This document shows, piece after piece, positions 1 through 64,000 of a stretch of DNA of 64,000 bases. The position numbers and the translations under genes were made by a program. The notes under the pieces are model-generated. The model worked only from the letters and a program-made list of their open reading frames with translations. It was not told the DNA's origin and made no database searches. This DNA comes from Thermoplasma sp. (lineage in GTDB: Archaea > Thermoplasmatota > Thermoplasmata > Thermoplasmatales > Thermoplasmataceae). The DNA lies in assembly GCF_008709555.1 (NCBI RefSeq), contig NZ_VYIJ01000005.1, positions 1 through 64,000 of the forward strand. Reading direction: 5' to 3'. Within the stretch, counting starts at the first letter, position 1, and every line of letters starts with the position of its first letter.

Positions 1-1
1 C

Positions 2-2167
2 TATACGGTTTCTCATTTCACAAACGGTTCATTTGCCATTTATGCGCCATCAACAGATATAATACTGGTTGAATCGCCTGGATACTGGCCGTATTTTTTC
101 ACATCTGCCCAAAACCATCATACGATAAATTTGACCAAGGACGTTTCAAATGTATACTATAACTACAGCATAAGCCAGAACCTTCAGATGCTTTACCAGA
201 ATATAACATTCCAGCTCAACAATGGAACGGCGATTCCCAATTATTTTGCAAATTCCAGCGTAGGATCGCTCTACTGGCAGATGCTGTTTGACCATATAAC
301 ATCAGCACAGCTAATCAGATACTTCTATGGTCTTGCACAGAACTACACATCCGGGACTTTCATGGTCAATGGTGTGTACTACAGCATAACTGGATCGCCA
401 AAGGTGACTGTTTACAGCACGCCTGACTCGATCAAAGCCTACGTCAACGCTACATACACAAACATGTCGTCTGTTTCAGGCCTCAGCACAATAGACGTCT
501 ACGTATACGGCACACAGAACACGCCAGGTTCAATACAGTACAACTTCAACGTGACCTACCATAACAGTAGCCTGGCCGTATCATCCTCAAATGTGCCTCT
601 GATATCATCTTACAAGTATGTGAAGATCTCGCCGCTCTCAAGCAACACCATGGTGAAGTTGAAGCTTTCACCGGTGCAGAAACCCATCGTCTCGAACAAT
701 TCGTACACGCTTTATTGGAAGAACATGGTATCGGATAACTACGTGCTGAACGACAACGCATCAAACGCCTATTACGTTGTACCATTGAATCAGACCGTAT
801 ACCTCAATGCTTCCACCGCTTACTTCAATCCTGTGACGAACTCCAATGATTATGCGCAAGCCAACTTCACATGGAGCATAAACGGCACCACGGAATACAG
901 TTATAACGTTTCCTACAAGTTCTATGATCAGGTTAACAAGGTCAGTGTCAGAGTTGTGAGCCCGTCAGGAGGTGTAGCGTACTCGAACTTCACCGTCATC
1001 GGGCTGAGCAACAGCACTGTGCCAGCGGTGAAGTTCTCCGCTTCGTTAAACGGCAGGACTATATCATCTACAAAGAATTACTACGTCTCTAACAACACAT
1101 ACCTGATCTCGCTCAGCGTGCCGCAGTCGGCAAGCGTCAGCTACAGTTTCTATGGATCTTCTCTGAAAGCTGATTCTTACAATGTCTTCCTGATGTACAG
1201 CTGGCATTTCCCAGGGCAGACCTTCATAGGGCAGAATGTGTCCTACGCGTTCCAGCACCCCAGCATAGCCCCAGGATACCTGAACCAGTATGCATACGCC
1301 AACATCACAACTGAAGTTGGAAATGTTACGCATGTCATATTCCACGTCTACGTGAACGATACAACGCCTCCATCCGCAACTTTCTTCATGATGTACAACG
1401 GTACTTACATAAAGAACCCGATAGCCGGAAAGAGCATAGTGCTCAGCGCCAACAATACAACGGATCCATATTATCCATTCTCGGATCTGAAATTCCAGTG
1501 GAAGATTGAATACGTTAACGGTACCGTGGCTCAGCCATCATCAACAACGTACACCAACATGACGGCATTGAACATGTCATATGCTATAATCCAGTTCAAC
1601 ACCGTAAACAGCATGATAATATCTCTGAACGTGACAAACCCGTCTGGAATATCTGGCTACTACAACAAGACTGTGTCAATGGTTGTCCAGAGCCCAAGGC
1701 TGGTTGTCAAATCCATATACTCACCTAAGGCTGCATACCAGGGTTCTTCATCAAAGGTGTACGTGAACGTCTCCAATCTAGGGACAATAAATGCATATGA
1801 CGTCAATGTAACACTTTACGTCAACGGCAAGGTTGTAGGAAGCACAACGGTGAGCGAGATAAAGGCAGGATCATATTACAATGCAACTGTCACATGGGTA
1901 CCACCAACCTCTGGAAAGATCTCTCTCTATGCAACCGCGGAAGTTGGTAATGAGCCTTCAGCCTTTGTAACCGCAGGAGCATTAACGCAGACGGTTAGCG
2001 TCAACCCACCTGCTTACAGAACACCGCTTATAGTTGTATCGGTCATCGTAGTGCTCGTTGTGATCGTCTACGTCTACTACAGGATCAGATCTGGTGGCGG
2101 AAAGACGACGCAGAAGGCCGTGCAGCCCAAGACAGAACTTCCAAAACAGCAGCAGAAGAAGAAATAA
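2..2167 (+). CDS. Large surface glycoprotein, C-terminal part (start outside window)
   Basis: The frame is open from base 2, so the gene starts upstream; the TTG at 131 is only an internal leucine codon. About 721 residues are visible. They are rich in Asn, Ser, Thr and Tyr, with very many N-x-S/T sequons and almost no cysteine, as expected of a glycosylated protein exposed to hot acid. Most of the chain looks like repeated beta-sandwich modules. The last extracellular module (about nt 1690-1980) resembles a CARDB domain. A single hydrophobic helix follows (about nt 2027-2086) and then a short cytoplasmic tail rich in Lys and Gln. The topology is therefore a large outside domain anchored at the C terminus. 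An S-layer or adhesin role is inferred from this architecture; no enzymatic motif is visible. Confidence 0.8.
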   Translation, partial: YTVSHFTNGSFAIYAPSTDIILVESPGYWPYFFTSAQNHHTINLTKDVSNVYYNYSISQNLQMLYQNITFQLNNGTAIPNYFANSSVGSLYWQMLFDHITSAQLIRYFYGLAQNYTSGTFMVNGVYYSITGSPKVTVYSTPDSIKAYVNATYTNMSSVSGLSTIDVYVYGTQNTPGSIQYNFNVTYHNSSLAVSSSNVPLISSYKYVKISPLSSNTMVKLKLSPVQKPIVSNNSYTLYWKNMVSDNYVLNDNASNAYYVVPLNQTVYLNASTAYFNPVTNSNDYAQANFTWSINGTTEYSYNVSYKFYDQVNKVSVRVVSPSGGVAYSNFTVIGLSNSTVPAVKFSASLNGRTISSTKNYYVSNNTYLISLSVPQSASVSYSFYGSSLKADSYNVFLMYSWHFPGQTFIGQNVSYAFQHPSIAPGYLNQYAYANITTEVGNVTHVIFHVYVNDTTPPSATFFMMYNGTYIKNPIAGKSIVLSANNTTDPYYPFSDLKFQWKIEYVNGTVAQPSSTTYTNMTALNMSYAIIQFNTVNSMIISLNVTNPSGISGYYNKTVSMVVQSPRLVVKSIYSPKAAYQGSSSKVYVNVSNLGTINAYDVNVTLYVNGKVVGSTTVSEIKAGSYYNATVTWVPPTSGKISLYATAEVGNEPSAFVTAGALTQTVSVNPPAYRTPLIVVSVIVVLVVIVYVYYRIRSGGGKTTQKAVQPKTELPKQQQKKK

Positions 2168-2170
2168 ATA

Positions 2171-2189
2171 TAATTTTTATAAAATTTTT
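2171..2189. terminator. AT-rich inverted repeat between convergent stops
   Basis: AATTTT (2172-2177) and AAAATT (2181-2186) form a 6-bp stem with a 3-nt loop, followed by a T run. It lies between the stop of the surface protein and the stop of argS, and could end transcription in both directions. Confidence 0.5.
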
Positions 2190-3828
2190 ACATCTGATCA
2201 AGCATTCTTATTCCTATGAGGCTCCCTGCATCGGAGAGTATCTGCCTGTAAGCCTTTACTATCCTGATCCTTCTTGAATAGGTCATTGGATCCGTCCCTA
2301 TGACCCTGCATGCGCCATAGAAGTCATTGAATTTCTGGACAAGCGATATCAGGTACGTTGCTATCAGATCCGGTTTCAGGTCAAGTGCTGCATCCATAAG
2401 ATAGTATGGATAAACATACATGGCCTTGACGAGTTCCGCCTCCTCAGGATCCATGTTAAAATCGTACTTATCCCCAGGTTCCTCTGCCTTCTCAAGTATG
2501 CTTGTTGCCCTGGCATGCGAATACATTATGAATGGTGCAGAATTTGCCTCAAAGTTAAGCGCTTCGTCCCACCTGAAGGTTATTGCTTTCGGCGCGCTCA
2601 CCCTTATTATGCTGTACCTTACCGCAGAGGTGGCTATTACCTCCGCTATCTTCCTGCGGTCATCCTCCGAGAGATCTGGCCTCTTCTCGTTCACTATTTT
2701 CAGTGCCTCTTCATACGTCCTGTCAACAAGGTCCTGTAGCGTGACTATGTTCCCGCGCCTCGTGGACATCTTCCCCGTTTCCAGCGTTATGAAGCTGTAG
2801 TACATGAAGGATATGCGGTTCTCCAGCTTCAGCATCTGCTTCAGTACATGATCAAGGGACTTAGCATGGTCCTTGTGATCCTCACCGAGCACGTCTATGA
2901 TCCATTCGCTGTTCTCTGCCTTGAAGAGATGGTAGGCGATATCCCTTGCGAAGTATAGCGTTGTTCCATCCTTCCTGGTCAAAAATATCTTCTTTCCAGG
3001 TATCTCGATATACCTTGCTCCATCTTCTTCCTTCGTCTGGAGCATATCTATTATCTTCTTTACACTGCCATCACGCAGGAGATCGGATTCCCAGTCGAAC
3101 TCATCGAACTCAATGCCTATCCGCTTCAGGGTCGAGGCTATACCATCCAGCATAACGCCTGCGATCTTTCTCAGAGTCTCGTACACCTCCGGATCGGCGT
3201 TCTCGTACCTCTCTATGTTTCTTTCTATCTCCTTTTCGATGCTCGGATCTGTTTCCATTTCACGGTAGATCCTCTGGTAGTTCTCAAGCAGGTTATCTAT
3301 GGTTATTGGGCCGCCATACCTGATATAAGCCGTGTAAAGGGATATCATTTGCTTCCCTGAATCGTTCACGAAGTACTGCCTGGTCGTTCTGTACCCATAC
3401 CTGGTGAGTATCCTGTAAACAGAATCTCCGATTATGGAGTTTCTGGCACGTCCAATGTGAAGTGGTCCGGTCGGGTTGGCGCTTGTGTGTTCAACGCTGA
3501 CCCGATCAGCTTCCTGGAACACATCCGGATAAATCCCCTTCTTCTCTATGGATTCGATGACCTCCCTGAGCATGTAGGATCTTTTTATCCAGACGTTGAT
3601 GTAACCGCCTTCTGATACGGCCTTTTCAACGTATTCTTTGCCGGATATCGATCCAACGATCTCATCGATGATCCCCTCTCCACCGTCCGGCGATTTGAGG
3701 ATCCTGAATATCCTTACCGTTATATCGGAATGACCTGTATCATCTAAATATACATCATTCTCCGATATCCTGAATTTTTCATTCACGATCTCGTATATGG
3801 CCTTCCTCAGATCCTGAAAAAGAAGCAT
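2188..3828 (-). CDS. argS: Arginyl-tRNA synthetase
   Basis: Class I aminoacyl-tRNA synthetase that charges tRNA-Arg with arginine in the cytoplasm. At 546 aa it has the usual length. The HIGH-type signature appears as HTSANPTGPLHIGR (about residues 113-126), preceded by a short N-terminal tRNA-contact domain. The KMSKS-type loop appears as KMSTRRGN (about residue 355), and a DALR-type helical anticodon-binding domain forms the C terminus. It is the last gene of the aroBEKA cluster, starting 27 nt after the aroA stop, so it probably shares that transcript. Metabolic linkage of shikimate genes to argS is not obvious and may simply be operon packing. Start ATG at 3828. Confidence 0.97.
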   Translation of the reverse strand: MLLFQDLRKAIYEIVNEKFRISENDVYLDDTGHSDITVRIFRILKSPDGGEGIIDEIVGSISGKEYVEKAVSEGGYINVWIKRSYMLREVIESIEKKGIYPDVFQEADRVSVEHTSANPTGPLHIGRARNSIIGDSVYRILTRYGYRTTRQYFVNDSGKQMISLYTAYIRYGGPITIDNLLENYQRIYREMETDPSIEKEIERNIERYENADPEVYETLRKIAGVMLDGIASTLKRIGIEFDEFDWESDLLRDGSVKKIIDMLQTKEEDGARYIEIPGKKIFLTRKDGTTLYFARDIAYHLFKAENSEWIIDVLGEDHKDHAKSLDHVLKQMLKLENRISFMYYSFITLETGKMSTRRGNIVTLQDLVDRTYEEALKIVNEKRPDLSEDDRRKIAEVIATSAVRYSIIRVSAPKAITFRWDEALNFEANSAPFIMYSHARATSILEKAEEPGDKYDFNMDPEEAELVKAMYVYPYYLMDAALDLKPDLIATYLISLVQKFNDFYGACRVIGTDPMTYSRRIRIVKAYRQILSDAGSLIGIRMLDQM

Positions 3829-3855
3829 GCGTGTTAATCAACACCGCATATAAAA

Positions 3856-5088
3856 TTAATTTGATTCGCTTATATTGGCGAATCTTGATAGTTCTTTGAA
3901 GAAGCCGGGGAAGCTCTTGGATACCTTTGTTTCGTTGTCCACGGTTATTTCTAAGCCTGATACGGCGGCAGCTATGGCCGCACTCATTATCATTCTGTGA
4001 TCGCTGTAGGAGAGCGTTCCAGGGTTCTTCAGTTCGCCTCTCTTGATGAATAGATCCTTGCCATTGTCTTCGACTATGGCTCCGAACCTGGAGGCCATAT
4101 CGACCATGCCCTCATAGCGGTTGCTCTCCTTTGTCCTGAGCCTGGCGTAGTTGTCTATCTCCACACCGTAGTCCGAGAATATGCCTATCACGGACAGAGG
4201 CGGACAGAGGTCCGGGTTTCGGTCAGCGTCAACGGTTACGCGATCCTTTATGCCGGGCAGTACCCTCACCGTGTCCCTGTCTATTGCTATGTTGTCCTTG
4301 AACATGTCCAGCAGGACCGAATCTGGCTGGATCCTGGACATTCGCTTTATGTTGAACCTGATGTCAACATTCTCGGACAGAAGGCCAAGCACTAGGAAGA
4401 AGGCAAGGCTCGAGTAATCCGGTTCAACATCTATGGCGGTCTTCCATACTCCAGATGGGTTGATTGTTATGGTCTTCTCGATGTTGACGAAGTAACCCAG
4501 ATCATACAGCACGCGCTTTGTAATGTAAACGTAGCCAGGGGACCTCATGTTCTTCACGAGGAATTCACCACCACCCTTCTTCGCGTAGTAGAATATCATC
4601 GATGATACAAACTGGGAGCTGACCCCATCAACCTCGACATATCTCTTCTTGGATTCTGTCCCGTTGACGTCGTAGAACCCTTCGCTGTTCAGCGTCAGAT
4701 GGACGTCGTTGGCCTCCAGCGCCTTTATGAGTGGTTCCATCGGCCTCCTTGCCAGGCTAGGATCCCCGGTGACATGCGTTATGCATCCAGCTGAACCGAG
4801 CAGCCCGACCGCTATCCTGTACGATGTCGCTGACTCACCAACATAGATCTCCTCCGGGCACCTGAGCGATGGCCTTATCCTGAAGCTGCTGTCACTGACC
4901 GTTATGCTGGCGCCAGCCTTCTGCGCTATATCCATGGCTATTGAATCATCACCAGTTATCGTTACATAGTTCAGCGTGACATTCTTGTTAAGGAACGCAG
5001 ATCCAAGTATGTATCTCTGCGTGAAACTCTTTGACGAGGGGAGCGCAACCGTACCGCTACCACCGGATCCATATATTTTAACTGTCAT
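3856..5088 (-). CDS. aroA: 3-phosphoshikimate 1-carboxyvinyltransferase (EPSP synthase)
   Basis: Joins phosphoenolpyruvate to shikimate 3-phosphate in the sixth step of the shikimate pathway. It is 410 aa, with the N-terminal PSSKSFTQRYI segment (substrate Lys/Arg), the NPDLCPPLSVIGIF segment holding the catalytic Asp (about residue 293), the RLRTKESNR phosphate/PEP-binding stretch (about 320) and YSDHRM near the C terminus. These are family hallmarks. Its start overlaps the end of aroK by 11 nt, which implies translational coupling. In archaea it works after the GHMP-type shikimate kinase encoded just upstream. Confidence 0.96.
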   Translation of the reverse strand: MTVKIYGSGGSGTVALPSSKSFTQRYILGSAFLNKNVTLNYVTITGDDSIAMDIAQKAGASITVSDSSFRIRPSLRCPEEIYVGESATSYRIAVGLLGSAGCITHVTGDPSLARRPMEPLIKALEANDVHLTLNSEGFYDVNGTESKKRYVEVDGVSSQFVSSMIFYYAKKGGGEFLVKNMRSPGYVYITKRVLYDLGYFVNIEKTITINPSGVWKTAIDVEPDYSSLAFFLVLGLLSENVDIRFNIKRMSRIQPDSVLLDMFKDNIAIDRDTVRVLPGIKDRVTVDADRNPDLCPPLSVIGIFSDYGVEIDNYARLRTKESNRYEGMVDMASRFGAIVEDNGKDLFIKRGELKNPGTLSYSDHRMIMSAAIAAAVSGLEITVDNETKVSKSFPGFFKELSRFANISESN

Positions 5089-5884
5089 ATTTCCAGTAAC
5101 GTATTCCCTGGTTGTTTATCTTTGTGACTATCCCGAAACCGATATCCGATCTAGCCTTCAAGGCCGAGTTTCTATCCGGAAATATGCCGAATATTGCGGG
5201 GCCCTTTCCGCTCTGTGATGAATAAAGCGCACCTGCCTTCATCATCCTATTCATGAGGCCAAGATCCATCCCGAACATGGAACCATATATCAGGCCGTTC
5301 GCAACAGCCGCATCGAATATGCGCCCGCTGAAGGCCAGATCCTCAACTCTGCGTATTGCGTTCCTGTAATGTCCGTCCACCGTCAGCGTACCTGAGGATC
5401 GCCTCTCTCCATCTGCGCATACTAGAACAGGCAGTTCCGGTAACCTTCCATGCCTTAGTATCCGCATCTTCCTGTTGTCTGTTAGGCAGTACCCTCCGTA
5501 CATTGCCTGGCACAGATCGTCCAGCGCCCCGGTAACTGAGAAACCGGACATCTTTGAAACCTCAGCAGATGCCGTAAGTATGGACATGTCATCGAGATCC
5601 TTTCCAGAGTACACCACCATGGCCTTTGCCAGTGCTAATATGTATGCACTGCTGCTCTTGAGACCGTAACCAGACGGTATCCTGCTCTCAACGGTGAATC
5701 TGAAGCATGTGCTTATTGAGAGGTACCTGCGCAGATCTTCGCTGATCTTCTTCTCCTGCGAGCATGTACCTTCTCTCACCGTGACCGTCATCGGCACGTC
5801 CGTGGAGAATGCACCGCCTATGCCGTCTATGAAGGCGGATATTATAGATATTCCTCCGTGCGTCCTAGATCTTGCGTATTTCAT
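5078..5884 (-). CDS. aroK: Shikimate kinase, archaeal GHMP type
   Basis: Phosphorylates shikimate with ATP. The protein (268 aa) is not related to bacterial AroK: it has the GHMP-kinase glycine-rich motif PSGYGLKSSSA (about residues 70-80) and the archaeal shikimate kinase N terminus with HGGISI and GIGGAF. The position between aroE and aroA, with 20-nt and 11-nt overlaps, fixes the function better than similarity alone. Homoserine kinase is the main alternative within GHMP kinases, and the operon argues against it. Confidence 0.93.
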   Translation of the reverse strand: MKYARSRTHGGISIISAFIDGIGGAFSTDVPMTVTVREGTCSQEKKISEDLRRYLSISTCFRFTVESRIPSGYGLKSSSAYILALAKAMVVYSGKDLDDMSILTASAEVSKMSGFSVTGALDDLCQAMYGGYCLTDNRKMRILRHGRLPELPVLVCADGERRSSGTLTVDGHYRNAIRRVEDLAFSGRIFDAAVANGLIYGSMFGMDLGLMNRMMKAGALYSSQSGKGPAIFGIFPDRNSALKARSDIGFGIVTKINNQGIRYWKYDS

Positions 5885-6671
5885 CCAGAGCCTCCAGCGC
5901 GTACTTCCTGAACATCTCTTCAGGACTTATTCCGAAGACGAGTTCAAGGGTCCGCAACCCCTGTCCTATGAAAATGTCAATGCCAGAAACGATCTTGCCC
6001 CCAGCATTCTCCATCCTCATCAGGAAGGGTGTTCTCATAGGGTTGTAGACCAGATCGATGCCTATGCTGTCGCTTTCGAACCTGACTGTGGAAAACGGAT
6101 CTCCCTCTCCGAATGTCCCGATCGGGGTGCAGTTGATGTACATGTCATACTCTGAATTTATGTGATCGCATATGTTTATACCAGAAAAAGCCAGGTTTTC
6201 CTGGGCTCTTCTAACGTCTCTTGTGAGGACGTCAATGCCTCCTGCACCATGATCCAGGAGGTATCTGATGGCTGTTCTCGCGATACCGCCGGATCCGGCC
6301 ACGACGGCACGTTTTCCTCTGACATCGATGCCTTTAGCCTTCAGAGCGTACTCAATCCCGAAATAATCCGTATTGTAACCCTTCATAGCACCATCGATCC
6401 TTACGACTAGATTAACAGAATGTGTTTCAGTGGCTATGGGATCCATGGAGTCCAGGAATGGTATTACCGAAACCTTATGGGGTATTGTGACGTTGAATGC
6501 CCTCAGAAAGCCAGACCTGATCATGAACAGGGGCAGGATGTCACGATGAACATCCATTGCCAGATAAACGGAATCCATGCCAAGATCCTGAAATATACGG
6601 TTGTAAACGATCTGTCCTATTGAATGCGATACCGGATGGCCTATGAGGCCGACGATGCTATCTCCGCTCAT
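5865..6671 (-). CDS. aroE: Shikimate dehydrogenase
   Basis: Reduces 3-dehydroshikimate to shikimate with NADPH. Motifs in order from the N terminus: GHPVSHS (substrate serines), NVTIPHK (catalytic Lys), the Rossmann loop [24 protein letters not shown] and [10 protein letters not shown] prefer the ATG at 6671 (268 aa), which overlaps the end of aroB by 14 nt, over the in-frame ATG/GTG upstream at 6698, because homologues begin close to the GHPVSHS motif. It sits inside the aroBEKA-argS operon. Confidence 0.95.
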
Positions 6672-7740
6672 GCTCCCTGATGAATGTGTTAAGACCATCG
6701 CTGATCATTCTATCCGTTACCTTCATAGTTATTATGTTGCCGATCTCAGCCGGCACAGGCATGTTGATGTAGCCCTCAGCCATCTTCTTGTCGTTTGATA
6801 CGTACCTCAGTATGCTGTTTACCCCTATGTCAGAGATCCGCACCCTCTCTATCTCATAGTTATCAACAAGCCTCATTATCGCATCTATGACCTCTGGCTT
6901 CGTGTTCCCGTATTTCTCGCCTATATGTGCTTCAACCATCAGGCCTGTGGCCACCGCGCGCCCATGGCTTATCTGGCCCTTGGATGCTCCCTCTATTCCA
7001 TGCGCGATCGTGTGCCCGAGGTTCAGTGTCGATCTTATCCCGTTCCTGTCATAGTAATCCCTATTCACAATGTCCGCCTTTATCCTTATGCTCATCTTGA
7101 CTATATCTGGAGCATGGTCATGAAAGCTGGATAATGAGCACTCCGATACCTTCCTGAACATGTCTCCGCCAGCTATTATGCTGTACTTTATCACCTCACC
7201 CATGCCCTCCTTTATCAGTTCAGGTGTGCTCTTCAAGAACTGCAGATCATCGATGATCAGATATGGATTGTAAAATGTACCTATGACGTTCTTGACATCG
7301 GAGAAATCGATGCCGTTCTTGCCGCCTATGGAACTGTCAACCTGGGCAAGGAGCGTGGTTGGTACAGCTATCATCCTTATGCCCCTCTTGTACGTGGCCG
7401 CCACGAATCCAGCGAGATCGCCGACGGTGCCGCCGCCAACGTATACAAGCAGAGAATTCCTGCTCACCTTCTTCTCCACAAGAACCTTTATTATCCGCTG
7501 GTAGTTCCGCAGCGTCTTGAGCGATTCGCCATCGTTCAGCGTCATCTTGATGGTGCTGCTCCCATAATTTTCAAGCGGCGGTATCTTGGACCCGAACATC
7601 TCCTCAACGGTCCTGCTTATCATGAAGACGAGGCTGTCGTAGTGGCCAACCTCCTCATTTATGTGGCCTGTAACGTCTTCGCCTACTACCACTGAGATAT
7701 TCTCGCCGTTCATTGGCAGTACAAATCTCTGAGCATCCAC
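6658..7740 (-). CDS. aroB: 3-dehydroquinate synthase
   Basis: Converts DAHP to 3-dehydroquinate with NAD+ and a divalent metal. It is 360 aa. [13 protein letters not shown] and [19 protein letters not shown] are the classical NAD/substrate motifs, and [11 protein letters not shown] plus SHGRAVATG contain metal ligands. Having aroB shows that this organism uses the classical DAHP route rather than the alternative aminoDHQ-synthase route of many other Euryarchaeota. It begins with GTG and is the first gene of the operon. aroC, aroD and the DAHP synthase gene are not in this window. Confidence 0.96.
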
Positions 7741-7760
7741 ATGCTGTTTATTGTTAAATG

Positions 7761-7768
7761 GATATAAA
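7761..7768 (-). promoter_or_regulatory. TATA box of the aroBEKA-argS operon
   Basis: On the minus strand this reads TTTATATC, centred 25 nt before the GTG of aroB. That spacing places the transcription start at or next to the start codon, so the aroB message is probably leaderless. No Shine-Dalgarno sequence is visible. Confidence 0.6.
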
Positions 7769-7907
7769 CTTTATTATAATATTTATATATCAATATAATA
7801 AACTTCAATTGCCAGTTGATATCATTTGCTAGTACAGGTGCACGAAGCGCATACGGATCTCGATAATGTTAATATCCCGGATGTAAATACGGAAAGAACT
7901 GACTGAT

Positions 7908-9749
7908 ATGGCCTTTCATGGTCTTGTTAAATATGATGACATAACTGTTGATGGATATCCAAAAATACAGTATCACGGTTTCATCGGAAACAACAGAACC
8001 GCCATGCTTGTGGCGATGAACGGCTACATAGACTGGGGCTGCCTGCCTAACTTCAATTCACCTGCCGTATTCTCGTCGATACTGGACAGGAACAAGGGCG
8101 GATATTTTGCGATACATCCGGCGGATACCCGTGACCTTTACGTGGATCAGTATTACAAGGAGCTGACGAATATACTCGTGACGGAATTCATAAGAAACGG
8201 AAAGGTCATACTGAGGACCACGGACTTCATGCCGGATTCCGAGTACGGCAAGATAAGCTTTCCCGAGGTGCACAGGTTCATAGAGACATTCTCCGATCCA
8301 GTCCGCGTGACCGTTGACTTCAAGCCAACATTCAACTATGCCACGGAAAGGCCTCTTATACAGAGGGTACAGCACGGGTTCATCTTCAGCACGGAGAAGG
8401 AAAACATGGGTATATCAACGGAATTCCAGCTGAAGAGGAACGCGGATCACGTCTTTGCCGATGTGGATATGGAGCCGAGGAGCTCTTCATGGATAATTGC
8501 ACTTTACGGCATACACCATCTCTACAGGCCGACGGATTACAAATCGTATCTCAGGCTGCAGGAGACAACGGACTACTGGAGGAAGTGGGCATCTAATTCA
8601 TCGTATGCTGGCATGTACCACAGCATAGTCATGCGGTCTGCACTGGCGCTGAAGGTGCTCTTCTACGAGCCAACAGGAATGATGGTTGCCGCACCTACGG
8701 CAAGTCTTCCAGAGGCCATTGGCGGTGAGAGAAACTGGGACTACAGGTACACGTGGATAAGGGATACAGCCTACGTGATCGAGGCGCTTGCCGCAATAGG
8801 ATACAAGAGGGAGGCTGTATCATTCCTGTACGATATGATGGACGTCATATCCAGGGAGAATAAGATAAGAACCATATACAGCATAGACAACTCGGATGAT
8901 CTTGTTGAGAAGGAGCTGGATTTCGAGGGCTATCGTGGGTCAAGGCCTGTGCGCATAGGCAACAAGGCCGTGGATCAGCTGCAGATAGACCAGTATGGTT
9001 CCATCGTGCGCGCCATACACGCAATGGAGAAGGCGGGAGGCGTTGTAAATTCGTATCTCTGGGACTTCGTTGAAGAGATGATGGCAAAGATCGAGTACCT
9101 CTGGAAATATCCGGATTCAAGCATATGGGAATTCCGGACAGAGCCCAAGCAATATGTGTATTCCAAGGTCATGTCATGGGCGGCATTCGACAGCGCCATA
9201 GCCATCGCCAGAGACCTCGGCCTCACAGCCCCGATAAAGAAATGGAAGGCCATACAGGATGAGATATGGAACGATGTGGTCACGAAGGGCTTTGATAAGG
9301 AGACTAACAGTTTTGTCCAGTACTACGGATCGAAGAACGTGGATGCATCCCTTCTCCGCCTGCCCATACTGGGTTTCATACCCGCGAACGATGAGAGATT
9401 TGTCGGTACGCTGAAGCGGATAGAGAATGAACTGATGGTTGATGGATACCTCTTCCGCAGATACAGGGAAGACGATGGCCTTAAGGGCGACGAGGGCTCG
9501 TTTTTGATGCTTACGTTCTGGTACATCGAGGATCTGATCCTAATGAAGAGGCTCAGGGCTGCCAGATCTGCGCTGGAATCCGTGATAGAGAAGGCAAATC
9601 ACCTCGGCCTGTATTCGGAAGAAATAGACGAGAAGACAGGTGATTTCCTGGGCAACTTCCCTCAGGCTCTGTCGCATCTGGGCATTATAAGGGTCGCACC
9701 GAAGCTGGAAGAAGCCCTTCTGAAGAGGGTATCAAAGATAAACGAGTGA
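7908..9749 (+). CDS. GH15 glycosidase (trehalase or glucoamylase)
   Basis: Inverting exo-glycosidase of family GH15, 613 aa, without a signal peptide, so intracellular. An N-terminal beta-sandwich (about residues 1-250) is followed by the alpha/alpha barrel. Typical GH15 signatures are GGERNWDYRYTWIRD (about 267-281), GYRGSRPVRIGNKAVDQLQ (about 343) and DEGSFLMLTFW (about 529), the last carrying one of the two catalytic carboxylates. From memory, the protein at this map position in T. acidophilum (Ta0286) was shown to be a trehalase, although most annotations of such genes say glucoamylase or glucodextranase. Sequence alone does not separate these substrates here. It ends 2 nt from the convergent aldo/keto reductase stop. 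Confidence 0.9.
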   Translation: MAFHGLVKYDDITVDGYPKIQYHGFIGNNRTAMLVAMNGYIDWGCLPNFNSPAVFSSILDRNKGGYFAIHPADTRDLYVDQYYKELTNILVTEFIRNGKVILRTTDFMPDSEYGKISFPEVHRFIETFSDPVRVTVDFKPTFNYATERPLIQRVQHGFIFSTEKENMGISTEFQLKRNADHVFADVDMEPRSSSWIIALYGIHHLYRPTDYKSYLRLQETTDYWRKWASNSSYAGMYHSIVMRSALALKVLFYEPTGMMVAAPTASLPEAIGGERNWDYRYTWIRDTAYVIEALAAIGYKREAVSFLYDMMDVISRENKIRTIYSIDNSDDLVEKELDFEGYRGSRPVRIGNKAVDQLQIDQYGSIVRAIHAMEKAGGVVNSYLWDFVEEMMAKIEYLWKYPDSSIWEFRTEPKQYVYSKVMSWAAFDSAIAIARDLGLTAPIKKWKAIQDEIWNDVVTKGFDKETNSFVQYYGSKNVDASLLRLPILGFIPANDERFVGTLKRIENELMVDGYLFRRYREDDGLKGDEGSFLMLTFWYIEDLILMKRLRAARSALESVIEKANHLGLYSEEIDEKTGDFLGNFPQALSHLGIIRVAPKLEEALLKRVSKINE

Positions 9750-9750
9750 T

Positions 9751-9770
9751 CTCAGGCTTTCAGGCCTGAG
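9751..9770. terminator. Hairpin across the convergent stops of GH15 and aldo/keto reductase genes
   Basis: CTCAGGC (9751-9757) and GCCTGAG (9764-9770) form a perfect 7-bp stem with a 6-nt loop. The repeat starts 1 nt after the GH15 stop and covers the stop codon of the opposing gene, so it would form a hairpin in both transcripts. Confidence 0.5.
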
Positions 9771-10768
9771 GTCAGCTGGTCGATCCTCTTCATGTCATCA
9801 TCGCTGAGCCTGACGTCAAGCGCAGCGAGGTTCTCGTCCAGGTATTTCTCCCTGGTCACACCCAGCAGCGGTATCATTGGTATCTTCTCCATCTCCGATC
9901 TCTTGATGATCCATGCTATGGCAAGCTGGCTACCGGTTATGCCCTTTTCCTTTGCCAAGTCCATAAGGTCCCTGATGATCTTTTCGTTTCTCCTGCTGAA
10001 CGTTATGAGTTCAGGATAATACGAGGATCTCGATCCTGATTCTGGTGCCTCGAGGTATTTCCCGGCCAGAACGCCTTGGGCCAGTGGTATGTACGCGAGA
10101 AGGCCAAGGCCGTGCTTCTTAGCAACGTCAAGCTTGTCCTTCTCTATACCGCGCTGTATTATGTTGTAGGGTTCCTGCATGGAAACAAAGGGATGAAGCC
10201 CATATTTTTCCGAAATGTTCATGAAGTCCTCTATATCCCCTGCAGAATGATTGCTTTCTCCAGTGTACCTGACGAGATCCAGATCCACGAGATGACTGAG
10301 GGTGCGCATGGTCTCGGTGTGCGGCGTGTTCGGATCCGACCAGTGTATCTGGTACAGATCTACATAATCCATATCGAGCCTTGAGAGGCTTTCCCTTATC
10401 TGCCACATTATGTGCTTTCTGGAAAGACCCTCGCCATTCGGAAAGGTTGAGACCGGACCCCTTACCTTCGTTGCAACCACTATCGATTCCCTGTCATATC
10501 CTCTAAGCGATCTGCCAAGGATGCGTTCCGAGTTTCCGATGTGATCTATGTGATCCTCGTTCTTTTCCACGCGGCCATGATATATGTTCGCTGTATCAAA
10601 GAAGTTCACGCCCGCGTCATAGGCCTTTCTCACTATCTTGTAGAATTCAGCCTCATCAACCATTTCCACTCCATCCAGGTGAAATTTCCCAGATCCAGGT
10701 AGATGCCATGTGCCAATGGCAACCTGAGATACAATCGTTCCAGAGTTACCAAGCCTAACATATTTCAT
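9752..10768 (-). CDS. Aldo/keto reductase
   Basis: NADPH-dependent carbonyl reductase of the AKR superfamily (338 aa, one TIM barrel). The catalytic tetrad can be placed: Asp and Tyr in DTANIYHG, Lys in ATKV, and His in QIHWSD. The chain starts MKYVRLGNSG, as in the potassium-channel beta-subunit/YghZ-like branch, and has the PLAQGVLAGKY segment seen there. The physiological substrate cannot be read from the sequence. It is a single-gene unit with about 100 nt to the next gene; its stop is covered by the hairpin shared with the GH15 gene. Confidence 0.9.
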   Translation of the reverse strand: MKYVRLGNSGTIVSQVAIGTWHLPGSGKFHLDGVEMVDEAEFYKIVRKAYDAGVNFFDTANIYHGRVEKNEDHIDHIGNSERILGRSLRGYDRESIVVATKVRGPVSTFPNGEGLSRKHIMWQIRESLSRLDMDYVDLYQIHWSDPNTPHTETMRTLSHLVDLDLVRYTGESNHSAGDIEDFMNISEKYGLHPFVSMQEPYNIIQRGIEKDKLDVAKKHGLGLLAYIPLAQGVLAGKYLEAPESGSRSSYYPELITFSRRNEKIIRDLMDLAKEKGITGSQLAIAWIIKRSEMEKIPMIPLLGVTREKYLDENLAALDVRLSDDDMKRIDQLTSGLKA

Positions 10769-10871
10769 AAAAAGTCATAGCTCCATTTATGAAATACTTT
10801 ATCGAAATTGATCCATGAAAAGAAAGCAGAATGATAAAGTGACTATTAAGAAAATGCTTGAAATCGATGGA

Positions 10872-12548
10872 TTACGCCCTGGCAAACTGAGCCAGTGAGG
10901 TGATCTCGTCAGCGCCCTCCACCCCGTATCTCTTCACTTTTTCTATGTCTACGCCGGCCTTCTGTGCCTTCTTCTCTATGAAGTCCATCATCAGCCTGCC
11001 GCCGAATGATATGAGACCTCCCGTTGCCAGCTTGAGGAAAGCATTTCCATGGGCATCCCTAAACCCATCTCTGGCAGCCATCTTTGCAAGATGTCTGTAG
11101 GAGGCGTAGTATACGGCAAGGCCGTTGACGTCCAGCATGCTTGTGTTGAGCTTCTTTGATTTTATCCTGCCGAGAGGAACGTTAACCAGAGGCGTAACGG
11201 TGAACTCGAATGGGCGGCCGTCCACGTAGGAGTTGCTCAACTTGTTAATGAGCGCTATGGTATCCCATAGATCCTCTGGAGTCTCGCCCTCCTGCCCGAC
11301 CTGTATGGTGAAAGCTGATCTCCAGTAGTTTCTTGTCTCAACAAGGACTCCCTGCCAGACGATGTCCTGCCATGATCCGTCCACGCCTATTCTCAGTGGA
11401 AGCGTCTTGTTCGGCATGTGCTTCTTAGCCAGTTCCTCGCTGCCGGTTTCCAGGCCGGTCTGTATGCCTATCCAGTTCCTCGGGCCAGCCCTCAGGATCT
11501 TGGATAATTTCTCCATCATTTCCGGATAGCCGGCAGGTATCGATATCCTTCCATGCGTCGGGTTGGATGTCTTGACTCCCGGCACGCTCATTACGGTAGA
11601 GAATAATTCGCTCAACGCTTCCTCGTTTGGCTCGAAGAAATGACCATGCTTGTACCCGAATATTTCATCGGAATGCAGCCAGGCATTGTCAACGCCCCCT
11701 GCAACGTTGATCTTGATCTCGTCCACGATCATGTTCAGAGGCATGTACCTCAGCGGCCTGAGAGTTACTTCGCAAAAGTCGCAGCCGACACCACAGCCGC
11801 GCATCACCTCGACCATTCCCTTCATCGATGGATTTATGATCTCTGGTATATCCTCAAGCCTAGGATACGCTGACTGGGTTATTCCTCTTGCAAGGAATTT
11901 CTCATCCTTCTTCAGAACCTTGTGGAAATTATCATCGTAGCTCATGTAGCCGTTGAAGAACATCTGCTTGTCTATATTGTCCTCGGCTACCTGTCTGAAA
12001 AGCTCGGCAACCACGTCATCGGTCTCGCCCTGCACGTAATAATCAACCTTGTACTTGTCGATCTCGTCCCTTAATATTGTAAATTCCCAGACACCAGGAC
12101 CCCCAACGATCAGCTTAGCCTTCTTGCCCTCCCTAGCCTTGTTGACCTTCTCCATCAGGCTGTCCCATTCACGTCTGACCCAGGCATCAAGATCGCCACC
12201 AAAAAGCGCATAATAGGACATAGTCGTTGGCCCAAGACCAAGTGGATCCATGGTGGACACGCCAATGACCTCAGTCTTGTCATCCACATATTCGCCCAGA
12301 TAATCCTCGTCCACAACTACAACACTGTCCCTACCGAAGGCCCTGACAAGCGATGCCTCGATCTTTCGTATTGCGTATGGAGCATATTTGACTATTCCGT
12401 TGACATTGGGTGGTTCCGGGCCCTTGAGAAAGCGGTATATTGGGCCAGGAATGGTCTTCCCCGGTGCACATGGAAGGAAATCCAGCAATGGGAAATGTCT
12501 GTATTCATAACTAAGGGTAGTGTCAGATACGAGCACGAATCTGGTCAT
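10872..12548 (-). CDS. B12-binding-like radical SAM protein
   Basis: A 558-aa protein with an N-terminal cobalamin-binding-like Rossmann region (about residues 60-200, including VIGVSTMDPLG and LIVGGPGVWE) and a radical SAM core (about 245-470). The cluster motif is RGCGVGCDFC, that is C-x3-C-x2-C, near residue 255, the canonical spacing for the [4Fe-4S]/SAM site. Radical SAM enzymes with this architecture carry out methylations and other carbon-centred chemistry. The substrate is unknown and no neighbour reveals it. The C-terminal 90 residues are helical and lack recognisable motifs. It stands alone with its own promoter region. Confidence 0.85.
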   Translation of the reverse strand: MTRFVLVSDTTLSYEYRHFPLLDFLPCAPGKTIPGPIYRFLKGPEPPNVNGIVKYAPYAIRKIEASLVRAFGRDSVVVVDEDYLGEYVDDKTEVIGVSTMDPLGLGPTTMSYYALFGGDLDAWVRREWDSLMEKVNKAREGKKAKLIVGGPGVWEFTILRDEIDKYKVDYYVQGETDDVVAELFRQVAEDNIDKQMFFNGYMSYDDNFHKVLKKDEKFLARGITQSAYPRLEDIPEIINPSMKGMVEVMRGCGVGCDFCEVTLRPLRYMPLNMIVDEIKINVAGGVDNAWLHSDEIFGYKHGHFFEPNEEALSELFSTVMSVPGVKTSNPTHGRISIPAGYPEMMEKLSKILRAGPRNWIGIQTGLETGSEELAKKHMPNKTLPLRIGVDGSWQDIVWQGVLVETRNYWRSAFTIQVGQEGETPEDLWDTIALINKLSNSYVDGRPFEFTVTPLVNVPLGRIKSKKLNTSMLDVNGLAVYYASYRHLAKMAARDGFRDAHGNAFLKLATGGLISFGGRLMMDFIEKKAQKAGVDIEKVKRYGVEGADEITSLAQFARA

Positions 12549-12667
12549 TTTATCTTAATATGTAGACTCTCTTTATTCATAAACTTTTCCTCCAAAAACT
12601 GATAAAAATATTTCTGTCTGACATATTTCAATATATGGCTATGTAATCATTTTTAATTGAAAAATAT

Positions 12668-12677
12668 TATATTTAAT
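12668..12677 (+). promoter_or_regulatory. TATA box upstream of the CBS pseudogene
   Basis: TTATATTTAA-like stretch centred about 24 nt before the ATG at 12695. The promoter looks intact although the gene behind it is broken. Confidence 0.45.
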
Positions 12678-12694
12678 CATAACATAGCTTGTCA

Positions 12695-13220
12695 ATGAAA
12701 GTTCAAAAGATAATGAACTCAAACTTCAAGACTGTTAACTGGAACGCGACCGTCTTCGACGCGGTGTAGATAATGAATGAAAACCATCTCTACGGCCTAG
12801 TTGTGAGGGACGATAATGGGAATAGGGTTGCTCAGCGAACGCAGCATAATAAAACGCTTCATTCCAAGGAACAAGAAACCAGACGAGGTACCGGTTAAGC
12901 TGGTGATGAGAAAACCAATACCAAAGGTCAGATCCGATTACGATGTTAAGGACGTTGCGGCTTATCTCAGCGAGAACGGTCTCGAGAGATGTGCGGTCGT
13001 CGACGACTCCGGGCATGTTGTTGGGATCGTGACGCTTACCGATCTGTCCAGATACCTTTCCAGGGCTTCTATAACCGGCGTTCTTCTTTCCCACAGGACG
13101 AAGGATTACCAGCACATATGCCCGAAGTGCGGTGTCGGTATACTTGAACCCGTCTACAATGAGAAAGGTGAAATAAAGGTGTTCAGGTTTTCAAACCCGG
13201 CTTGCGACTATGAGGAGTGA
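12695..13220 (+). pseudogene. CBS-domain / zinc-ribbon protein, degraded
   Basis: Translating from the ATG at 12695 gives the start of a CBS domain (MKVQKIMNSNF...), but codon 25 is TAG (12767-12769), where a Lys codon would fit. The match continues in frame (IMNENHLYGLVVRDDNGN) to about 12825 and then jumps frame: GLLSERSIIKRF continues in the frame of the ATG at 12816. The rest holds the end of CBS 1, a second CBS domain and a C-terminal zinc ribbon. The ribbon has CPKC but only one of the later two cysteines: FSNPAC stands where I expect CSNPAC. From memory the intact orthologue is T. acidophilum TA0289, a dimeric CBS protein with a rubredoxin-like zinc domain. A nonsense codon, a frameshift and a lost zinc ligand together indicate decay; a 134-aa product from 12816 could still be made. 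Confidence 0.85.
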
Positions 13221-13344
13221 TAAACCTCAAAATATTTTTTGTGACTTCTTGACGCATGTCTCTCCCTGAGACCACAATCATCTTCACCCATTGTTTTCGA
13301 TATTACGATATTCCTTGCTAATATGGGCAATATTTAAAGCTAAA

Positions 13345-13354
13345 AAATTATATT
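13345..13354 (+). promoter_or_regulatory. TATA box of the SCP2-hydroxyacyl-CoA dehydrogenase operon
   Basis: AAATTATATT centred 26 nt upstream of the ATG at 13376, consistent with a leaderless transcript. Confidence 0.55.
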
Positions 13355-13375
13355 GCTTCAGAGTCTATACATATT

Positions 13376-13702
13376 ATGAGTTCAAAGGATCTCATAAACC
13401 AGATGGTAGGAAAGGTTCCGGAAAAAGACATGGCTGACATTGCAAAGACCAGCAAGACCGTGAACATAGAGCTGAGCGATTCCAGTCCGTTCCGGATCGT
13501 CATAGGCAACGGGAAGATAGACATAGCAGATGGAAAGGCTGATAAGGCTGATGCGACGGTCAAATGCACCGATCAGGTTCTCAGCGATATAATAACCGGA
13601 AAACTGAACGCATTTTCCGCATTCATGAGTGGCAAGGTCACTGTTTCTGGCGATCTCTTCTTTGTGCAGAAGATGATAACTGTTCTCGGAAAGGGGAAGT
13701 GA
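13376..13702 (+). CDS. SCP2 sterol-carrier-like lipid-binding protein
   Basis: Small single-domain protein of 108 aa whose pattern (FRIVIGNGKIDIADGKADKADATVKC then GKLNAFSAFMSGKVTVSGDL, cited here as segments) matches the SCP2 fold, a hydrophobic cavity that carries acyl-CoAs or other lipids. It lies 4 nt before the hydroxyacyl-CoA dehydrogenase/hydratase gene, so it probably delivers or holds acyl-CoA intermediates for beta-oxidation. No catalytic residues are expected in this family. Confidence 0.85.
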   Translation: MSSKDLINQMVGKVPEKDMADIAKTSKTVNIELSDSSPFRIVIGNGKIDIADGKADKADATVKCTDQVLSDIITGKLNAFSAFMSGKVTVSGDLFFVQKMITVLGKGK

Positions 13703-13706
13703 GACC

Positions 13707-15680
13707 ATGGAGATCAACAAGGTAACCGTTATCGGTTCTGGAATAATGGGTCATGGCATAGCTGAGGTCATAGCTCTCGCAGGCCTGGACGTCAACATTG
13801 AGGACGTTTCCAACGAGATACTTGAGAAGGCTAGGAATTCCATAAGCGCCAGCCTGGACAGGCTTGTGAACTCAGGAAAGCTGAAGAACAAGGATGAGGT
13901 TCTTTCAAGAATACACTACTTCACGGACATACCGGCATCGGTTAAGGACGCAGATCTGGTCATAGAGGCCGTTCCTGAAGTACTGGAGATAAAGAGGAGC
14001 GTTTTCGATCAGCTCGATAAGAGCACAAAGGACACGGCGATACTTGCGACAAACACATCGAACATAAGGCTTACGGAGATCGCTGAAGGCATAACGAAGA
14101 AGGGCAAGGTTGTGGGCATGCACTTCTTCAACCCACCGGTCGTATTGAAGTTAGTTGAGGTCATAAGGAGCCAGTACACCGAGGACGAAGTATTTGAAAC
14201 CGTTTACGAGTTTTCGAAGAGGATAGGGAAAACGCCGATAAAGGTCTACAAGGACACACCGGGTTTCGTTGTCAACAGGATAAACGCTCCGGAATCGCTT
14301 TACTTCTGCCTAGTCATAGACAAAGGTCTGGCCAAGCCGGAGGAGGTGGACAGGTTTGCGCGTTCGCAGGGTCTCCCAATGGGGCCATACGAACTCATGG
14401 ACTACGTGGGCATCGATACGGTTTACCATTCCTTGCAGTACTATGCAAAGGAGCTATCGCCCGACTACTCCAAGTGTCAGGTCTACACTAAGCTCTTCAA
14501 CGATAAGAAGCTGGGGCTTAAGACAGGGGAAGGCTTCTACAAATGGGTGAATGGGAAGGCGCAGATCCCGGAGGCAAAGCCGACAAAAGCAGTAGAGCTC
14601 ATGGATATCTTTGCGCTGGAGATAAACGAGGCTGTCAAGATAATCGAGGAAGGAGTTGCATCGCCTGACGATATCGAAACGGGTGTGAAGCTCGGAATGA
14701 ACAGACCGTTCGGTCCGATAACCGTGGCGAAGGGGCTTACGAATGCCGAGGTAAAAAGCAAGCTTGAGGCGCTCTACCAGAAGTTTGGCGTGGAAGTTTT
14801 CAGGCCAGCAAAGTCCATAGCAGAGGGGAAACTGAAAACGGTCATATCCATGCAGATCGCTCCATCAAAACCAGAGGAGAAGAAGGTGGAGGCAGCTTAC
14901 GTGTCATCCAGCGACCCGGTAATAATGGAGACGAAGGGGAAGATCGCAGTTCTCCGCATAAACAACACGAAGAACAACCTGATCAACGCTGCAGTCATGG
15001 ATGGATTGGAAAAGGCGCTGACCGATCTATGGAACAACCGGGAGATATCTGTGGTCATAATCACCGGAAACGGGCCCGTGTTCTCGGCAGGCGCACAGCT
15101 GGACTCATTCTTCAGCAGCACATTTGACTTCATGGAGTTCGCACGGCGTGGTGAACGTGTTTATAAACTCCTCAGCGAGATACCAAAGGTGACCATAGCA
15201 GAGATGAAGGGCTACACGCTTGGCGGTGGGTTCGAGATGGCCCTGGCCTGCGACATAAGGGTGGCTACGGATGATGTCCAGATAGGATTCCCAGAGGTCA
15301 CTCTCGGTCTCGTTCCAGGCTGGGGTGGTACGCAGAGGTTGTCGCGCGCTGTTGGTCAGTCCAGGGCCGCCTACTATATACTGACAGGCGAAAGGTTCAC
15401 CGGCAGGGATGCGTACGAGATGGGCATAGTTTCGAAGATATTCAGCAAGGATACGATAGACTCTGAAACACTGAATCTTGCGCAGACCATAGCCGAGAGG
15501 GTTGCCCCAATATCAGCGGCACTTGCGAAGAGGCTCGTCCTCAGGAGCACTAACACCTCGCTGGACGATGGGCTGGAGATGGAGGCCATATCAATGGGGC
15601 TTCTATACGGAACGGAGGATCTCAAGGAAGGAATATCGGCCTTCCTTGGAAAGAGAAAGCCAAACTATCAGGGAAAATGA
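13707..15680 (+). CDS. 3-hydroxyacyl-CoA dehydrogenase / enoyl-CoA hydratase fusion
   Basis: A 657-aa bifunctional beta-oxidation enzyme. Residues 1-180 are the NAD-binding domain (GSGIMGHGIAEVIALAG), with EAVPE and the catalytic-His segment HFFNPP. Residues 185-380 are the dehydrogenase C-terminal domain. Residues 405-657 are a crotonase: oxyanion-hole motifs GPVFSAGAQL and GGGFEMALACDIRVA, and both catalytic glutamates present (GGGFE and FPEVTLG). The domain order is dehydrogenase first, the reverse of bacterial FadB but common in archaea. Together they hydrate enoyl-CoA and oxidise the resulting 3-hydroxyacyl-CoA. The thiolase and dehydrogenases for the flanking steps are encoded nearby on the opposite strand. 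Confidence 0.95.
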   Translation: MEINKVTVIGSGIMGHGIAEVIALAGLDVNIEDVSNEILEKARNSISASLDRLVNSGKLKNKDEVLSRIHYFTDIPASVKDADLVIEAVPEVLEIKRSVFDQLDKSTKDTAILATNTSNIRLTEIAEGITKKGKVVGMHFFNPPVVLKLVEVIRSQYTEDEVFETVYEFSKRIGKTPIKVYKDTPGFVVNRINAPESLYFCLVIDKGLAKPEEVDRFARSQGLPMGPYELMDYVGIDTVYHSLQYYAKELSPDYSKCQVYTKLFNDKKLGLKTGEGFYKWVNGKAQIPEAKPTKAVELMDIFALEINEAVKIIEEGVASPDDIETGVKLGMNRPFGPITVAKGLTNAEVKSKLEALYQKFGVEVFRPAKSIAEGKLKTVISMQIAPSKPEEKKVEAAYVSSSDPVIMETKGKIAVLRINNTKNNLINAAVMDGLEKALTDLWNNREISVVIITGNGPVFSAGAQLDSFFSSTFDFMEFARRGERVYKLLSEIPKVTIAEMKGYTLGGGFEMALACDIRVATDDVQIGFPEVTLGLVPGWGGTQRLSRAVGQSRAAYYILTGERFTGRDAYEMGIVSKIFSKDTIDSETLNLAQTIAERVAPISAALAKRLVLRSTNTSLDDGLEMEAISMGLLYGTEDLKEGISAFLGKRKPNYQGK

Positions 15681-15700
15681 TCATTTCTTGATCATTTCCC
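15671..15700. terminator. Hairpin spanning both convergent stop codons
   Basis: GGGAAAATGATCA (15671-15683) pairs with TGATCATTTCCC (15689-15700): 12 bp with one bulged A and a 5-nt loop. The two genes meet with no spacer at 15680/15681, so this one repeat encodes the last codons and stops of both. A T run lies a few bases further in the plus direction. Confidence 0.6.
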
Positions 15701-17273
15701 TTAAAACCTTTTTATCTACCTTTCCAGTGCTTGTTTTTGCGAATTCCTTCACGTTTATGAAATCGTCTGGTATCCAGAACTTTGCGATCCTCCCGGCATT
15801 GACCATGTCCATCAGATGCCTGCGGATGTCATCTGGTTTTGCGGTTCCGGTGTAGAATGCCACGGGCCTCTCGCCCCACTTTTCATCCGGCTTTCCGACA
15901 ACGGCGTTTTCTATGACGCCAGGACATGAACTTATGGCATCCTCGAGCACAAGCGATGGAATGAACTCCCCACCGGATTTCACAGCGTCCTTCTCCCTGT
16001 CCACTATGCGTATGTAGCCGTACTCGTCCATGACGGCGAGATCTCCGGTGTGCATCCAGCCACCACGCCATAGGGCCTCAGTGCCTTCATTGTTCTTGAC
16101 GTATACGCTTGTGAGCCATGGTGCCCTGACAACTATCTCTCCTATTGTCTTCTCGTCCTTCGGCACATCGTTCATCTTGTCATCAACCACACGGAGCTGC
16201 ACCAGAGGTATGGGAACGCCTGTCTTGAGCCTGAACTTCTTCTTCTCCGTGTCAGGCATCTCCTTTACCCTTTCGTTGTAGGTTGCAAGCGTGAGGATGG
16301 GAGCAGTTTCTGAGAGTCCATAACCGGATATGGCGGTTATACCTAGCTTTTCAGCGGCATTAGCGAGTCCCTCTGGAAGTGCACCACCTCCCACAATGGC
16401 TCTGATGCCGCGCCCGGCAATTTTCTTCACGTTGGGGTTCGTCACTATAAGGTAGAGTATCGAAGGAACCATTGCTATTACGCTTACGTTGTACCTGTCG
16501 ATGAGATCGATTATGTGGTCGAAATCGTATCTTCCAGGGAGAACGTAACGCCGGCCTGCCATTATGGACATGTACGGCACGCCCCAGGCGTGCACGTGGA
16601 ACATCGGAACCAGAGGCATTATGGTGTCCCTTGACGTCAGGTTTATTGGATCGTCACCAAGAGCAAGACCTGAGGAGATAGAATGAAGGACGATCTGCCT
16701 GTGCGTGAACTGCACACCTTTCGGTAGGCCCGTCGTCCCGGACGTGTAGAAGGTGGTCGCAAGATCGTTTTCAGATATCTGCGGAAGTTCGATATCCGAA
16801 TATGATCCCTTCATGAGATCCTCGTAAATATACTTGGGCGAGATCGAATCAGGAATCTGCCCTGTCTCTGAGTAAACGATCCATCCCTTTATGAAATAGA
16901 AAGCCTCCCTGTTCTTCGAGAGTATCGGAACGAATTCATCACGAACTATCACGTACTTGTCCTCAGCATGATCCATCGTGTAATATATCAGATCCTGGGG
17001 ATAACGGACATTAACGGTGTGCAGGACAGCACCAATCATAGGAACGGCAAAGTAAGCTTCCAGATACACATAGGTATCCCAGTCTATGACTGCAACCCTG
17101 TCGCCCTTCTTCACGCCGATCGAGATAAGCGCCTTTGCCAGAGTGTAAACGCGCTTTCCGAACTCCTCAAACGTGAATTCTCTCCTGCCAGTGTAATTTA
17201 TCACCTGTGCAGGATTGGATGATATACCACTCTGTAACAGCTTATCTATGGTAAGTTCGTATTTATACTCCAT
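15681..17273 (-). CDS. Acyl-CoA synthetase (AMP-forming)
   Basis: Adenylate-forming ligase that activates a carboxylic acid to its CoA thioester with ATP. P-loop-like motif YTSGTTGLPKGV (about residue 175), then YGLSETAP, the hinge/ATP motif with GWMHTGDLA and EYGYIRIVDREKD, and the C-terminal catalytic Lys in KTSTGKVDKKVLR. About 530 aa. I chose the ATG at 17273 rather than 17288 because an AT-rich TATA element at 17295-17304 lies about 26 nt before it. It resembles medium/long-chain fatty acid ligases; chain-length preference cannot be read. It probably feeds the beta-oxidation enzymes around it. Confidence 0.93.
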   Translation of the reverse strand: MEYKYELTIDKLLQSGISSNPAQVINYTGRREFTFEEFGKRVYTLAKALISIGVKKGDRVAVIDWDTYVYLEAYFAVPMIGAVLHTVNVRYPQDLIYYTMDHAEDKYVIVRDEFVPILSKNREAFYFIKGWIVYSETGQIPDSISPKYIYEDLMKGSYSDIELPQISENDLATTFYTSGTTGLPKGVQFTHRQIVLHSISSGLALGDDPINLTSRDTIMPLVPMFHVHAWGVPYMSIMAGRRYVLPGRYDFDHIIDLIDRYNVSVIAMVPSILYLIVTNPNVKKIAGRGIRAIVGGGALPEGLANAAEKLGITAISGYGLSETAPILTLATYNERVKEMPDTEKKKFRLKTGVPIPLVQLRVVDDKMNDVPKDEKTIGEIVVRAPWLTSVYVKNNEGTEALWRGGWMHTGDLAVMDEYGYIRIVDREKDAVKSGGEFIPSLVLEDAISSCPGVIENAVVGKPDEKWGERPVAFYTGTAKPDDIRRHLMDMVNAGRIAKFWIPDDFINVKEFAKTSTGKVDKKVLREMIKK

Positions 17274-17402
17274 GTCTTTATATTGCATATCTGGATAATA
17301 TATTTTCTGTATCTATATGTAGGAATAATCGCATGTTTAAAATATTTAAAAATTAAATATATTATTTTCCTGAGATCTTTTTGGAAAAACGATGATAATA
17401 AG

Positions 17403-17411
17403 TTTTTATTT
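17403..17411 (+). promoter_or_regulatory. TATA box of the thioesterase gene
   Basis: TTTTTATTT centred 25 nt before the ATG at 17432. This spacing decides the start against the upstream TTG at 17411, which lies inside the promoter. Confidence 0.55.
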
Positions 17412-17431
17412 TGTCCCGGCATTCTGAAACG

Positions 17432-17830
17432 ATGTTTGATGGAGAAGATCTGAAGAAGATATTTGCAATGGACGGTTTTCTCAGGAATATAGAGTTTGAT
17501 GTGTCATATATTTCGGAGGGATCAATAGAAATAAAGGTCCCGCTGAGGGAGAACCTGATACGTATCGGCGATATAATGAATGGTGGTGCCATAATGGCAA
17601 TTTCAGACGCCATAGGTGGATTGACCGTGCTCACATACGGGACGGTCATAAATCAGGTCACGGTTAACTTTAGCACGGAATTCATAAGGCAGATAGGTAA
17701 GGGGCCGGTGGTATTCAGAAGCAGGATGGTCAGGATCGGCAAGAACATAGCCTATGTTGATGTGGAGGCGCTGGATGGCGATGGCCAGCTGTGTTCAAAA
17801 TCAATGGGTACCTATTATATATACAGATAA
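17432..17830 (+). CDS. Hotdog-fold thioesterase, PaaI-like
   Basis: Hotdog-fold protein of 132 aa. The diagnostic segment is GDIMNGGAIMAISDAIGGL (about residues 47-65), in which Asn-Gly-Gly replaces the His-Gly-Gly of many PaaI enzymes and the Asp of ISDA is kept. The family hydrolyses acyl-CoA thioesters, often to rescue trapped CoA. Its place between the acyl-CoA ligase and the acyl-CoA dehydrogenases supports a role in acyl-CoA turnover. It is transcribed alone, against both neighbours. Confidence 0.85.
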   Translation: MFDGEDLKKIFAMDGFLRNIEFDVSYISEGSIEIKVPLRENLIRIGDIMNGGAIMAISDAIGGLTVLTYGTVINQVTVNFSTEFIRQIGKGPVVFRSRMVRIGKNIAYVDVEALDGDGQLCSKSMGTYYIYR

Positions 17831-17845
17831 AAAAATAAAAGGTCA

Positions 17846-17866
17846 CGGTATCCTCAGATTATACCG
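17846..17866. terminator. Inverted repeat across the acyl-CoA dehydrogenase stop
   Basis: CGGTAT (17846-17851) and ATACCG (17861-17866) form a 6-bp stem. It covers the stop codon of the minus-strand dehydrogenase and lies 16 nt after the stop of the convergent thioesterase gene. An A-rich run at 17830-17840 reads as a T run on the minus strand. Confidence 0.45.
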
Positions 17867-18867
17867 CCCTTCTCTCCCATGACCGTCTGCGAAATTACAC
17901 CGTTTTCCCAGGAATCATCGCCGAAATATACGGCGAGTGCCATGGCATCCCTGTAGTATTTCTCTATTCCGAAGTCGTGTATGTAGCCGTATCCGCCATG
18001 TATCTGCAACGAACTTCTGCTAGCCGTTAGCGCAATATCCTTTGCCTTAACCTTGCATAAGGCCCTTGCATACTCACCCTGATTTCCATATAGATAGAAG
18101 CGTATGAGATCTATCTGCGTCCTAGCGTTCACGATTTCGTCGAAGATCGGCGTATAATCCTTCAGCGGATGATCGAATGCGGTTCTGACTTTGGAATAAT
18201 CGATCGCCTTCTGCATAGTGCCATCAGCGAGGCCGAGGAATATGGAAGCGATCTCGCCATCTGATTTCTTCAATTCCATCCTCAGCTTTTCCTCAGATCC
18301 GACCTTCTCATAGGAGGAGGAATCAAAATCGATATCGGACAGATCCATTCCTCGAAGCCCAAGGTGGTTCCTGCTTTCAGCATGCATTCCTGAATTCACG
18401 GCATATATATTTGTTCCGTCGCTGACGATGATTGACGAAGCGGTTCCGTTGATCACACCGGTGCGCCTGCCGGTCAGCTTTCCTCCCGTGACCGTGAGCG
18501 GGTTAGTTTTGCTCCTGAGGTAATATGGAGATATGTCCACGGTGGCATCGACGCTTCCAGACATTATTCTCTCCTTCTGATCGGTATCAGGGTACAGCTT
18601 CAGGTACAGGTTTGTGAGAAATATCCAAGTTGAAACGGATGGCGACGCTTTGGCCGTTTCCTCTAGTATTATCATGTATCCGTTCTCATCGAGGCCCGCA
18701 CCGCCTTTTTCTGCCGGGAGAGTTGCACCGATGAATCCCTGCCCGGCAATCTTCTCCTTCAACTGCCTCTGTATCCCGTTCAGCTCTATGTCCTTTGATA
18801 CTGGCTCTATCTCCTTTGTCGCGAACTCCCTCACCGTATTTCTAAGGATCTCGTATTCTTCCATCAT
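17854..18867 (-). CDS. Acyl-CoA dehydrogenase-like protein, short and lacking the catalytic Glu
   Basis: At 337 aa it is shorter than usual (about 380-400). It keeps the C-terminal flavin-contact motif LQIHGGYGYIHDFGIEKYYRDA, of which I cite IHGGYGY as key (about residue 290). Where active enzymes carry the catalytic Glu of W/Y-E-G-T, this protein reads VYFGDDSWE, so the Glu is replaced by Phe. The middle beta-domain also lacks the TEP..GSD flavin motif. Its start overlaps the last codon of the next dehydrogenase by 4 nt, so the two are translationally coupled. I infer a non-catalytic partner subunit rather than an independent enzyme. It is not obviously a pseudogene, since the frame is intact and the rest is conserved. 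Confidence 0.85.
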   Translation of the reverse strand: MMEEYEILRNTVREFATKEIEPVSKDIELNGIQRQLKEKIAGQGFIGATLPAEKGGAGLDENGYMIILEETAKASPSVSTWIFLTNLYLKLYPDTDQKERIMSGSVDATVDISPYYLRSKTNPLTVTGGKLTGRRTGVINGTASSIIVSDGTNIYAVNSGMHAESRNHLGLRGMDLSDIDFDSSSYEKVGSEEKLRMELKKSDGEIASIFLGLADGTMQKAIDYSKVRTAFDHPLKDYTPIFDEIVNARTQIDLIRFYLYGNQGEYARALCKVKAKDIALTASRSSLQIHGGYGYIHDFGIEKYYRDAMALAVYFGDDSWENGVISQTVMGEKGGII

Positions 18868-19973
18868 TGTGTATCACCCACCTTCAGCATTCTGGCTATG
18901 ACGAGTTTCTCGATCTCACTGGTACCCTCCCATATCTCCATGATCTTGGCGTCCCTGAACGATCTCTCCATACTCGATGTGAGGCCGTCTACACCGGTGA
19001 TCTCCATGGCCTTCCTTGATACGTATACAGCGGTTTCCGCAGCATACGCCTTGGCCATGCTGGTGACAGCAGGATTCGGGTTGAAGTTGAATATGAAGGA
19101 GGCAGCCTCATAGGTCAGGAGCTTTGCAGCCTCTATCCTGGTGGCCATATCTGCTATTGTGAACTGGACCCTTTCCGGCTGTGATGTCAGAGGCCCATCC
19201 TTCTGAAGGATGTTAACGGCCCTCTCGAGTATACCCTCGGCTATGCCAAGGGCCTGTGCTGCGACGTATGCCCTGCTTATATCGAAGAAGGTCATTATGT
19301 AGTAGAAGCCCCTGCCGGGTTCTCCAACAAGGTTCTCCTCTGGCACCTTGACGTTCTCCAGGGTAAGCTCAGCCGTATCAGTTGCGCGCACTCCCAGTTT
19401 TCCATGTATCTTGTTGGATTTGAAGCCTTCGAAGTTCCTCTCAACTATGAACACGCTCATGCCCTGGTGCTTCTTCTTCTCCACGGAGGTCCTTGCGAGG
19501 AGTACGAAGAAATCCGCTATGTCGCCGTTAGTTATGAACATCTTTGATCCGTTGAGGATGTAATGATCGCCTTCCTTAACGGCCGTGGTCTTTATGTTTG
19601 CCACATCGCTTCCGCCACCTGGCTCTGTAACTGCCAGGCCCATCTTTGCCTGGCCTGAGAATACCCTGCTCAGGTATTTCTTCTTCTGTTCGTCGTTTCC
19701 GAAGAGTGCTATTACTTCATTCCCGAAGAACGGTACCAGCATGGATATCCCCATGCCTGCATCGTACTTGCAGAACGTCTCCGTGGCTACAAGTATGTTC
19801 CACGGGTTTGAGTAGTCAAAAACACCTTCGCTCAGCATCTTTCTGACGACCTCATCAGGATATTTTTCCTGAAGATCGTATTTTGACGCAGCCTCCTCCG
19901 TGAACTCCCTCCTTGCAAACTCCTCAACCTTTTTCCTGAACTCCTTCTGGGATTCATCAAGTTCGAAATTCAT
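18864..19973 (-). CDS. Acyl-CoA dehydrogenase, catalytic-Glu subunit
   Basis: Oxidises acyl-CoA to 2-enoyl-CoA with FAD and passes electrons to ETF. The ATG at 19973, 1 nt after the thiolase stop, is the likely start (369 aa); the open frame extends further upstream into the thiolase gene. Motifs: AVTEPGGGSD (flavin), FITNGDIADFF, and WEGTSEIE at the C terminus with the catalytic Glu. By contrast, the QxxGGxGY motif that normally contacts the flavin of a neighbouring subunit is degenerate here (MEITGVDGLTSS). The downstream partner gene has the opposite pattern. The thiolase-dehydrogenase-dehydrogenase genes form one operon. Confidence 0.93.
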   Translation of the reverse strand: MNFELDESQKEFRKKVEEFARREFTEEAASKYDLQEKYPDEVVRKMLSEGVFDYSNPWNILVATETFCKYDAGMGISMLVPFFGNEVIALFGNDEQKKKYLSRVFSGQAKMGLAVTEPGGGSDVANIKTTAVKEGDHYILNGSKMFITNGDIADFFVLLARTSVEKKKHQGMSVFIVERNFEGFKSNKIHGKLGVRATDTAELTLENVKVPEENLVGEPGRGFYYIMTFFDISRAYVAAQALGIAEGILERAVNILQKDGPLTSQPERVQFTIADMATRIEAAKLLTYEAASFIFNFNPNPAVTSMAKAYAAETAVYVSRKAMEITGVDGLTSSMERSFRDAKIMEIWEGTSEIEKLVIARMLKVGDTQ

Positions 19974-19974
19974 A

Positions 19975-21165
19975 TCAATACCTCTCAAACACGACAGAAT
20001 AGCCCTGTCCTCCTCCAACACAGAGCGTTGCCACTCCGTAATCCTTCTTCTTCTCATTCATTATACGTGCCAGTGTGCCTGCGATCCTGGCTCCGGTGGC
20101 ACCTAGTGGATGGCCGATTGCTATGGCGCCTCCATGTACGTTCACGCGATCCTCTTCAATACCAAGCTCTTTCATGGCGTTGAGTACGACGACGGCGAAG
20201 GCCTCGTTTATCTCCCACAAATCGATGTCGGATACATCCATCTTCGCCTTTGCAAGCGCACTTCTGGTTGCAGGTACAGGCCCCTCACCCATTATGGATG
20301 GATCCACGCCTGCCCACCCGAAGGACACGATACGAGCCATAGGCTTGAGCCCGTATTCCTTGACTTTCTTCTCTGACATAAGGAGTGTCAGCGAGGCGCC
20401 AGCGTTTAGCGGTGATGAGTTTCCTGCCGTTATGATGCCATCATCCCTGAAAGCCGGCTTCAGCTTCTTCATTTCCTCAAGGGATGCGTTCTTCCTTATG
20501 CTCTGATCAGTATCAATGACCTTCTCCTCACCGTTTATCTCCACCTCGATGGGAACGATCTCGCCCTTGAAGTATCCGTCGTCCAGCGCCTTGGAGGCGA
20601 GCTGGTGGCTTCTCAGCGAAAATCTATCCATCTCGTCTCTGCCTATGCCTCTGAGCGCCGCTAGTTTCTCTGCTGTCAGGCCCATCGAGTATCCCGTATT
20701 CATGTCATAGTGCATGTATTCAGGCCTCACCATGAGCTTTATGTTGGGTTTCAGGAAGGGGCTGTTTCCCATGGGTACGTGTGTCATGTGCTCATAACCA
20801 CCGGCCATTACGATCTCGGAATTGCCCGTCATTATCTCCATGGCACCTATTGTTATTGCGTTGAGCGATGAGGAGCACGCTCTGTCTAGGGCCATTCCCG
20901 GGACATTGTCTGGCAGATTGGCAAGCAGTATGGGGTGCCGCCCGCCGTATGTCCAGTTTTCGTCCATCTGCAGGGCACAGCCAGTTATCACGTCGTTTAT
21001 CTCCTCTGGCCTGATCCCTGTCTCATCTATCACCGTATTGATCAGCTTAGCCATGGCTTCATCCATGCGGATAGAGTTGAACACATCCTTCTCCGGATCG
21101 TTCGGTCTTGATCTGGAGAATGCAGTTCGTTTGAAATCGACGAGGTATACATTCTCACCATTCAT
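19975..21165 (-). CDS. Acetyl-CoA C-acyltransferase (thiolase)
   Basis: Cleaves 3-ketoacyl-CoA, or condenses two acetyl-CoA. It is 396 aa with the nucleophilic Cys in RACSSSLNAITIG (about residue 89), the His in GHPLGATGARI and the second active-site Cys in LCVGGGQG, all of which are needed for a true thiolase rather than the SCP2-type archaeal relatives. It is the first gene of the operon with two acyl-CoA dehydrogenases, which points to the degradative direction. Confidence 0.94.
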   Translation of the reverse strand: MNGENVYLVDFKRTAFSRSRPNDPEKDVFNSIRMDEAMAKLINTVIDETGIRPEEINDVITGCALQMDENWTYGGRHPILLANLPDNVPGMALDRACSSSLNAITIGAMEIMTGNSEIVMAGGYEHMTHVPMGNSPFLKPNIKLMVRPEYMHYDMNTGYSMGLTAEKLAALRGIGRDEMDRFSLRSHQLASKALDDGYFKGEIVPIEVEINGEEKVIDTDQSIRKNASLEEMKKLKPAFRDDGIITAGNSSPLNAGASLTLLMSEKKVKEYGLKPMARIVSFGWAGVDPSIMGEGPVPATRSALAKAKMDVSDIDLWEINEAFAVVVLNAMKELGIEEDRVNVHGGAIAIGHPLGATGARIAGTLARIMNEKKKDYGVATLCVGGGQGYSVVFERY

Positions 21166-21495
21166 TTCGCATCAATATGAATAAGACGAAGATCCGATAT
21201 AAATTTATTCTGACAATATTTATATTTATTTGTAATAGCATAGAAAATTAACCAAATATATTTGATATGATCGTTTCGAATACTGCTGATTCGACATAAG
21301 ATGCCAACGAAGATGACCTGGAAACCACAACAAAGGTCATATATATGTTCATAATATTAGGAAAGCTGAAAGTGCGCAAATGGGATGTTTAAAAATTCAG
21401 CATCATGGTTGATACCTTGATCACATCTAAGGTCGTTGATGTTGCTTTTTGTAAATTTGCCATTCGCGGACTTTAGTCGAATGGTTGGAATATAT
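21166..21495. other. Divergent promoter region between thiolase and DEAD-helicase genes
   Basis: Some 330 bases without a convincing gene. On the minus strand an ATTTATATC element (21196-21204) could serve the thiolase operon with a short leader. The rest is AT-rich, with several TATATA-like runs (for example near 21340), so no single promoter for the helicase can be chosen. No tRNA, repeat or conserved RNA fold was recognised. Confidence 0.5.
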
Positions 21496-22602
21496 ATGTC
21501 GAAATTCGAAGACTGCAATATAAAAGAAGATCTGAAAGCGGATCTTAAGAGAATTGGCTTTGTAGATATGACGACTGTACAGGAACAGTCAATGGAACCG
21601 GCGCTTGCTGGTAAAGACCTTATAATAAGATCAAAGACAGGATCTGGCAAGACGGCAGCGTATCTTGTGCCGATAATAAACAGCATAGGGCGCGGAAAGA
21701 AACCAAGTGCACTGATAATACTGCCGACAAGGGAACTCGCCCTACAGGTGAACGGTGTGGCGGAACGTCTCGGCCGAAGTTCAAGGATAAGGACTGCGGT
21801 GATATACGGCGGCGCCTCGATGAGCAGGCAGATAGAGATGCTGGAGAGAGGCACCGATATAATCGTCGGTACACCAGGCAGGATCCTGGATCTCCATGAG
21901 AGAGGATTCCTTGATCTTTCGGCGATAAAACATTTCGTTCTGGATGAAGCCGATGTGATGCTGGATATGGGTTTCATCGATGATATAAGGATGATAATGT
22001 CATTTCTAAGCGAGAAGAGGCAGACCTTCATACTGTCGGCAACCATGCCAGAAGAGATAATAGGGATGGCCAATGATTTCATGACAGATCCTCAAACGAT
22101 AATCGTAGGTTCGGATGAGGTGACGGTGAAGGAGATAGACCACTACTACACAGTATCGAAGAGAAACAGGAAGCTTCAGGCTTTGCAGAACTATCTCAAG
22201 ACATACGGTCCGCAGAAGACGATCATATTCTCCAGGACGAAGGCTGGCACAAAGATGGTGTGTGATTTTCTCCTGAATAGGGGATACAATGCAGTGATGA
22301 TCAATGGAGACATGAGCCAGAGCCAGAGGGAACGTGCAATGTACCTGTTCAGGAACAGGGCAGATTACCTCGTTGCCACAAATGTGGCTGCACGCGGCAT
22401 AGACATAAGGGATGTCACGGACATAATCAACTTCGATCTGCCAGATGATCCTAGGGTATACGTGCACAGGGTTGGCAGGACAGCCCGCCTCGGATCCGAT
22501 GGCCGTGCTTTCAGCATAGTGGAAGAGGGGCAGAAGGACGCGGTGCATCAGATAGAACGCATGGCAAGGGTCAGCCTGAAGCATATAAAACTTCAGGATT
22601 GA
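21496..22602 (+). CDS. DEAD-box RNA helicase
   Basis: ATP-dependent RNA helicase of 368 aa containing only the two RecA-like domains. Motifs in order: Q-motif region with TTVQEQSMEPAL, motif I SKTGSGKT, Ia PTRELALQV, Ib TPGRI, II DEAD (in VLDEADVMLD), III SAT, IV IIFSRTK, V ATNVAARGID and VI HRVGRTARLG. There is no accessory C-terminal RNA-binding domain, as is typical of minimal archaeal DEAD proteins used in ribosome assembly or RNA turnover. I favour ATG 21496 (MSKFEDCN), since homologues begin just before the Q motif; in-frame starts at 21436 and 21481 are possible. Confidence 0.95.
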   Translation: MSKFEDCNIKEDLKADLKRIGFVDMTTVQEQSMEPALAGKDLIIRSKTGSGKTAAYLVPIINSIGRGKKPSALIILPTRELALQVNGVAERLGRSSRIRTAVIYGGASMSRQIEMLERGTDIIVGTPGRILDLHERGFLDLSAIKHFVLDEADVMLDMGFIDDIRMIMSFLSEKRQTFILSATMPEEIIGMANDFMTDPQTIIVGSDEVTVKEIDHYYTVSKRNRKLQALQNYLKTYGPQKTIIFSRTKAGTKMVCDFLLNRGYNAVMINGDMSQSQRERAMYLFRNRADYLVATNVAARGIDIRDVTDIINFDLPDDPRVYVHRVGRTARLGSDGRAFSIVEEGQKDAVHQIERMARVSLKHIKLQD

Positions 22603-22670
22603 ACATCATTTTCTCTTAAAAACATACTATTAATGTTAGTAAAAAATTAATAAATCCTTATGCTACACAC

Positions 22671-24938
22671 ATGATTAGCATGCAGTTGCTCGATGATATC
22701 AAGGGTTTTATGAACACCTTTAGTGAAACAATGTTCATGGACGTTATAAATTATTCGCTTACAAGAGATAAATATGATTCCATGTTTCTCCCAAGATCAA
22801 AATACAGTGATCTGGGTAAGCTTAACGAAGTCAGGATTCAGGATAACGCGATTCTGGTAAGATTTGATGGATATGATCTCAGGATACAGGGTACGGCAGA
22901 CGGCATCATTAAGTTCACCTGGACAGACGGGCCAGTGATGCCGGTCGCGGATCCCGAATTCGTAAAGCCTGCACAGGACGGGCAGATGTACAGGATAGGC
23001 AATAATACACTTTCACTGGAAAGCGACGGCTTCTCGATAATGGACGGCAGCGGAATAACAATGCATCGAGAATTCTTTCCGGTATTTGCAGAGACCATCA
23101 CGCATAGCTTTGAGATACATCCAGGGGATATGGTTGCTGGCCTAGGCGAAAGAGCTGCACCGCTCAATATTTCCGGACACGTATTCAGGCTCTGGAACCA
23201 TGACGCAAACGGATCCTATGGCCCAGACAGCGATCCGCTTTACCTAAACGCACCCGTGATCCTCCACGGGCATGCTGGAAAGTTTACGCTTCTGTTCTAT
23301 GCAAATGCAGGAGATGCAACTGTGGACGCAGGCTATTCGAATGAGAGGAGGGTATCGTTTTCCTTTAGATCAAAGCCGCTGGCCTATTACATCATAACCG
23401 GTAGCCTTGATTCCATATACGAGAAGCTATCACGCATAACTGGAAAGCCTTACAGACCACCTTATTGGGCATTCGAGTTCCAGCAGTCAAGGTACAGCTA
23501 TATGAATAGCAGAGAGGTCCGTGACCTAGTTGATGGCTTCGTCTCACGCGGAATACCCCTCGGCGCTGTATATCTTGATATAGATTATATGGACAGATTC
23601 AAGATGTTCACGTTCGATAATCAGAGGTTTGGAGACATCGGGCAGCTCACGGAATACATGAGGGAAAGAGGCGTAAAACTGATAACCATAATGGAGCCAA
23701 GCGTCAAGATGGAACCCGGCTTCGAACTATACGATGAGGGCCTCAGGAATGGCCATTTTGTAAGATATCCGGACGGAAACGTCATGTACGCGCCTGTGTG
23801 GCCTGAGATGGCAGCATTCCCGGATTTCACCGACGCAAATACGAGAGAATGGTATGCCTCGAAGTATGACTTCATGCGTTCTATGGGCATATCTGGCTTC
23901 TGGCATGATATGAATGAACCGGCCATATTCGTGGCCTGGGGCGACAACACGATGCCAAGATCCGCTGTGCACAGCATTGGACGTCACGAGGAGGTGCATA
24001 ATCTCTATGGATACTACATGGATAAAGCTGCCTACGATCATTTATCCAGGATTGAGAGGCCTTTCATACTTTCCAGATCTGGATGGGCAGGAATAAGCCA
24101 GTACGCATGGATATGGACAGGAGATACGGAGACCTCATGGAAGGAGCTTAAGCAGAATATCCTCACGATACTTCACATGTCGCTCTCAGGAATAACGCTC
24201 ACTGGTTGTGATATAGGCGGCTTCACCGGATCTCCAACGCCGGAGCTGTTCATCAGATGGCTGCAGGCCTCTCTATTCTTCCCGCTTTACAGAGTACACT
24301 CTGATAAGAAGTCAAAGAGGAGGGAACCCTGGGCATTCGGCGATCATGAGAAGGAAGTGATAGACGTCATAAGGTTGAGGCATTCATTCGTTCCACACAT
24401 ATACAGTGAGGCAGTATCGTCATCGGAGAGCGGTGTACCCATACTCAGGCCACTGTTCTGGGTTGAACCGGACAATCCAGTTATGATGACCGTTGACGAC
24501 GAATACATGATAGGAGACAGCATGATAATAGCGCCAGTTGTGGAAGAGCATGCGGTTGCAAGGAAGATAACGCTTCCTAAGGGCAGGTGGTACAATATCA
24601 ATGATGACAGGATCGTTGAAGGGAGCTTCACAATGGACGTTGACCTAGGCACAGTTCCCATATTTGTCAGGGAAGGATCGGCAATACTGAGGGAAAACAA
24701 CGGTATTGAACTGCATCTATATCCAGGGTCGCAGATGAGTAGGCGGGTTTTCTACATCAATAATGGGAATGATGATGCTAGGGTCGAGATCGAGTTTGAC
24801 GGAGGGAACATAGCAATCAGCCCGCCGAAAGTTCCAGGGATAAAGAGCATCATCATGCACGGATTTTCAGGAGGGGATCTGCTTCTGAATGGAGAAACGA
24901 TAAAGACAGGAGATGGAGTCATCAATCTTATGCTATGA
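22671..24938 (+). CDS. aglA: GH31 alpha-glucosidase
   Basis: Retaining exo-alpha-glucosidase, 755 aa, no signal peptide. The N-terminal beta-sandwich leads into the (beta/alpha)8 barrel. The nucleophile Asp is in GFWHDMNEP (about residue 408), the family signature, and the acid/base Asp is in WTGDTETSW. Further barrel markers are YLDIDYMD and LSRSGWAG. The T. acidophilum enzyme at this position is, from memory, AglA (Ta0298), which hydrolyses maltose-type alpha-glucosides. Two ATGs (22671, 22680) could serve as start; the TATA-like TTAATAAAT near 22648 fits either. It is a stand-alone gene. Confidence 0.94.
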   Translation: MISMQLLDDIKGFMNTFSETMFMDVINYSLTRDKYDSMFLPRSKYSDLGKLNEVRIQDNAILVRFDGYDLRIQGTADGIIKFTWTDGPVMPVADPEFVKPAQDGQMYRIGNNTLSLESDGFSIMDGSGITMHREFFPVFAETITHSFEIHPGDMVAGLGERAAPLNISGHVFRLWNHDANGSYGPDSDPLYLNAPVILHGHAGKFTLLFYANAGDATVDAGYSNERRVSFSFRSKPLAYYIITGSLDSIYEKLSRITGKPYRPPYWAFEFQQSRYSYMNSREVRDLVDGFVSRGIPLGAVYLDIDYMDRFKMFTFDNQRFGDIGQLTEYMRERGVKLITIMEPSVKMEPGFELYDEGLRNGHFVRYPDGNVMYAPVWPEMAAFPDFTDANTREWYASKYDFMRSMGISGFWHDMNEPAIFVAWGDNTMPRSAVHSIGRHEEVHNLYGYYMDKAAYDHLSRIERPFILSRSGWAGISQYAWIWTGDTETSWKELKQNILTILHMSLSGITLTGCDIGGFTGSPTPELFIRWLQASLFFPLYRVHSDKKSKRREPWAFGDHEKEVIDVIRLRHSFVPHIYSEAVSSSESGVPILRPLFWVEPDNPVMMTVDDEYMIGDSMIIAPVVEEHAVARKITLPKGRWYNINDDRIVEGSFTMDVDLGTVPIFVREGSAILRENNGIELHLYPGSQMSRRVFYINNGNDDARVEIEFDGGNIAISPPKVPGIKSIIMHGFSGGDLLLNGETIKTGDGVINLML

Positions 24939-25034
24939 AGTCCAACTTTAATCATATATGCTCATTTTATTTTTGAACCCTTACTTTCCAAGCGGTGAGA
25001 CATAGAACCCAATTTTTATAGAAAGGTTGGGAGT

Positions 25035-25088
25035 TTGGGGGAAGCAGTAAAACTCTTCTCGAACATGAGATACACGGACTTCCCCCAA
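25035..25088 (+). ncRNA. Possible structured small RNA (hairpin)
   Basis: TTGGGGGAAG (25035-25044) and CTTCCCCCAA (25079-25088) are perfectly complementary over 10 bp. Within the 34-nt loop TCTC...GAGA can form a second short stem. A TTTTTATA element ends 13 nt before it. The outer stem, two-sided internal loop and inner stem recall an H/ACA guide hairpin, but the inner stem is too short and no clear ACA box follows (AATAGA does). A 10-bp stem with this loop size can arise by chance, so this is tentative. The strand is inferred from the TATA element. Confidence 0.3.
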
Positions 25089-25413
25089 TAGAAAGATCTT
25101 TAAAGTGTGTATCTATATTTTTTGTATCCCACAGGATAACCAAGTGGTGTGATGCTTGAGTAAAATCGCTGAAATCCGAATCTACGCCTGTGGACGTCGC
25201 TATTTTGGCTTGTCTGGATGTCCGGAGAGGCGGATGCCCCTTCGATGAAAGTAAGATCTGAAGCTTCAGATGAGGAGTAGCTCACATCATTATAAATTCG
25301 GGCTTCTCTAGATGCATTATTTCTATGATCTATGATATAAAATATTTTCAATGGAGCATATGTGTATATTTTCCAGTATAGTATCATATATCAAAAGTAT
25401 CCATCAGATAAAA

Positions 25414-25423
25414 TTTAAATATA
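25414..25423 (+). promoter_or_regulatory. TATA box of the DUF3311-symporter operon
   Basis: TTTAAATATA centred 25 nt before the ATG at 25444; it decides that start over the longer frame opening at 25351. Confidence 0.6.
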
Positions 25424-25443
25424 GCTATGATCATATGTTATCG

Positions 25444-25644
25444 ATGAACAATAAATATGTGATAGCGGGCATATTGCTTATCATACCGTTCATCGCGTAT
25501 TTCGCGATACCAACGTATAATAGGATTAATCCGCAGATAGGTGGGCTGACATTTTTTTATTGGTACCAGACCCTCTGGCTGGCGATCTCTGCGGTGCTCT
25601 TCGGAACAGCTGCATACATACTTGACAAGGGGGCGAAGGAATGA
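25444..25644 (+). CDS. DUF3311 small membrane protein, symporter partner
   Basis: A 66-aa protein with two hydrophobic helices (about residues 5-22 and 37-57), separated by PTYNRINPQIGGLTFFYWYQ. This loop is the DUF3311 signature, a family usually encoded directly before sodium:solute symporters. Its stop overlaps the symporter start (ATGA), so they are made in a coupled way. It is presumably a small accessory subunit of the carrier; this is inference from gene context. Confidence 0.8.
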   Translation: MNNKYVIAGILLIIPFIAYFAIPTYNRINPQIGGLTFFYWYQTLWLAISAVLFGTAAYILDKGAKE

Positions 25645-27164
25645 ACGGAGTCTACATTGAGATCACAGTTTTCCTCGTCTTCTTCGTGATATTTGTTCTT
25701 GTTGGGTTCCTTGCCAAGAACTTCAGGAGAGGAAACCTGAACCAGCTGCCCGAATGGGCCCTTGGCGGAAGAAGGTTGGGCACGTTTCTGGTATGGTTCC
25801 TCGTCGGGGCTGATCTTTACACGGCATACACGTTCATAGCTGTGCCATCCTCCATGTATGCTGTGGGTTCGATCCACTTCTTCGCCGTGCCATACGTCTC
25901 GCTGGCATTTGCCATAGCCATGCTGACAATGCCGAAGTTGTGGACACTTTCAAAGAAGAGGGGTTATGTTACCGCTGGTGATTTCGTCAGCGACAGGTTC
26001 AACAGCAACGCACTTGCCATGATAATAGCACTAACCGGCATAGTAGCTGAACTCCCTTATATCGCGCTGCAGATAGTGGGAATGAGGGCGATACTCACCG
26101 GCATGCTCACGCCGCTTGGAGGCAATGTGAACCTGGCCAGCAATATAGCCCTTGTTCTGGCGATACTTGTTCTGATAGGGTTCACATACACCAGCGGTCT
26201 CAGGGGAACTTCGCTTACCGCAGTTATGAAGGATCTTATAATATTCACCACAGTTATAGTCGTGATAGTTACGGTCTTTATCGCATATCATTCGGCACTG
26301 CATACAGCTTTCACCGTAAAGCCGGTATACGCTGACCTTCCAACGAAGTTCTACAATGCTTACTGGACACTGTTCCTGATGAGCGCTGCTGCCCTGTATC
26401 TGTATCCGCATGCCATCAACGGAAGCCTGAGCTCGATGTCTGCCCAGAAGCTGAGGCTCAGTACAGCTTTGCTTCCAATCTACGGTATAGGCCTCGCCTT
26501 CCTGGCATTGTTTGGCTTAATCATTTATGGTGTTCCCGCAGCGGAGCATGTCTTAAAAATCACGTATGCGAACAATGGAGCAATGGTCGTGCCAACCCTG
26601 ATAGCATCTGTGACGCCTTCTTGGTTCACAGGTTTTGCGTTCCTCGGGATATTCATTGGAGGTCTCGTACCTGCTGCCATAATGTCAATGGCTCAGGCGA
26701 CGCTGCTGACCAGAAACGTCATCAGATACCTCGGAAGGGAACTTGAGGAGAAGAGGGAGACCTTCATAGCAAAGGTATCGATGATATTCTTCCAGCTTCT
26801 AGCGCTAGCCTTTGTCTTCATAGTTCCTGGGACGTATTCCATAAGCCTTCAGCTCATTGGCGGAATAATAATACTCCAGACCTTGCCGGCGGTATTTCTC
26901 GGTATGTATGTGAAGCGTCTCGAGAAATATGCAGTTGCAGCTGGGTGGCTCGCAGGTATTGTTTCAGGAGTGTATTTCGAGGTGTACTCTAACTTCGTCT
27001 ATTTCAAATACACAATAATAAAGACCACGCTTATGCCATCCTCACTTGGACTGATATTCGTTGGCTTTATGGCCCTGGTCATAAACCTGGTCGTCGTTGC
27101 AGTGGTTGAAGGGGTTGTTTACGCACTTCACAAGCAGCCAAAGGTACTACCAGAAAACATCTGA
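25641..27164 (+). CDS. Sodium:solute symporter family permease
   Basis: Membrane carrier of 507 aa with about 13 predicted transmembrane helices, in the SSS (LeuT-fold) superfamily. The N-terminal WALGGRRLGTF segment and YTAYTFIAVPSSMYAVG are typical of the monocarboxylate/amino-acid/pantothenate branch. The pairing with DUF3311 also points to a monocarboxylate- or amino-acid-type carrier. The substrate and coupling ion are not shown by the sequence; in an acidophile, coupling to protons is possible. It converges on the aminopeptidase gene 24 nt away. Confidence 0.85.
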   Translation: MNGVYIEITVFLVFFVIFVLVGFLAKNFRRGNLNQLPEWALGGRRLGTFLVWFLVGADLYTAYTFIAVPSSMYAVGSIHFFAVPYVSLAFAIAMLTMPKLWTLSKKRGYVTAGDFVSDRFNSNALAMIIALTGIVAELPYIALQIVGMRAILTGMLTPLGGNVNLASNIALVLAILVLIGFTYTSGLRGTSLTAVMKDLIIFTTVIVVIVTVFIAYHSALHTAFTVKPVYADLPTKFYNAYWTLFLMSAAALYLYPHAINGSLSSMSAQKLRLSTALLPIYGIGLAFLALFGLIIYGVPAAEHVLKITYANNGAMVVPTLIASVTPSWFTGFAFLGIFIGGLVPAAIMSMAQATLLTRNVIRYLGRELEEKRETFIAKVSMIFFQLLALAFVFIVPGTYSISLQLIGGIIILQTLPAVFLGMYVKRLEKYAVAAGWLAGIVSGVYFEVYSNFVYFKYTIIKTTLMPSSLGLIFVGFMALVINLVVVAVVEGVVYALHKQPKVLPENI

Positions 27165-27184
27165 AAAACGTTAAAAATATTGAA

Positions 27185-27196
27185 AAATTATAATTT
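27185..27196. terminator. AT palindrome between convergent stops
   Basis: AAATTATAATTT, a perfect 12-bp palindrome lying across the aminopeptidase stop codon (27188-27190) and 21 nt beyond the symporter stop. Weak on its own, but it matches the pattern at other convergent junctions. Confidence 0.3.
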
Positions 27197-29539
27197 ATTG
27201 TAAAGTTTTCTCACTATCTCCAGCGTCTCAAGGCCTTTGTTTATTCCAACGTTATAGCTTGGCTTTCTTATCTGATCCGCTTTCTTCTTTATGTCCTCGT
27301 ACCTTGTCAGTCCGATATATGGTATCGCCATTTCAAGTATCCTGCTGGTATATCCTGTCCCTTCGAACGCGTGTTCCATCAATGCAACGATCCTGTCTAT
27401 ATTGGCAAAGAAAAAGTCTCTGCCCTTTGGGTTTGCAGGCATGTTGCTGAATACATAGAGCATGTCCTGCTTTCTTATTGTGCCATTGTCTATGAGTTCG
27501 AATACCCTGCTCAGGTCTGAAGGTTTGCACCAGCCCATGGCAGCGATTATCCTCACACGGATCTCGTCGTCCGTATATCTGTCCGCAGCGTTGGCGAGTT
27601 GCGACATTCCATGGACCTTAGCTGCGGCTATGGACTTGGCCAGCGCAAGATCAGGGTCATCGGAAAGCGTATCGAATTTGCGAGCCAGTTCTGAAGCAAA
27701 GCTATCGTCAACCATGGCCAGGTCCTGAGCAACTATGCCCCTTATCTTTGATATCTTCTCGTCTTCACCCTTCTTCTTCTCTCCCAACGCTACAACCTGC
27801 CTGCTGAGATAGGATGCGGCTGTTTCCCTTATCCTGTTCGACTCTGGTTTCAGGAGATATAGCCCGGTGAGCTGTGCGGAGACTTCCTCAACGATCAGAT
27901 GATCCTGGTCGTCGAAGAAGCCTTTTATCCTGGTGAGATAATCATCCACAGATATTCTTCCGGAGACGAGGAAAGCGTATAGATCGCTTATAAGCCCCCA
28001 CCTGTCAAGGTTACTGAGCTTAGAATAGTTCTTCATGACCGTGTTGAACGAATCGCCATCATATGATACCCTGTAAAATCCGCTGCTGTTCACATTTACC
28101 TTGACCAGATCATCGATCTCTGCGGTGTCCTCCATGAGCATGGATTTCTTACCTGCGGACGTGATCACTGTCAGAGGTATGGGCCATTTCTTCTCCCCCT
28201 TGGTCCCGTCCAGGAAGAACTGCTCCTGGGTGAGCGTGAACTTGTTTCCTCTCCTGGTCACAGAGACAACAGGATATCCAGGGTTCTTTATCCAGTACTC
28301 CATCACACGCTTCACCGGTTTACCTGATACATCCTCTATGGCTGTCCAGAGATCAGATCCCTCAGCGTTTCCGAATTTGTGATCGTTCAGATACTTGGAT
28401 ATACCCTTCCTGAACTCATCGGATCCGGCGTAGTCCTCGATCATGCGCAGTATCGAAGCTCCCTTGCCGTAGCTTATCTCATCGAATATCTGCGATATCT
28501 CGTCCGGATCCTTCACATCAACTTCTATCGGATGCGTGTTCTTCAGGGAATCTGAACGGAGTGCACCAGACGTCCTGTTTACAAAGAAATCTCCCCAGAA
28601 TGACCAGTCAGGAAATATCGTATCCATGGTCTTGTACGACATGAACGTGGCGAAGCTCTCGTTCAGCCAGAGGTCGTTCCACCACTTCATCGTTACGAGA
28701 TCACCGAACCACTGGTGTGCGATCTCGTGCGCTATGGTTATCGCTGCATTCTGCTTCATTATTGATCCGGAATTCTCTGTCGCCATCAACGCCACCTCCC
28801 TGAACGTTATGGCACCCCAGTTCTCCATGGCTCCAGCACCGAACTCCGGAACGGATATCAGGTGCATCTTTGGCAGAGCGTATGGTATTCCAAAGTAATT
28901 CTCGTAGAATTCAATAGATTTCTTAGCTATCTCAAGAGGGTATTTCGACTTGATATCCTTCAGCGAAGCTAGGATCAGATCAATGTTCCTGTACTTATCA
29001 TTCGCGTACTTGAATTTCCCAACACCGATGTACAGCAGATAGGTGGACATCTTCGGTGTTTCCTGGAATTCAACGGTCTTCCTCTCGGAAATCTCAATGT
29101 TCTTGGGAGGCATGTTGGATATTGCATCGTAGTCCTTATCTATGACGAGGGTGATCGCGAACACGGCCTTATATGCTGGATGATCGACACAGGGAAAAGC
29201 CATTCTCGCACCGTTGGACTCAAACTGTGTGGTTATCATGGTGCCTTCCTTAGTCTTGGAAAGATACAAGCCCATCAGCGTGTCGCTGACCTTGGCATGA
29301 AAATCGATGTCTAAGATATCTCCGTTATGAAAACTTCCCTTAACGGTGATCGTGTCATCATCAGTTTCGAATTTCACAGGTTTGCCGTTCCAGGCCACCC
29401 TGTCCACGGTCAGTCTCACAGAGTCAAGTCTCAGATCCTTCCATTCTCCGGTCAGATGTATCCTCTCATGGGAGGTATAGGTGAAATCCTTCAGGTCAAA
29501 GTCGAACCGAATCTCATATTTTTCAATACCCGGATTCAT
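27188..29539 (-). CDS. M1 aminopeptidase, tricorn-interacting factor F2-like
   Basis: Zinc aminopeptidase of 783 aa. It carries the substrate-binding GAMENWGA motif (about residue 230) and the zinc motif HEIAHQWFGD with the downstream Glu in NESFA. There is no signal peptide, so it acts in the cytoplasm. Factors F1, F2 and F3 of T. acidophilum trim the peptides released by the tricorn protease down to amino acids; from memory the gene at this position is F2 (Ta0301). F2 and F3 are close paralogues, so assignment rests on gene order. The C-terminal 300 residues are the helical ERAP/F3-type domain. TATA-like TTTATAAA at 29558-29565 lies 22 nt upstream. Confidence 0.93.
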   Translation of the reverse strand: MNPGIEKYEIRFDFDLKDFTYTSHERIHLTGEWKDLRLDSVRLTVDRVAWNGKPVKFETDDDTITVKGSFHNGDILDIDFHAKVSDTLMGLYLSKTKEGTMITTQFESNGARMAFPCVDHPAYKAVFAITLVIDKDYDAISNMPPKNIEISERKTVEFQETPKMSTYLLYIGVGKFKYANDKYRNIDLILASLKDIKSKYPLEIAKKSIEFYENYFGIPYALPKMHLISVPEFGAGAMENWGAITFREVALMATENSGSIMKQNAAITIAHEIAHQWFGDLVTMKWWNDLWLNESFATFMSYKTMDTIFPDWSFWGDFFVNRTSGALRSDSLKNTHPIEVDVKDPDEISQIFDEISYGKGASILRMIEDYAGSDEFRKGISKYLNDHKFGNAEGSDLWTAIEDVSGKPVKRVMEYWIKNPGYPVVSVTRRGNKFTLTQEQFFLDGTKGEKKWPIPLTVITSAGKKSMLMEDTAEIDDLVKVNVNSSGFYRVSYDGDSFNTVMKNYSKLSNLDRWGLISDLYAFLVSGRISVDDYLTRIKGFFDDQDHLIVEEVSAQLTGLYLLKPESNRIRETAASYLSRQVVALGEKKKGEDEKISKIRGIVAQDLAMVDDSFASELARKFDTLSDDPDLALAKSIAAAKVHGMSQLANAADRYTDDEIRVRIIAAMGWCKPSDLSRVFELIDNGTIRKQDMLYVFSNMPANPKGRDFFFANIDRIVALMEHAFEGTGYTSRILEMAIPYIGLTRYEDIKKKADQIRKPSYNVGINKGLETLEIVRKLYNKL

Positions 29540-29557
29540 GCAATTCCATTACAGCGC

Positions 29558-29565
29558 TTTATAAA
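29558..29565 (-). promoter_or_regulatory. TATA box of the factor F2 gene
   Basis: TTTATAAA, centred about 22 nt before the ATG at 29539. Confidence 0.5.
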
Positions 29566-29591
29566 AAACTATTTTCACAGAATTCTAAATG

Positions 29592-29600
29592 GATATATAT
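29592..29600 (+). promoter_or_regulatory. TATA box of the sua5 gene
   Basis: GATATATAT centred 25 nt before the ATG at 29621, consistent with a leaderless transcript and deciding that start over the adjacent TTG at 29618. Confidence 0.55.
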
Positions 29601-29620
29601 GATTCTTTGATAGCTATTTG

Positions 29621-30679
29621 ATGACAAGGATAATTCACATAGACAGGGAAAACTATCACAGGGATCAGATCCTCGAGGCCGCTGATGTCCTTAGATCCGG
29701 AGGTATCGTTGTATTTCCCACGGAGACGGTCTACGGCCTTGGGGCACTTGCTGACAATGCGGATGCATGCAGGAAGATATTCGTGGCAAAGGGAAGGCCC
29801 TCTGACAATCCACTCATAGTACACATATCCTCGATGGAACAGTTTGAAAGGTATTCGAATCCACGCGAGATGTATCCGATCGATGGGCTCAGGAAGGTAT
29901 GGCCTGGGCCTCTGACCGTGGTGGTGAAAAAGGTTGACGGCATACCGGATGTGGTCACAGCCGGATTGCCAACGGTGGCTGTGCGGATGCCGGACGACAT
30001 AATAGCACATGATCTCATAGAGATGGCCGGGCCAATCGCGGCGCCATCTGCGAACATATCCACCAGGCCAAGCATAACCGATTCTAAGGATGCAATAAGG
30101 TTCCTTGATGGAAGAGTGGACGTTATAATAGATGCAGGCCCTACAAGATTCGGTATAGAGTCAACCATCATAGACATAACGAAGAGGCCTGCAGAGCTTC
30201 TGAGGCCAGGATCCTACGCCGTTGAGGATCTAGAACCAATCTTCGGTAATATCGTATTCGGAGACGTTGCGAGGGGGTTGGGTGAGGCCAAGGTCGCCAT
30301 AACTCCAGGTATGAAGTACCGGCACTATTCGCCATCTACGAAGCTTATACTGGCTGAAACAAGGCAGGTGTTCAGGGATATAGTTGATGCGGCGGATGAG
30401 GATCTGGTTGTGCTTGCCACAGAGGAGATGGCAGAAGGCAGCACAAGATCAATAATCCTCGGTACGGACAGGGATCTCTACAGCGTGGCCCACAGCCTGT
30501 TCTCTTCCTTCATAGCTCTCGATGACATGCATGCAGATCTTGCCCTCATACACCCGTTCGAGGAGCATGGCATCGGATTCGCGCTCATGAACAGGATACG
30601 TAAGGCGTCCTACAGAACGGTGAAGAGCAAAGAGGAATTCTTTAACGTAATTAATGAGATCAGGGAAAAGGTAAATTAA
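29621..30679 (+). CDS. sua5: Threonylcarbamoyl-AMP synthase, Sua5 type
   Basis: Makes threonylcarbamoyl-AMP from threonine, bicarbonate and ATP, the first step of t6A37 tRNA modification. Residues 1-205 are the YrdC-like catalytic domain (GGIVVFPTETVYGLGA, KGRPSDNPLIVH, PSANIS, RFGIESTI). A linker with PGMKYRHYSP, diagnostic of Sua5 rather than short YrdC, leads to the C-terminal Sua5 Rossmann domain (352 aa in all). The second-step enzyme, Kae1-Bud32, is encoded about 17 kb downstream. It probably heads a unit with purE and the DUF357 gene. Confidence 0.95.
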   Translation: MTRIIHIDRENYHRDQILEAADVLRSGGIVVFPTETVYGLGALADNADACRKIFVAKGRPSDNPLIVHISSMEQFERYSNPREMYPIDGLRKVWPGPLTVVVKKVDGIPDVVTAGLPTVAVRMPDDIIAHDLIEMAGPIAAPSANISTRPSITDSKDAIRFLDGRVDVIIDAGPTRFGIESTIIDITKRPAELLRPGSYAVEDLEPIFGNIVFGDVARGLGEAKVAITPGMKYRHYSPSTKLILAETRQVFRDIVDAADEDLVVLATEEMAEGSTRSIILGTDRDLYSVAHSLFSSFIALDDMHADLALIHPFEEHGIGFALMNRIRKASYRTVKSKEEFFNVINEIREKVN

Positions 30680-30700
30680 TAATGACCGGATGCGAGTACT

Positions 30701-31174
30701 ATGCCTAAGGTTGCAGTGATAATGGGCAGTTCCAGCGATTACGAGACGATGAAGCCTGCAGTGGATTTCCTCAGATCCATGAACATCGATGTCATTCTCA
30801 GGATCGTTTCCGCGCACAGGACGCCTGAATATATGCTTCAGTTCGCATCCAGTGCGAAGGATCAGGGGATAGAGGTCATAATAGCCGGGGCCGGTGGCGC
30901 GGCCCACCTGCCCGGTATGGTTGCGTCAATGACGACTCTTCCGGTGATAGGAGTTCCTGTGCCCAGCAGGAACCTGAACGGCCTTGATTCCCTGTTATCC
31001 ATAGTCCAGATGCCATCTGGAATCCCTGTTGCCACCGTGGCGATAGGGAACTCGAAGAATGCCGCTATACTGGCCTGCAGGATCCTCTCCATAAAGTATC
31101 CGGCGATCGGAGATGCCATAAGGAGATACATGGATGATGAGCGCAACAGGGTTATGAACGAAAAACTTGAATGA
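30701..31174 (+). CDS. purE: N5-carboxyaminoimidazole ribonucleotide mutase
   Basis: Purine biosynthesis enzyme moving the carboxyl group from N5-CAIR to CAIR. It is 157 aa with the phosphate-binding [10 protein letters not shown], the catalytic SAHRTP segment and [15 protein letters not shown]. The form with AHRTP is typical of class I PurE, which works after PurK; a purK gene is not in the window. Another purine gene, purC, lies 3 kb downstream. Confidence 0.94.
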
Positions 31175-31186
31175 TCAGGGTTCATT

Positions 31187-31480
31187 ATGTTAGAGGAGGA
31201 TCTTGCAAGAAAAATAGAGAAGTACATCAGCATTGAGGAGGAGGCTCTCAGGAAGATAAGGATATCTCCAGCTGAGGGATCTTTTCTCAGAAAGATTGCC
31301 GAGGACAACATGCAGATGATCTTGAGTTACTATTCCGATGCGAAGCACTTCTATGAGAAGGGAGACCTGATAAACGCCTTTGCTGCGCTCAACTACTCCT
31401 ACGGATGGATCGATTCGGGCGTGCGTCTGGGCATATTTGATGGAGCCGGAGATCACAGGCTCTTTACCCTCTATGAGTGA
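31187..31480 (+). CDS. DUF357 archaeal protein
   Basis: A 97-aa all-helical protein. The C-terminal half, DAKHFYEKGDLINAFAALNY then SYGWIDSGVRLGIFD, matches the archaeal DUF357 family, whose role is unknown. It follows purE by 12 nt. No catalytic motif or membrane segment is seen; the helical-bundle pattern resembles small nucleic-acid- or protein-binding adaptors, but this is only an impression. Confidence 0.8.
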   Translation: MLEEDLARKIEKYISIEEEALRKIRISPAEGSFLRKIAEDNMQMILSYYSDAKHFYEKGDLINAFAALNYSYGWIDSGVRLGIFDGAGDHRLFTLYE

Positions 31481-31578
31481 TCCTGGAGCTGACCAGCATC
31501 CGTGCTGCACAGTTTCAGGCGGTGCTTAAGGAAAGGGCAAAATATAAATATATGAATAAATTATTAAGAGTAAGAGAC

Positions 31579-31878
31579 ATGAAAAGACAACAGAACGATA
31601 GAAGGGATTTTCACGAAAGGCGTGAATTTCCAAAGAGAGAAAAGAAGCTTGATATGAGAAGGAGCGAGGAGTTCGGCTACATGCTCGGTAAGGCTGTGGA
31701 GGGGCTTCCAGACAGCGTCCGTGGCGCCATAAGGGGTTCGATATATTCGCTTGCCTCCAAGAAGGGGATAAAGGAGGCCAAAGAGTTCATAGGAAAGAAG
31801 TATCAGGAGGGCGTCATAGACTACGACACCCAGAAAAAGCTGATAAACCTAATATACGATTACAGCAAGTACAGATGA
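31579..31878 (+). CDS. Small basic protein of unknown function
   Basis: I do not recognise this protein. The open frame begins earlier (31477) inside the DUF357 gene, but an AATATAAAT element at 31541-31549 lies about 34 nt before the ATG at 31579, which I take as the start (99 aa). The N-terminal 30 residues are very rich in Arg, Lys, Glu and Gln and look disordered. The C-terminal 65 residues, with LGKAVEGLPDSVRGAIRGSI and a Lys-rich helix, are probably folded and helical. Nucleic-acid binding is possible given the charge. Confidence 0.65.
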   Translation: MKRQQNDRRDFHERREFPKREKKLDMRRSEEFGYMLGKAVEGLPDSVRGAIRGSIYSLASKKGIKEAKEFIGKKYQEGVIDYDTQKKLINLIYDYSKYR

Positions 31879-31979
31879 TCTGTTCTATCCGAAGGCCATA
31901 CCGGAATATTTGAAGTTTTCATCATATTGATATACTTCTGGTATTTTCACGGTATTTTTTATTATTCTAAATATTCGAG

Positions 31980-32936
31980 TCACATCATCCTGGCTAGTGA
32001 TGCCATAAGGGATATCGCAAAGGGTACGGTCATGTTGTCGTCAAGAGGGTATCCCGAAACAGCCTCAACAATAGATCCGAGAGCCGCGAAACCTATTCCG
32101 AGGAATCCGAGAAGGAAGAAGCCGAATGCCGCGGAAACGGCGAACAGGGAAAGCGTGCCTGCAACACTCTTCTTTCTGTTTATGATGAGTTTCGGGCTTT
32201 TAACGTTGACACCCACTATGGTGGCCACAGAATCCCCAACTGAGATTATGAATACTATGAGCATTATCAGGTAGAGGCTGTCGTGCATGCTGTAAGCCAG
32301 GAGTATGCCGGACGCGAACCACATCGACCCTATGCCAAGCTTGGTATGGCTTCTCTCCAGATTCTGCAAAAACTTGCCTATCATGAGGTCAGGCCTCGCT
32401 GAGAAGAAGTTTCCTATGGCGTAGAGAATGAGAGAACCGAACGTCACCAGTATCCTGGACAGGTCAACACCATAGAAATAGAGCAACCCTATTATTATTA
32501 TGCCGGCGGCTATCTGCACGTAGTCTCTCCTGACCTCCTTGACCCTGTCTTCTCCTCTGGTTACCTCATTTGCTCTGACATATTGTCTCTCCCTGGAATC
32601 GAATATCATAACAACGATCATCCCGGTGCTTATCGCCGCATCTATGGCTCTCCACTGGCCGCCCTCGCCGAAAAATACATATGACAGGAGTGTGAAGGCG
32701 AACAGGAATATGAATGGATAATAGAACCTCTTCGTGTAAAGGTAGGTGCCGCTGATGACTGAAAGGATGAATATGGGAACCACAAGATAGCTGGAAAACG
32801 CGAGCATCAGGATCGGGACAACAGCTATAGAAACGGCGTACTTGATCTTGAAATCCTCTGGATCTATAAGAAGCGATATGATGGCCGCAGCGGTTCCAAC
32901 TGATGCTTCGATATACCCTGCAAGCACTGGGTTCAC
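31980..32936 (-). CDS. Polyprenol/dolichol kinase-like membrane protein (SEC59/COG0170)
   Basis: Integral membrane protein of 318 aa with about nine helices. The C-terminal half has the marks of the CTP-dependent dolichol kinase / phytol kinase / CDP-alcohol group: LERSHTKLGIGS, ISVGDSVATIVG, INRKKSVAGTLSLF and GSIVEAVSG.PLDDNMTVPF (an interrupted consensus). Such enzymes phosphorylate polyprenols with CTP, giving lipid carriers for glycan assembly. That suits an organism with a heavily glycosylated surface protein. The N-terminal half is a less conserved set of helices. Start ATG 32936; stand-alone gene. Confidence 0.75.
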   Translation of the reverse strand: MNPVLAGYIEASVGTAAAIISLLIDPEDFKIKYAVSIAVVPILMLAFSSYLVVPIFILSVISGTYLYTKRFYYPFIFLFAFTLLSYVFFGEGGQWRAIDAAISTGMIVVMIFDSRERQYVRANEVTRGEDRVKEVRRDYVQIAAGIIIIGLLYFYGVDLSRILVTFGSLILYAIGNFFSARPDLMIGKFLQNLERSHTKLGIGSMWFASGILLAYSMHDSLYLIMLIVFIISVGDSVATIVGVNVKSPKLIINRKKSVAGTLSLFAVSAAFGFFLLGFLGIGFAALGSIVEAVSGYPLDDNMTVPFAISLMASLARMM

Positions 32937-33051
32937 CTGACACGCATCGTCTTCCGCCCGATGCCTGTTATTAATCGATCACCTGACTATATTTAAATAT
33001 TGTTCATTTTGTGGCATATACCAACACGACGAACGCCGTAATATGGCGATG

Positions 33052-33336
33052 TCACTGCTTGAGCGTAATGAAAAGCATTACAAAGGATACAAGGCCGATG
33101 GAGTTAACCGCTATCAGAGGAACGGCTATCCTGTATCCCGCGAAATGTGAGAAATCGTAATAGAAATATGCAGATAATATTGACTGCACCAGGAAAAGAG
33201 ATGAGAAGACGATCATTGGTGCTATGAACTTCCCGCCGGTTCTCCTAATTATGCCTATGTAGAAATAGAGTATTATGCCAAGGAATATGGCTTCTATCAG
33301 GACGATCAGGATGTTTGTTATCCAGAATATACCCAT
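33052..33336 (-). CDS. Small membrane protein, three helices
   Basis: Not recognised. It has 94 aa with three hydrophobic helices (about residues 6-26, 38-58 and 70-90) and few charged residues. A stretch of A/T with TATA-like elements (33346-33371) just upstream suggests its own promoter, 42 nt from the stop of the next minus-strand gene. No conserved motif gives a function. Confidence 0.6.
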   Translation of the reverse strand: MGIFWITNILIVLIEAIFLGIILYFYIGIIRRTGGKFIAPMIVFSSLFLVQSILSAYFYYDFSHFAGYRIAVPLIAVNSIGLVSFVMLFITLKQ

Positions 33337-33378
33337 TATGAATCACCATATAATAAAAAATATAAAAATTTAGTGAGT

Positions 33379-33951
33379 TCAGATCTCGGAGAGTGGTTTT
33401 GGCGATCCTCCAAGTATGTTGAACACTTCGTAGATTATCTGATATTGGAACTGTCCGGTCTTTACGTTGAATCCCATGTTCTGGTATACGATCTCGTAGG
33501 ACACGTTTATGTAATCGAATACAGTGCTGTTCTTCTGCAGTACGAACTGAACCGTAGCGTTGACATATGCCATGTCTCCTTTCACTGTTATCATTGGCGG
33601 CTCCTCAGAGTAGAACCATACCGCTATCCAGGCTGCGAAGAATTTGTTCCATGTGGCATTTATAGAGCTGTAATTGTTGTAAGTGCCGTTCAGCGATCCA
33701 TTGACCCAGTGAAGCACTGCATCGGGCGCGTACTGCTCCATCACAAGTGTCGTGTTCTCTATGGCTATGTAGTCCCAGTGTTCAAACGCTGATCCCAGCA
33801 CAGCGTCTGGTTTGAACCCATTTGCCGTATTCACGGCGTTCTGGTAGTTTGTATTCGTTTTTGCGTTCGAGTAGTCAGCATAGCCGAACGCTCCGGCGAA
33901 GACAACGGCCAGAACGATCGCAACTATAAGACCAACCATTATTGGTTTCAT
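33379..33951 (-). CDS. Membrane-anchored NTF2/SnoaL-like domain protein
   Basis: I choose the ATG at 33951 (190 aa), which opens with a typical signal/anchor: MKPIM followed by a 20-residue hydrophobic helix; the open frame continues upstream without an obvious start signal. The exported part has several N-x-S/T sequons (NTT, NGT, NYS, NAT) and the cone-shaped alpha+beta pattern of NTF2-like domains. Such domains bind small ligands or act as isomerases, but no catalytic pair is clear. It is probably extracellular and tethered. Confidence 0.6.
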   Translation of the reverse strand: MKPIMVGLIVAIVLAVVFAGAFGYADYSNAKTNTNYQNAVNTANGFKPDAVLGSAFEHWDYIAIENTTLVMEQYAPDAVLHWVNGSLNGTYNNYSSINATWNKFFAAWIAVWFYSEEPPMITVKGDMAYVNATVQFVLQKNSTVFDYINVSYEIVYQNMGFNVKTGQFQYQIIYEVFNILGGSPKPLSEI

Positions 33952-34270
33952 GCATGAAATATGCCCAGCCGATATTAGGGAATTTTTCAAAATTATGTGC
34001 AAATCTATTGCAAATTGTGTATAAATCGATATATGCTCAGGATATAATTTGTGAACGGATCCGTTCATGCAATCAGGTGCGCGATCACATGGGCAGATCA
34101 ATCATTCCTGAGGGCTAGCGCTAATTAGATGACATGATTGCACACAATATTTCCATGCCTGGCACTTAATCATGCGTGTTCCATTAATCTTAAAATTTTT
34201 TGAATAAAATTAATTGAAATTAAAAAGAATATCCACAGATAATTACTATATTAAGTAACGATACTTGACT
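33952..34270. other. Divergent intergenic region with a 16-bp palindrome
   Basis: Some 319 bases without a gene between two divergent units. Features: TGAACGGATCCGTTCA, a perfect 16-bp palindrome at 34052-34067; a second small palindrome TAGCGCTA near 34125; a repeated TGCAAAT near 34000 and 34010; and the purC promoter at the right end. A regulator-binding site is possible. Confidence 0.4.
34243..34252 (+). promoter_or_regulatory. TATA box of the purC-hemE-hemH unit
   Basis: TTACTATATT centred about 24 nt before the ATG at 34271, suggesting a leaderless transcript and arguing against the TTG at 34265. Confidence 0.5.
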
Positions 34271-35155
34271 ATGAAGATCATCGCAAGTGGAAAGGTAAAG
34301 GACGTTTACGATGATGGAGATACGCTGATTTTCAAGTTTTCAAACAGGATATCGGTGTTCGACAAGATAATACCGACGGAGATAGAGAACAAGGGAGAAT
34401 CACTGTGCAGGACGTCATCGTTCTGGTTCAGGTACATAGGTGACAGGGGGATAAAGAACCACTTCATAGAGATGATAGACAAGAGGACTATGCGTGTTCG
34501 CAGGTATGCTGTTCCAGACAGGGTATCGCCAGGTTTGTCAGGTTATGTTATACCTCTTGAATTCATAACGAGGCACTATGTTGCAGGTTCCCTGTATGAC
34601 AGGCTGAAGGCTGGCGACACGAGCCCAGCTGATATCGGGCTTGACCATTTCCCAGCGTATGGCGAGAGGCTCCCTTCGCCCATCTTCGAGGTGACAACGA
34701 AGAGGGAGAAAACCGACAGGCTGCTTGGCATTGACGAAGCATTGGCCATATCTGGTCTCAGCAGAGAAGAGTACGATGAAATAAGGGAAACCATACTGAG
34801 GATAGACGAAATGATGGAACATGAGGTAAGCAAACGCGGCCTGATACATGCTGATGGCAAGAAGGAGGTTGCGCTGGGCAAGGAGAGGGAGATAGTGATA
34901 GTGGACACCTTCGGGACGGCTGATGAAGACCGTTTCTGGGAGAAGAGCGAATACGATCAGGGAAGGATAGTGGAGCTCAGCAAGGAGATGGTCAGGCAGT
35001 ACTACAGATCAACAGGATACCATGACCGCCTCTATGATGCCAGAGCCAGGAGATTGCCAGAACCAGACATACCCCCTCTGCCTGTGGATATGGCAAGGAA
35101 AGTCTCCGATCTATACAGAACAATGTATGAGCGCATAACTGGCCAGAAGTGGTGA
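34271..35155 (+). CDS. purC: SAICAR synthetase
   Basis: Joins aspartate to CAIR with ATP in purine synthesis. It is 294 aa with the opening SGKVKDVYDDGD, the ATP-binding FKFSNRISVFD segment, and VVDTFGTADEDRFW near the C terminus, typical of the family. Its stop lies 23 nt before the preferred hemE start, so it is cotranscribed with hemE and hemH. Purine and haem genes have no obvious common regulation; this is probably a housekeeping operon. Confidence 0.95.
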   Translation: MKIIASGKVKDVYDDGDTLIFKFSNRISVFDKIIPTEIENKGESLCRTSSFWFRYIGDRGIKNHFIEMIDKRTMRVRRYAVPDRVSPGLSGYVIPLEFITRHYVAGSLYDRLKAGDTSPADIGLDHFPAYGERLPSPIFEVTTKREKTDRLLGIDEALAISGLSREEYDEIRETILRIDEMMEHEVSKRGLIHADGKKEVALGKEREIVIVDTFGTADEDRFWEKSEYDQGRIVELSKEMVRQYYRSTGYHDRLYDARARRLPEPDIPPLPVDMARKVSDLYRTMYERITGQKW

Positions 35156-35164
35156 AACAGGATA

Positions 35165-35170
35165 AGAGGT
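35165..35170 (+). promoter_or_regulatory. Ribosome binding site of hemE
   Basis: AGAGGT 8 nt before the ATG at 35179. It supports this start over the tandem GTG codons at 35149-35154 that overlap the purC stop. Confidence 0.5.
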
Positions 35171-35178
35171 TTGCGCAG

Positions 35179-36180
35179 ATGGATCCATTCAGAAGTGCGA
35201 TCAGAGGCAACGATCACGATCGCATACCAGTCTGGTTCATGAGGCAGGCCGGGAGATATCTCCCATCGTATATGAAGTACAGACAGCGAATGAACATAGA
35301 GGAGATGATGTCATCGCCTGACATCATAGTGGAGGTCACGCATGATCCAGTGGAACGTATAGGAGTTGATGCTGCCATAATATTCGCCGATATAACCACA
35401 CCTCTGAATGGGATGGGGATAAGGATCAGGTTCCAGGACTCACTGGGGCCGATAACGGAGAACAACATTGAGCGATCAGGTGTATCCGTACTGGAGGAGT
35501 TCGATGCGTCCTCGTTCGATCATCCTGTCCTGAGGGCAATATCACAATATAAGGAGAGGTATCCTGAACCGCTTATCGGTTTCGCAGGAGGCCCAGTCAC
35601 GATTCTTTCATACATAATATCAGACAGCGTGGACAGGGATCTATTCAGGGTTAAGAGGATGATGATAACGGATGAACAAGCGTACAGGACGGTGATGAGG
35701 CGCCTCACGGACATGGTTATAGCGTTTGCCAGGATGCAGATAATGCGCGGTGTGGATGCTTTCCAGATTTTTGACAGCTGGGCCGGTTATCTCTCACCAG
35801 GGGAGTACGAAAGGTTTGTGAAGCCTTACATGCATGAGATACTGCAGGAGATATCTGACAGCGTACCCAGTATATACTTCAGCACGATGACATCATCCTA
35901 CATAGCCGATATGGATCTGCCTGCGGATTTTTATTCTATAGATTGGCGCGTGGACATGCACAGGTTCTCCTCTGTCCTGCCGCATGAAATCGGGATCCAG
36001 GGGAACCTCGATCCTGCAGTCGTAAACTACGATTACGCTATCGGCGAGGCACGCAGGATAATCGAGTCCGTTTCGGGAAGGCAGCGATACATATTCAACA
36101 CCGGACATGGGCTAATGCCGAGCACTGATCCGGAAAAGCTAAAACGGTTGGTTGAATACGTGCACAGCGTGAATCCATGA
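35179..36180 (+). CDS. hemE: Uroporphyrinogen decarboxylase
   Basis: Removes the four acetate carboxyls of uroporphyrinogen III to give coproporphyrinogen III. It is 333 aa with the signature RIPVWFMRQAGRYLP (about residues 14-28), which includes substrate-binding Arg residues, FADITTPL, and NTGHGLMPSTD at the C terminus. Most archaea make haem through sirohaem and lack this enzyme, so hemE next to hemH indicates a coproporphyrin-type route. Its stop overlaps the hemH start (ATGA). Confidence 0.95.
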   Translation: MDPFRSAIRGNDHDRIPVWFMRQAGRYLPSYMKYRQRMNIEEMMSSPDIIVEVTHDPVERIGVDAAIIFADITTPLNGMGIRIRFQDSLGPITENNIERSGVSVLEEFDASSFDHPVLRAISQYKERYPEPLIGFAGGPVTILSYIISDSVDRDLFRVKRMMITDEQAYRTVMRRLTDMVIAFARMQIMRGVDAFQIFDSWAGYLSPGEYERFVKPYMHEILQEISDSVPSIYFSTMTSSYIADMDLPADFYSIDWRVDMHRFSSVLPHEIGIQGNLDPAVVNYDYAIGEARRIIESVSGRQRYIFNTGHGLMPSTDPEKLKRLVEYVHSVNP

Positions 36181-37106
36181 AATCTGCTCTTCTTCTGCTT
36201 TCCTACGGAAGCCCTGAGAGGATCGAGGAACTTGACGAGTACCTCAGAAACATATTCAATGGAAAGCCCGTTCCTGAAGCTGTAAGGGAGGAAAATTTCA
36301 GAAAGTATGAGATGTTCGGTGGCAGATCACCATCAAATAGCATAATAGCGAACATAGCGAGGAAGCTTCAGGAGAGGATCGGCAGCGATATGGACATAAT
36401 AGTGGCCTACAAACACTGGAAACCATCCATAGAGGATGCTGCCGGGAACCTCGGCCCATACGATAACGTCGTTGCCATACCACTCTTCTCCTTCTACTCG
36501 CAGAATGTTAAGGATTCCTATCTGAATCCGCTCGAGTCAGCTTTGAAGAGACACAATTTCTCTCCACGTCTGGAGTTCGTGAACGGCCTTGCTAACAGCG
36601 ATCTCTTTCTTCCAATGTGGGCCAACATAATATCGGAGGACGCCAGCTATGACTCGTTTTACCTGTTCGATGCGCACAGTCTGCCAGATCCGGAGAAAGA
36701 AGAGGATTACCTTTTCTGGCTCCGCTATTCCACCTATAAGATATCACAGATACTTGGCATAGCCCGATCTGATTTCGGTTTTCAGGGAGGCCACAAGGGC
36801 TGGCTAGGCCCAAGCGTGTACGATGTCCTCAACAAGATAGATGGCACCAGCATAACAGTTATACCCATATCTTTCCTCTACGACCATTTGGAGATACTTT
36901 ATGACCTGGACTACGAGTTCAGGAGGGCTGTCGAGGAGAGGGGAATGCGATACCACCGAGTACGTATGCCGAACGATTCTGCCATGATGGTTAACATAAT
37001 AGAGCGTGCAGCAAGATCAGCAATAACGCACCTCCGTGGCGAAAAGATCAATGGTCGGGTTATCGGGCAGCCAGCTGCACCGCATCAGAGAGAGGAACAC
37101 AGATAG
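36177..37106 (+). CDS. hemH: Ferrochelatase
   Basis: Inserts Fe(II) into a porphyrin. It is 309 aa, with the N-terminal LLLSYGSPE, the catalytic His in LFDAHSLPD (about residue 165), GFQGGHKGWLGPS, and the acidic segment FLYDHLEILYDLDYE typical of the active-site ridge. There is no C-terminal iron-sulfur cluster or membrane segment. Whether the substrate is protoporphyrin or coproporphyrin cannot be told; since hemE yields coproporphyrinogen, a coproporphyrin ferrochelatase is plausible. No oxidase gene lies in the operon. Confidence 0.9.
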   Translation: MKSALLLLSYGSPERIEELDEYLRNIFNGKPVPEAVREENFRKYEMFGGRSPSNSIIANIARKLQERIGSDMDIIVAYKHWKPSIEDAAGNLGPYDNVVAIPLFSFYSQNVKDSYLNPLESALKRHNFSPRLEFVNGLANSDLFLPMWANIISEDASYDSFYLFDAHSLPDPEKEEDYLFWLRYSTYKISQILGIARSDFGFQGGHKGWLGPSVYDVLNKIDGTSITVIPISFLYDHLEILYDLDYEFRRAVEERGMRYHRVRMPNDSAMMVNIIERAARSAITHLRGEKINGRVIGQPAAPHQREEHR

Positions 37107-37116
37107 GTTCCATGGG

Positions 37117-37142
37117 GCCTGACAGTACCAGATGCTTCAGGC
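37117..37142 (+). terminator. Hairpin after hemH
   Basis: GCCTGA (37117-37122) and TCAGGC (37137-37142), 6-bp stem with a 14-nt loop, followed about 15 nt later by a T run (ATTTTTAT). Possible end of the purC-hemE-hemH transcript. Confidence 0.35.
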
Positions 37143-37223
37143 TTCTCTGTATTTCACATTTTTATGGTCCGTATGGGGCTCATAAAGATATTTCTGATGC
37201 ATAGGCCAGAGAATCACAAAATA

Positions 37224-37232
37224 TTTATATTA
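37224..37232 (+). promoter_or_regulatory. TATA box of the dCMP deaminase gene
   Basis: TTTATATTA centred 24 nt before the GTG at 37252, supporting a leaderless message that begins with GTG. Confidence 0.55.
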
Positions 37233-37251
37233 TGTGTTTGGCTAACAAAGT

Positions 37252-37764
37252 GTGCAGAGCATAAGAAGGCCAACATGGGACGAGTATTTCATGCGGATGG
37301 CCTATCTTGCTGCATCTAGAACAAACTGTATACGCAGGAAGGTAGGCGCTGTCATAGTCAAGGACAGAAATGTACTTGCGACGGGATACAATGGACCACC
37401 AAGCGGTACGGCGCACTGTGATGTCGTGGGTTGCATACGCGAGGACTTGAAGGTACCTTCCGGTGAAAGGCATGAGCTATGCAGAGGTCTCCATGCAGAG
37501 CAGAATGCGATTATACAGGCCGCTGTACATGGCGTCAGCATAAAGGATTCAACGATATACGTAACCACACACCCCTGTGTGGTGTGCTCGAAGATGATCA
37601 TGAACGCGCAGATAAAGGAGATAGTCTACGCCGAGGGATATCCGGACGAGCTTGCAGAGCTCATGCTTCTTGAAAGCGATATCAAGGTGAGGAAATTCAC
37701 GCTGCCGGATCAGGAGGTAAAGGCTATGATAGGCGAGTTCTATTACCTTGAAGGCGAGGACTGA
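37252..37764 (+). CDS. dCMP deaminase / ComE-type deaminase
   Basis: Zinc-dependent deaminase of 170 aa converting dCMP to dUMP. Zinc ligands are in HAEQNAI (about residue 82) and PCVVCSKMI (about 108), the H-A-E and P-C-x-x-C motifs. The N-terminal [18 protein letters not shown] and the insertion with an extra Cys/His-containing loop ([10 protein letters not shown]) are typical of the dCMP deaminase subgroup. GTG is the start. Distance of 36 nt to tpiA allows cotranscription. Confidence 0.92.
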
Positions 37765-38454
<690 letters not shown>

Positions 38455-38463
38455 AGGGGCTGA

Positions 38464-39132
38464 ATGCCAAAGGAGAACGAGGAGCCCCTGGTCAAGATAC
38501 CTGAATTCGATGAGAGAAAATTTCTATTCGATGAGAAGGAGAGAGCAAAGTCAATAGTCGTTATATTCATAATAGGGGCTATAATCGGTTCAATATCTGG
38601 CTATCTTCAACTGATAGGCTACTGGTATCTATCACTCATACTCATCCTTGTGGTTCTCCTATTTTCAGAATATATATTAAAGGGGCTTGGCGTTCAGGTA
38701 TCTAAGAAGACGTCGCATCGCATTCTTCTGGTTGGCGAGTTCCTTCTTACGTGGCTCGTATTCTGGATCTTGGTTTTGAACCCTCCACTGAACCACGTTT
38801 CCGGTCCTGAAATAGCGAACCTGCAGATAGCAAGCAATGGAGTCTGGACATCGCTCGCAGAAAAGAGTGGTGTTTATGATGTACCGATTGGAAGCATAAG
38901 CCTCCGAGTTTACATGTATGCCTATTCCGGTGTGGTCTACTACAAGGTCATGGCATATGAGGCCGGATCCACGCCTGCGGTGATACCATCCCATCTCAAC
39001 AATAACTATGTATACTTCAATCTGACGGATCTGAATTATGATAGCACTTACTACGTTCAGGTTTACGGGAGCACGGTCGTAAATGGATCGAACTTGACCT
39101 CTCAGGTATCCTACACACTCTACGCAACCTGA
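38464..39132 (+). CDS. Membrane protein with C-terminal extracellular domain
   Basis: Not recognised. The 222-aa protein has a charged N-terminal stretch of about 35 residues, three hydrophobic helices (about residues 36-57, 60-80 and 88-108), and a C-terminal domain of about 110 residues with beta-strand pattern and sequons (NLT, NGS), resembling an immunoglobulin/fibronectin-like fold. It follows tpiA by 9 nt. It may be part of the surface-protein machinery; no motif proves this. Confidence 0.65.
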   Translation: MPKENEEPLVKIPEFDERKFLFDEKERAKSIVVIFIIGAIIGSISGYLQLIGYWYLSLILILVVLLFSEYILKGLGVQVSKKTSHRILLVGEFLLTWLVFWILVLNPPLNHVSGPEIANLQIASNGVWTSLAEKSGVYDVPIGSISLRVYMYAYSGVVYYKVMAYEAGSTPAVIPSHLNNNYVYFNLTDLNYDSTYYVQVYGSTVVNGSNLTSQVSYTLYAT

Positions 39133-39149
39133 TCTTCATTATCGGGTTG
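39125..39149. terminator. Hairpin across the stop of the membrane-protein gene
   Basis: CAACCTGAT (39125-39133) pairs with ATCGGGTTG (39141-39149) over 9 bp with one G-U pair and a 7-nt loop. The stop codon TGA (39130-39132) sits inside the first arm. Confidence 0.5.
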
Positions 39150-39249
39150 TTGTTCATAGAGTATACCGATCTGCACTCTATATTTTCTGACCATGCCCGT
39201 GAAAAAATATCTGTACCCCAAGGAATCATCCTTAAAGGTAAGGCGTGGT

Positions 39250-39960
39250 TCAGAGAATTAGAAAATACTTCGTCCTCTTAAGATATCTGTCAATTCCAGA
39301 CCCATACTGTGCTGCCTTCTTGCCGTATCCGTAGATCATATCGGGCAGACCAGAAATACGCGCAACATCCCTGATCATGGCTTTTCCTGTGCCATCTCTA
39401 ATATGCTGATCCGGCCCAAAGGATCTCGCTATGCTTGTTATTCTGTCATCAAGATATGGTGTTATCAGATCCTTTCTGTAATACTTAGCCATTTTCTTCT
39501 CTCTGGGCAGCGTCCTCTGAAGGAGCTTCGCAACCTGTTCAGAATTGCTCCTGGATTCTATTGCCTTTCTGTAGCCGTAGAAAAATTCATCCGCGCCCTG
39601 GCCAGTTATCACGGTATCATCATCGACGGTGGACATTATTATCGAGAGAATAAGTTCATATCCGATCTCTGATCTTGTGATCGTTTCATCGATCTCCTTC
39701 AGCAGGCGCAGGTGGGACTCTATATCTATTTTCTCAAGTGAAATTATTCTTATGCTGAAGTCCAATGCCTTCGATACCTGTTGGGATCTTCTTACATCAT
39801 GCGAATCGTTGAAACCAGCGGTGTACCCTTTGAGCCTGTATCCGGAAAGATGCATTATGAGGGTGCTGTCCAGGCCTCCAGAGAAACCGAGCGATCCATG
39901 CTGCGGGATAACCTCGCTAAGAACATCGCGGATCTGTGCTATGGCCTCACTGTAATCCAC
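39250..39960 (-). CDS. Asparagine-synthase-like PP-loop protein, lacking the amidotransferase domain
   Basis: A 236-aa protein comprising only the ATP-pyrophosphatase half of class B asparagine synthetase: PP-loop LGFSGGLDSTLIMH (about residues 22-35) and the VITGQGADEFFYGYRK segment that matches the Asn-synthase G-x-G-A-D-E motif. The N-terminal glutamine amidotransferase (Ntn) domain is absent, so it would need ammonia or a separate glutaminase, or activates a different carboxylate. It is divergent from the next gene by about 48 nt and stands alone. Confidence 0.8.
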   Translation of the reverse strand: MDYSEAIAQIRDVLSEVIPQHGSLGFSGGLDSTLIMHLSGYRLKGYTAGFNDSHDVRRSQQVSKALDFSIRIISLEKIDIESHLRLLKEIDETITRSEIGYELILSIIMSTVDDDTVITGQGADEFFYGYRKAIESRSNSEQVAKLLQRTLPREKKMAKYYRKDLITPYLDDRITSIARSFGPDQHIRDGTGKAMIRDVARISGLPDMIYGYGKKAAQYGSGIDRYLKRTKYFLIL

Positions 39961-39980
39961 GCTGGCAAATTATGGACATA

Positions 39981-39989
39981 GTTATATAG
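39981..39989 (+). promoter_or_regulatory. TATA box of the PIN-ATPase-KH gene
   Basis: GTTATATAG centred 24 nt before the GTG at 40009. Confidence 0.55.
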
Positions 39990-40008
39990 TTACCTATAAT
40001 GTAGCAAT

Positions 40009-41790
40009 GTGAATTACGTTCCAGATACATCGGTCATAGTGGACGGCCGCTTCACTCAGTACATACAGGACAAGGAAGAGGCAAACGTGATCCTGCCAGA
40101 GGCGATGCTCTCCGAGGTGGAACACCAGGCAAACGAGGGACGCGCCATAGGTTTCGCTGCTCTTGAAGAGCTGAAGAAGCTGCGGGCGCTTGAAAGGGAA
40201 GGCAAAATAAGCATTGAGATTGTTGGTGAAAGGCCCAGGGAATGGCAGATAAAGAGAGCAAAGAGCGGGGAGATCGATGAGATGATCAGGAGTGTGGCGC
40301 TACAGTACGATGCCATTCTTGTCACGGGCGACAATATACAGCGGGATGTCGCCATAATCAAGGGCATAAATGTTGATTATCTCCCCCCACCGGAAAAGAT
40401 AGTGAAGAACATAGAGGAGTTCTTCGATGATACGACTATGAGCGTGCATTTGAAGGCTGGTACCAACCCCGTCCTCAAGGATGGGAAGCCGGGAAGCATA
40501 AAGTACCGGAGGCTCGATTATATCCTCAACCGGTCTGATCTTGAAAGCATAGCAAGCAACATAGTGAAGCGGGGCAAGCTTGAGGCTGATTCCTTCATAG
40601 AGATGGATGCGCAGGGCGCCACAGTCGTGCAGCTAAAAAACATTAGGATAGTCATAACCAGGCCCCCGTTTTCAGATGATCTTGAGATAACTGCTGTTAG
40701 GCCCGTCGTAAAACTTGGCATAGACTACTACGATCTCGACGACAGGATAAAGGAGAGGCTGGAGAGCTCTGCGAGTGGCATTCTCGTCGCCGGTTCTCCG
40801 GGTGCTGGAAAGAGCACGTTCGTTCAGGCCCTGGCCGAGTTCTTCAACGCCCGCGGAAAGATAGTTAAGACCATGGAGAGGCCGAGGGATCTGGACGTAT
40901 CGAAGGAGATAACGCAGTATACGGAGCTGGAAGGATCCATGGAAATGACGGGCGACATACTATTGCTTGTTCGCCCGGATTACACCATATTCGATGAGAT
41001 GCGCGTCACAAACGACTTCAAGGTTTACGCCGATCTCAGGCTTGCCGGTGTTGGCATGGTCGGTGTGGTCCATGCCACAAGAGCAATAGATGCACTGCAG
41101 AGGTTCATAGGAAGAATCGAACTGGGTCTGATCCCGCAGATAATAGACACGATAATATATATCAACAACGGACAGGTGGCGCAGGTCCTTAGCACGCAGT
41201 ATACGGTCAAGATACCATACGGTATGACCCAGGAGGATCTTGCCAGGCCAGTCATCGTTGTATCGGATCTCATATCAGGAAAGGATCTCTACGAGATATA
41301 CAGCTTTGGAGAACAGGTCGTGGTCGTTCCTGTGAAGGAGAGGAAAGAATCGTCGATCTCCAAGCTGGCTGTGGACAGGATAGAGGACTACATAAAGCGC
41401 ATCATAAGGAACGATGATGTTGAGGTCAAGATGGTTGGCGACAGCAGGGCCATAGTTAGAGTGGATCCCAAATACATCCCGAAGCTCATTGGCCGAAGCG
41501 GTAAGAACATCACTGAGATAGAGAGGAAGCTTGGCATAAAGATAGACGTGGAGGAGTCAGGTTCTTCAGCTGAGAGGCAAAAAGCCGGTGTGGAGATAAA
41601 GAATAAGATAATTTACATCGATGTGGGTCATCCAAACAAGCATGTGCGCATATACCTGGGGGAGGTGCCGATACTTCAGGCCCTGTCATCATCCAAGGGC
41701 ATAGTGAGGATAAAGCTGAGCACTGAGATAGGTAATGCAATATACAACCATATAAAGAACGGAGGAGACATATTCTACTCAATAGACTAA
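40009..41790 (+). CDS. PIN domain - VirB11-like ATPase - KH domain protein (COG1855 type)
   Basis: A 593-aa three-part protein. Residues 1-130: PIN ribonuclease domain starting [13 protein letters not shown], with conserved acidic residues (Asp of PDTS, Glu of EVEH, and Asp in VTGDN). Residues about 240-420: P-loop ATPase of the type II/IV secretion family, Walker [11 protein letters not shown] and a Walker B region with DYTIFDEM. Residues about 480-530: KH RNA-binding domain ([20 protein letters not shown]). The family is nearly universal in archaea but its role is not established; the parts suggest an ATP-driven RNA-processing or ribosome-related nuclease. It begins with GTG and is followed after 1 nt by a helix-turn-helix gene. 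Confidence 0.92.
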
Positions 41791-41791
41791 C

Positions 41792-42298
41792 ATGAACGAA
41801 TACGAGAAGGAGATAGAAGAGCTGATAAATGATTACGATCTTCTGCGTGTGCTGAAGCATTTCACAGTAGCGCATGTGGATTACGCCAAGAACATAACCA
41901 GATATACAGAGATACCGCAGATGAGGGTGCGTGAATACCTGAAACGGCTGAAGGATATGGGCCTCCTGGACTATTATACGAACACATCAATAAAGAGGAC
42001 TGAGGCGAAGCTAAAGAAGAGCGCCGAGGTGCACAAGCATCATACGTATTTCCAGATAAACAAGAAGGCTGAGGCTGTGCTTAAGGAGATAACCCCAAAG
42101 CTCTACGCTCGTTATCTGAAACCGGAAGATCTGGCTATGCTTTGCAGTAGAAAGGAGAGAAAGGGTAATCCCGGTGCCTGCGATAAGATATTTCGCATGG
42201 GATTGATCGATAAATGCTACGACCTCACCGATCTGGGCAGGGAAGTGTTCGATACGGCCAGGAAGATGCAGATACTGCACTGCGACGATAGAAACTAG
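41792..42298 (+). CDS. Winged helix-turn-helix protein, DUF2250-like
   Basis: A 168-aa archaeal protein. Residues 15-75 form a winged helix (DYDLLRVLKHF then TRYTEIPQMRVREYLKRLKD), probably DNA- or RNA-binding. The C-terminal part has three cysteines (LCSRKE, GACDK, DKCYD) and a second helical module, DLTDLGREVFDTARK. It lies 1 nt after the PIN-ATPase-KH gene, so the two are coupled. I recall this as DUF2250, moderately sure. Its stop overlaps the convergent methylase gene by 4 nt. Confidence 0.75.
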   Translation: MNEYEKEIEELINDYDLLRVLKHFTVAHVDYAKNITRYTEIPQMRVREYLKRLKDMGLLDYYTNTSIKRTEAKLKKSAEVHKHHTYFQINKKAEAVLKEITPKLYARYLKPEDLAMLCSRKERKGNPGACDKIFRMGLIDKCYDLTDLGREVFDTARKMQILHCDDRN

Positions 42299-43344
42299 TT
42301 CTTCTGGAAAAGGAATATGTACTCATGTTTGAACACATAGAACCCTCCAGAAAGTGCGCGGTAACGCCAGAGCGCCTCTGAACCGGCCTTGGCCCTTGTG
42401 AATTCGAAGTTCTTCACTATGGTGCTCTTGAGCCTGAAGCCCATATCCATGACGGCCTGCATCGCGTAAAAGCCAAGCGGTATCCACTCTCCCCTTCTGT
42501 ACTTGTCACCTATGACCATGGCCATGAACCTGCCATCCTCCAGATAATCCATAAAGTTCTTCACCACTCTGGATAGCATTTTTATGAAGTCCTCAACGCT
42601 CCTGGCATTGGAGAGGTCATCAGGATCGTCCGAGAATCTTATTATGTCATGGTATGGAGGATGAAGTATAACCATGCTGAACTCGTCGATGCCGTTCTCG
42701 TCCATTATACCCTTTATATCAACGGTCATCGAATTTCCAGTGTAAAGTCGCGTTATCCCTTCCCCCTGGATCCTTTCTATTATATCCTCAGATTTTCTTA
42801 CCACATCGTGGTTTATCTCTACCCCAACAGCATTTCTTCCAAGCTTCTTCGCCTCTATGAGGGTCGTACCGCTGCCGCTGAATGGATCCAAGACCCATTC
42901 ATCTCTTTTCGTATACCTGATCAGCATCTGCCTGGGTATCTGCGGTACGAAGTTTCCCCAGTACCATCCCAGTTTCGATCCGCTGTAATCCCTCTCCTTG
43001 AACAACCACAGACTGTCGGTTATCACATCATCATACTCTCTCCACCTTGAAAGATCTATTTCGCTGTAAGGAAGTTTTCTTGGCCTGAAAACCATCCTGT
43101 AGATCTCCTCGGCATAATGCGTAGCACGTTCAGTGGTCTTTGACTTCTCTATCTTACCGATGATCTGATAGAAAGCCTCTTCGTTCAAAGTAACGACATG
43201 CCCTTTAGCATCCTCTCCGTTTACGCAGGATAGAAGATAACCGGCAACATTGCGCACGGTCTCCATGTCCGGCGCCGATCTTATACCATCCACAGCTTTT
43301 TCAATGACACCGAGGGGTATTCGTACTTCGCCCATTGACAACAT
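42295..43344 (-). CDS. DNA methyltransferase-like protein with HPPY motif
   Basis: SAM-dependent methyltransferase of the N4/N6 amino-methylase superfamily, about 349 aa. The SAM-binding motif LDPFSGSGTTLIEAKKLG (about residue 160) comes before the catalytic segment ILHPPYHDIIRF (about 222), where most family members have D/N/S-PP-Y. There is no restriction enzyme next to it. ATG at 43344 is preferred, because an AT-rich element at 43361-43370 lies about 22 nt upstream; 43350 and 43335 are alternatives. Substrate could be DNA or structured RNA, given the odd first residue of motif IV. Confidence 0.8.
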   Translation of the reverse strand: MLSMGEVRIPLGVIEKAVDGIRSAPDMETVRNVAGYLLSCVNGEDAKGHVVTLNEEAFYQIIGKIEKSKTTERATHYAEEIYRMVFRPRKLPYSEIDLSRWREYDDVITDSLWLFKERDYSGSKLGWYWGNFVPQIPRQMLIRYTKRDEWVLDPFSGSGTTLIEAKKLGRNAVGVEINHDVVRKSEDIIERIQGEGITRLYTGNSMTVDIKGIMDENGIDEFSMVILHPPYHDIIRFSDDPDDLSNARSVEDFIKMLSRVVKNFMDYLEDGRFMAMVIGDKYRRGEWIPLGFYAMQAVMDMGFRLKSTIVKNFEFTRAKAGSEALWRYRALSGGFYVFKHEYIFLFQKN

Positions 43345-43865
43345 CAGCATGTTATGAGATTTAATTTTTCTGTGGATCAAATGCCGTTGGTATTTCGTTG
43401 TATTCGTTTGAATTTGGAGCCATCATTCATTATCGATCCGAGGAGAAAAGCAATAATGATCAATGCCATAGAAGCCATAATTAGCTTTCACGGTGTTATT
43501 ATCCATACAATCACCTCTCTCCTATTCTTGATAGATATTCTGGTAGCGATCTCGATCTCGCTGCGTGCTTCTGAAAGGGAAAATAGAATTCAGGTGAAAT
43601 TTAAGCCTGTCACTATGAAATCCCATGCAAAGTGTACCAAGCTCATTCTTCCGTATAGGCTCGGTCCTATTACAAGAAGGAATTGTCAACGTATATTGAG
43701 GGGGCATAAATATTGGATTTTCGTGAGTTAGATGCATTATTTTCCATGAAGATGTTTTTGACCATATCAGCGCATGAAATCTAATATTGACGATATTAAA
43801 TTTAAGTTGAGGGGGCGATCATAGTCCATGCGCATACTCGCGCTATCCAGATAATCAAGAAGATA
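43345..43865. other. 521-base intergenic region without a recognised gene
   Basis: Lies between the methylase gene and the 3' end of tRNA-Ile. Open frames here (43354-43731 plus, 43522-43737 minus) have no plausible protein character. TTGAGGGGGC occurs twice (43696-43705 and 43807-43816), the second after an AT-rich ATTAAATTTA. No tRNA or known RNA was found on either strand. Confidence 0.45.
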
Positions 43866-43940
43866 TGGGGTTGACCGGATTCGAACCGGTGACCTCTCGG
43901 TTATCAGCCGAGTGCTATAGCCTGTCTAAGCTACAACCCC
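43866..43940 (-). tRNA. tRNA-Ile (GAU)
   Basis: A 75-nt cloverleaf: acceptor stem GGGGTTG/CAACCCC with discriminator A, D arm with GG in the loop, anticodon stem CTCGG/CCGAG around loop CTGATAA (anticodon GAU), variable loop AGGTC, T arm ACCGG-TTCGAAT-CCGGT. No intron. The CCA end is not encoded. The D stem is only 3 firm pairs. Confidence 0.95.
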
Positions 43941-44012
43941 GCAGCTCCGTAATTTGTTCCACACATAATATTTTTTCCCTGTATGCTGTGGCATCACGCC
44001 ACAGAGTACGAT

Positions 44013-44360
44013 CTAAACAGCATTGGCTAGATACTCTATAAGTGGCAGCAACCTCCTCCGGATCTCGCGGCCCATTTCTGTCAGTTCGTATGTTACGATA
44101 TCACCATCATGCCTCTCGATCAGACCTGCGCCGACCATCTCGTGTAGCCTTGCAGATAGCATGGTGCTGCTGATACCCGGTATCGCCTTCAGGAGGTCGT
44201 TGAAGTTCTTCCTTGTATTATCATTCCCCAATACAGAAAGTATGAAGATGGCATATTTCTTGCCCATTACATGGAGAACAGGCGTGGCAGGATCAATGCA
44301 TATCTCGCCATCTTCAGTCCTTATCATGCAGGAAAGCGTTCTTTCCCCGTTCACGATCAT
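44013..44360 (-). CDS. HxlR-type winged helix regulator
   Basis: A 115-aa transcription factor. The segment VMGKKYAIFILSVL followed by FNDLLKAIPGISSTMLSARL and MVGAGLIERH is the HxlR pattern (I cite sections of it). A Cys near residue 11 and another at 21 (SCMIRTEDGEICID) could sense redox or metal, as in other HxlR proteins. It overlaps the 3' end of the DNA glycosylase gene; the ATG at 44327 would give a shorter overlap of 14 nt and is an alternative start. It is the last gene of the S6e - aIF2-gamma unit or has its own promoter inside the glycosylase gene. Confidence 0.8.
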   Translation of the reverse strand: MIVNGERTLSCMIRTEDGEICIDPATPVLHVMGKKYAIFILSVLGNDNTRKNFNDLLKAIPGISSTMLSARLHEMVGAGLIERHDGDIVTYELTEMGREIRRRLLPLIEYLANAV

Positions 44361-44976
44361 AATATCTGCATTTGCTATTTAAAGGACACCCATCGCATTC
44401 AGGGATCTTTTTACAGTGATCCTTGGAGATCTGCACGATCATGGCGTGCAGGTTCTTCAGGCGGTCCACATCCTTTATCTCCGCTTCAACAGATTCCCTG
44501 ATGCCCTTTCCAGGTATCCCATAGCACCTCTCCAGAAACCTGATTGTGTATTTATCCACGACGAAGACTGGAAAATCAAGCGCGTAAAGAAGAATGGAAT
44601 CAAGAGTCTCCCGCCCGATCCCCTTCATGGATGAAAAGAAGGATTCTGCGACACCGGCGTCTCGTATATTCTCCAAACCGCCAAACCGGTCTATCACCGA
44701 TCTGGACAGAGAGATCAGGCGTTCAGCCTTCTGGTTGTAGAACCCTGATGATCTTATGATCTCAGCAAGATCCTTCACATCACATCTGGATATTTCAGCC
44801 AGGCTGTTAAGATGTCTTTCCTTAAGGCTTTTCATTGCCTTTTCGACATTTTTCCAGGAGGTGTTCTGTGTAAGTATGGCACCAATGACCACCTCATCCT
44901 TTGAATCAGCGGGCCACCAGTGCAGGTCACCGTATATTCGGAAAAGGTCATCGTATACAGTGCTGTATATGCCCAT
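44314..44976 (-). CDS. HhH-GPD DNA glycosylase with iron-sulfur cluster (COG2231/MagIII-like)
   Basis: A 220-aa base-excision repair glycosylase. WWPADSKDEVVIGAILTQNT matches the COG2231/MagIII group rather than classical endonuclease III. The helix-hairpin-helix MKGIGRETLDSI lacks the lyase Lys of Nth (Glu follows Arg), while the catalytic Asp is kept in VVDKYTIRFL, so a monofunctional glycosylase for alkylated or deaminated bases is likely. The C-terminal cysteines C-x5-C-x2-C-x5-C would bind a [4Fe-4S] cluster; the first spacing is one shorter than usual. It starts 4 nt after the aIF2-gamma stop, in the same operon. Confidence 0.88.
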   Translation of the reverse strand: MGIYSTVYDDLFRIYGDLHWWPADSKDEVVIGAILTQNTSWKNVEKAMKSLKERHLNSLAEISRCDVKDLAEIIRSSGFYNQKAERLISLSRSVIDRFGGLENIRDAGVAESFFSSMKGIGRETLDSILLYALDFPVFVVDKYTIRFLERCYGIPGKGIRESVEAEIKDVDRLKNLHAMIVQISKDHCKKIPECDGCPLNSKCRYYDRERGKNAFLHDKD

Positions 44977-44980
44977 TGCT

Positions 44981-46198
44981 TCATTCCAGAGACTGGATTA
45001 TACCGTAGCCTATCAAACGCCATCTGTTCAAAACGCGTCTTCCTATGGCCACGCGCATGCCGTTGAAGGCGGCAACTGGATACTTAAGTGAAACATCTAT
45101 CTCGCCGCCTTTCATGGAATTCACAACGCCAACGGTGCTCGCAGTTGCGACAGTGAACATGAGAGTTTCCTTTGGCTTTATGGGCTCAACGTTTAGCTCC
45201 TGGTCCGAACCGACCACCCTCTTCAGCAGGTGCGATTCCAGTCTCATAGAGAACGCAACCGGAGGTACCTTACCTACACGTCCGGCTATCCTGCCGGTGA
45301 ACGCGTCTCCCTTGGTGAGAAATGGATCAAGCTTTGTACCAACGGCCGCAAGTCCACCTGGCCTTATCCTGTCATACGAGTATTTGCCGGCCATCAAACT
45401 TACTATTTCCGTTGTAACATTGTTCCATACGGTCTTGTTTCCCTTAGTGGTCTGAATGCCCGGGACAATCTCGATCTCATCGCCCACGGCAAACTCTCCC
45501 TGCGTCAGAGATCCACCTATGACGCCGCCTTTAAGTTCTCCAACTGGTGTTCCTGGTCTGTTTATATCGAACGATCTCGCTATATACATTATCGGATCGT
45601 CTTTCTCGTTAAACTCAGGTGAAGGTATGTATTTCTCTATGGCCTCGAAGAGCGCATCTATGTTTGTGCTGTGATAGGCGCTCACGGGTATTATGGGCGC
45701 GTTTTCAGCTATACTGCCCTTAACGAAGTTCTTTATCTCACGATAGCTCTCTATGGCCCTCTCCTTCGTAACTAGGTCGATCTTGTTCTGCACTATTATT
45801 ATGTTCTTTATGCCCATTATCTCAAGCGCAGTCAGATGTTCCCTGGTCTGTGGCTGCGGGCAGTGCTCGTTTGCGGCTATGACGAGAAGCGCTCCATTCA
45901 TGAGCGCTGAACCTGACAGCATGGTGGCCATGAGCGTCTCATGGCCCGGCGCATCGACTATGGATATTACCCTCTCAAGCTCGCAATTCTCGCCATTTTC
46001 CCGCGTATAATGCACGTTTCCAGATGGATCGTAGCACCTGTATATGGGCGTGTCTGCATAGCCAAGCTTTATGGAGATGCCTCTCTTTATCTCTTCCGAA
46101 TGGGTATCGGTCTTCGTGCCCGTAAGAGCCAGCGTCAGCGTGCTCTTTCCGTGGTCAACGTGGCCTACCATCCCTATGTTGACGGAAGGCTGGGGCAT
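44981..46198 (-). CDS. eif2g: Translation initiation factor aIF2, gamma subunit
   Basis: GTPase that brings initiator Met-tRNA to the small ribosomal subunit. G1 GHVDHGKSTL, G3 DAPGHE and G4 NKID are present, and two beta-barrel domains follow (about 405 aa). The zinc knuckle between switch 1 and G3 is degenerate: only RCYDPSG and ENCEL remain, two cysteines instead of four. I prefer the ATG at 46198, 1 nt after the S6e stop, because homologues have few residues before NIGMVGHVDHG; ATG 46216 is possible. Operon with S6e and the DNA glycosylase. Confidence 0.95.
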   Translation of the reverse strand: MPQPSVNIGMVGHVDHGKSTLTLALTGTKTDTHSEEIKRGISIKLGYADTPIYRCYDPSGNVHYTRENGENCELERVISIVDAPGHETLMATMLSGSALMNGALLVIAANEHCPQPQTREHLTALEIMGIKNIIIVQNKIDLVTKERAIESYREIKNFVKGSIAENAPIIPVSAYHSTNIDALFEAIEKYIPSPEFNEKDDPIMYIARSFDINRPGTPVGELKGGVIGGSLTQGEFAVGDEIEIVPGIQTTKGNKTVWNNVTTEIVSLMAGKYSYDRIRPGGLAAVGTKLDPFLTKGDAFTGRIAGRVGKVPPVAFSMRLESHLLKRVVGSDQELNVEPIKPKETLMFTVATASTVGVVNSMKGGEIDVSLKYPVAAFNGMRVAIGRRVLNRWRLIGYGIIQSLE

Positions 46199-46199
46199 C

Positions 46200-46586
46200 T
46201 TAAGCTTGCTGATCATCTTTCTTCTCCTCTAGGGGCGTTGGCCCGTACTGAACGATCTTCAGGTTTATCTGTGATATGTCCGATCCTATTATTGATCCTC
46301 TAACCGTTATCCGTTTCCTTATGCCGTTCTTGCCCCTGTATCCCTTCCTGTATGAGACCAGGATCTGCTTCTTGCCCTGCGTCTGCAGATCGGATCTCAT
46401 CGGAAAACCGTCTATGGAACTGCCACCAGTGACCACAAGCTTGTAGCCCACGAGGTCGAAGAATACGCCATCTATTTCGTCACCAATTTTTCTTCCTACA
46501 AGCGATCCCATGCGCTCTGCCGGTATCTCCCTCTTGTAAGTCTTCCCGGTCTTGGGATCAGCTATGATTGCCAATGAATTAGCCAT
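46200..46586 (-). CDS. rps6e: Ribosomal protein S6e
   Basis: Small-subunit ribosomal protein of archaea and eukaryotes, 128 aa: LAIIADPKTGKTYKREI at the N terminus, GRKIGDEIDG, GFPMRSD and KRITVRG. It is first in the operon with aIF2-gamma, an arrangement common in archaea. AGGTGA lies 3 nt before the ATG as a tight ribosome binding site, and an AT-rich TTTTTAAAGG element (46614-46623) could be the TATA box. Confidence 0.95.
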   Translation of the reverse strand: MANSLAIIADPKTGKTYKREIPAERMGSLVGRKIGDEIDGVFFDLVGYKLVVTGGSSIDGFPMRSDLQTQGKKQILVSYRKGYRGKNGIRKRITVRGSIIGSDISQINLKIVQYGPTPLEEKKDDQQA

Positions 46587-46694
46587 GATTCACCTGTCGG
46601 TTAATATCAATGCCCTTTAAAAATGTGATGATTCTGCACACCTTAATGAAGTACGGGCTGTAATTCGCTTTCTCAATGCATCATATGACGGGTA

Positions 46695-46704
46695 GAATTT
46701 AAAT
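46695..46704 (+). promoter_or_regulatory. TATA box of the kae1-bud32 gene
   Basis: GAATTTAAAT centred 26 nt before the GTG at 46726. Confidence 0.5.
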
Positions 46705-46725
46705 CTGAAGCTTTGATGACCTTGT

Positions 46726-48315
46726 GTGATAGTTCTCGGGCTAGAGGGTACAGCTCATACCATCAGCTGCGGCATAATAGATGAGGATAGAATCCTGAGC
46801 ATGGAGTCCTCTATGTACAGGCCGAAAACTGGCGGTATAAGGCCTCTGGATGCCGCTGTGCACCATTCAGATGTTGTGGATTCCGTAATATGGCGCGCAC
46901 TGGAGAAGGCGAAATTATCAATCCGCGATATTGATCTCATTGCCTTTTCAATGGGGCCTGGCCTTGCACCCTCGCTTAGAGTAACTGCTACAGCCGCAAG
47001 GACCCTGTCAGCTCTGACAGGGAAACCTATACTCGGTGTCAATCATCCTCTCGGGCATATAGAGATAGGCAGGCGTGTGACGGGTGCTGTGGATCCGGTC
47101 ATGCTATACGTTTCAGGCGGGAATACCCAGGTCATAGCACATGTTAACGGCAGATACAGGGTTCTCGGAGAGACGCTCGATATAGGTATTGGCAACATGA
47201 TAGACAAATTCGCCAGGGAGGCAGGAATACCTTTTCCAGGTGGGCCCGAGGTCGAGAAGATGGCGCAGAAGGGTACCAGGCTACTGGATCTTCCATACTC
47301 CGTAAAGGGCATGGACACGGCCTTTTCTGGAATCCTAACGGCGGCTATGCAATATCTTAAGGCTGGAAATGCCATCGAAGACATAAGCTACAGCCTACAG
47401 GAGACGGCCTTCTCAATGATCGTTGAGGTGCTGGAGAGGGCGCTTTACGTTTCAGGAAAGGATGAGATACTCATGGCCGGCGGAGTTGCCCTGAACAGGA
47501 GGCTTCGCGAAATGGTCACCGAGATGGCTGATGAGGTAGGCGTCAGGGCGTACCTTACGGATAAAGAATATTGCATGGACAATGGCATAATGATAGCGCA
47601 GGCAGCTCTGCTGATGTACAGATCCGGATTCAGGATGCATATCGAGGAAACCGCCGTCAATCCAAGATTCAGGATAGACGAGGTTGACGTACCATGGATC
47701 GCCGATAGCGTTAGGAAGGACTATGGAAAAGCTGGTGCGGAATCCCGCATAGAAGAAGTGGACTTCCATGGGCGTCCAGCCATTAGAAAGGTGCGGATTC
47801 CAAAGAACTACAGGAATCAGCATCTGGACAGCAAGATAAGGTACGATAGGATGCGGAACGAGTTCACCATGCTGAGAAAGATAAAGGATGCAGGCATCAA
47901 GGCTCCGATAGTTTACGATTTCGACCCATTTTCTTTTTCGATCACCATGCAGAGGATACCTGGAAGAATGATGTCGGCTGAACTATCCGAAGGAAAAACC
48001 GAGTATATGCATGATCTGGGTGCTGCAGTTGCAAAGCTGCATTCCACTGGGCTAGCTCATGGCGATCTTACCGTTAACAACATCATGGTGAATGAGGGCA
48101 TCTATCTAATCGATCCAAGCATGGGAAAGGTGTCTGCAGAGATTGAGGACATGGCGGTTGATATATACGCGCTGGAAGATTCGGTGAAAGGCCTTGGTCT
48201 TGATCCTAGTATTGTGCTTAAACCGATGATCTCTGCGTATATATCAGACTTCAAGAATGCAGGCGATGTTCTGGAAACCGTCGGCGCAATAAGGAGGAGG
48301 CACAGGTATGTTTAA
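46726..48315 (+). CDS. Kae1-Bud32 fusion (KEOPS: t6A transferase and its kinase)
   Basis: Bifunctional 529-aa protein. Residues 1-325 are Kae1 (TsaD family): metal-binding His residues in [24 protein letters not shown] and AGGVALNR. Residues 330-529 are the small kinase/ATPase Bud32 with [12 protein letters not shown], the catalytic loop [14 protein letters not shown] and IDPSMGK in the DFG position. Kae1 transfers threonylcarbamoyl from Sua5's product to A37 of ANN-decoding tRNAs and Bud32 regulates it. Fusion of the two is known in several Euryarchaeota. Start is GTG. The XTP pyrophosphatase gene overlaps its end by 8 nt. Confidence 0.97.
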
Positions 48316-48871
48316 GTTTGTGACAAGCAACCAGCATAAGTTTGAGGAGGTCAGCAGACTGGCCTCTTCATACGGTATTGATATAGAATGGGTGCGCATG
48401 AAATACGAGGAGATACAGGACGAGAGCACGGAGAGGATATCGTACGACAGCTGCAAAAAGCTTGCTGGGGTAGTTGAAGCGCCATACTTCGTTGATGATT
48501 CCGGTCTGTTCATAAATGCCCTGAAAGGTTTCCCCGGCCCGTTCTCCAGCTACGTATCTTCCACCATAGGCAATGAGGGATTACTGAAGATAATGGAGGG
48601 CGTAGAAGACAGGTCTGCCTACTTCCTGACGGTCGTTTCTCTCAACGAGGGGCATAGCATTATGCAGTTCACGGGTAAGGTCATGGGCAGGATAGCCACA
48701 TCAATAAGGGGTTCCAATGGATTCGGTTACGATCCTGTGTTCATACCTGATGGATCGAATATGACGTTTGCTGAGATGGATCTTGAAACTAAGAATGCCA
48801 TATCACATCGCAGCATAGCATTCCGTGGGCTCTTTGAATATATAAAGATGAATCATAGTGTTAAGAAATAG
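48308..48871 (+). CDS. XTP/dITP pyrophosphatase (HAM1/RdgB)
   Basis: House-cleaning enzyme that hydrolyses XTP, ITP and dITP to monophosphates. 187 aa with [12 protein letters not shown] at the N terminus, [18 protein letters not shown] (catalytic Asp pair), [13 protein letters not shown] and a C-terminal [13 protein letters not shown]. Its start lies within the end of the kae1-bud32 gene, so translation is coupled; this pairing is recurrent in archaea. Confidence 0.95.
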
Positions 48872-49031
48872 TACATATAAAATTATAATTATTACAATCT
48901 CCGTATCATTCCTGCTCTTTACGATCATATATTTATAATCTCCTATCTGTCCAGGTGAAATATCAAATGTTCATGTCGAAAAACGTCAATGATAATCCTA
49001 AATCTTTTATAATATAGAAAAAAACAAAAAA

Positions 49032-49040
49032 CATATAAAT
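49032..49040 (+). promoter_or_regulatory. TATA box of the fixCXAB operon
   Basis: CATATAAAT centred 25 nt before the ATG at 49061; leaderless transcript likely. Confidence 0.6.
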
Positions 49041-49060
49041 AAATTCGCTATCTTCGAACA

Positions 49061-50347
49061 ATGAGTGAATTTGATGTCATAGTTATCGGCGCTGGTCCCG
49101 CTGGATCCTCTGCCGCAATAAAACTTGCGCAGGGTGGTATGAACGTGCTTCTGGTGGAGAGGGGAGATCCTCCAGGAACAAAGAACGTTTCTGGTGCGGT
49201 TCTCTGGGGCGATGAGCTCTCGAAGGTCGTGCCAGACTGGGAGAGGAGTGCGCCCATTGAACGTTACGTAACCAGAAAGGAGGTCGCATTTCTCACGGAG
49301 AAGTCCAAGATAGCCATAAGCTACAGTTCACAGGATCTGATGGAAAGGAAGTCAGGCAAGATCATAGTAAGAGGAAAATTCGATCAGTGGCTGGCAAGAA
49401 AGGCCAAGGACGCGGGTGCTATGCTCGTGACCGGAATAACCATAGATAAACTGGTCATCGACGGTGGTAAGGTCATTGGCGTGATGCAGGATGGAGATGT
49501 CATCACATCTGACGCAGTCATAGTGGCTGAAGGGGCGAATCCAAGGGTTCTCATCAATTCCGGGCTCAGGCCAAAGCTCTCAGATCATGATGTTGCTCTT
49601 GGAATCAAGGAGACTATCAAGCTTCCGGAAAACGTGATAAACGAAAGGTTCAACGTGGATTCCAAGGGCGGATACGCATCTGAGTTCGTTCTTGGCTTCC
49701 TGGATGATGGCATTCTTTCCGGCGGATTCCTTTATACAAATAGGGATACGGTATCGCTTGGAATAGTGGCTTCTCTTGACAGGCTGAGGGCAAACGGCAT
49801 GACCCATTCATATGATATAATGGGGAAGTTCGAGGAACATCCGTTCATAAAGAACCTGATAAAGGACGGGATACCAGACGAATACGCGGCCCACCTGGTA
49901 CCTGAAGGAGGTCTTGCAAGCATGCCAAAGCTGTACGGCAATGGATATCTCGTGACCGGAGATGCGGCCATGTTCACGTTCAGCAACGGCATGGTTCTGC
50001 AGGGCATAAACTATGCGATAACATCTGGGATACTGGCTGCCGAAACGATACTTGAGAATAAGGGCAAGATAAGCGAGGAGACCCTGTCAAACTACGTGAA
50101 CAAGCTCCGCAACAGCTACGTTCTGAGCGATCTGTACACGTTCAACGGCATCCAGAACGTGACATGGAGCGATTTCACCCAGAAGACCATGCCTAAGATA
50201 CTCGACAGCGTAATGATGTCGATGTTCGATGAACGTGGCATGCCGAAGAAGCATCTCATGCAGGTGCTGTCCGCTGCGGTCAAGTCCAACGGAATGAAGT
50301 ATACGGAGCTGATATCAAGCGGCTACCGCATGATGAGGAAGATGTGA
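49061..50347 (+). CDS. fixC: FixC-like electron-transfer flavoprotein:quinone oxidoreductase
   Basis: FAD protein of 428 aa passing electrons from the FixAB flavoprotein to quinone. The N-terminal FAD-binding motif is VIVIGAGPAGSSAAIKLA with the downstream VLLVERGD; SGAVLWGDE, and GDAAMFTFSNGMVLQGINYA at the second FAD site, match the ETF-QO/FixC family. The iron-sulfur domain of animal ETF-QO is missing here and supplied by FixX, encoded next. First gene of fixC-fixX-fixA-fixB. Confidence 0.93.
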   Translation: MSEFDVIVIGAGPAGSSAAIKLAQGGMNVLLVERGDPPGTKNVSGAVLWGDELSKVVPDWERSAPIERYVTRKEVAFLTEKSKIAISYSSQDLMERKSGKIIVRGKFDQWLARKAKDAGAMLVTGITIDKLVIDGGKVIGVMQDGDVITSDAVIVAEGANPRVLINSGLRPKLSDHDVALGIKETIKLPENVINERFNVDSKGGYASEFVLGFLDDGILSGGFLYTNRDTVSLGIVASLDRLRANGMTHSYDIMGKFEEHPFIKNLIKDGIPDEYAAHLVPEGGLASMPKLYGNGYLVTGDAAMFTFSNGMVLQGINYAITSGILAAETILENKGKISEETLSNYVNKLRNSYVLSDLYTFNGIQNVTWSDFTQKTMPKILDSVMMSMFDERGMPKKHLMQVLSAAVKSNGMKYTELISSGYRMMRKM

Positions 50348-50351
50348 GGTG
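50345..50351 (+). promoter_or_regulatory. Ribosome binding site of fixX
   Basis: TGAGGTG overlaps the fixC stop and ends 6 nt before the ATG at 50358. It decides this start over the GTG at 50349, which lies inside the site itself. Confidence 0.55.
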
Positions 50352-50357
50352 TTATAT

Positions 50358-50630
50358 ATGAAGATTGAGGAAAAACTTTCCCTGCTGAACTACAAGACGG
50401 ATCGATCCTACGCGCACATAACGATCGATCCCGATATATGTGCGACCTGCCCGGATCACTTCTGTGTTTTTGCCTGCCCGGCAAACTGCTACACGCTCAT
50501 AAACGGCAAGCTGAATTTCAAATATGAGGACTGCGTTGAATGCGGTACATGCGATATAGCCTGTTCGCATGGCAGCGTTAAATGGACGCTTCCAAAGGGC
50601 GATAATGGAGTCATATACAAGTACGGGTGA
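50358..50630 (+). CDS. fixX: FixX-like ferredoxin
   Basis: A 90-aa ferredoxin-like protein. The cysteine-rich core is CATCPDHFCVFACP and CVECGTCDIACSHG; the second cluster motif C-x2-C-x2-C-x3-C is complete, while the first has irregular spacing, as in FixX and in the ETF-QO C terminus that holds one [4Fe-4S]. It is the electron-transfer partner of FixC. Confidence 0.92.
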   Translation: MKIEEKLSLLNYKTDRSYAHITIDPDICATCPDHFCVFACPANCYTLINGKLNFKYEDCVECGTCDIACSHGSVKWTLPKGDNGVIYKYG

Positions 50631-50636
50631 TGGCAT

Positions 50637-51431
50637 ATGCTAAACATAGTTGTGATGATAAAGCAGGTTCCTGACAGCAGCGAGGTTGAGATCGATCCTG
50701 TAAAGATGACGCTCAATAGGACAAAGGCGAGAAACGTTGTCAATGCGGCAGATCTCAATGCGCTGGAATACGCATTGAGGATAAAGGACAAGGTGGGAGC
50801 CAACATAACGGTGATATCCATGGGTCCGCCTATGGCTGATGCAGCCATAATTGAATGCATGGCCCGCGGAGCGGATCGTGGCATCCTCATCACCGATAGG
50901 GCATTTGCTGGTGCGGATACATATCCTACCGGCCTTACTCTGGCCGCAACGATAGCGAAACTGGGGAACGTCGATATCGTGTTTGGAGGGGATGAGACGA
51001 CCGATTCCAGCACAGGCCATGTAGGACCTGGTGTGGCCGAATTCCTCGGCATTGACCAGATAACGTACGCCAAGGAGGTTGATTATGAGGATGGCTACGT
51101 CATAGCGACCAGGGATCTCGAGGATGGAGACGAGATCGTTAAGGTCCACACGCCGGTGCTTGTGACAGTCCTGCTGAACTCAAATGTGCCAAGGCACCAG
51201 AGTCTCAGGAAGAAGATCGACGCGATAAGGAAAGGCGTCGAATCTTGGGGCATAAACGAGCTCGGTCTCAAGCCAGAATGGGTCGGCCTTCGCGGTTCGC
51301 CGACGATCGTCAGATCTATGAAGGCCATCAAGGAGCCTGAACACCTTCACAAGACGATCACATTGGACAAGATCGATGAGGTCGTTGCAGACCTTGTTTC
51401 GAAGAACATAATCAAGGTAGGTGGTAAGTGA
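50637..51431 (+). CDS. fixA: Electron-transfer flavoprotein beta subunit
   Basis: 264-aa ETF beta subunit: MLNIVVMIKQVPDS at the N terminus, MNAAD-like VNAADLNALEYALRIKD, and the AMP/FAD-binding FGGDETTDSSTGHVGPGVAEFLG (cited from GGDETTDSSTGHVGP). It forms a dimer with FixB that accepts electrons from acyl-CoA dehydrogenases such as those encoded at 17.9-20.0 kb. Only 6 nt separate it from fixX. Confidence 0.95.
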   Translation: MLNIVVMIKQVPDSSEVEIDPVKMTLNRTKARNVVNAADLNALEYALRIKDKVGANITVISMGPPMADAAIIECMARGADRGILITDRAFAGADTYPTGLTLAATIAKLGNVDIVFGGDETTDSSTGHVGPGVAEFLGIDQITYAKEVDYEDGYVIATRDLEDGDEIVKVHTPVLVTVLLNSNVPRHQSLRKKIDAIRKGVESWGINELGLKPEWVGLRGSPTIVRSMKAIKEPEHLHKTITLDKIDEVVADLVSKNIIKVGGK

Positions 51432-52483
51432 TGGTTGGCCTGATAAATGCGATTCCGGTAGCGAACAAGGACGAATACAAGAATGTCGGCGTATACATAG
51501 AGCACAGGGGCGATGATATAAAGAGGTCGTCCATAGAGATGATAGGCATAGGCAAACAGTTAGCCCGCAAGATCAATGAGAAGCTGATCTGCGTTGTCAT
51601 AGGAGACAAGGTGGATGGTATAGCAAAGGAGGTGGGCGAGTACGGCTGCGATATAGTGCTCGCAGCAGAATCACCCGATCTGGCCGAATACAGGACCATG
51701 CCCTATGCACAGATAATCGGAGATTACATTGCAGAATACAAGCCAAACATATTCCTCCTTGCCGCGACCAGGAACGGAAGGGATCTCGCATCGAGGATAG
51801 CGGTTAAGGAGAGGACGGGTATAACGGCTGACTGTACGGTGCTAGATGTGGACGAGAACAGGACGCTTCTTGCCAACAGGCCTACCTACGGTGAGAGCAC
51901 GCTGGCAGAGATACTGTGCAGGAACCACAGGCCGCAGATGGCAACGGCCAGGCCGGGCACATTCACTCCGGCTGAGAAGGAGAAGGATCATAAGTACGAG
52001 ATAGTCAAGAAAAAGGTCAACGTGGACAAGAGCCTGCTGGGCAAGCAGATACTGAAATTTATCCCGAAGAAGGCCACAGATCTCACAGCGGCGAAGATCG
52101 TCGTGGCTGGCGGGCTTGGCCTTGGGGGCCCAGACGGATTCAAGCTTCTGCAGGAACTTGCCGATCTAATTGGTGGGGCTGTTGGATCGTCGAGGCCGCC
52201 TGTGGATCTTGGCTGGATAACCAGGGATCACCAGGTTGGCCAGACAGGTCAGGCTGTCAGGCCGGATCTTTACGTTGCGGTTGGCATATCTGGAAAGCCG
52301 CAGCACATAGCAGGAATGAAGTTCTCAAAGGTGATCGTCAGCATAAACAAGGATCCGAACGCAGAGATAAACAAGATATCGGATTACATCATAACGGAAG
52401 ACTACAGAAAAGCCGTACCAGCGCTCATAGACGCAATAAAGAATTTCGGAAAGCAGAAGGTGGCCGAGGCTCAGAAGGCCTGA
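51431..52483 (+). CDS. fixB: Electron-transfer flavoprotein alpha subunit
   Basis: 350-aa ETF alpha subunit. The C-terminal FAD domain has VVAGGLGLGGPDGFKLLQEL, RPPVDLGW, QVGQTGQAV and GISGKPQHIAGM. The ATG at 51431 overlaps the fixA stop (TGATG); the GTG at 51428 is less likely. Together with FixA, FixC and FixX it either feeds electrons to quinone in beta-oxidation or bifurcates electrons; this sequence cannot settle which. Its end overlaps the convergent thrS gene by 13 nt. Confidence 0.95.
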   Translation: MVGLINAIPVANKDEYKNVGVYIEHRGDDIKRSSIEMIGIGKQLARKINEKLICVVIGDKVDGIAKEVGEYGCDIVLAAESPDLAEYRTMPYAQIIGDYIAEYKPNIFLLAATRNGRDLASRIAVKERTGITADCTVLDVDENRTLLANRPTYGESTLAEILCRNHRPQMATARPGTFTPAEKEKDHKYEIVKKKVNVDKSLLGKQILKFIPKKATDLTAAKIVVAGGLGLGGPDGFKLLQELADLIGGAVGSSRPPVDLGWITRDHQVGQTGQAVRPDLYVAVGISGKPQHIAGMKFSKVIVSINKDPNAEINKISDYIITEDYRKAVPALIDAIKNFGKQKVAEAQKA

Positions 52484-54453
52484 TCCACCCTCCTCTCCGC
52501 TATTTCATTTTCAACAATTTTTATGAATTCCTGAAGGCCGTAGGTCTTTGATTTTCCATCTCTGTTCCTTGCGGTAACGCTGTCGGTCTCCTTCTCCTTT
52601 GATCCTACCACCACTATGTATGATGGCCTGTATGGATGTATGAGTTTGATCTTCTTGCTCACGGTCTCCTGCGAGGTGTCAAGTTCGCTCCTTATTCCAT
52701 GCTTAAGCAGCTCCTCATGCACATGCCTGGCGTAATCGTCGAAGGTGCTGCTTATTGGCACGACGTAGGCCTGTATCGGCGTGAGCCAGGTTGGAAGCCT
52801 CCCAGCGTAGTGTTCAAGGAGTATGGCCATGACCCTTTCATAACTCCCGTATATGGCCCTGTGCACCATGACCACGCGATCCTCCTTCCCCTCGCTGTTG
52901 GTGTACGTGAGCCCGAAGTTCACCGGCATAAAGAAGTCAAGCTGTATGGTAGACAGCTGCCACATCCTGCCGATCGCATCCTTAACGTGCACGTCGATCT
53001 TCGGCCCGTAGAAGGCAGCCTCTCCTGGATACTCCTTGTATTCTATGCCCATGGATCTCAATGCATCCCTGAGCTGTTCGGTGGCATTGTCCCAGACGGA
53101 CAGGTCCGGTGCTAGATCGTGTGAGTGGCATACTGGGCACTCTATGTCGGTACCGCGGGCACCCTCTATCCTGTATCCGCAGTTCCTGCACACGTAGCTG
53201 ACAAGGTAGTTCTCAGGATGGCCCCTGTCGATCACGCTGAGATCGAACGACATTTCTATCTTTCCGAACAGCGTGCCGAAGACCTCTTTCACCATGGTGA
53301 GCAGCCTCCTGATCTCATCGCCTATCTGGTCCATGCGCAGGAAAGCATGGCCATCATCCTGGGTGAATGCCCTGGGCCTGGTCAGGCCACCGACCTCGCC
53401 CGACTTTTCATACCTGTAGACCGTCCCTGGCTCTGAATATCTCACGGGCAGATCCCTGTAGCTGTATTTCCTCCTTGAAAATATGGCTATGTGGCCCGGG
53501 CAGTTCATGGGCTTTATTCCGTAGCTGTCTCCGTCCGGAAGCGTGAACAGGTACATGTTCGGTTTGTACTTGGCGTAATGCCCGCTCTGCTTCCATATGG
53601 TATCTCTGAACACGTGCGGGGTCCAGACGTCGAACCACCCGTTCTTCCTGTTCATGCTGTCCATGTAGGCTAGAAGTTCCTTCCTTATGATCTGGCCGTA
53701 CTGTGTGTAGAGCGGGAAACCGGGAGCCCAGTCTGAATTGAAGACGGCAAGATCCATCTCAGCCAGTATCCTCCTGTGATCCCTCCTCTTGGCCTCCTCC
53801 AGGTTGTTCAGGTATTCCTTGAGAAGCTTCTCGTCGGGGAATGCGGTTCCATATATGCGGACGAGGGTCTTGCTTTCATCGTGCTTGTACACGGCGCTTG
53901 CGATGTTCAGGAGCTTGAAGGCCCTTATGTATCCGGTGCTTGGCACATGCGGGCCAAGGCATAGGTCAACAAAGTTACCCTGCCTGTATACCGAGCTGGC
54001 GTCAGATACGTTGTCCTCTATTATCCTGATCTTGTATGGATTCCTGGAGAATATCCTGATCAATTCCTCCTTAGGGTACACTATCCGCTCTATCGGCACA
54101 TCCTCCTTCTGTATCCTGTGCATCTCCTCCTCTATCCTTGCTAGATCTTCCTCGCCGATCGGTTTCATGTCGAAATCGTAGTAGAATCCATTCTCGACAA
54201 CGGGACCGGTGTTGGGCAGGGCATCTGGATACAGGTCAGTCACGGCGTTCGCAAGGAGATGGGCTGCGGAATGCCTCAATATGTAGAGGCCGTCATCGGA
54301 ATATACGCTGACGGTAATGGCATCAACATCACGATCCGCGATATCCCTGAGGTCATGCAGCGTGCCATCCACCTTCACTGCAACAATATTTTTGTCCTTT
54401 ATGACGTCCAGGTAGCGCTGGCCCTTTCTGACATGAACGGTTGAATCTGGCAT
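52471..54453 (-). CDS. thrS: Threonyl-tRNA synthetase, bacterial-type architecture
   Basis: 660-aa class II synthetase. Residues 1-60 resemble a TGS domain. Residues 60-220 are the bacterial/eukaryotic N2 editing domain with HSAAH (H-x3-H) at about residue 61. Motif 2 is around YRYEKSGEVGGLTRPRAFTQDDGH, cited from RPRAFTQDDGH; motif 3 includes RAIYGSYERVM; zinc ligands Cys/His are in NCPGH and elsewhere. The C-terminal anticodon-binding domain ends the chain. Most archaea have a different, DTD-like editing domain, so this gene probably came from bacteria. An unusual CRNC...CPVC insertion (about residues 425-442) looks like a zinc ribbon. Confidence 0.94.
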   Translation of the reverse strand: MPDSTVHVRKGQRYLDVIKDKNIVAVKVDGTLHDLRDIADRDVDAITVSVYSDDGLYILRHSAAHLLANAVTDLYPDALPNTGPVVENGFYYDFDMKPIGEEDLARIEEEMHRIQKEDVPIERIVYPKEELIRIFSRNPYKIRIIEDNVSDASSVYRQGNFVDLCLGPHVPSTGYIRAFKLLNIASAVYKHDESKTLVRIYGTAFPDEKLLKEYLNNLEEAKRRDHRRILAEMDLAVFNSDWAPGFPLYTQYGQIIRKELLAYMDSMNRKNGWFDVWTPHVFRDTIWKQSGHYAKYKPNMYLFTLPDGDSYGIKPMNCPGHIAIFSRRKYSYRDLPVRYSEPGTVYRYEKSGEVGGLTRPRAFTQDDGHAFLRMDQIGDEIRRLLTMVKEVFGTLFGKIEMSFDLSVIDRGHPENYLVSYVCRNCGYRIEGARGTDIECPVCHSHDLAPDLSVWDNATEQLRDALRSMGIEYKEYPGEAAFYGPKIDVHVKDAIGRMWQLSTIQLDFFMPVNFGLTYTNSEGKEDRVVMVHRAIYGSYERVMAILLEHYAGRLPTWLTPIQAYVVPISSTFDDYARHVHEELLKHGIRSELDTSQETVSKKIKLIHPYRPSYIVVVGSKEKETDSVTARNRDGKSKTYGLQEFIKIVENEIAERRVDQAF

Positions 54454-54546
54454 AATTGGGTAAGAGATATATGTATAAAAAGATCGATTTCATGGATCTG
54501 AACGCAAATTGGCAATGTTTATACGTCTTGTTCCAATTAATACATA

Positions 54547-55188
54547 ATGTCATCTTACATAATAAAGAATGGAACGATCCTTCAGGACGATCAAGAGGTA
54601 GGGCGCATAGCCATCAACAGGAATGGCATGAGAACAGCAGAAGTCCAAATATCTGGTGTTTCTGATGTGAGGATCGTTCGCGCTGGATCGGGAAGGTTCG
54701 AGATATACGAACATGGAAATCTCGTCGGGTACGAGAGGCGCGGCCTGATACTGGATTACTATTCAAACACGTTCAAAGTCGACCCCAGGGAGCTCAATGG
54801 CTTTGTGTCCGGCATAGCAAACAGCATCAGCGTATACAACAATGGCATCACTGTTGGAACGATAACAAGATCGGACGGTTCTCTAAGGATCGATGCAAAC
54901 AGCGACGATACGGTCATGATCATCTACGGGGCATTCCTCCAAGCCTATACCAGGCCAATACCGGTGGCAGCAGGTCGCAGAGGCATACAGGGAAGGTACC
55001 TTCTTGCATCTCTGGCGCTACTGATAGGGGGCCTGGGCATCTTCGATTACATGTCCGTATACAGCAAGTATCCATATTACTACGGCCTGGTGATATTTCT
55101 GGTCCTGGTTGCAGCGTCAGTGTACATACGTGTTCTTGGCAGGAAGGCTTATTTGAGGAGTCAGAACAGGGAATCTGAACAGCAGTGA
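54547..55188 (+). CDS. Membrane protein of unknown function
   Basis: Not recognised. 213 aa: residues 1-145 are beta-rich with repeated short strands and turns (for example GRIAINRNGMRTAEVQISG, GNLVGYERRGLILDYYS), then two helices (about residues 152-172 and 178-196) and a basic tail. No signal peptide is seen, so the beta domain is probably cytoplasmic and tethered by a C-terminal hairpin. Its stop codon abuts the 3' end of the convergent tRNA-Gly gene with no spacer. Confidence 0.7.
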   Translation: MSSYIIKNGTILQDDQEVGRIAINRNGMRTAEVQISGVSDVRIVRAGSGRFEIYEHGNLVGYERRGLILDYYSNTFKVDPRELNGFVSGIANSISVYNNGITVGTITRSDGSLRIDANSDDTVMIIYGAFLQAYTRPIPVAAGRRGIQGRYLLASLALLIGGLGIFDYMSVYSKYPYYYGLVIFLVLVAASVYIRVLGRKAYLRSQNRESEQQ

Positions 55189-55261
55189 TGCAGGTGTCGG
55201 GATTTGGACCCGAGTCGAAAGCTTGGAAGGCTCTCGTGCTACCAGGCTACACCACACCTGC
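55189..55261 (-). tRNA. tRNA-Gly (UCC) with unusual T loop
   Basis: 73-nt cloverleaf: acceptor GCAGGTG/CACCTGC, discriminator A, D arm GTGT-AGCCTGGTA-GCAC, anticodon stem AGAGC/GCTTT around CTTCCAA (anticodon UCC), 4-nt variable loop, T arm TCGGG-TCCAAAT-CCCGA. The T loop has C where position 55 is nearly always U (pseudouridine). No intron and no encoded CCA. Confidence 0.92.
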
Positions 55262-55542
55262 AGAAAAGCAAAGAGGATATTGAAAAAAGCTAAAAAACTT
55301 TTCCCTGGCTTTCATCCAGACGAATTAAGCATTTTTTGGCGTTGATGAATTAAACAGCATAAGGAGATGCGTCCACCGATACACGGTCGTATGGTTCAGA
55401 ATTGGGAATGCGCCAGCGTACGGCTGCATTAATTTTGCCGGAGGAACTTGCCGTAGAGAGATCGGACGTGCTCTTTGAATGTTTTTAGCTTTTGGAGGAT
55501 AGTTAACTTTTTGTTTACTTCTAAATTGAAGTGACGGTAAAC

Positions 55543-56316
55543 ATGGCTTACATAGGAATCATTGGAGGCAGCGGACTGTACGATCTCATGCCGGAATCAA
55601 CAAAAAAGGAGGTAGAGACACCCTTCGGAAAACCATCCGACGCCATAGAGATTGGCGAAGTCAACGGCGTGGAGGTAGCCTTTCTGCCCAGGCATGGTAA
55701 GAAGCACACAATACCACCGCATAGGGTGAATTATCGGGCCAACATATGGGCCCTGCACGATCTTGGAGTTGAGCGGATAATAGGCCTCAACGCAGTTGGA
55801 TCCCTTAGGGAGGATTATAAGCCTGGAGAGATCGTCATTCCGGATCAATACATCGATTTTACAAAGAGGAGGGAGCTCACATTCTATGATGGACCCCAGG
55901 TATACCATATTTCTGAGGCCGATCCATTCTGCCCAGAGATGAACTCCATCCTTTATGATACCGCCAGAAATCTTAAAATCCCAGTTCACAATTCAGGTAC
56001 ATATATAACGATTGAGGGTCCAAGATTCTCAACGAGAGCAGAATCAAAGATGTTCAGGCAGTTTGCTGATATAATAGGAATGACGCTTGTACCAGAGGTA
56101 AGTCTGGCAGGCGAGCTTGCGTTGTGTTATTCGGTAATCGCTTCCATAACGGATTACGATGTGTGGTCCACCAAGCCGGTGGATGCACGGGAAGTGATGA
56201 ATATAATGAAACAGAATGATCACAAGGTTAGGGACATCCTGTTCAATGCACTTCCGCTCATAAAGAAAGAGAGGAAGTGTTCATGCTCTCTTCGTTTGGA
56301 TAACGCTAAAATGTGA
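55543..56316 (+). CDS. mtnP: S-methyl-5'-thioadenosine phosphorylase
   Basis: Phosphorolyses methylthioadenosine to adenine and methylthioribose 1-phosphate in purine and methionine salvage. 257 aa from ATG 55543: [34 protein letters not shown] and [13 protein letters not shown] are family motifs. The C terminus carries a Cys-Ser-Cys pair (KCSCSLRLD) like that of thermostable MTAP II enzymes. Its stop overlaps the next start (TGATG). The 280 bases between tRNA-Gly and this gene hold no gene that I can support. Confidence 0.92.
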
Positions 56317-57545
56317 TGGAAATGAAATTGAAATTTTTGGGTGGTGCAGAAGAAGTTGGAAGGCTAGGAGTGAAGATAACGGACAGGGACACGAACGTGA
56401 TAGTGGACTACGGAGTGATACCGGAGAAGCCACCTCAGTACCCGCTGCCCCCTGAACCGGTGGATGCGATGTTCATAACACACTCGCACCTGGACCATAT
56501 AGGGGCAATACCTGTCTACTACCACAAGGGAGAGCCAGACCTGTATGCCACGCAGATGACTCTTAACACCATGAAACCGCTGCTGCGAGACGCGCTCAAG
56601 GTCACGAACCTCGAGGGATATCCGGCGATGTTCAACGAGGACGATATAAACAGTGCCCTGGCAAACATGCGTCCTGCGAGATACTTCGAGTCAATCGAGG
56701 TTGGAAATTTGGTTGCAACGCCCTATCCTGCGGGCCACATACCTGGATCGACCATGTGGAAGTTCGAGGACGGCATGTCTGTGACGGTGACGGGCGATGT
56801 CAACACCATAGACACTTACCTGATAAACGGTGCAAAGCCAATAAAGACAGACGTACTGGTGATCGAGAGCACGTATGCGGGTAAGAACCACGAGAGCAGG
56901 GAAGACGTAAGGAAGAGGTTCAGGGACAGCGTGAAGGAGGTCATAGACAGTGGCGGAAAGGTCATCATGCCCGCGTTCGCCGTCGGAAGGACACAGGAGC
57001 TCATAATGACCATAGCAGACATGGGCTACGATGTGGCAGTGGATGGCATGGGCAACGATATAAGCACGATTTACCTTAACACACCGGGTTTCCTGAGATC
57101 CAAGAAGGAGTTCCTGAGGGCACTCAGCAAGGTCAGGATCATAAAGGGCAGGAATATGCGCGAGAATGCAATAAGGAGCGACATAATAATATCGACATCC
57201 GGAATGCTCGATGGCGGCCCTGTACTGGGCTACATTCAGAAGCTTCTTGATGACGAGAAGAGCGCCATATTCGTGACAGGATATCAGGTTGAGGGTACAA
57301 ATGGAAGGAGTCTGCTTGAGAGCGGTACGCTGACCATAGCAGGCGTCACCGTGAAGCCAAAGATGCGCGTGGAATTCTTCGATATGTCTGCGCACGCCGG
57401 ACACGATGAACTTGTGAGCTTCATAAAGGCCATAGACCCCAAGAAGATCGTGCTCTGCCATGGAGACCACAGGGAGAACCTTCTTCCTGATCTGGAGGGT
57501 TACGACGTGCTTCTACCGTACAATGGAAAGGAGTACGAAATTTAA
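56316..57545 (+). CDS. Beta-CASP metallo-beta-lactamase nuclease (aCPSF-like)
   Basis: RNA-processing nuclease of about 409 aa without KH domains, so of the short aCPSF2/RNase J-like archaeal group. Zinc motifs: THSHLDHIGAIP (about residue 52), PAGHIPGS, TGDVN; beta-CASP motifs IESTYAG (A), PAFAVGRTQE (B) and SAHAGHDEL (C), with CHGD at the C-terminal end. It is coupled to mtnP by the TGATG overlap. Substrate is presumably RNA; exo- versus endonuclease mode is not readable. Confidence 0.92.
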   Translation: MEMKLKFLGGAEEVGRLGVKITDRDTNVIVDYGVIPEKPPQYPLPPEPVDAMFITHSHLDHIGAIPVYYHKGEPDLYATQMTLNTMKPLLRDALKVTNLEGYPAMFNEDDINSALANMRPARYFESIEVGNLVATPYPAGHIPGSTMWKFEDGMSVTVTGDVNTIDTYLINGAKPIKTDVLVIESTYAGKNHESREDVRKRFRDSVKEVIDSGGKVIMPAFAVGRTQELIMTIADMGYDVAVDGMGNDISTIYLNTPGFLRSKKEFLRALSKVRIIKGRNMRENAIRSDIIISTSGMLDGGPVLGYIQKLLDDEKSAIFVTGYQVEGTNGRSLLESGTLTIAGVTVKPKMRVEFFDMSAHAGHDELVSFIKAIDPKKIVLCHGDHRENLLPDLEGYDVLLPYNGKEYEI

Positions 57546-57573
57546 AAATAATTGAATTTTTTTAATTATTTTT
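57544..57573. terminator. Bidirectional AT-rich terminator
   Basis: AAAAATAATT (57544-57553) and AATTATTTTT (57564-57573) form a perfect 10-bp stem; the loop is itself T-rich. The repeat starts within the stop codon of the beta-CASP nuclease gene and ends at the last base of the MFS stop codon. Confidence 0.6.
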
Positions 57574-58910
57574 CAGGCCTTCGCGTTCCAGATCTTTTCT
57601 AATGGTTTTTTCTTCGTTTCAGGTGCGAACAGAACTGTTATCACGAAGGCCACGAACATCAGTGCTGCGAAGAGGAACATAGAGTGGAATATGGGATATA
57701 ACGGGAACAGAACCACGCCCATTATTGCTCCGACTCTCGAAACCGAGGTGGCTATGCCCTGAATCGTCGATCTGTAATTCGTCGGATAGAGCTCGGTAGG
57801 GTAGAAGAGCGTTGCAGCACCGACCCACTGTTCGAAAAGAACGAATGAGAAGAAGAACGAGACAAGTGGGACTATCGATATTATCTTCACGAGTGATCCC
57901 AGGAGAAGCAGCGCGAACATCACGAAGACGCCCATGAGTGTCAGCACACGCCTTCCCACGCGATCCGCCAGAATCATTGCAACAGCGTATCCAACCAAGG
58001 CTCCAACGGCAACTATCATCCCGCTTTCCGCTATGACACGTAGGCCGGCTGTGTTAAGGGCTGAGGCTGACAGTCCTATCTCCCTGATCATCGTTGGATA
58101 GTAGAAGCCTATTCCGTAGGATGCAACATCGAACAGGAACCACACAGATAGGACGAAGACAGTCTTTGGAAGGAAGCCTGATGCAAACAGGTCCCTGAAT
58201 CTTACGGATTTCTCTTCCCTGCCTTCCATCAGGCCCTCGCTGAGATCTGGCTCCTTTCCAGTGATATCCTCTATGACCCTGCTCGCCTCATCCGCTTTCC
58301 CGTGGCTCACGAGCCACCTGGGCGATTCGGGTATCTGCATCCTCAGGAAGATTATGGGTATGGCGGCTATGCCTCCGATGATGAAGGTGTATCTCCAGAA
58401 GTAGTCTGTGAATGCAAAAGCATAGTTCATGACCCCTGAGAATAACGATCCTAGCCAGTACATGCCCACCATGGCATATAGCAGCGCACCACGTCTCCTT
58501 ACAGGTGCGAACTCCGATACCATCGTGGAGCTTATGGGGTAATCGCCGCCTATGCCGACACCAAGCATGAACCTGCTGATGAACATCATCCAAAAGTTTG
58601 TCGCCAGGCCCGCTGTGATCGCGAAAACCACAAACAGTATCAGATCGATGCCGAATATCTTCTTCCTGCCTATACGGTCGGAGAGCCTTCCAAGCAGAGG
58701 AGCACCCACGATCATGCCAGCAAAGGCCGATACGTTCACGAGTATGTATTCAAGCTTTGTGAATCCAAGCTGGGCTGGCATAAGCAGGATGGCTATCGTT
58801 ATCACGGACAGATCGTAGCCATCCAGGAACATCCCCATGGATGCTAGCACCTCCATCTTTCTGTGGAACGGCCTCATCTTCATATTATCCATATCGTCAA
58901 AGAATCCCAT
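57573..58910 (-). CDS. MFS transporter, metabolite:H+ symporter type
   Basis: 445-aa carrier with 12 predicted helices. Marks of the sugar/aromatic-acid/phosphate symporter branch: GRLSDRIGRKK between helices 2 and 3, a second copy near DRVGRRVLT, GGDYPISS, and PESPRWLVS after helix 6. The conserved Asp in helix 1 (LDGYDLSVI) fits proton coupling. The substrate is unknown. A strong ribosome binding site and a structured leader precede it. Confidence 0.9.
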   Translation of the reverse strand: MGFFDDMDNMKMRPFHRKMEVLASMGMFLDGYDLSVITIAILLMPAQLGFTKLEYILVNVSAFAGMIVGAPLLGRLSDRIGRKKIFGIDLILFVVFAITAGLATNFWMMFISRFMLGVGIGGDYPISSTMVSEFAPVRRRGALLYAMVGMYWLGSLFSGVMNYAFAFTDYFWRYTFIIGGIAAIPIIFLRMQIPESPRWLVSHGKADEASRVIEDITGKEPDLSEGLMEGREEKSVRFRDLFASGFLPKTVFVLSVWFLFDVASYGIGFYYPTMIREIGLSASALNTAGLRVIAESGMIVAVGALVGYAVAMILADRVGRRVLTLMGVFVMFALLLLGSLVKIISIVPLVSFFFSFVLFEQWVGAATLFYPTELYPTNYRSTIQGIATSVSRVGAIMGVVLFPLYPIFHSMFLFAALMFVAFVITVLFAPETKKKPLEKIWNAKA

Positions 58911-58917
58911 GACCTAT

Positions 58918-58925
58918 ACCTCCTT
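58918..58925 (-). promoter_or_regulatory. Strong Shine-Dalgarno site of the MFS carrier gene
   Basis: AAGGAGGT, 7 nt before the ATG at 58910. Full complementarity to the 16S anti-SD is unusual here for a first gene; most first genes in this window look leaderless. Confidence 0.7.
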
Positions 58926-58980
58926 ATCCGCGGGTCCCGCAGCGCTATCAGCGCCTTCAGGTATGAATAATTTCTGTTCT
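58926..58980 (-). promoter_or_regulatory. Structured 5' leader of the MFS carrier gene
   Basis: Two tandem GC-rich hairpins precede the ribosome binding site: GGCGCT-GAT-AGCGCT (58955-58941) and GCGGG-A-CCCGC (58940-58930). With the TATA element at 59001-59011 the leader would be about 70 nt. A cis-regulatory role is possible. Confidence 0.45.
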
Positions 58981-59000
58981 ACATATGAAGATGTGCTTTT

Positions 59001-59011
59001 CATATATATAG
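59001..59011 (-). promoter_or_regulatory. TATA box of the MFS carrier gene
   Basis: CTATATATATG on the minus strand. It lies about 95 nt before the start codon, implying a transcription start near 58980 and a long leader. Confidence 0.45.
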
Positions 59012-59073
59012 ATTTTCACAGGTCGAAACGGTGAATGCCGATCCTCTGCGAAGATATTCCAGTAAAGCAATAA

Positions 59074-59083
59074 AAAATATAAT
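59074..59083 (+). promoter_or_regulatory. TATA box of the nucleotidyltransferase gene
   Basis: AAAATATAAT centred about 25 nt before the ATG at 59103; leaderless transcript likely. Confidence 0.55.
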
Positions 59084-59102
59084 GGATATGCGATAGCCTG
59101 TT

Positions 59103-60047
59103 ATGATAGGAGCTATACTGGCCGGTGGATACGGGAAGAGGCTCAAGCCCATTACGGATTCTATACCGAAGGCCCTGGTTGAGATAAAGGACAACTACAC
59201 CATAATGGACCGACAGCTCTTCGATTTCAGCGTCATGGGCATAGAGTCAGTTTATATCCTCTCCGGATACTTGGGAAACAAGATAGAGGAGCGTTATGGC
59301 AACCGGTACAGAGACATGAACATCTACTATCTCAGAGAGGAAAAGCCCCTCGGTACACTCTATTCCCTCAGGAACCTCATAGACGAGGTGAAGGATGACG
59401 ACATTGTCCTGAGGAACGGGGACACGGTCACGGACGTCAATTTCCTCAATTTTCTGAGGAAGGCGCAGGACCAGAAATACTACATAACCATGTACGTGAC
59501 GAGGATGAAGAGCCCATTCGGTATAGTCGAGACGTTCGGGGACCAGATAGTGCAGTTCAGGGAGAAACCGGATCTGGACCATTACATTAACGCCGGTCTG
59601 TATTACATAAAGTCTGATGCCTTTCCCTACTTCTTCGAGAAATACATAGACCGCGATCTCGAAACCACGGTGTTTCCAAGAATGGCCAGGGAGGGCCTCA
59701 TCGGATCTTACACCGAGGAGGCCATGTGGATAGGCATCGACAGCGAGAAGGATCTCGAGAGGATAAGGAGCGACTACAGAAACAGGGATGATTATCCCTG
59801 GGGATATTCGAAGGTGCTCTATGACGATGAACGATCCAGGCTGATCGAATACTCCATAAAGGCCGGATCGGATACTGAGATTGACTGCGGCGATGGGTGC
59901 ATAATGCGTGTGCAGTCCGGTCTTGGAACATTTGGCGATTCTACTGATGGAAAATTCAGGAATGGCGACGTCAGGAGCATGTCTGGAAAAATCCGGATAA
60001 GTGCCTTCGAAAACACGAAGCTGGAATTAATCATATCGAAAAAATAA
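59103..60047 (+). CDS. Sugar-phosphate nucleotidyltransferase
   Basis: Makes an NDP-sugar from a sugar 1-phosphate. 314 aa; the nucleotide-binding GAILAGGYGKRLKPITDSIPKALVEI segment (key LAGGYGKRLKP and PKAL, residues 5-25), the metal-binding Asp in LRNGDTVTD (about 105), and REKPDLDHYINAGLYYI. Mannose-1-phosphate guanylyltransferase or glucose-1-phosphate thymidylyl/uridylyltransferase are both possible; the short C-terminal extension is not a left-handed helix acyltransferase. The product may feed surface glycan synthesis. Confidence 0.88.
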   Translation: MIGAILAGGYGKRLKPITDSIPKALVEIKDNYTIMDRQLFDFSVMGIESVYILSGYLGNKIEERYGNRYRDMNIYYLREEKPLGTLYSLRNLIDEVKDDDIVLRNGDTVTDVNFLNFLRKAQDQKYYITMYVTRMKSPFGIVETFGDQIVQFREKPDLDHYINAGLYYIKSDAFPYFFEKYIDRDLETTVFPRMAREGLIGSYTEEAMWIGIDSEKDLERIRSDYRNRDDYPWGYSKVLYDDERSRLIEYSIKAGSDTEIDCGDGCIMRVQSGLGTFGDSTDGKFRNGDVRSMSGKIRISAFENTKLELIISKK

Positions 60048-60128
60048 ATATAATATATATCTGATGCGAAAAGCCATGCTGATACATAGCAAAATTTAAA
60101 AATGATCTTAACATAAGCATCCGGTCCT

Positions 60129-60482
60129 ATGGAAATCGTAACTAGAGAGAAGCTTCTGCAGGCCCTTGATAATATCTATGGGAAGAAGGGAATGTCTAGG
60201 CCTGATGTGGAAGATCTTTCGGATTTTGTTCTTTCATTCTTCGGTTACGATGACTACGTGCTTGACAACGTGCTATCGCCTGCTGAGAGGGACGTTTTTT
60301 ACAATCTGGAAGAGTATGGTATCCTGGAGACCTACAGGGAGGAGATCTCTATTCTTCATGGCAAGGTCTGGAGGGTCAACCAGTGGCGTTACAGGAAGGA
60401 CAAGATAGAGGAGCTTGCATCAGCCCGCACAGAACGCAAGAGCGAGACGAACATCTACGATGAGATCTTCAGGGAGATGTAG
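60129..60482 (+). CDS. Conserved small protein of unknown function (DUF6015-like)
   Basis: 117-aa helical protein. The segment RPDVEDLSDFVLSFFGYDDY followed by LSPAERDVFYNLEEYGILET resembles a winged-helix domain, and the C terminus is charged (KDKIEELASARTERKSE). I recall it as a family restricted to Thermoplasmata, possibly DUF6015, but am not certain. It has its own upstream AT-rich promoter region and converges on the next gene. Confidence 0.65.
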   Translation: MEIVTREKLLQALDNIYGKKGMSRPDVEDLSDFVLSFFGYDDYVLDNVLSPAERDVFYNLEEYGILETYREEISILHGKVWRVNQWRYRKDKIEELASARTERKSETNIYDEIFREM

Positions 60483-60504
60483 AAAAAATTTACAACTTTT
60501 TTCT
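60481..60504. terminator. Hairpin spanning convergent stop codons
   Basis: AGAAAAAA (60481-60488) and TTTTTTCT (60497-60504) form a perfect 8-bp stem; the left arm begins inside the TAG of the small plus-strand gene and the loop contains the stop codon of the minus-strand gene. Each strand ends with a T run. Confidence 0.6.
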
Positions 60505-60858
60505 AAAGATCAAAAGGGGAAATAGGGCGAACAGCGGGAGTAATATTGAACCGTATTTCGGCGCATCGCTCATAAGGTGCAGAACCGGATGTTTTGCGGG
60601 ATCGTATTTGTCAACGTGTATCTCGTATCTGTCGATGTACTCAACCGCATGAACGCTCCTGCTGTCCCATGGCATTGTGAAACGCCAGTCGGCGATCTGC
60701 CCCTTTGGCTCGCCGATGGATCTCCTGAAAACGCCGCTTTCCGATATCCTTGGAACGTGTCCGTAGACCGGATCATTTTTGTATATGGTAATGCCGCCCT
60801 CATTGAGGGCCTTGAGCGCTATGCCGTTCCAGAATTCTGATTCGGTGTACCCCATCAT
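60490..60858 (-). CDS. Small C-terminally anchored membrane protein
   Basis: Not recognised. 122 aa: a soluble, aromatic- and His-rich domain (residues 1-95) and one hydrophobic helix near the C terminus (SILLPLFALFPLLIF) followed by RKKL. It follows the isoaspartyl peptidase gene by 2 nt, so it is in the same operon. No signal peptide; the tail-anchored topology places the domain in the cytoplasm, unless exported by another route. Confidence 0.6.
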   Translation of the reverse strand: MMGYTESEFWNGIALKALNEGGITIYKNDPVYGHVPRISESGVFRRSIGEPKGQIADWRFTMPWDSRSVHAVEYIDRYEIHVDKYDPAKHPVLHLMSDAPKYGSILLPLFALFPLLIFRKKL

Positions 60859-60860
60859 GA

Positions 60861-61685
60861 TCAGAACTCCTTGAGTCCAACGGCCATTGGCTTATTGGCG
60901 TAGTATGCATATTCTTTTTCGTCCACGGCGATTATGCCAACTGGAACGGTGAATCTGTCGACTTCCTCCTTGATGATATCGTGCAGCCTTCCATCCCCAA
61001 TCCTGCTGTATATACGGAAAGATAGGACATTCTTCGCTATCTCCTCGCCCACACCTGTTGCCACAACGGCACCATTCTCCCCAACGTATATTCCCGCGCC
61101 CGGTATTGGTGAATCGCCGACTCTGCCGCGAAGCATAGGGAACGATCCACCGGTGGAAACTGCACCGGCAAATTCACCCTCCACGCGTGCAACGGCGCCC
61201 ACAGTATCATGCGTCTGAACATACTTGAAATATATCTTGAACTTGTCCGGTATCTCGTTCTTCTCGGCATCTTCCTCGAATTTTTTCAGGAGATTTCTGG
61301 CCTTATCTGTCATCGGATCATAGTCCGGATAACCCATGAGCCTTGCGAACTTGATCGCTCCGTCTCCGGTCATCATTATGTGCGGGGACTTCGCCATCAC
61401 ATCCCTCGCGACAAGTACTGGGTTCTTGACCCTCTCTATGTTTATGACAGAACCGAAATGACCGGGTATCATCACGGCAGCATCCATCTGTATGCTTCCA
61501 TCGATCCTCGGCACGGATCCCGTACCAGCGTTGAAGTCCGGGTCATCCTCCATCTTGATCACTGCACGAACTGCATTGTCCAGCGCGCTCATCTCTTCAG
61601 AGGCCATGCTGGCATAGCCATTGAGCCTGCCATTGAAGGATGGATCGGATCCTACGCCACCGTGGATCAGAAGAACGTTCCTCAT
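60861..61685 (-). CDS. Isoaspartyl peptidase / L-asparaginase (Ntn hydrolase)
   Basis: Plant-type asparaginase of the N-terminal-nucleophile superfamily, 274 aa. LLIHGGVGS opens the chain. The autoprocessing site is HDTVGAVAR (about residue 172), whose Thr becomes the nucleophile of the beta chain; VSTGG and GDSPIPGAGIYV follow. It cleaves isoaspartyl dipeptides and asparagine, useful for damaged proteins in a hot acidophile. Start ATG 61685, immediately after an AAGGAGGT (61686-61693) without a spacer, an odd arrangement. Confidence 0.9.
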   Translation of the reverse strand: MRNVLLIHGGVGSDPSFNGRLNGYASMASEEMSALDNAVRAVIKMEDDPDFNAGTGSVPRIDGSIQMDAAVMIPGHFGSVINIERVKNPVLVARDVMAKSPHIMMTGDGAIKFARLMGYPDYDPMTDKARNLLKKFEEDAEKNEIPDKFKIYFKYVQTHDTVGAVARVEGEFAGAVSTGGSFPMLRGRVGDSPIPGAGIYVGENGAVVATGVGEEIAKNVLSFRIYSRIGDGRLHDIIKEEVDRFTVPVGIIAVDEKEYAYYANKPMAVGLKEF

Positions 61686-61693
61686 ACCTCCTT
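61686..61693 (-). promoter_or_regulatory. Shine-Dalgarno site with no spacer before the asparaginase start
   Basis: AAGGAGGT directly abuts the ATG. Normal spacing is 5-9 nt, and no other start codon lies at that distance downstream in frame. Confidence 0.45.
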
Positions 61694-61724
61694 ATCCCTT
61701 TTCGTTTATTAAATTTCATCACTT

Positions 61725-62867
61725 TCAGGGCATGATATTTTTTCCGTAATCCTTTCCGCACAGATTGTCTAGTGCCGCATTCGTGTAGATGAACGCGAGG
61801 TACGGCGACCTGTATGGGTTGAAGTACTCATGCACCGTGAAATCCTCCTCGTTTCCGATCGACATGTAATATATTATATCAGAGGTCTGCAGATAGCCCC
61901 AGAGATCTCCAAGCTTATCCCTGCATTCCTTTATCCTTTCAAACGTGTTCACCTGCATCAGGTTCCCCATCCATGCGCTGAGATCCCTGTTCTTATCGGC
62001 CCATGATGTTGTCTTTCTTATGCTCAGGAAATCTCTCACGCGATGCCTTTTTTCCACCTCCCTTACGAGTATTGTATGCACATCGCTCTGTTCAAAGTAC
62101 ACAGGCAGATACCTTAGGAACTCGAATATGCCGGTCTCTGGCCTCTGGTGCTCACCGAACGTCTCGTAATCCATGAAGAGATTCACGACCTCTCCGCTTG
62201 ACTGGGAAACCCAACCGGCAAATTTGTCCGCTGTGAGCGGGTAATCCTTCCATTCCCTGTTAGAGAACCTGAATGATATATCATCGCTGAGAGGATAGTT
62301 TCTGAGGTATAGGTTTATTCCGGATGGCGCTGCGTAGCGATAATTCACGTCATGCTGTGATGCAATATAGTCCGTACCCTCGGCGAGTATGTTCCTGAAG
62401 CCCATGCTTTTAGCAACCTCGGCTATATGGTCATTGTAGATCAGCTCTGTGTTCCTGAAGGATACGGGATCGTAATTGAATATCATCTTTATGGCGTCGG
62501 TCTGCATCCTGACCTGGCGCGTGAATTCCTCGTCGCTCCATATGGATGCCAGTGAATGGTAGTATGTCTCGGACAGCAGTTCGCACTGTCCGCTCTTCAC
62601 GTAGTCGTCGATAACATCTATGACCTTCGGGCAATACCTGGATGCCTGTTCCAGAAATGTTCCTGACAGCGAGAAGGATGACCTTATGCCATAATCCATG
62701 AGGTGCTGTGTTGCAGGAATGTAGTTGTTTGCTGCAATCCTTCGGAATATTTCCTCATTCTTCTCCTCCCAGAACACGTCTTTATTGCCGTTCTTCAGAT
62801 CAGCGAGGTTCACCGGCCTGATCCTGAACGGCTGGTGCAGTTCAAAATAGAATACCACATCCTTCAT
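61725..62867 (-). CDS. GH57 glycoside hydrolase (alpha-amylase-like)
   Basis: 380-aa GH57 enzyme, cytoplasmic. Family motifs in order: FELHQPFR (motif 1), GTFLE/CELLSETYYHS (motif 2), ILAEGTDYI with the likely nucleophile Glu (about residue 146), and FMDYETFGEHQ with the acid/base Asp (about 218). The length and layout match small archaeal GH57 proteins encoded beside glycogen-synthase-like transferases. Its start overlaps the stop of the GT4 gene (ATGA). Probable role: alpha-glucan (glycogen) turnover. Confidence 0.9.
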   Translation of the reverse strand: MKDVVFYFELHQPFRIRPVNLADLKNGNKDVFWEEKNEEIFRRIAANNYIPATQHLMDYGIRSSFSLSGTFLEQASRYCPKVIDVIDDYVKSGQCELLSETYYHSLASIWSDEEFTRQVRMQTDAIKMIFNYDPVSFRNTELIYNDHIAEVAKSMGFRNILAEGTDYIASQHDVNYRYAAPSGINLYLRNYPLSDDISFRFSNREWKDYPLTADKFAGWVSQSSGEVVNLFMDYETFGEHQRPETGIFEFLRYLPVYFEQSDVHTILVREVEKRHRVRDFLSIRKTTSWADKNRDLSAWMGNLMQVNTFERIKECRDKLGDLWGYLQTSDIIYYMSIGNEEDFTVHEYFNPYRSPYLAFIYTNAALDNLCGKDYGKNIMP

Positions 62868-63973
62868 AGGGAATCATACACCTCCATAGTGCTCATGGCC
62901 GATCTGCGCCATGTGAACCTCATTGCCTCCATCTTTCCGTAATCGGACAGGGTCTTCATGAGGCCCCTGTGGTTAAGTATCGAGATGGTGTAGAGAGCCA
63001 TCCTGTCGCTGTCCCAAAAGTCAGCTGACAGAACGTGGTTCAGTGCCTCGCCAACTCCTGTGGTCTTGCTGAGTATGACCGGCGTACCGGATATCATGGC
63101 CTCGAGAACGGTCATTCCAAATGGCTCGGAAACGGCTGGTATTATGAAGACAGAGGCCCTTTTGTAGTAGGCTATCGCCCTTCTGAACGATACGAAACCA
63201 GGAAAATCCATGTGGTTGAGAAACCCATTTTCCAGTGCATAGCGCTTCATCTCTGGCAGGAGCTCGCCTGTGCCTGCAACGGTGAATTTGACCTTACTGT
63301 CAAGTTCTAGCACCTTCTTTGCGACCTCCATGAAGAACTTCGGCCCCTTCTGGCTGGTCACCCTGCCAAAGTAGAGAACGTCTCGGTCTCTGATCTGTTC
63401 AGGATAGCTTATGTATGGGTACGGATCCACGCCATTGTAAACCGTCCTTATCTTCCTGTCATCTGCGTGGTAATTATCCACTATCATCCTCCTCGTCAGG
63501 TTCGATACGCAGATGATCCTGTCGGCCCTCTCGGCACCTTCACGTTCTATGGACATTATCCTCTCCTGTGGATTGAAGAAGGCGCACCTGTCGTATTCCG
63601 TGCTGTGGAATGTTACCACAAGGGGTATACCGTACTTCTCCTTTAGCCTTATACCTGCCGGAAACGTTATCCAGTCATGGCAGTGAACTATATCGACACC
63701 ATTGGGATCGAACTGTTCGACAACCCTGTCGTTGTAGTCCATCACGCTATCATAGAAGTCTTCTATAACTGCGTATCCAGATACAAACCTGGATCTTGAC
63801 AGCCGCACCTTCCTGACGTGGAAGGGATAGGGCGGAAACTCGTAGCCAAGATCCGGAACGTAGATCGTGACGTCGTGCATATGGCCTATTATGGAGAAAA
63901 GATTGATAGTGTGTATTCCCAGGCCACCAGAGAAGGCCGGTGGGAGTTCCCAGCCTATGACGGATATCTTCAA
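62864..63973 (-). CDS. GT4 glycosyltransferase, glycogen-synthase-like
   Basis: 369-aa retaining GT-B enzyme. The N terminus GWELPPAFSGGLGIHTINLF (key GGLG loop) resembles glycogen synthases; the C-terminal NDP-sugar site has FGRVTSQKGPKFFMEV and the E-x7-E motif in EPFGMTVLEAM. The coupled GH57 gene makes alpha-glucan synthesis the best guess. The start is TTG: GGAGGTG at 63981-63987 lies exactly 7 nt upstream, and no ATG or GTG fits. The TTGA overlap with an upstream reading frame suggests a longer operon. Confidence 0.88.
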   Translation of the reverse strand: MKISVIGWELPPAFSGGLGIHTINLFSIIGHMHDVTIYVPDLGYEFPPYPFHVRKVRLSRSRFVSGYAVIEDFYDSVMDYNDRVVEQFDPNGVDIVHCHDWITFPAGIRLKEKYGIPLVVTFHSTEYDRCAFFNPQERIMSIEREGAERADRIICVSNLTRRMIVDNYHADDRKIRTVYNGVDPYPYISYPEQIRDRDVLYFGRVTSQKGPKFFMEVAKKVLELDSKVKFTVAGTGELLPEMKRYALENGFLNHMDFPGFVSFRRAIAYYKRASVFIIPAVSEPFGMTVLEAMISGTPVILSKTTGVGEALNHVLSADFWDSDRMALYTISILNHRGLMKTLSDYGKMEAMRFTWRRSAMSTMEVYDSL

Positions 63974-64000
63974 GCCGTCCCACCTCCCAGATCCTCGAAG
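63970..64000 (-). CDS. End of an upstream gene (last nine codons)
   Basis: A minus-strand frame runs in from the window edge and ends FEDLGGGTA then TGA, overlapping the TTG start of the GT4 gene by 2 nt (TTGA). Nine residues cannot identify it. Gene context suggests another alpha-glucan enzyme. Confidence 0.4.
   Translation of the reverse strand, partial: FEDLGGGTA
63981..63987 (-). promoter_or_regulatory. Shine-Dalgarno site fixing the TTG start of the GT4 gene
   Basis: GGAGGTG with a 7-nt spacer before TTG at 63973. Confidence 0.6.

Follow-up and report, generated by a model that had tools for sequence, protein, structure and literature searches.

Half-Site Architecture in Known Acyl-CoA Dehydrogenases

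In homotetrameric acyl-CoA dehydrogenases (ACADs), every FAD is bound between the two monomers of a dimer. One of these provides the pocket for the flavin ring and CoA together with the Glu base, and the C-terminal domain of the other monomer contributes an Arg, a Gln, and a Gly. In human SCAD, F152, L154, S155, T187, G160, and S161 of one monomer touch FAD, R297, Q365, and G369 reach it from the adjacent monomer, and the Q365H substitution prevents tetramer formation (PMC13027082). Steroid-degrading bacteria possess ACADs in which this labor is divided between two proteins. These enzymes are α2β2 and are active only as such; the Glu is present only on α, and β contacts the ADP-ribose of FAD (PMC8399759, PMC11153573). 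They include ChsE4-ChsE5 (FadE26-FadE27) and ChsE1-ChsE2 (FadE28-FadE29) of M. tuberculosis, IpdE1-IpdE2, and Scd1AB of Pseudomonas, and the literature assigns one FAD to each αβ unit and the substrate pocket to α. Acid-mine Thermoplasmatales carry full β-oxidation gene sets, and it is difficult to match the individual ACADs to a role (PMC3750248).

A similar division is found in two adjoining genes of Thermoplasma sp., located in the 64,000-nucleotide stretch analyzed here (NZ_VYIJ01000005.1, positions 1 to 64,000), hereafter the window.

Organization of the Gene Pair

The larger gene, encoding the predicted catalytic subunit α, occupies 18864..19973 on the minus strand (369 aa; PF02771, PF02770, and PF00441). 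The smaller gene, encoding β, follows directly on its 3′ side at 17854..18867, also on the minus strand (337 aa; PF02771 and PF00441, without PF02770). The ATGA at 18864..18867 (minus strand) is common to the α stop and the β start, which suggests translational coupling. The α start used here is backed by homologues, and an alternative in-frame ATG lies upstream, within a thiolase gene. A previous sequence-only reading of this DNA had delimited the same two open reading frames. Both are real and its coordinates were exact, the strand being the only addition, and every motif that it quoted for the two proteins was found again in the sequence.

Motifs Kept and Lost in Each Subunit

α is a member of the ACAD superfamily, as it carries the N-terminal, middle, and C-terminal ACAD Pfam domains and the catalytic Glu. 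It keeps TEPGGGSD, the FAD contact of a chain's own side (19605..19628, minus strand; VTEPGGGSD is residues 115-123), and WEGT (18921..18932, minus strand; residues 348-351), which alignments identify as the site of an MCAD-type catalytic Glu, E349. MFITNG and the CoA-side Arg are also kept. T116, E117, G121, S122, D123, R234, and W348-E349-G350 are invariant in the α alignment, and the catalytic Glu occurs in 31/31 aligned α proteins. The partner-side site is lost. According to the alignments, EITGVDG (18975..18995, minus strand), read further as EITGVDGL, stands at the position of Q..GG.G in other ACADs, leaving α without the Gln and the GGxG of QxxGGxG. The RxxF flavin motif of helix H (QKDGPLTSQPERVQF) is also missing, a loss absent from the earlier list. 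In addition, an N-domain loop of about 10 residues (PEEYGGAGxD) is missing from α and present in β, where it reads LPAEKGGAGLD.

β has the ACAD fold with N- and C-terminal domains and belongs to the same superfamily, with a reduced middle domain and no Glu. It keeps, by alignment, two partner-side FAD motifs, namely RTAF (R228 and F231; 18175..18186, minus strand), which is missing in α, and QIHGGYG (Q288-G294; 17986..18006, minus strand), part of LQIHGGYGY at residues 287-295. YFGD (17917..17928, minus strand; residues 314-317) takes the place of the catalytic-Glu loop of other ACADs in the alignments, and TEP..GSD, the own-side set, and the CoA-side Arg are absent. R228, F231, Q288, H290, G291, G292, Y293, and G294 are among the 23 columns that are invariant across 29 diverse β homologues. 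The Arg, Gln, and Gly kept in β are counterparts of the adjacent-monomer FAD residues of human SCAD. The GGxGY region had been described earlier as contacting the flavin of a neighboring subunit; the contact across the interface holds, but its object is FAD rather than the flavin (PMC13027082, PMC11153573). A Glu in both proteins had been named as evidence against a heteromer, and the residue was found in 0/31 aligned β proteins.

Confident single-chain AF2 models with the ACAD fold were obtained for α (pLDDT 85.6, pTM 0.85) and β (pLDDT 90.8, pTM 0.92), the latter matching SCAD with a TM of about 0.8. The best PDB matches found by Foldseek for both models were SCAD, MCAD, and BCD-type enzymes rather than the known heteromers. 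The lowest confidence in β falls in the block of residues 291-300, at the end of the QIHGGYGY loop (residues 294-298), as expected if this loop needs a partner or FAD.

A Split FAD Site and the Proposed Enzyme

The complementary split is identical across an alignment of 31 α and 31 β genes and recurs in those of them included in a broader ACAD alignment; judged from these sequences, the pattern is far beyond chance. Canonical archaeal and bacterial rows of the ACAD alignment carry both the own-side and the partner-side sets. In the α rows, the own-side set and the Glu are present and the partner-side Arg, Phe, and Gln are missing, except that one row shows an Arg in the partner-side Arg column by alignment. 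The β rows keep the Arg and the Phe, with Gln in 15/17 and Asn in 2/17. Canonical ACADs score well on both the α and the β profiles, and α and β score strongly only on their own. Since different residues are invariant in the two proteins, selection appears to maintain one half of a shared FAD site in α and the other half in β.

Each protein lacks the half-site that the other keeps, and they should consequently work only as a pair. The arrangement is that of the heteromeric functional type, with the Glu and flavin pocket on α, cross-interface FAD residues on β, and adjacent genes. It is very probable that the two form an obligate heteromeric acyl-CoA dehydrogenase with a catalytic α and a cofactor-completing β. 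An αβ dimer would contain one complete FAD and active site, as α holds only the own-side set and β only the partner-side set, and this unit probably assembles into an α2β2 tetramer, which would have two active sites instead of four. E349 of α would take the α-proton of the substrate, the hydride would be passed to FAD, and the electrons would move onward to an electron transfer flavoprotein (ETF). The sequence-only reading had proposed an obligate heteromer with half the usual number of active sites, and this remains the best explanation, given that the split covers every flavin-contact motif tested and that the two genes are neighbors in a fixed order in essentially every case.

Distribution of the Pair

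α and β profile searches were carried out in 117 genomes of the order Thermoplasmatales. The β family was found in 87/117 genomes and the α family in 87/117. α is directly followed by β in 87 adjacent pairs from 86/117 genomes, with gaps of -2 to 23 bases between the profile matches. Paired β genes score at least 227 bits on the β profile and other ACADs at most 210, a clean break. This survey found no pair in family f5 of the order. Outside the order, a small number of Thermoplasmata families (f14 and f31) and two MAG loci (L039 and L040) have the pair, and it was not seen in the sampled remainder of the phylum. Conservation within Thermoplasmata, which had been suggested as a check, is thus borne out for most of the order and a few neighboring families. 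A wider genome scan with the β profile gave, among the matches listed, a few archaeal proteins, and nearly all the others were canonical ACADs with about 25% identity. None of the loci read showed an α-β gene fusion.

Five copies are unpaired (two β and three α). Four are cut by contig ends (G489:C56, G483:C5, G471:C2, and G245:C18), and in G471 a partial β follows α. The fifth is a true orphan, an α-like gene of one Thermoplasma species (L203:3382-4515, G003:C23) that is 49% identical to the window α and has no β nearby. It keeps the Glu, has lost RxxF and GG, and sits in another β-oxidation cluster. Strict one-to-one pairing thus does not always hold. Genes occurring apart had been regarded as evidence against the heteromer: β stands apart only at contig ends, which favors it, and the extra β-less α of this species counts against it.

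In a 1,584,804-bp genome of the same genus (G004), β is frameshifted near residue 160-168 and α is intact. The broken β (L013:1034-2043, G004:C1:1371749-1372755; also L181:7750-8759) is read as two ORFs (159 and 169 aa) that are each still well conserved, and its second half alone scores 229 bits on the β profile. The frameshift may be a sequencing error, a recent mutation, or a two-piece β. Within the genus, identity is 82-85% for β versus 95% for α, and β is thus evolving much faster. From the sequences, this appears odd for an intimate interface, though the FAD residues of β stay fixed.

The genome of the window also contains a second α-β pair at a contig end (L179:4301-6464, G000:C3), near another acyl-CoA ligase, with an identity to the first pair of 51% for α and 35% for β. 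Profile searches found no second full pair in other Thermoplasma genomes. Two β genes in one genome bin (L204 at the contig end G489:C56, and G489:C65) possibly represent a second pair or mixed strains. Another degenerate ACAD of the window's genome (L178:4697-5545, G000:C25) lacks the Glu motif and has TEPVSGAT. It is kept in all five Thermoplasma genomes at 54-83% identity, and no close match beyond Thermoplasma was found in 26 genomes searched.

Gene Neighborhood and Metabolic Role

A thiolase gene (19975..21165, minus strand; PF00108/PF02803) lies directly upstream of α, and the thiolase-α-β unit is present at all inspected loci with an available upstream flank. The pair is accompanied in the window by genes for an SCP-2-like lipid-binding protein (13376..13702, plus strand; PF02036), a fused 3-hydroxyacyl-CoA dehydrogenase/enoyl-CoA hydratase for β-oxidation steps 2-3 (13707..15680, plus strand; sequence read), an acyl-CoA ligase of the AMP-binding type (15681..17288, minus strand; PF00501), and a hotdog thioesterase (17411..17830, plus strand; PF03061). 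No steroid genes were noticed among the window genes read. In other genomes, the dehydrogenase/hydratase fusion is often near the thiolase-α-β unit, and an acyl-CoA ligase is near the pair in several. ETF β and α (50637..52483, plus strand) and an ETF-QO/FixC-like protein (49061-50347) were read from ORF sequences, and this ETF is the probable electron acceptor. The gene context supports a role of the pair in β-oxidation with ETF as acceptor. The conserved unit makes it probable that αβ is the principal fatty-acyl-CoA dehydrogenase of the order, acting at the first step of β-oxidation.

Two further observations concern the surroundings of the unit. In one genome (L183:695-5003), ETFβ/α and a 682-aa FeS membrane oxidoreductase, which resembles EtfD when the ORF is read by eye, adjoin the thiolase; this cluster possibly supplies every step of electron transfer from acyl-CoA to the membrane. 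In the window, a CBS-domain protein with a DUF1936 tail (12816-13220) is encoded beside the SCP2 and dehydrogenase/hydratase genes. It is kept at the same place in two Thermoplasma genomes and is possibly a sensor of the cluster.

Alternative Explanations

It is unlikely, although conceivable, that α is a self-sufficient homomer with replaced FAD contacts and that β is a separate accessory for ETF docking, lipid binding, or regulation. The orphan α-like gene and the genome with a broken β and an intact α speak for such an arrangement, but it leaves unexplained both the invariant partner-side FAD residues of β and the inseparable pair in 86 genomes. The orphan itself would need a partner, as it also lacks RxxF and GG, and the β of that genome's other pair may serve it as well. 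Even less credible is the idea that β is a functionless, decaying duplicate of α. Decay would fit the absence of the catalytic residue, the reduced length, the higher rate of evolution, and the G004 frameshift. However, β lies directly downstream of α in every uncut locus of the order (the orphan α apart), is in frame in all but G004, and retains its 23 invariant columns; this conservation led to rejection of the decay scenario.

A transfer of the steroid-type α2β2 family (ChsE/FadE/IpdE) to Thermoplasmatales is very improbable. Gene order and motif split are alike in both, and weak matches to IpdE2 and to 6wy8 heteromer chains were found. However, the Glu of steroid α is at the IVD-type position (xER), whereas that of Thermoplasmatales α is at the MCAD position. 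All Thermoplasmatales α rows of the ACAD alignment have SR or TR at the former position, and the steroid-type α rows have ER and lack a Glu at the MCAD site. AU tests rejected placing the Thermoplasmatales and steroid-type proteins in one clade, both for α (p 0.0005) and for β (p 0.015), on quick trees in which proxies from one Streptosporangiales (actinobacterial) genome stood for the characterized steroid-type proteins. The Foldseek matches of SCAD/MCAD type also argue against this origin, and the match to the NCBIfam IpdE2 equivalog reaches 28 bits against a cut-off of 450. On a quick tree, α groups among SCAD/BCD-like ACADs, and β is on a long branch. Membership of the ChsE/IpdE family was rejected by Glu position and AU tests. 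The parallel drawn earlier with mycobacterial FadE pairs is valid for function and not for common descent.

Implications

The heteromeric reading likely represents a second origin of the split between catalytic and FAD-completing chains, from a SCAD-like branch, serving as the core β-oxidation dehydrogenase in most Thermoplasmatales and a few neighboring Thermoplasmata, and the first in archaea. The earlier statement that such a type is undescribed in archaea agrees with the open-access literature, of incomplete coverage, which yielded no account of a split ACAD from archaea and outside which one possibly exists. If correct, the half-site architecture is not peculiar to steroid catabolism, can arise independently, and can be maintained across a whole order of archaea in general β-oxidation. 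The question of why a homotetramer would sacrifice half of its active sites could then be asked on a second, independent example; candidate reasons are room for large substrates, ETF access, and regulation. It is probable that many archaeal β proteins bear no more than the label acyl-CoA dehydrogenase, and a metabolic reconstruction in which every such protein is taken for an enzyme would be misled.

Comparison with Known Systems

α is 34-38% identical to homotetramers of the SCAD/butyryl-CoA dehydrogenase/MmgC type and shares their Glu, TEP..GSD, and CoA-side Arg. These enzymes carry all motifs in one chain, whereas α lacks RxxF, the Gln, and GG, which are found on a second protein. CasC-type ACADs of R. 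jostii consist of two fused ACAD domains forming a functional pair (PMC8399759), in contrast to the two separate genes of Thermoplasma. The closest functional likeness is with the steroid α2β2 enzymes, which have the same two genes in the same order, an α with Glu, and a β with partner-side FAD contacts. They differ in that the catalytic Glu of Thermoplasmatales α corresponds to the MCAD-type Glu376 and that of steroid-type α to the IVD/LCAD position. Furthermore, the steroid enzymes are linked to steroid genes, whereas the Thermoplasma pair is archaeal, adjoins a thiolase and general β-oxidation genes, and takes separate tree positions. The Thermoplasma pair would work like the ChsE/IpdE dehydrogenases but is probably not a member of their family.
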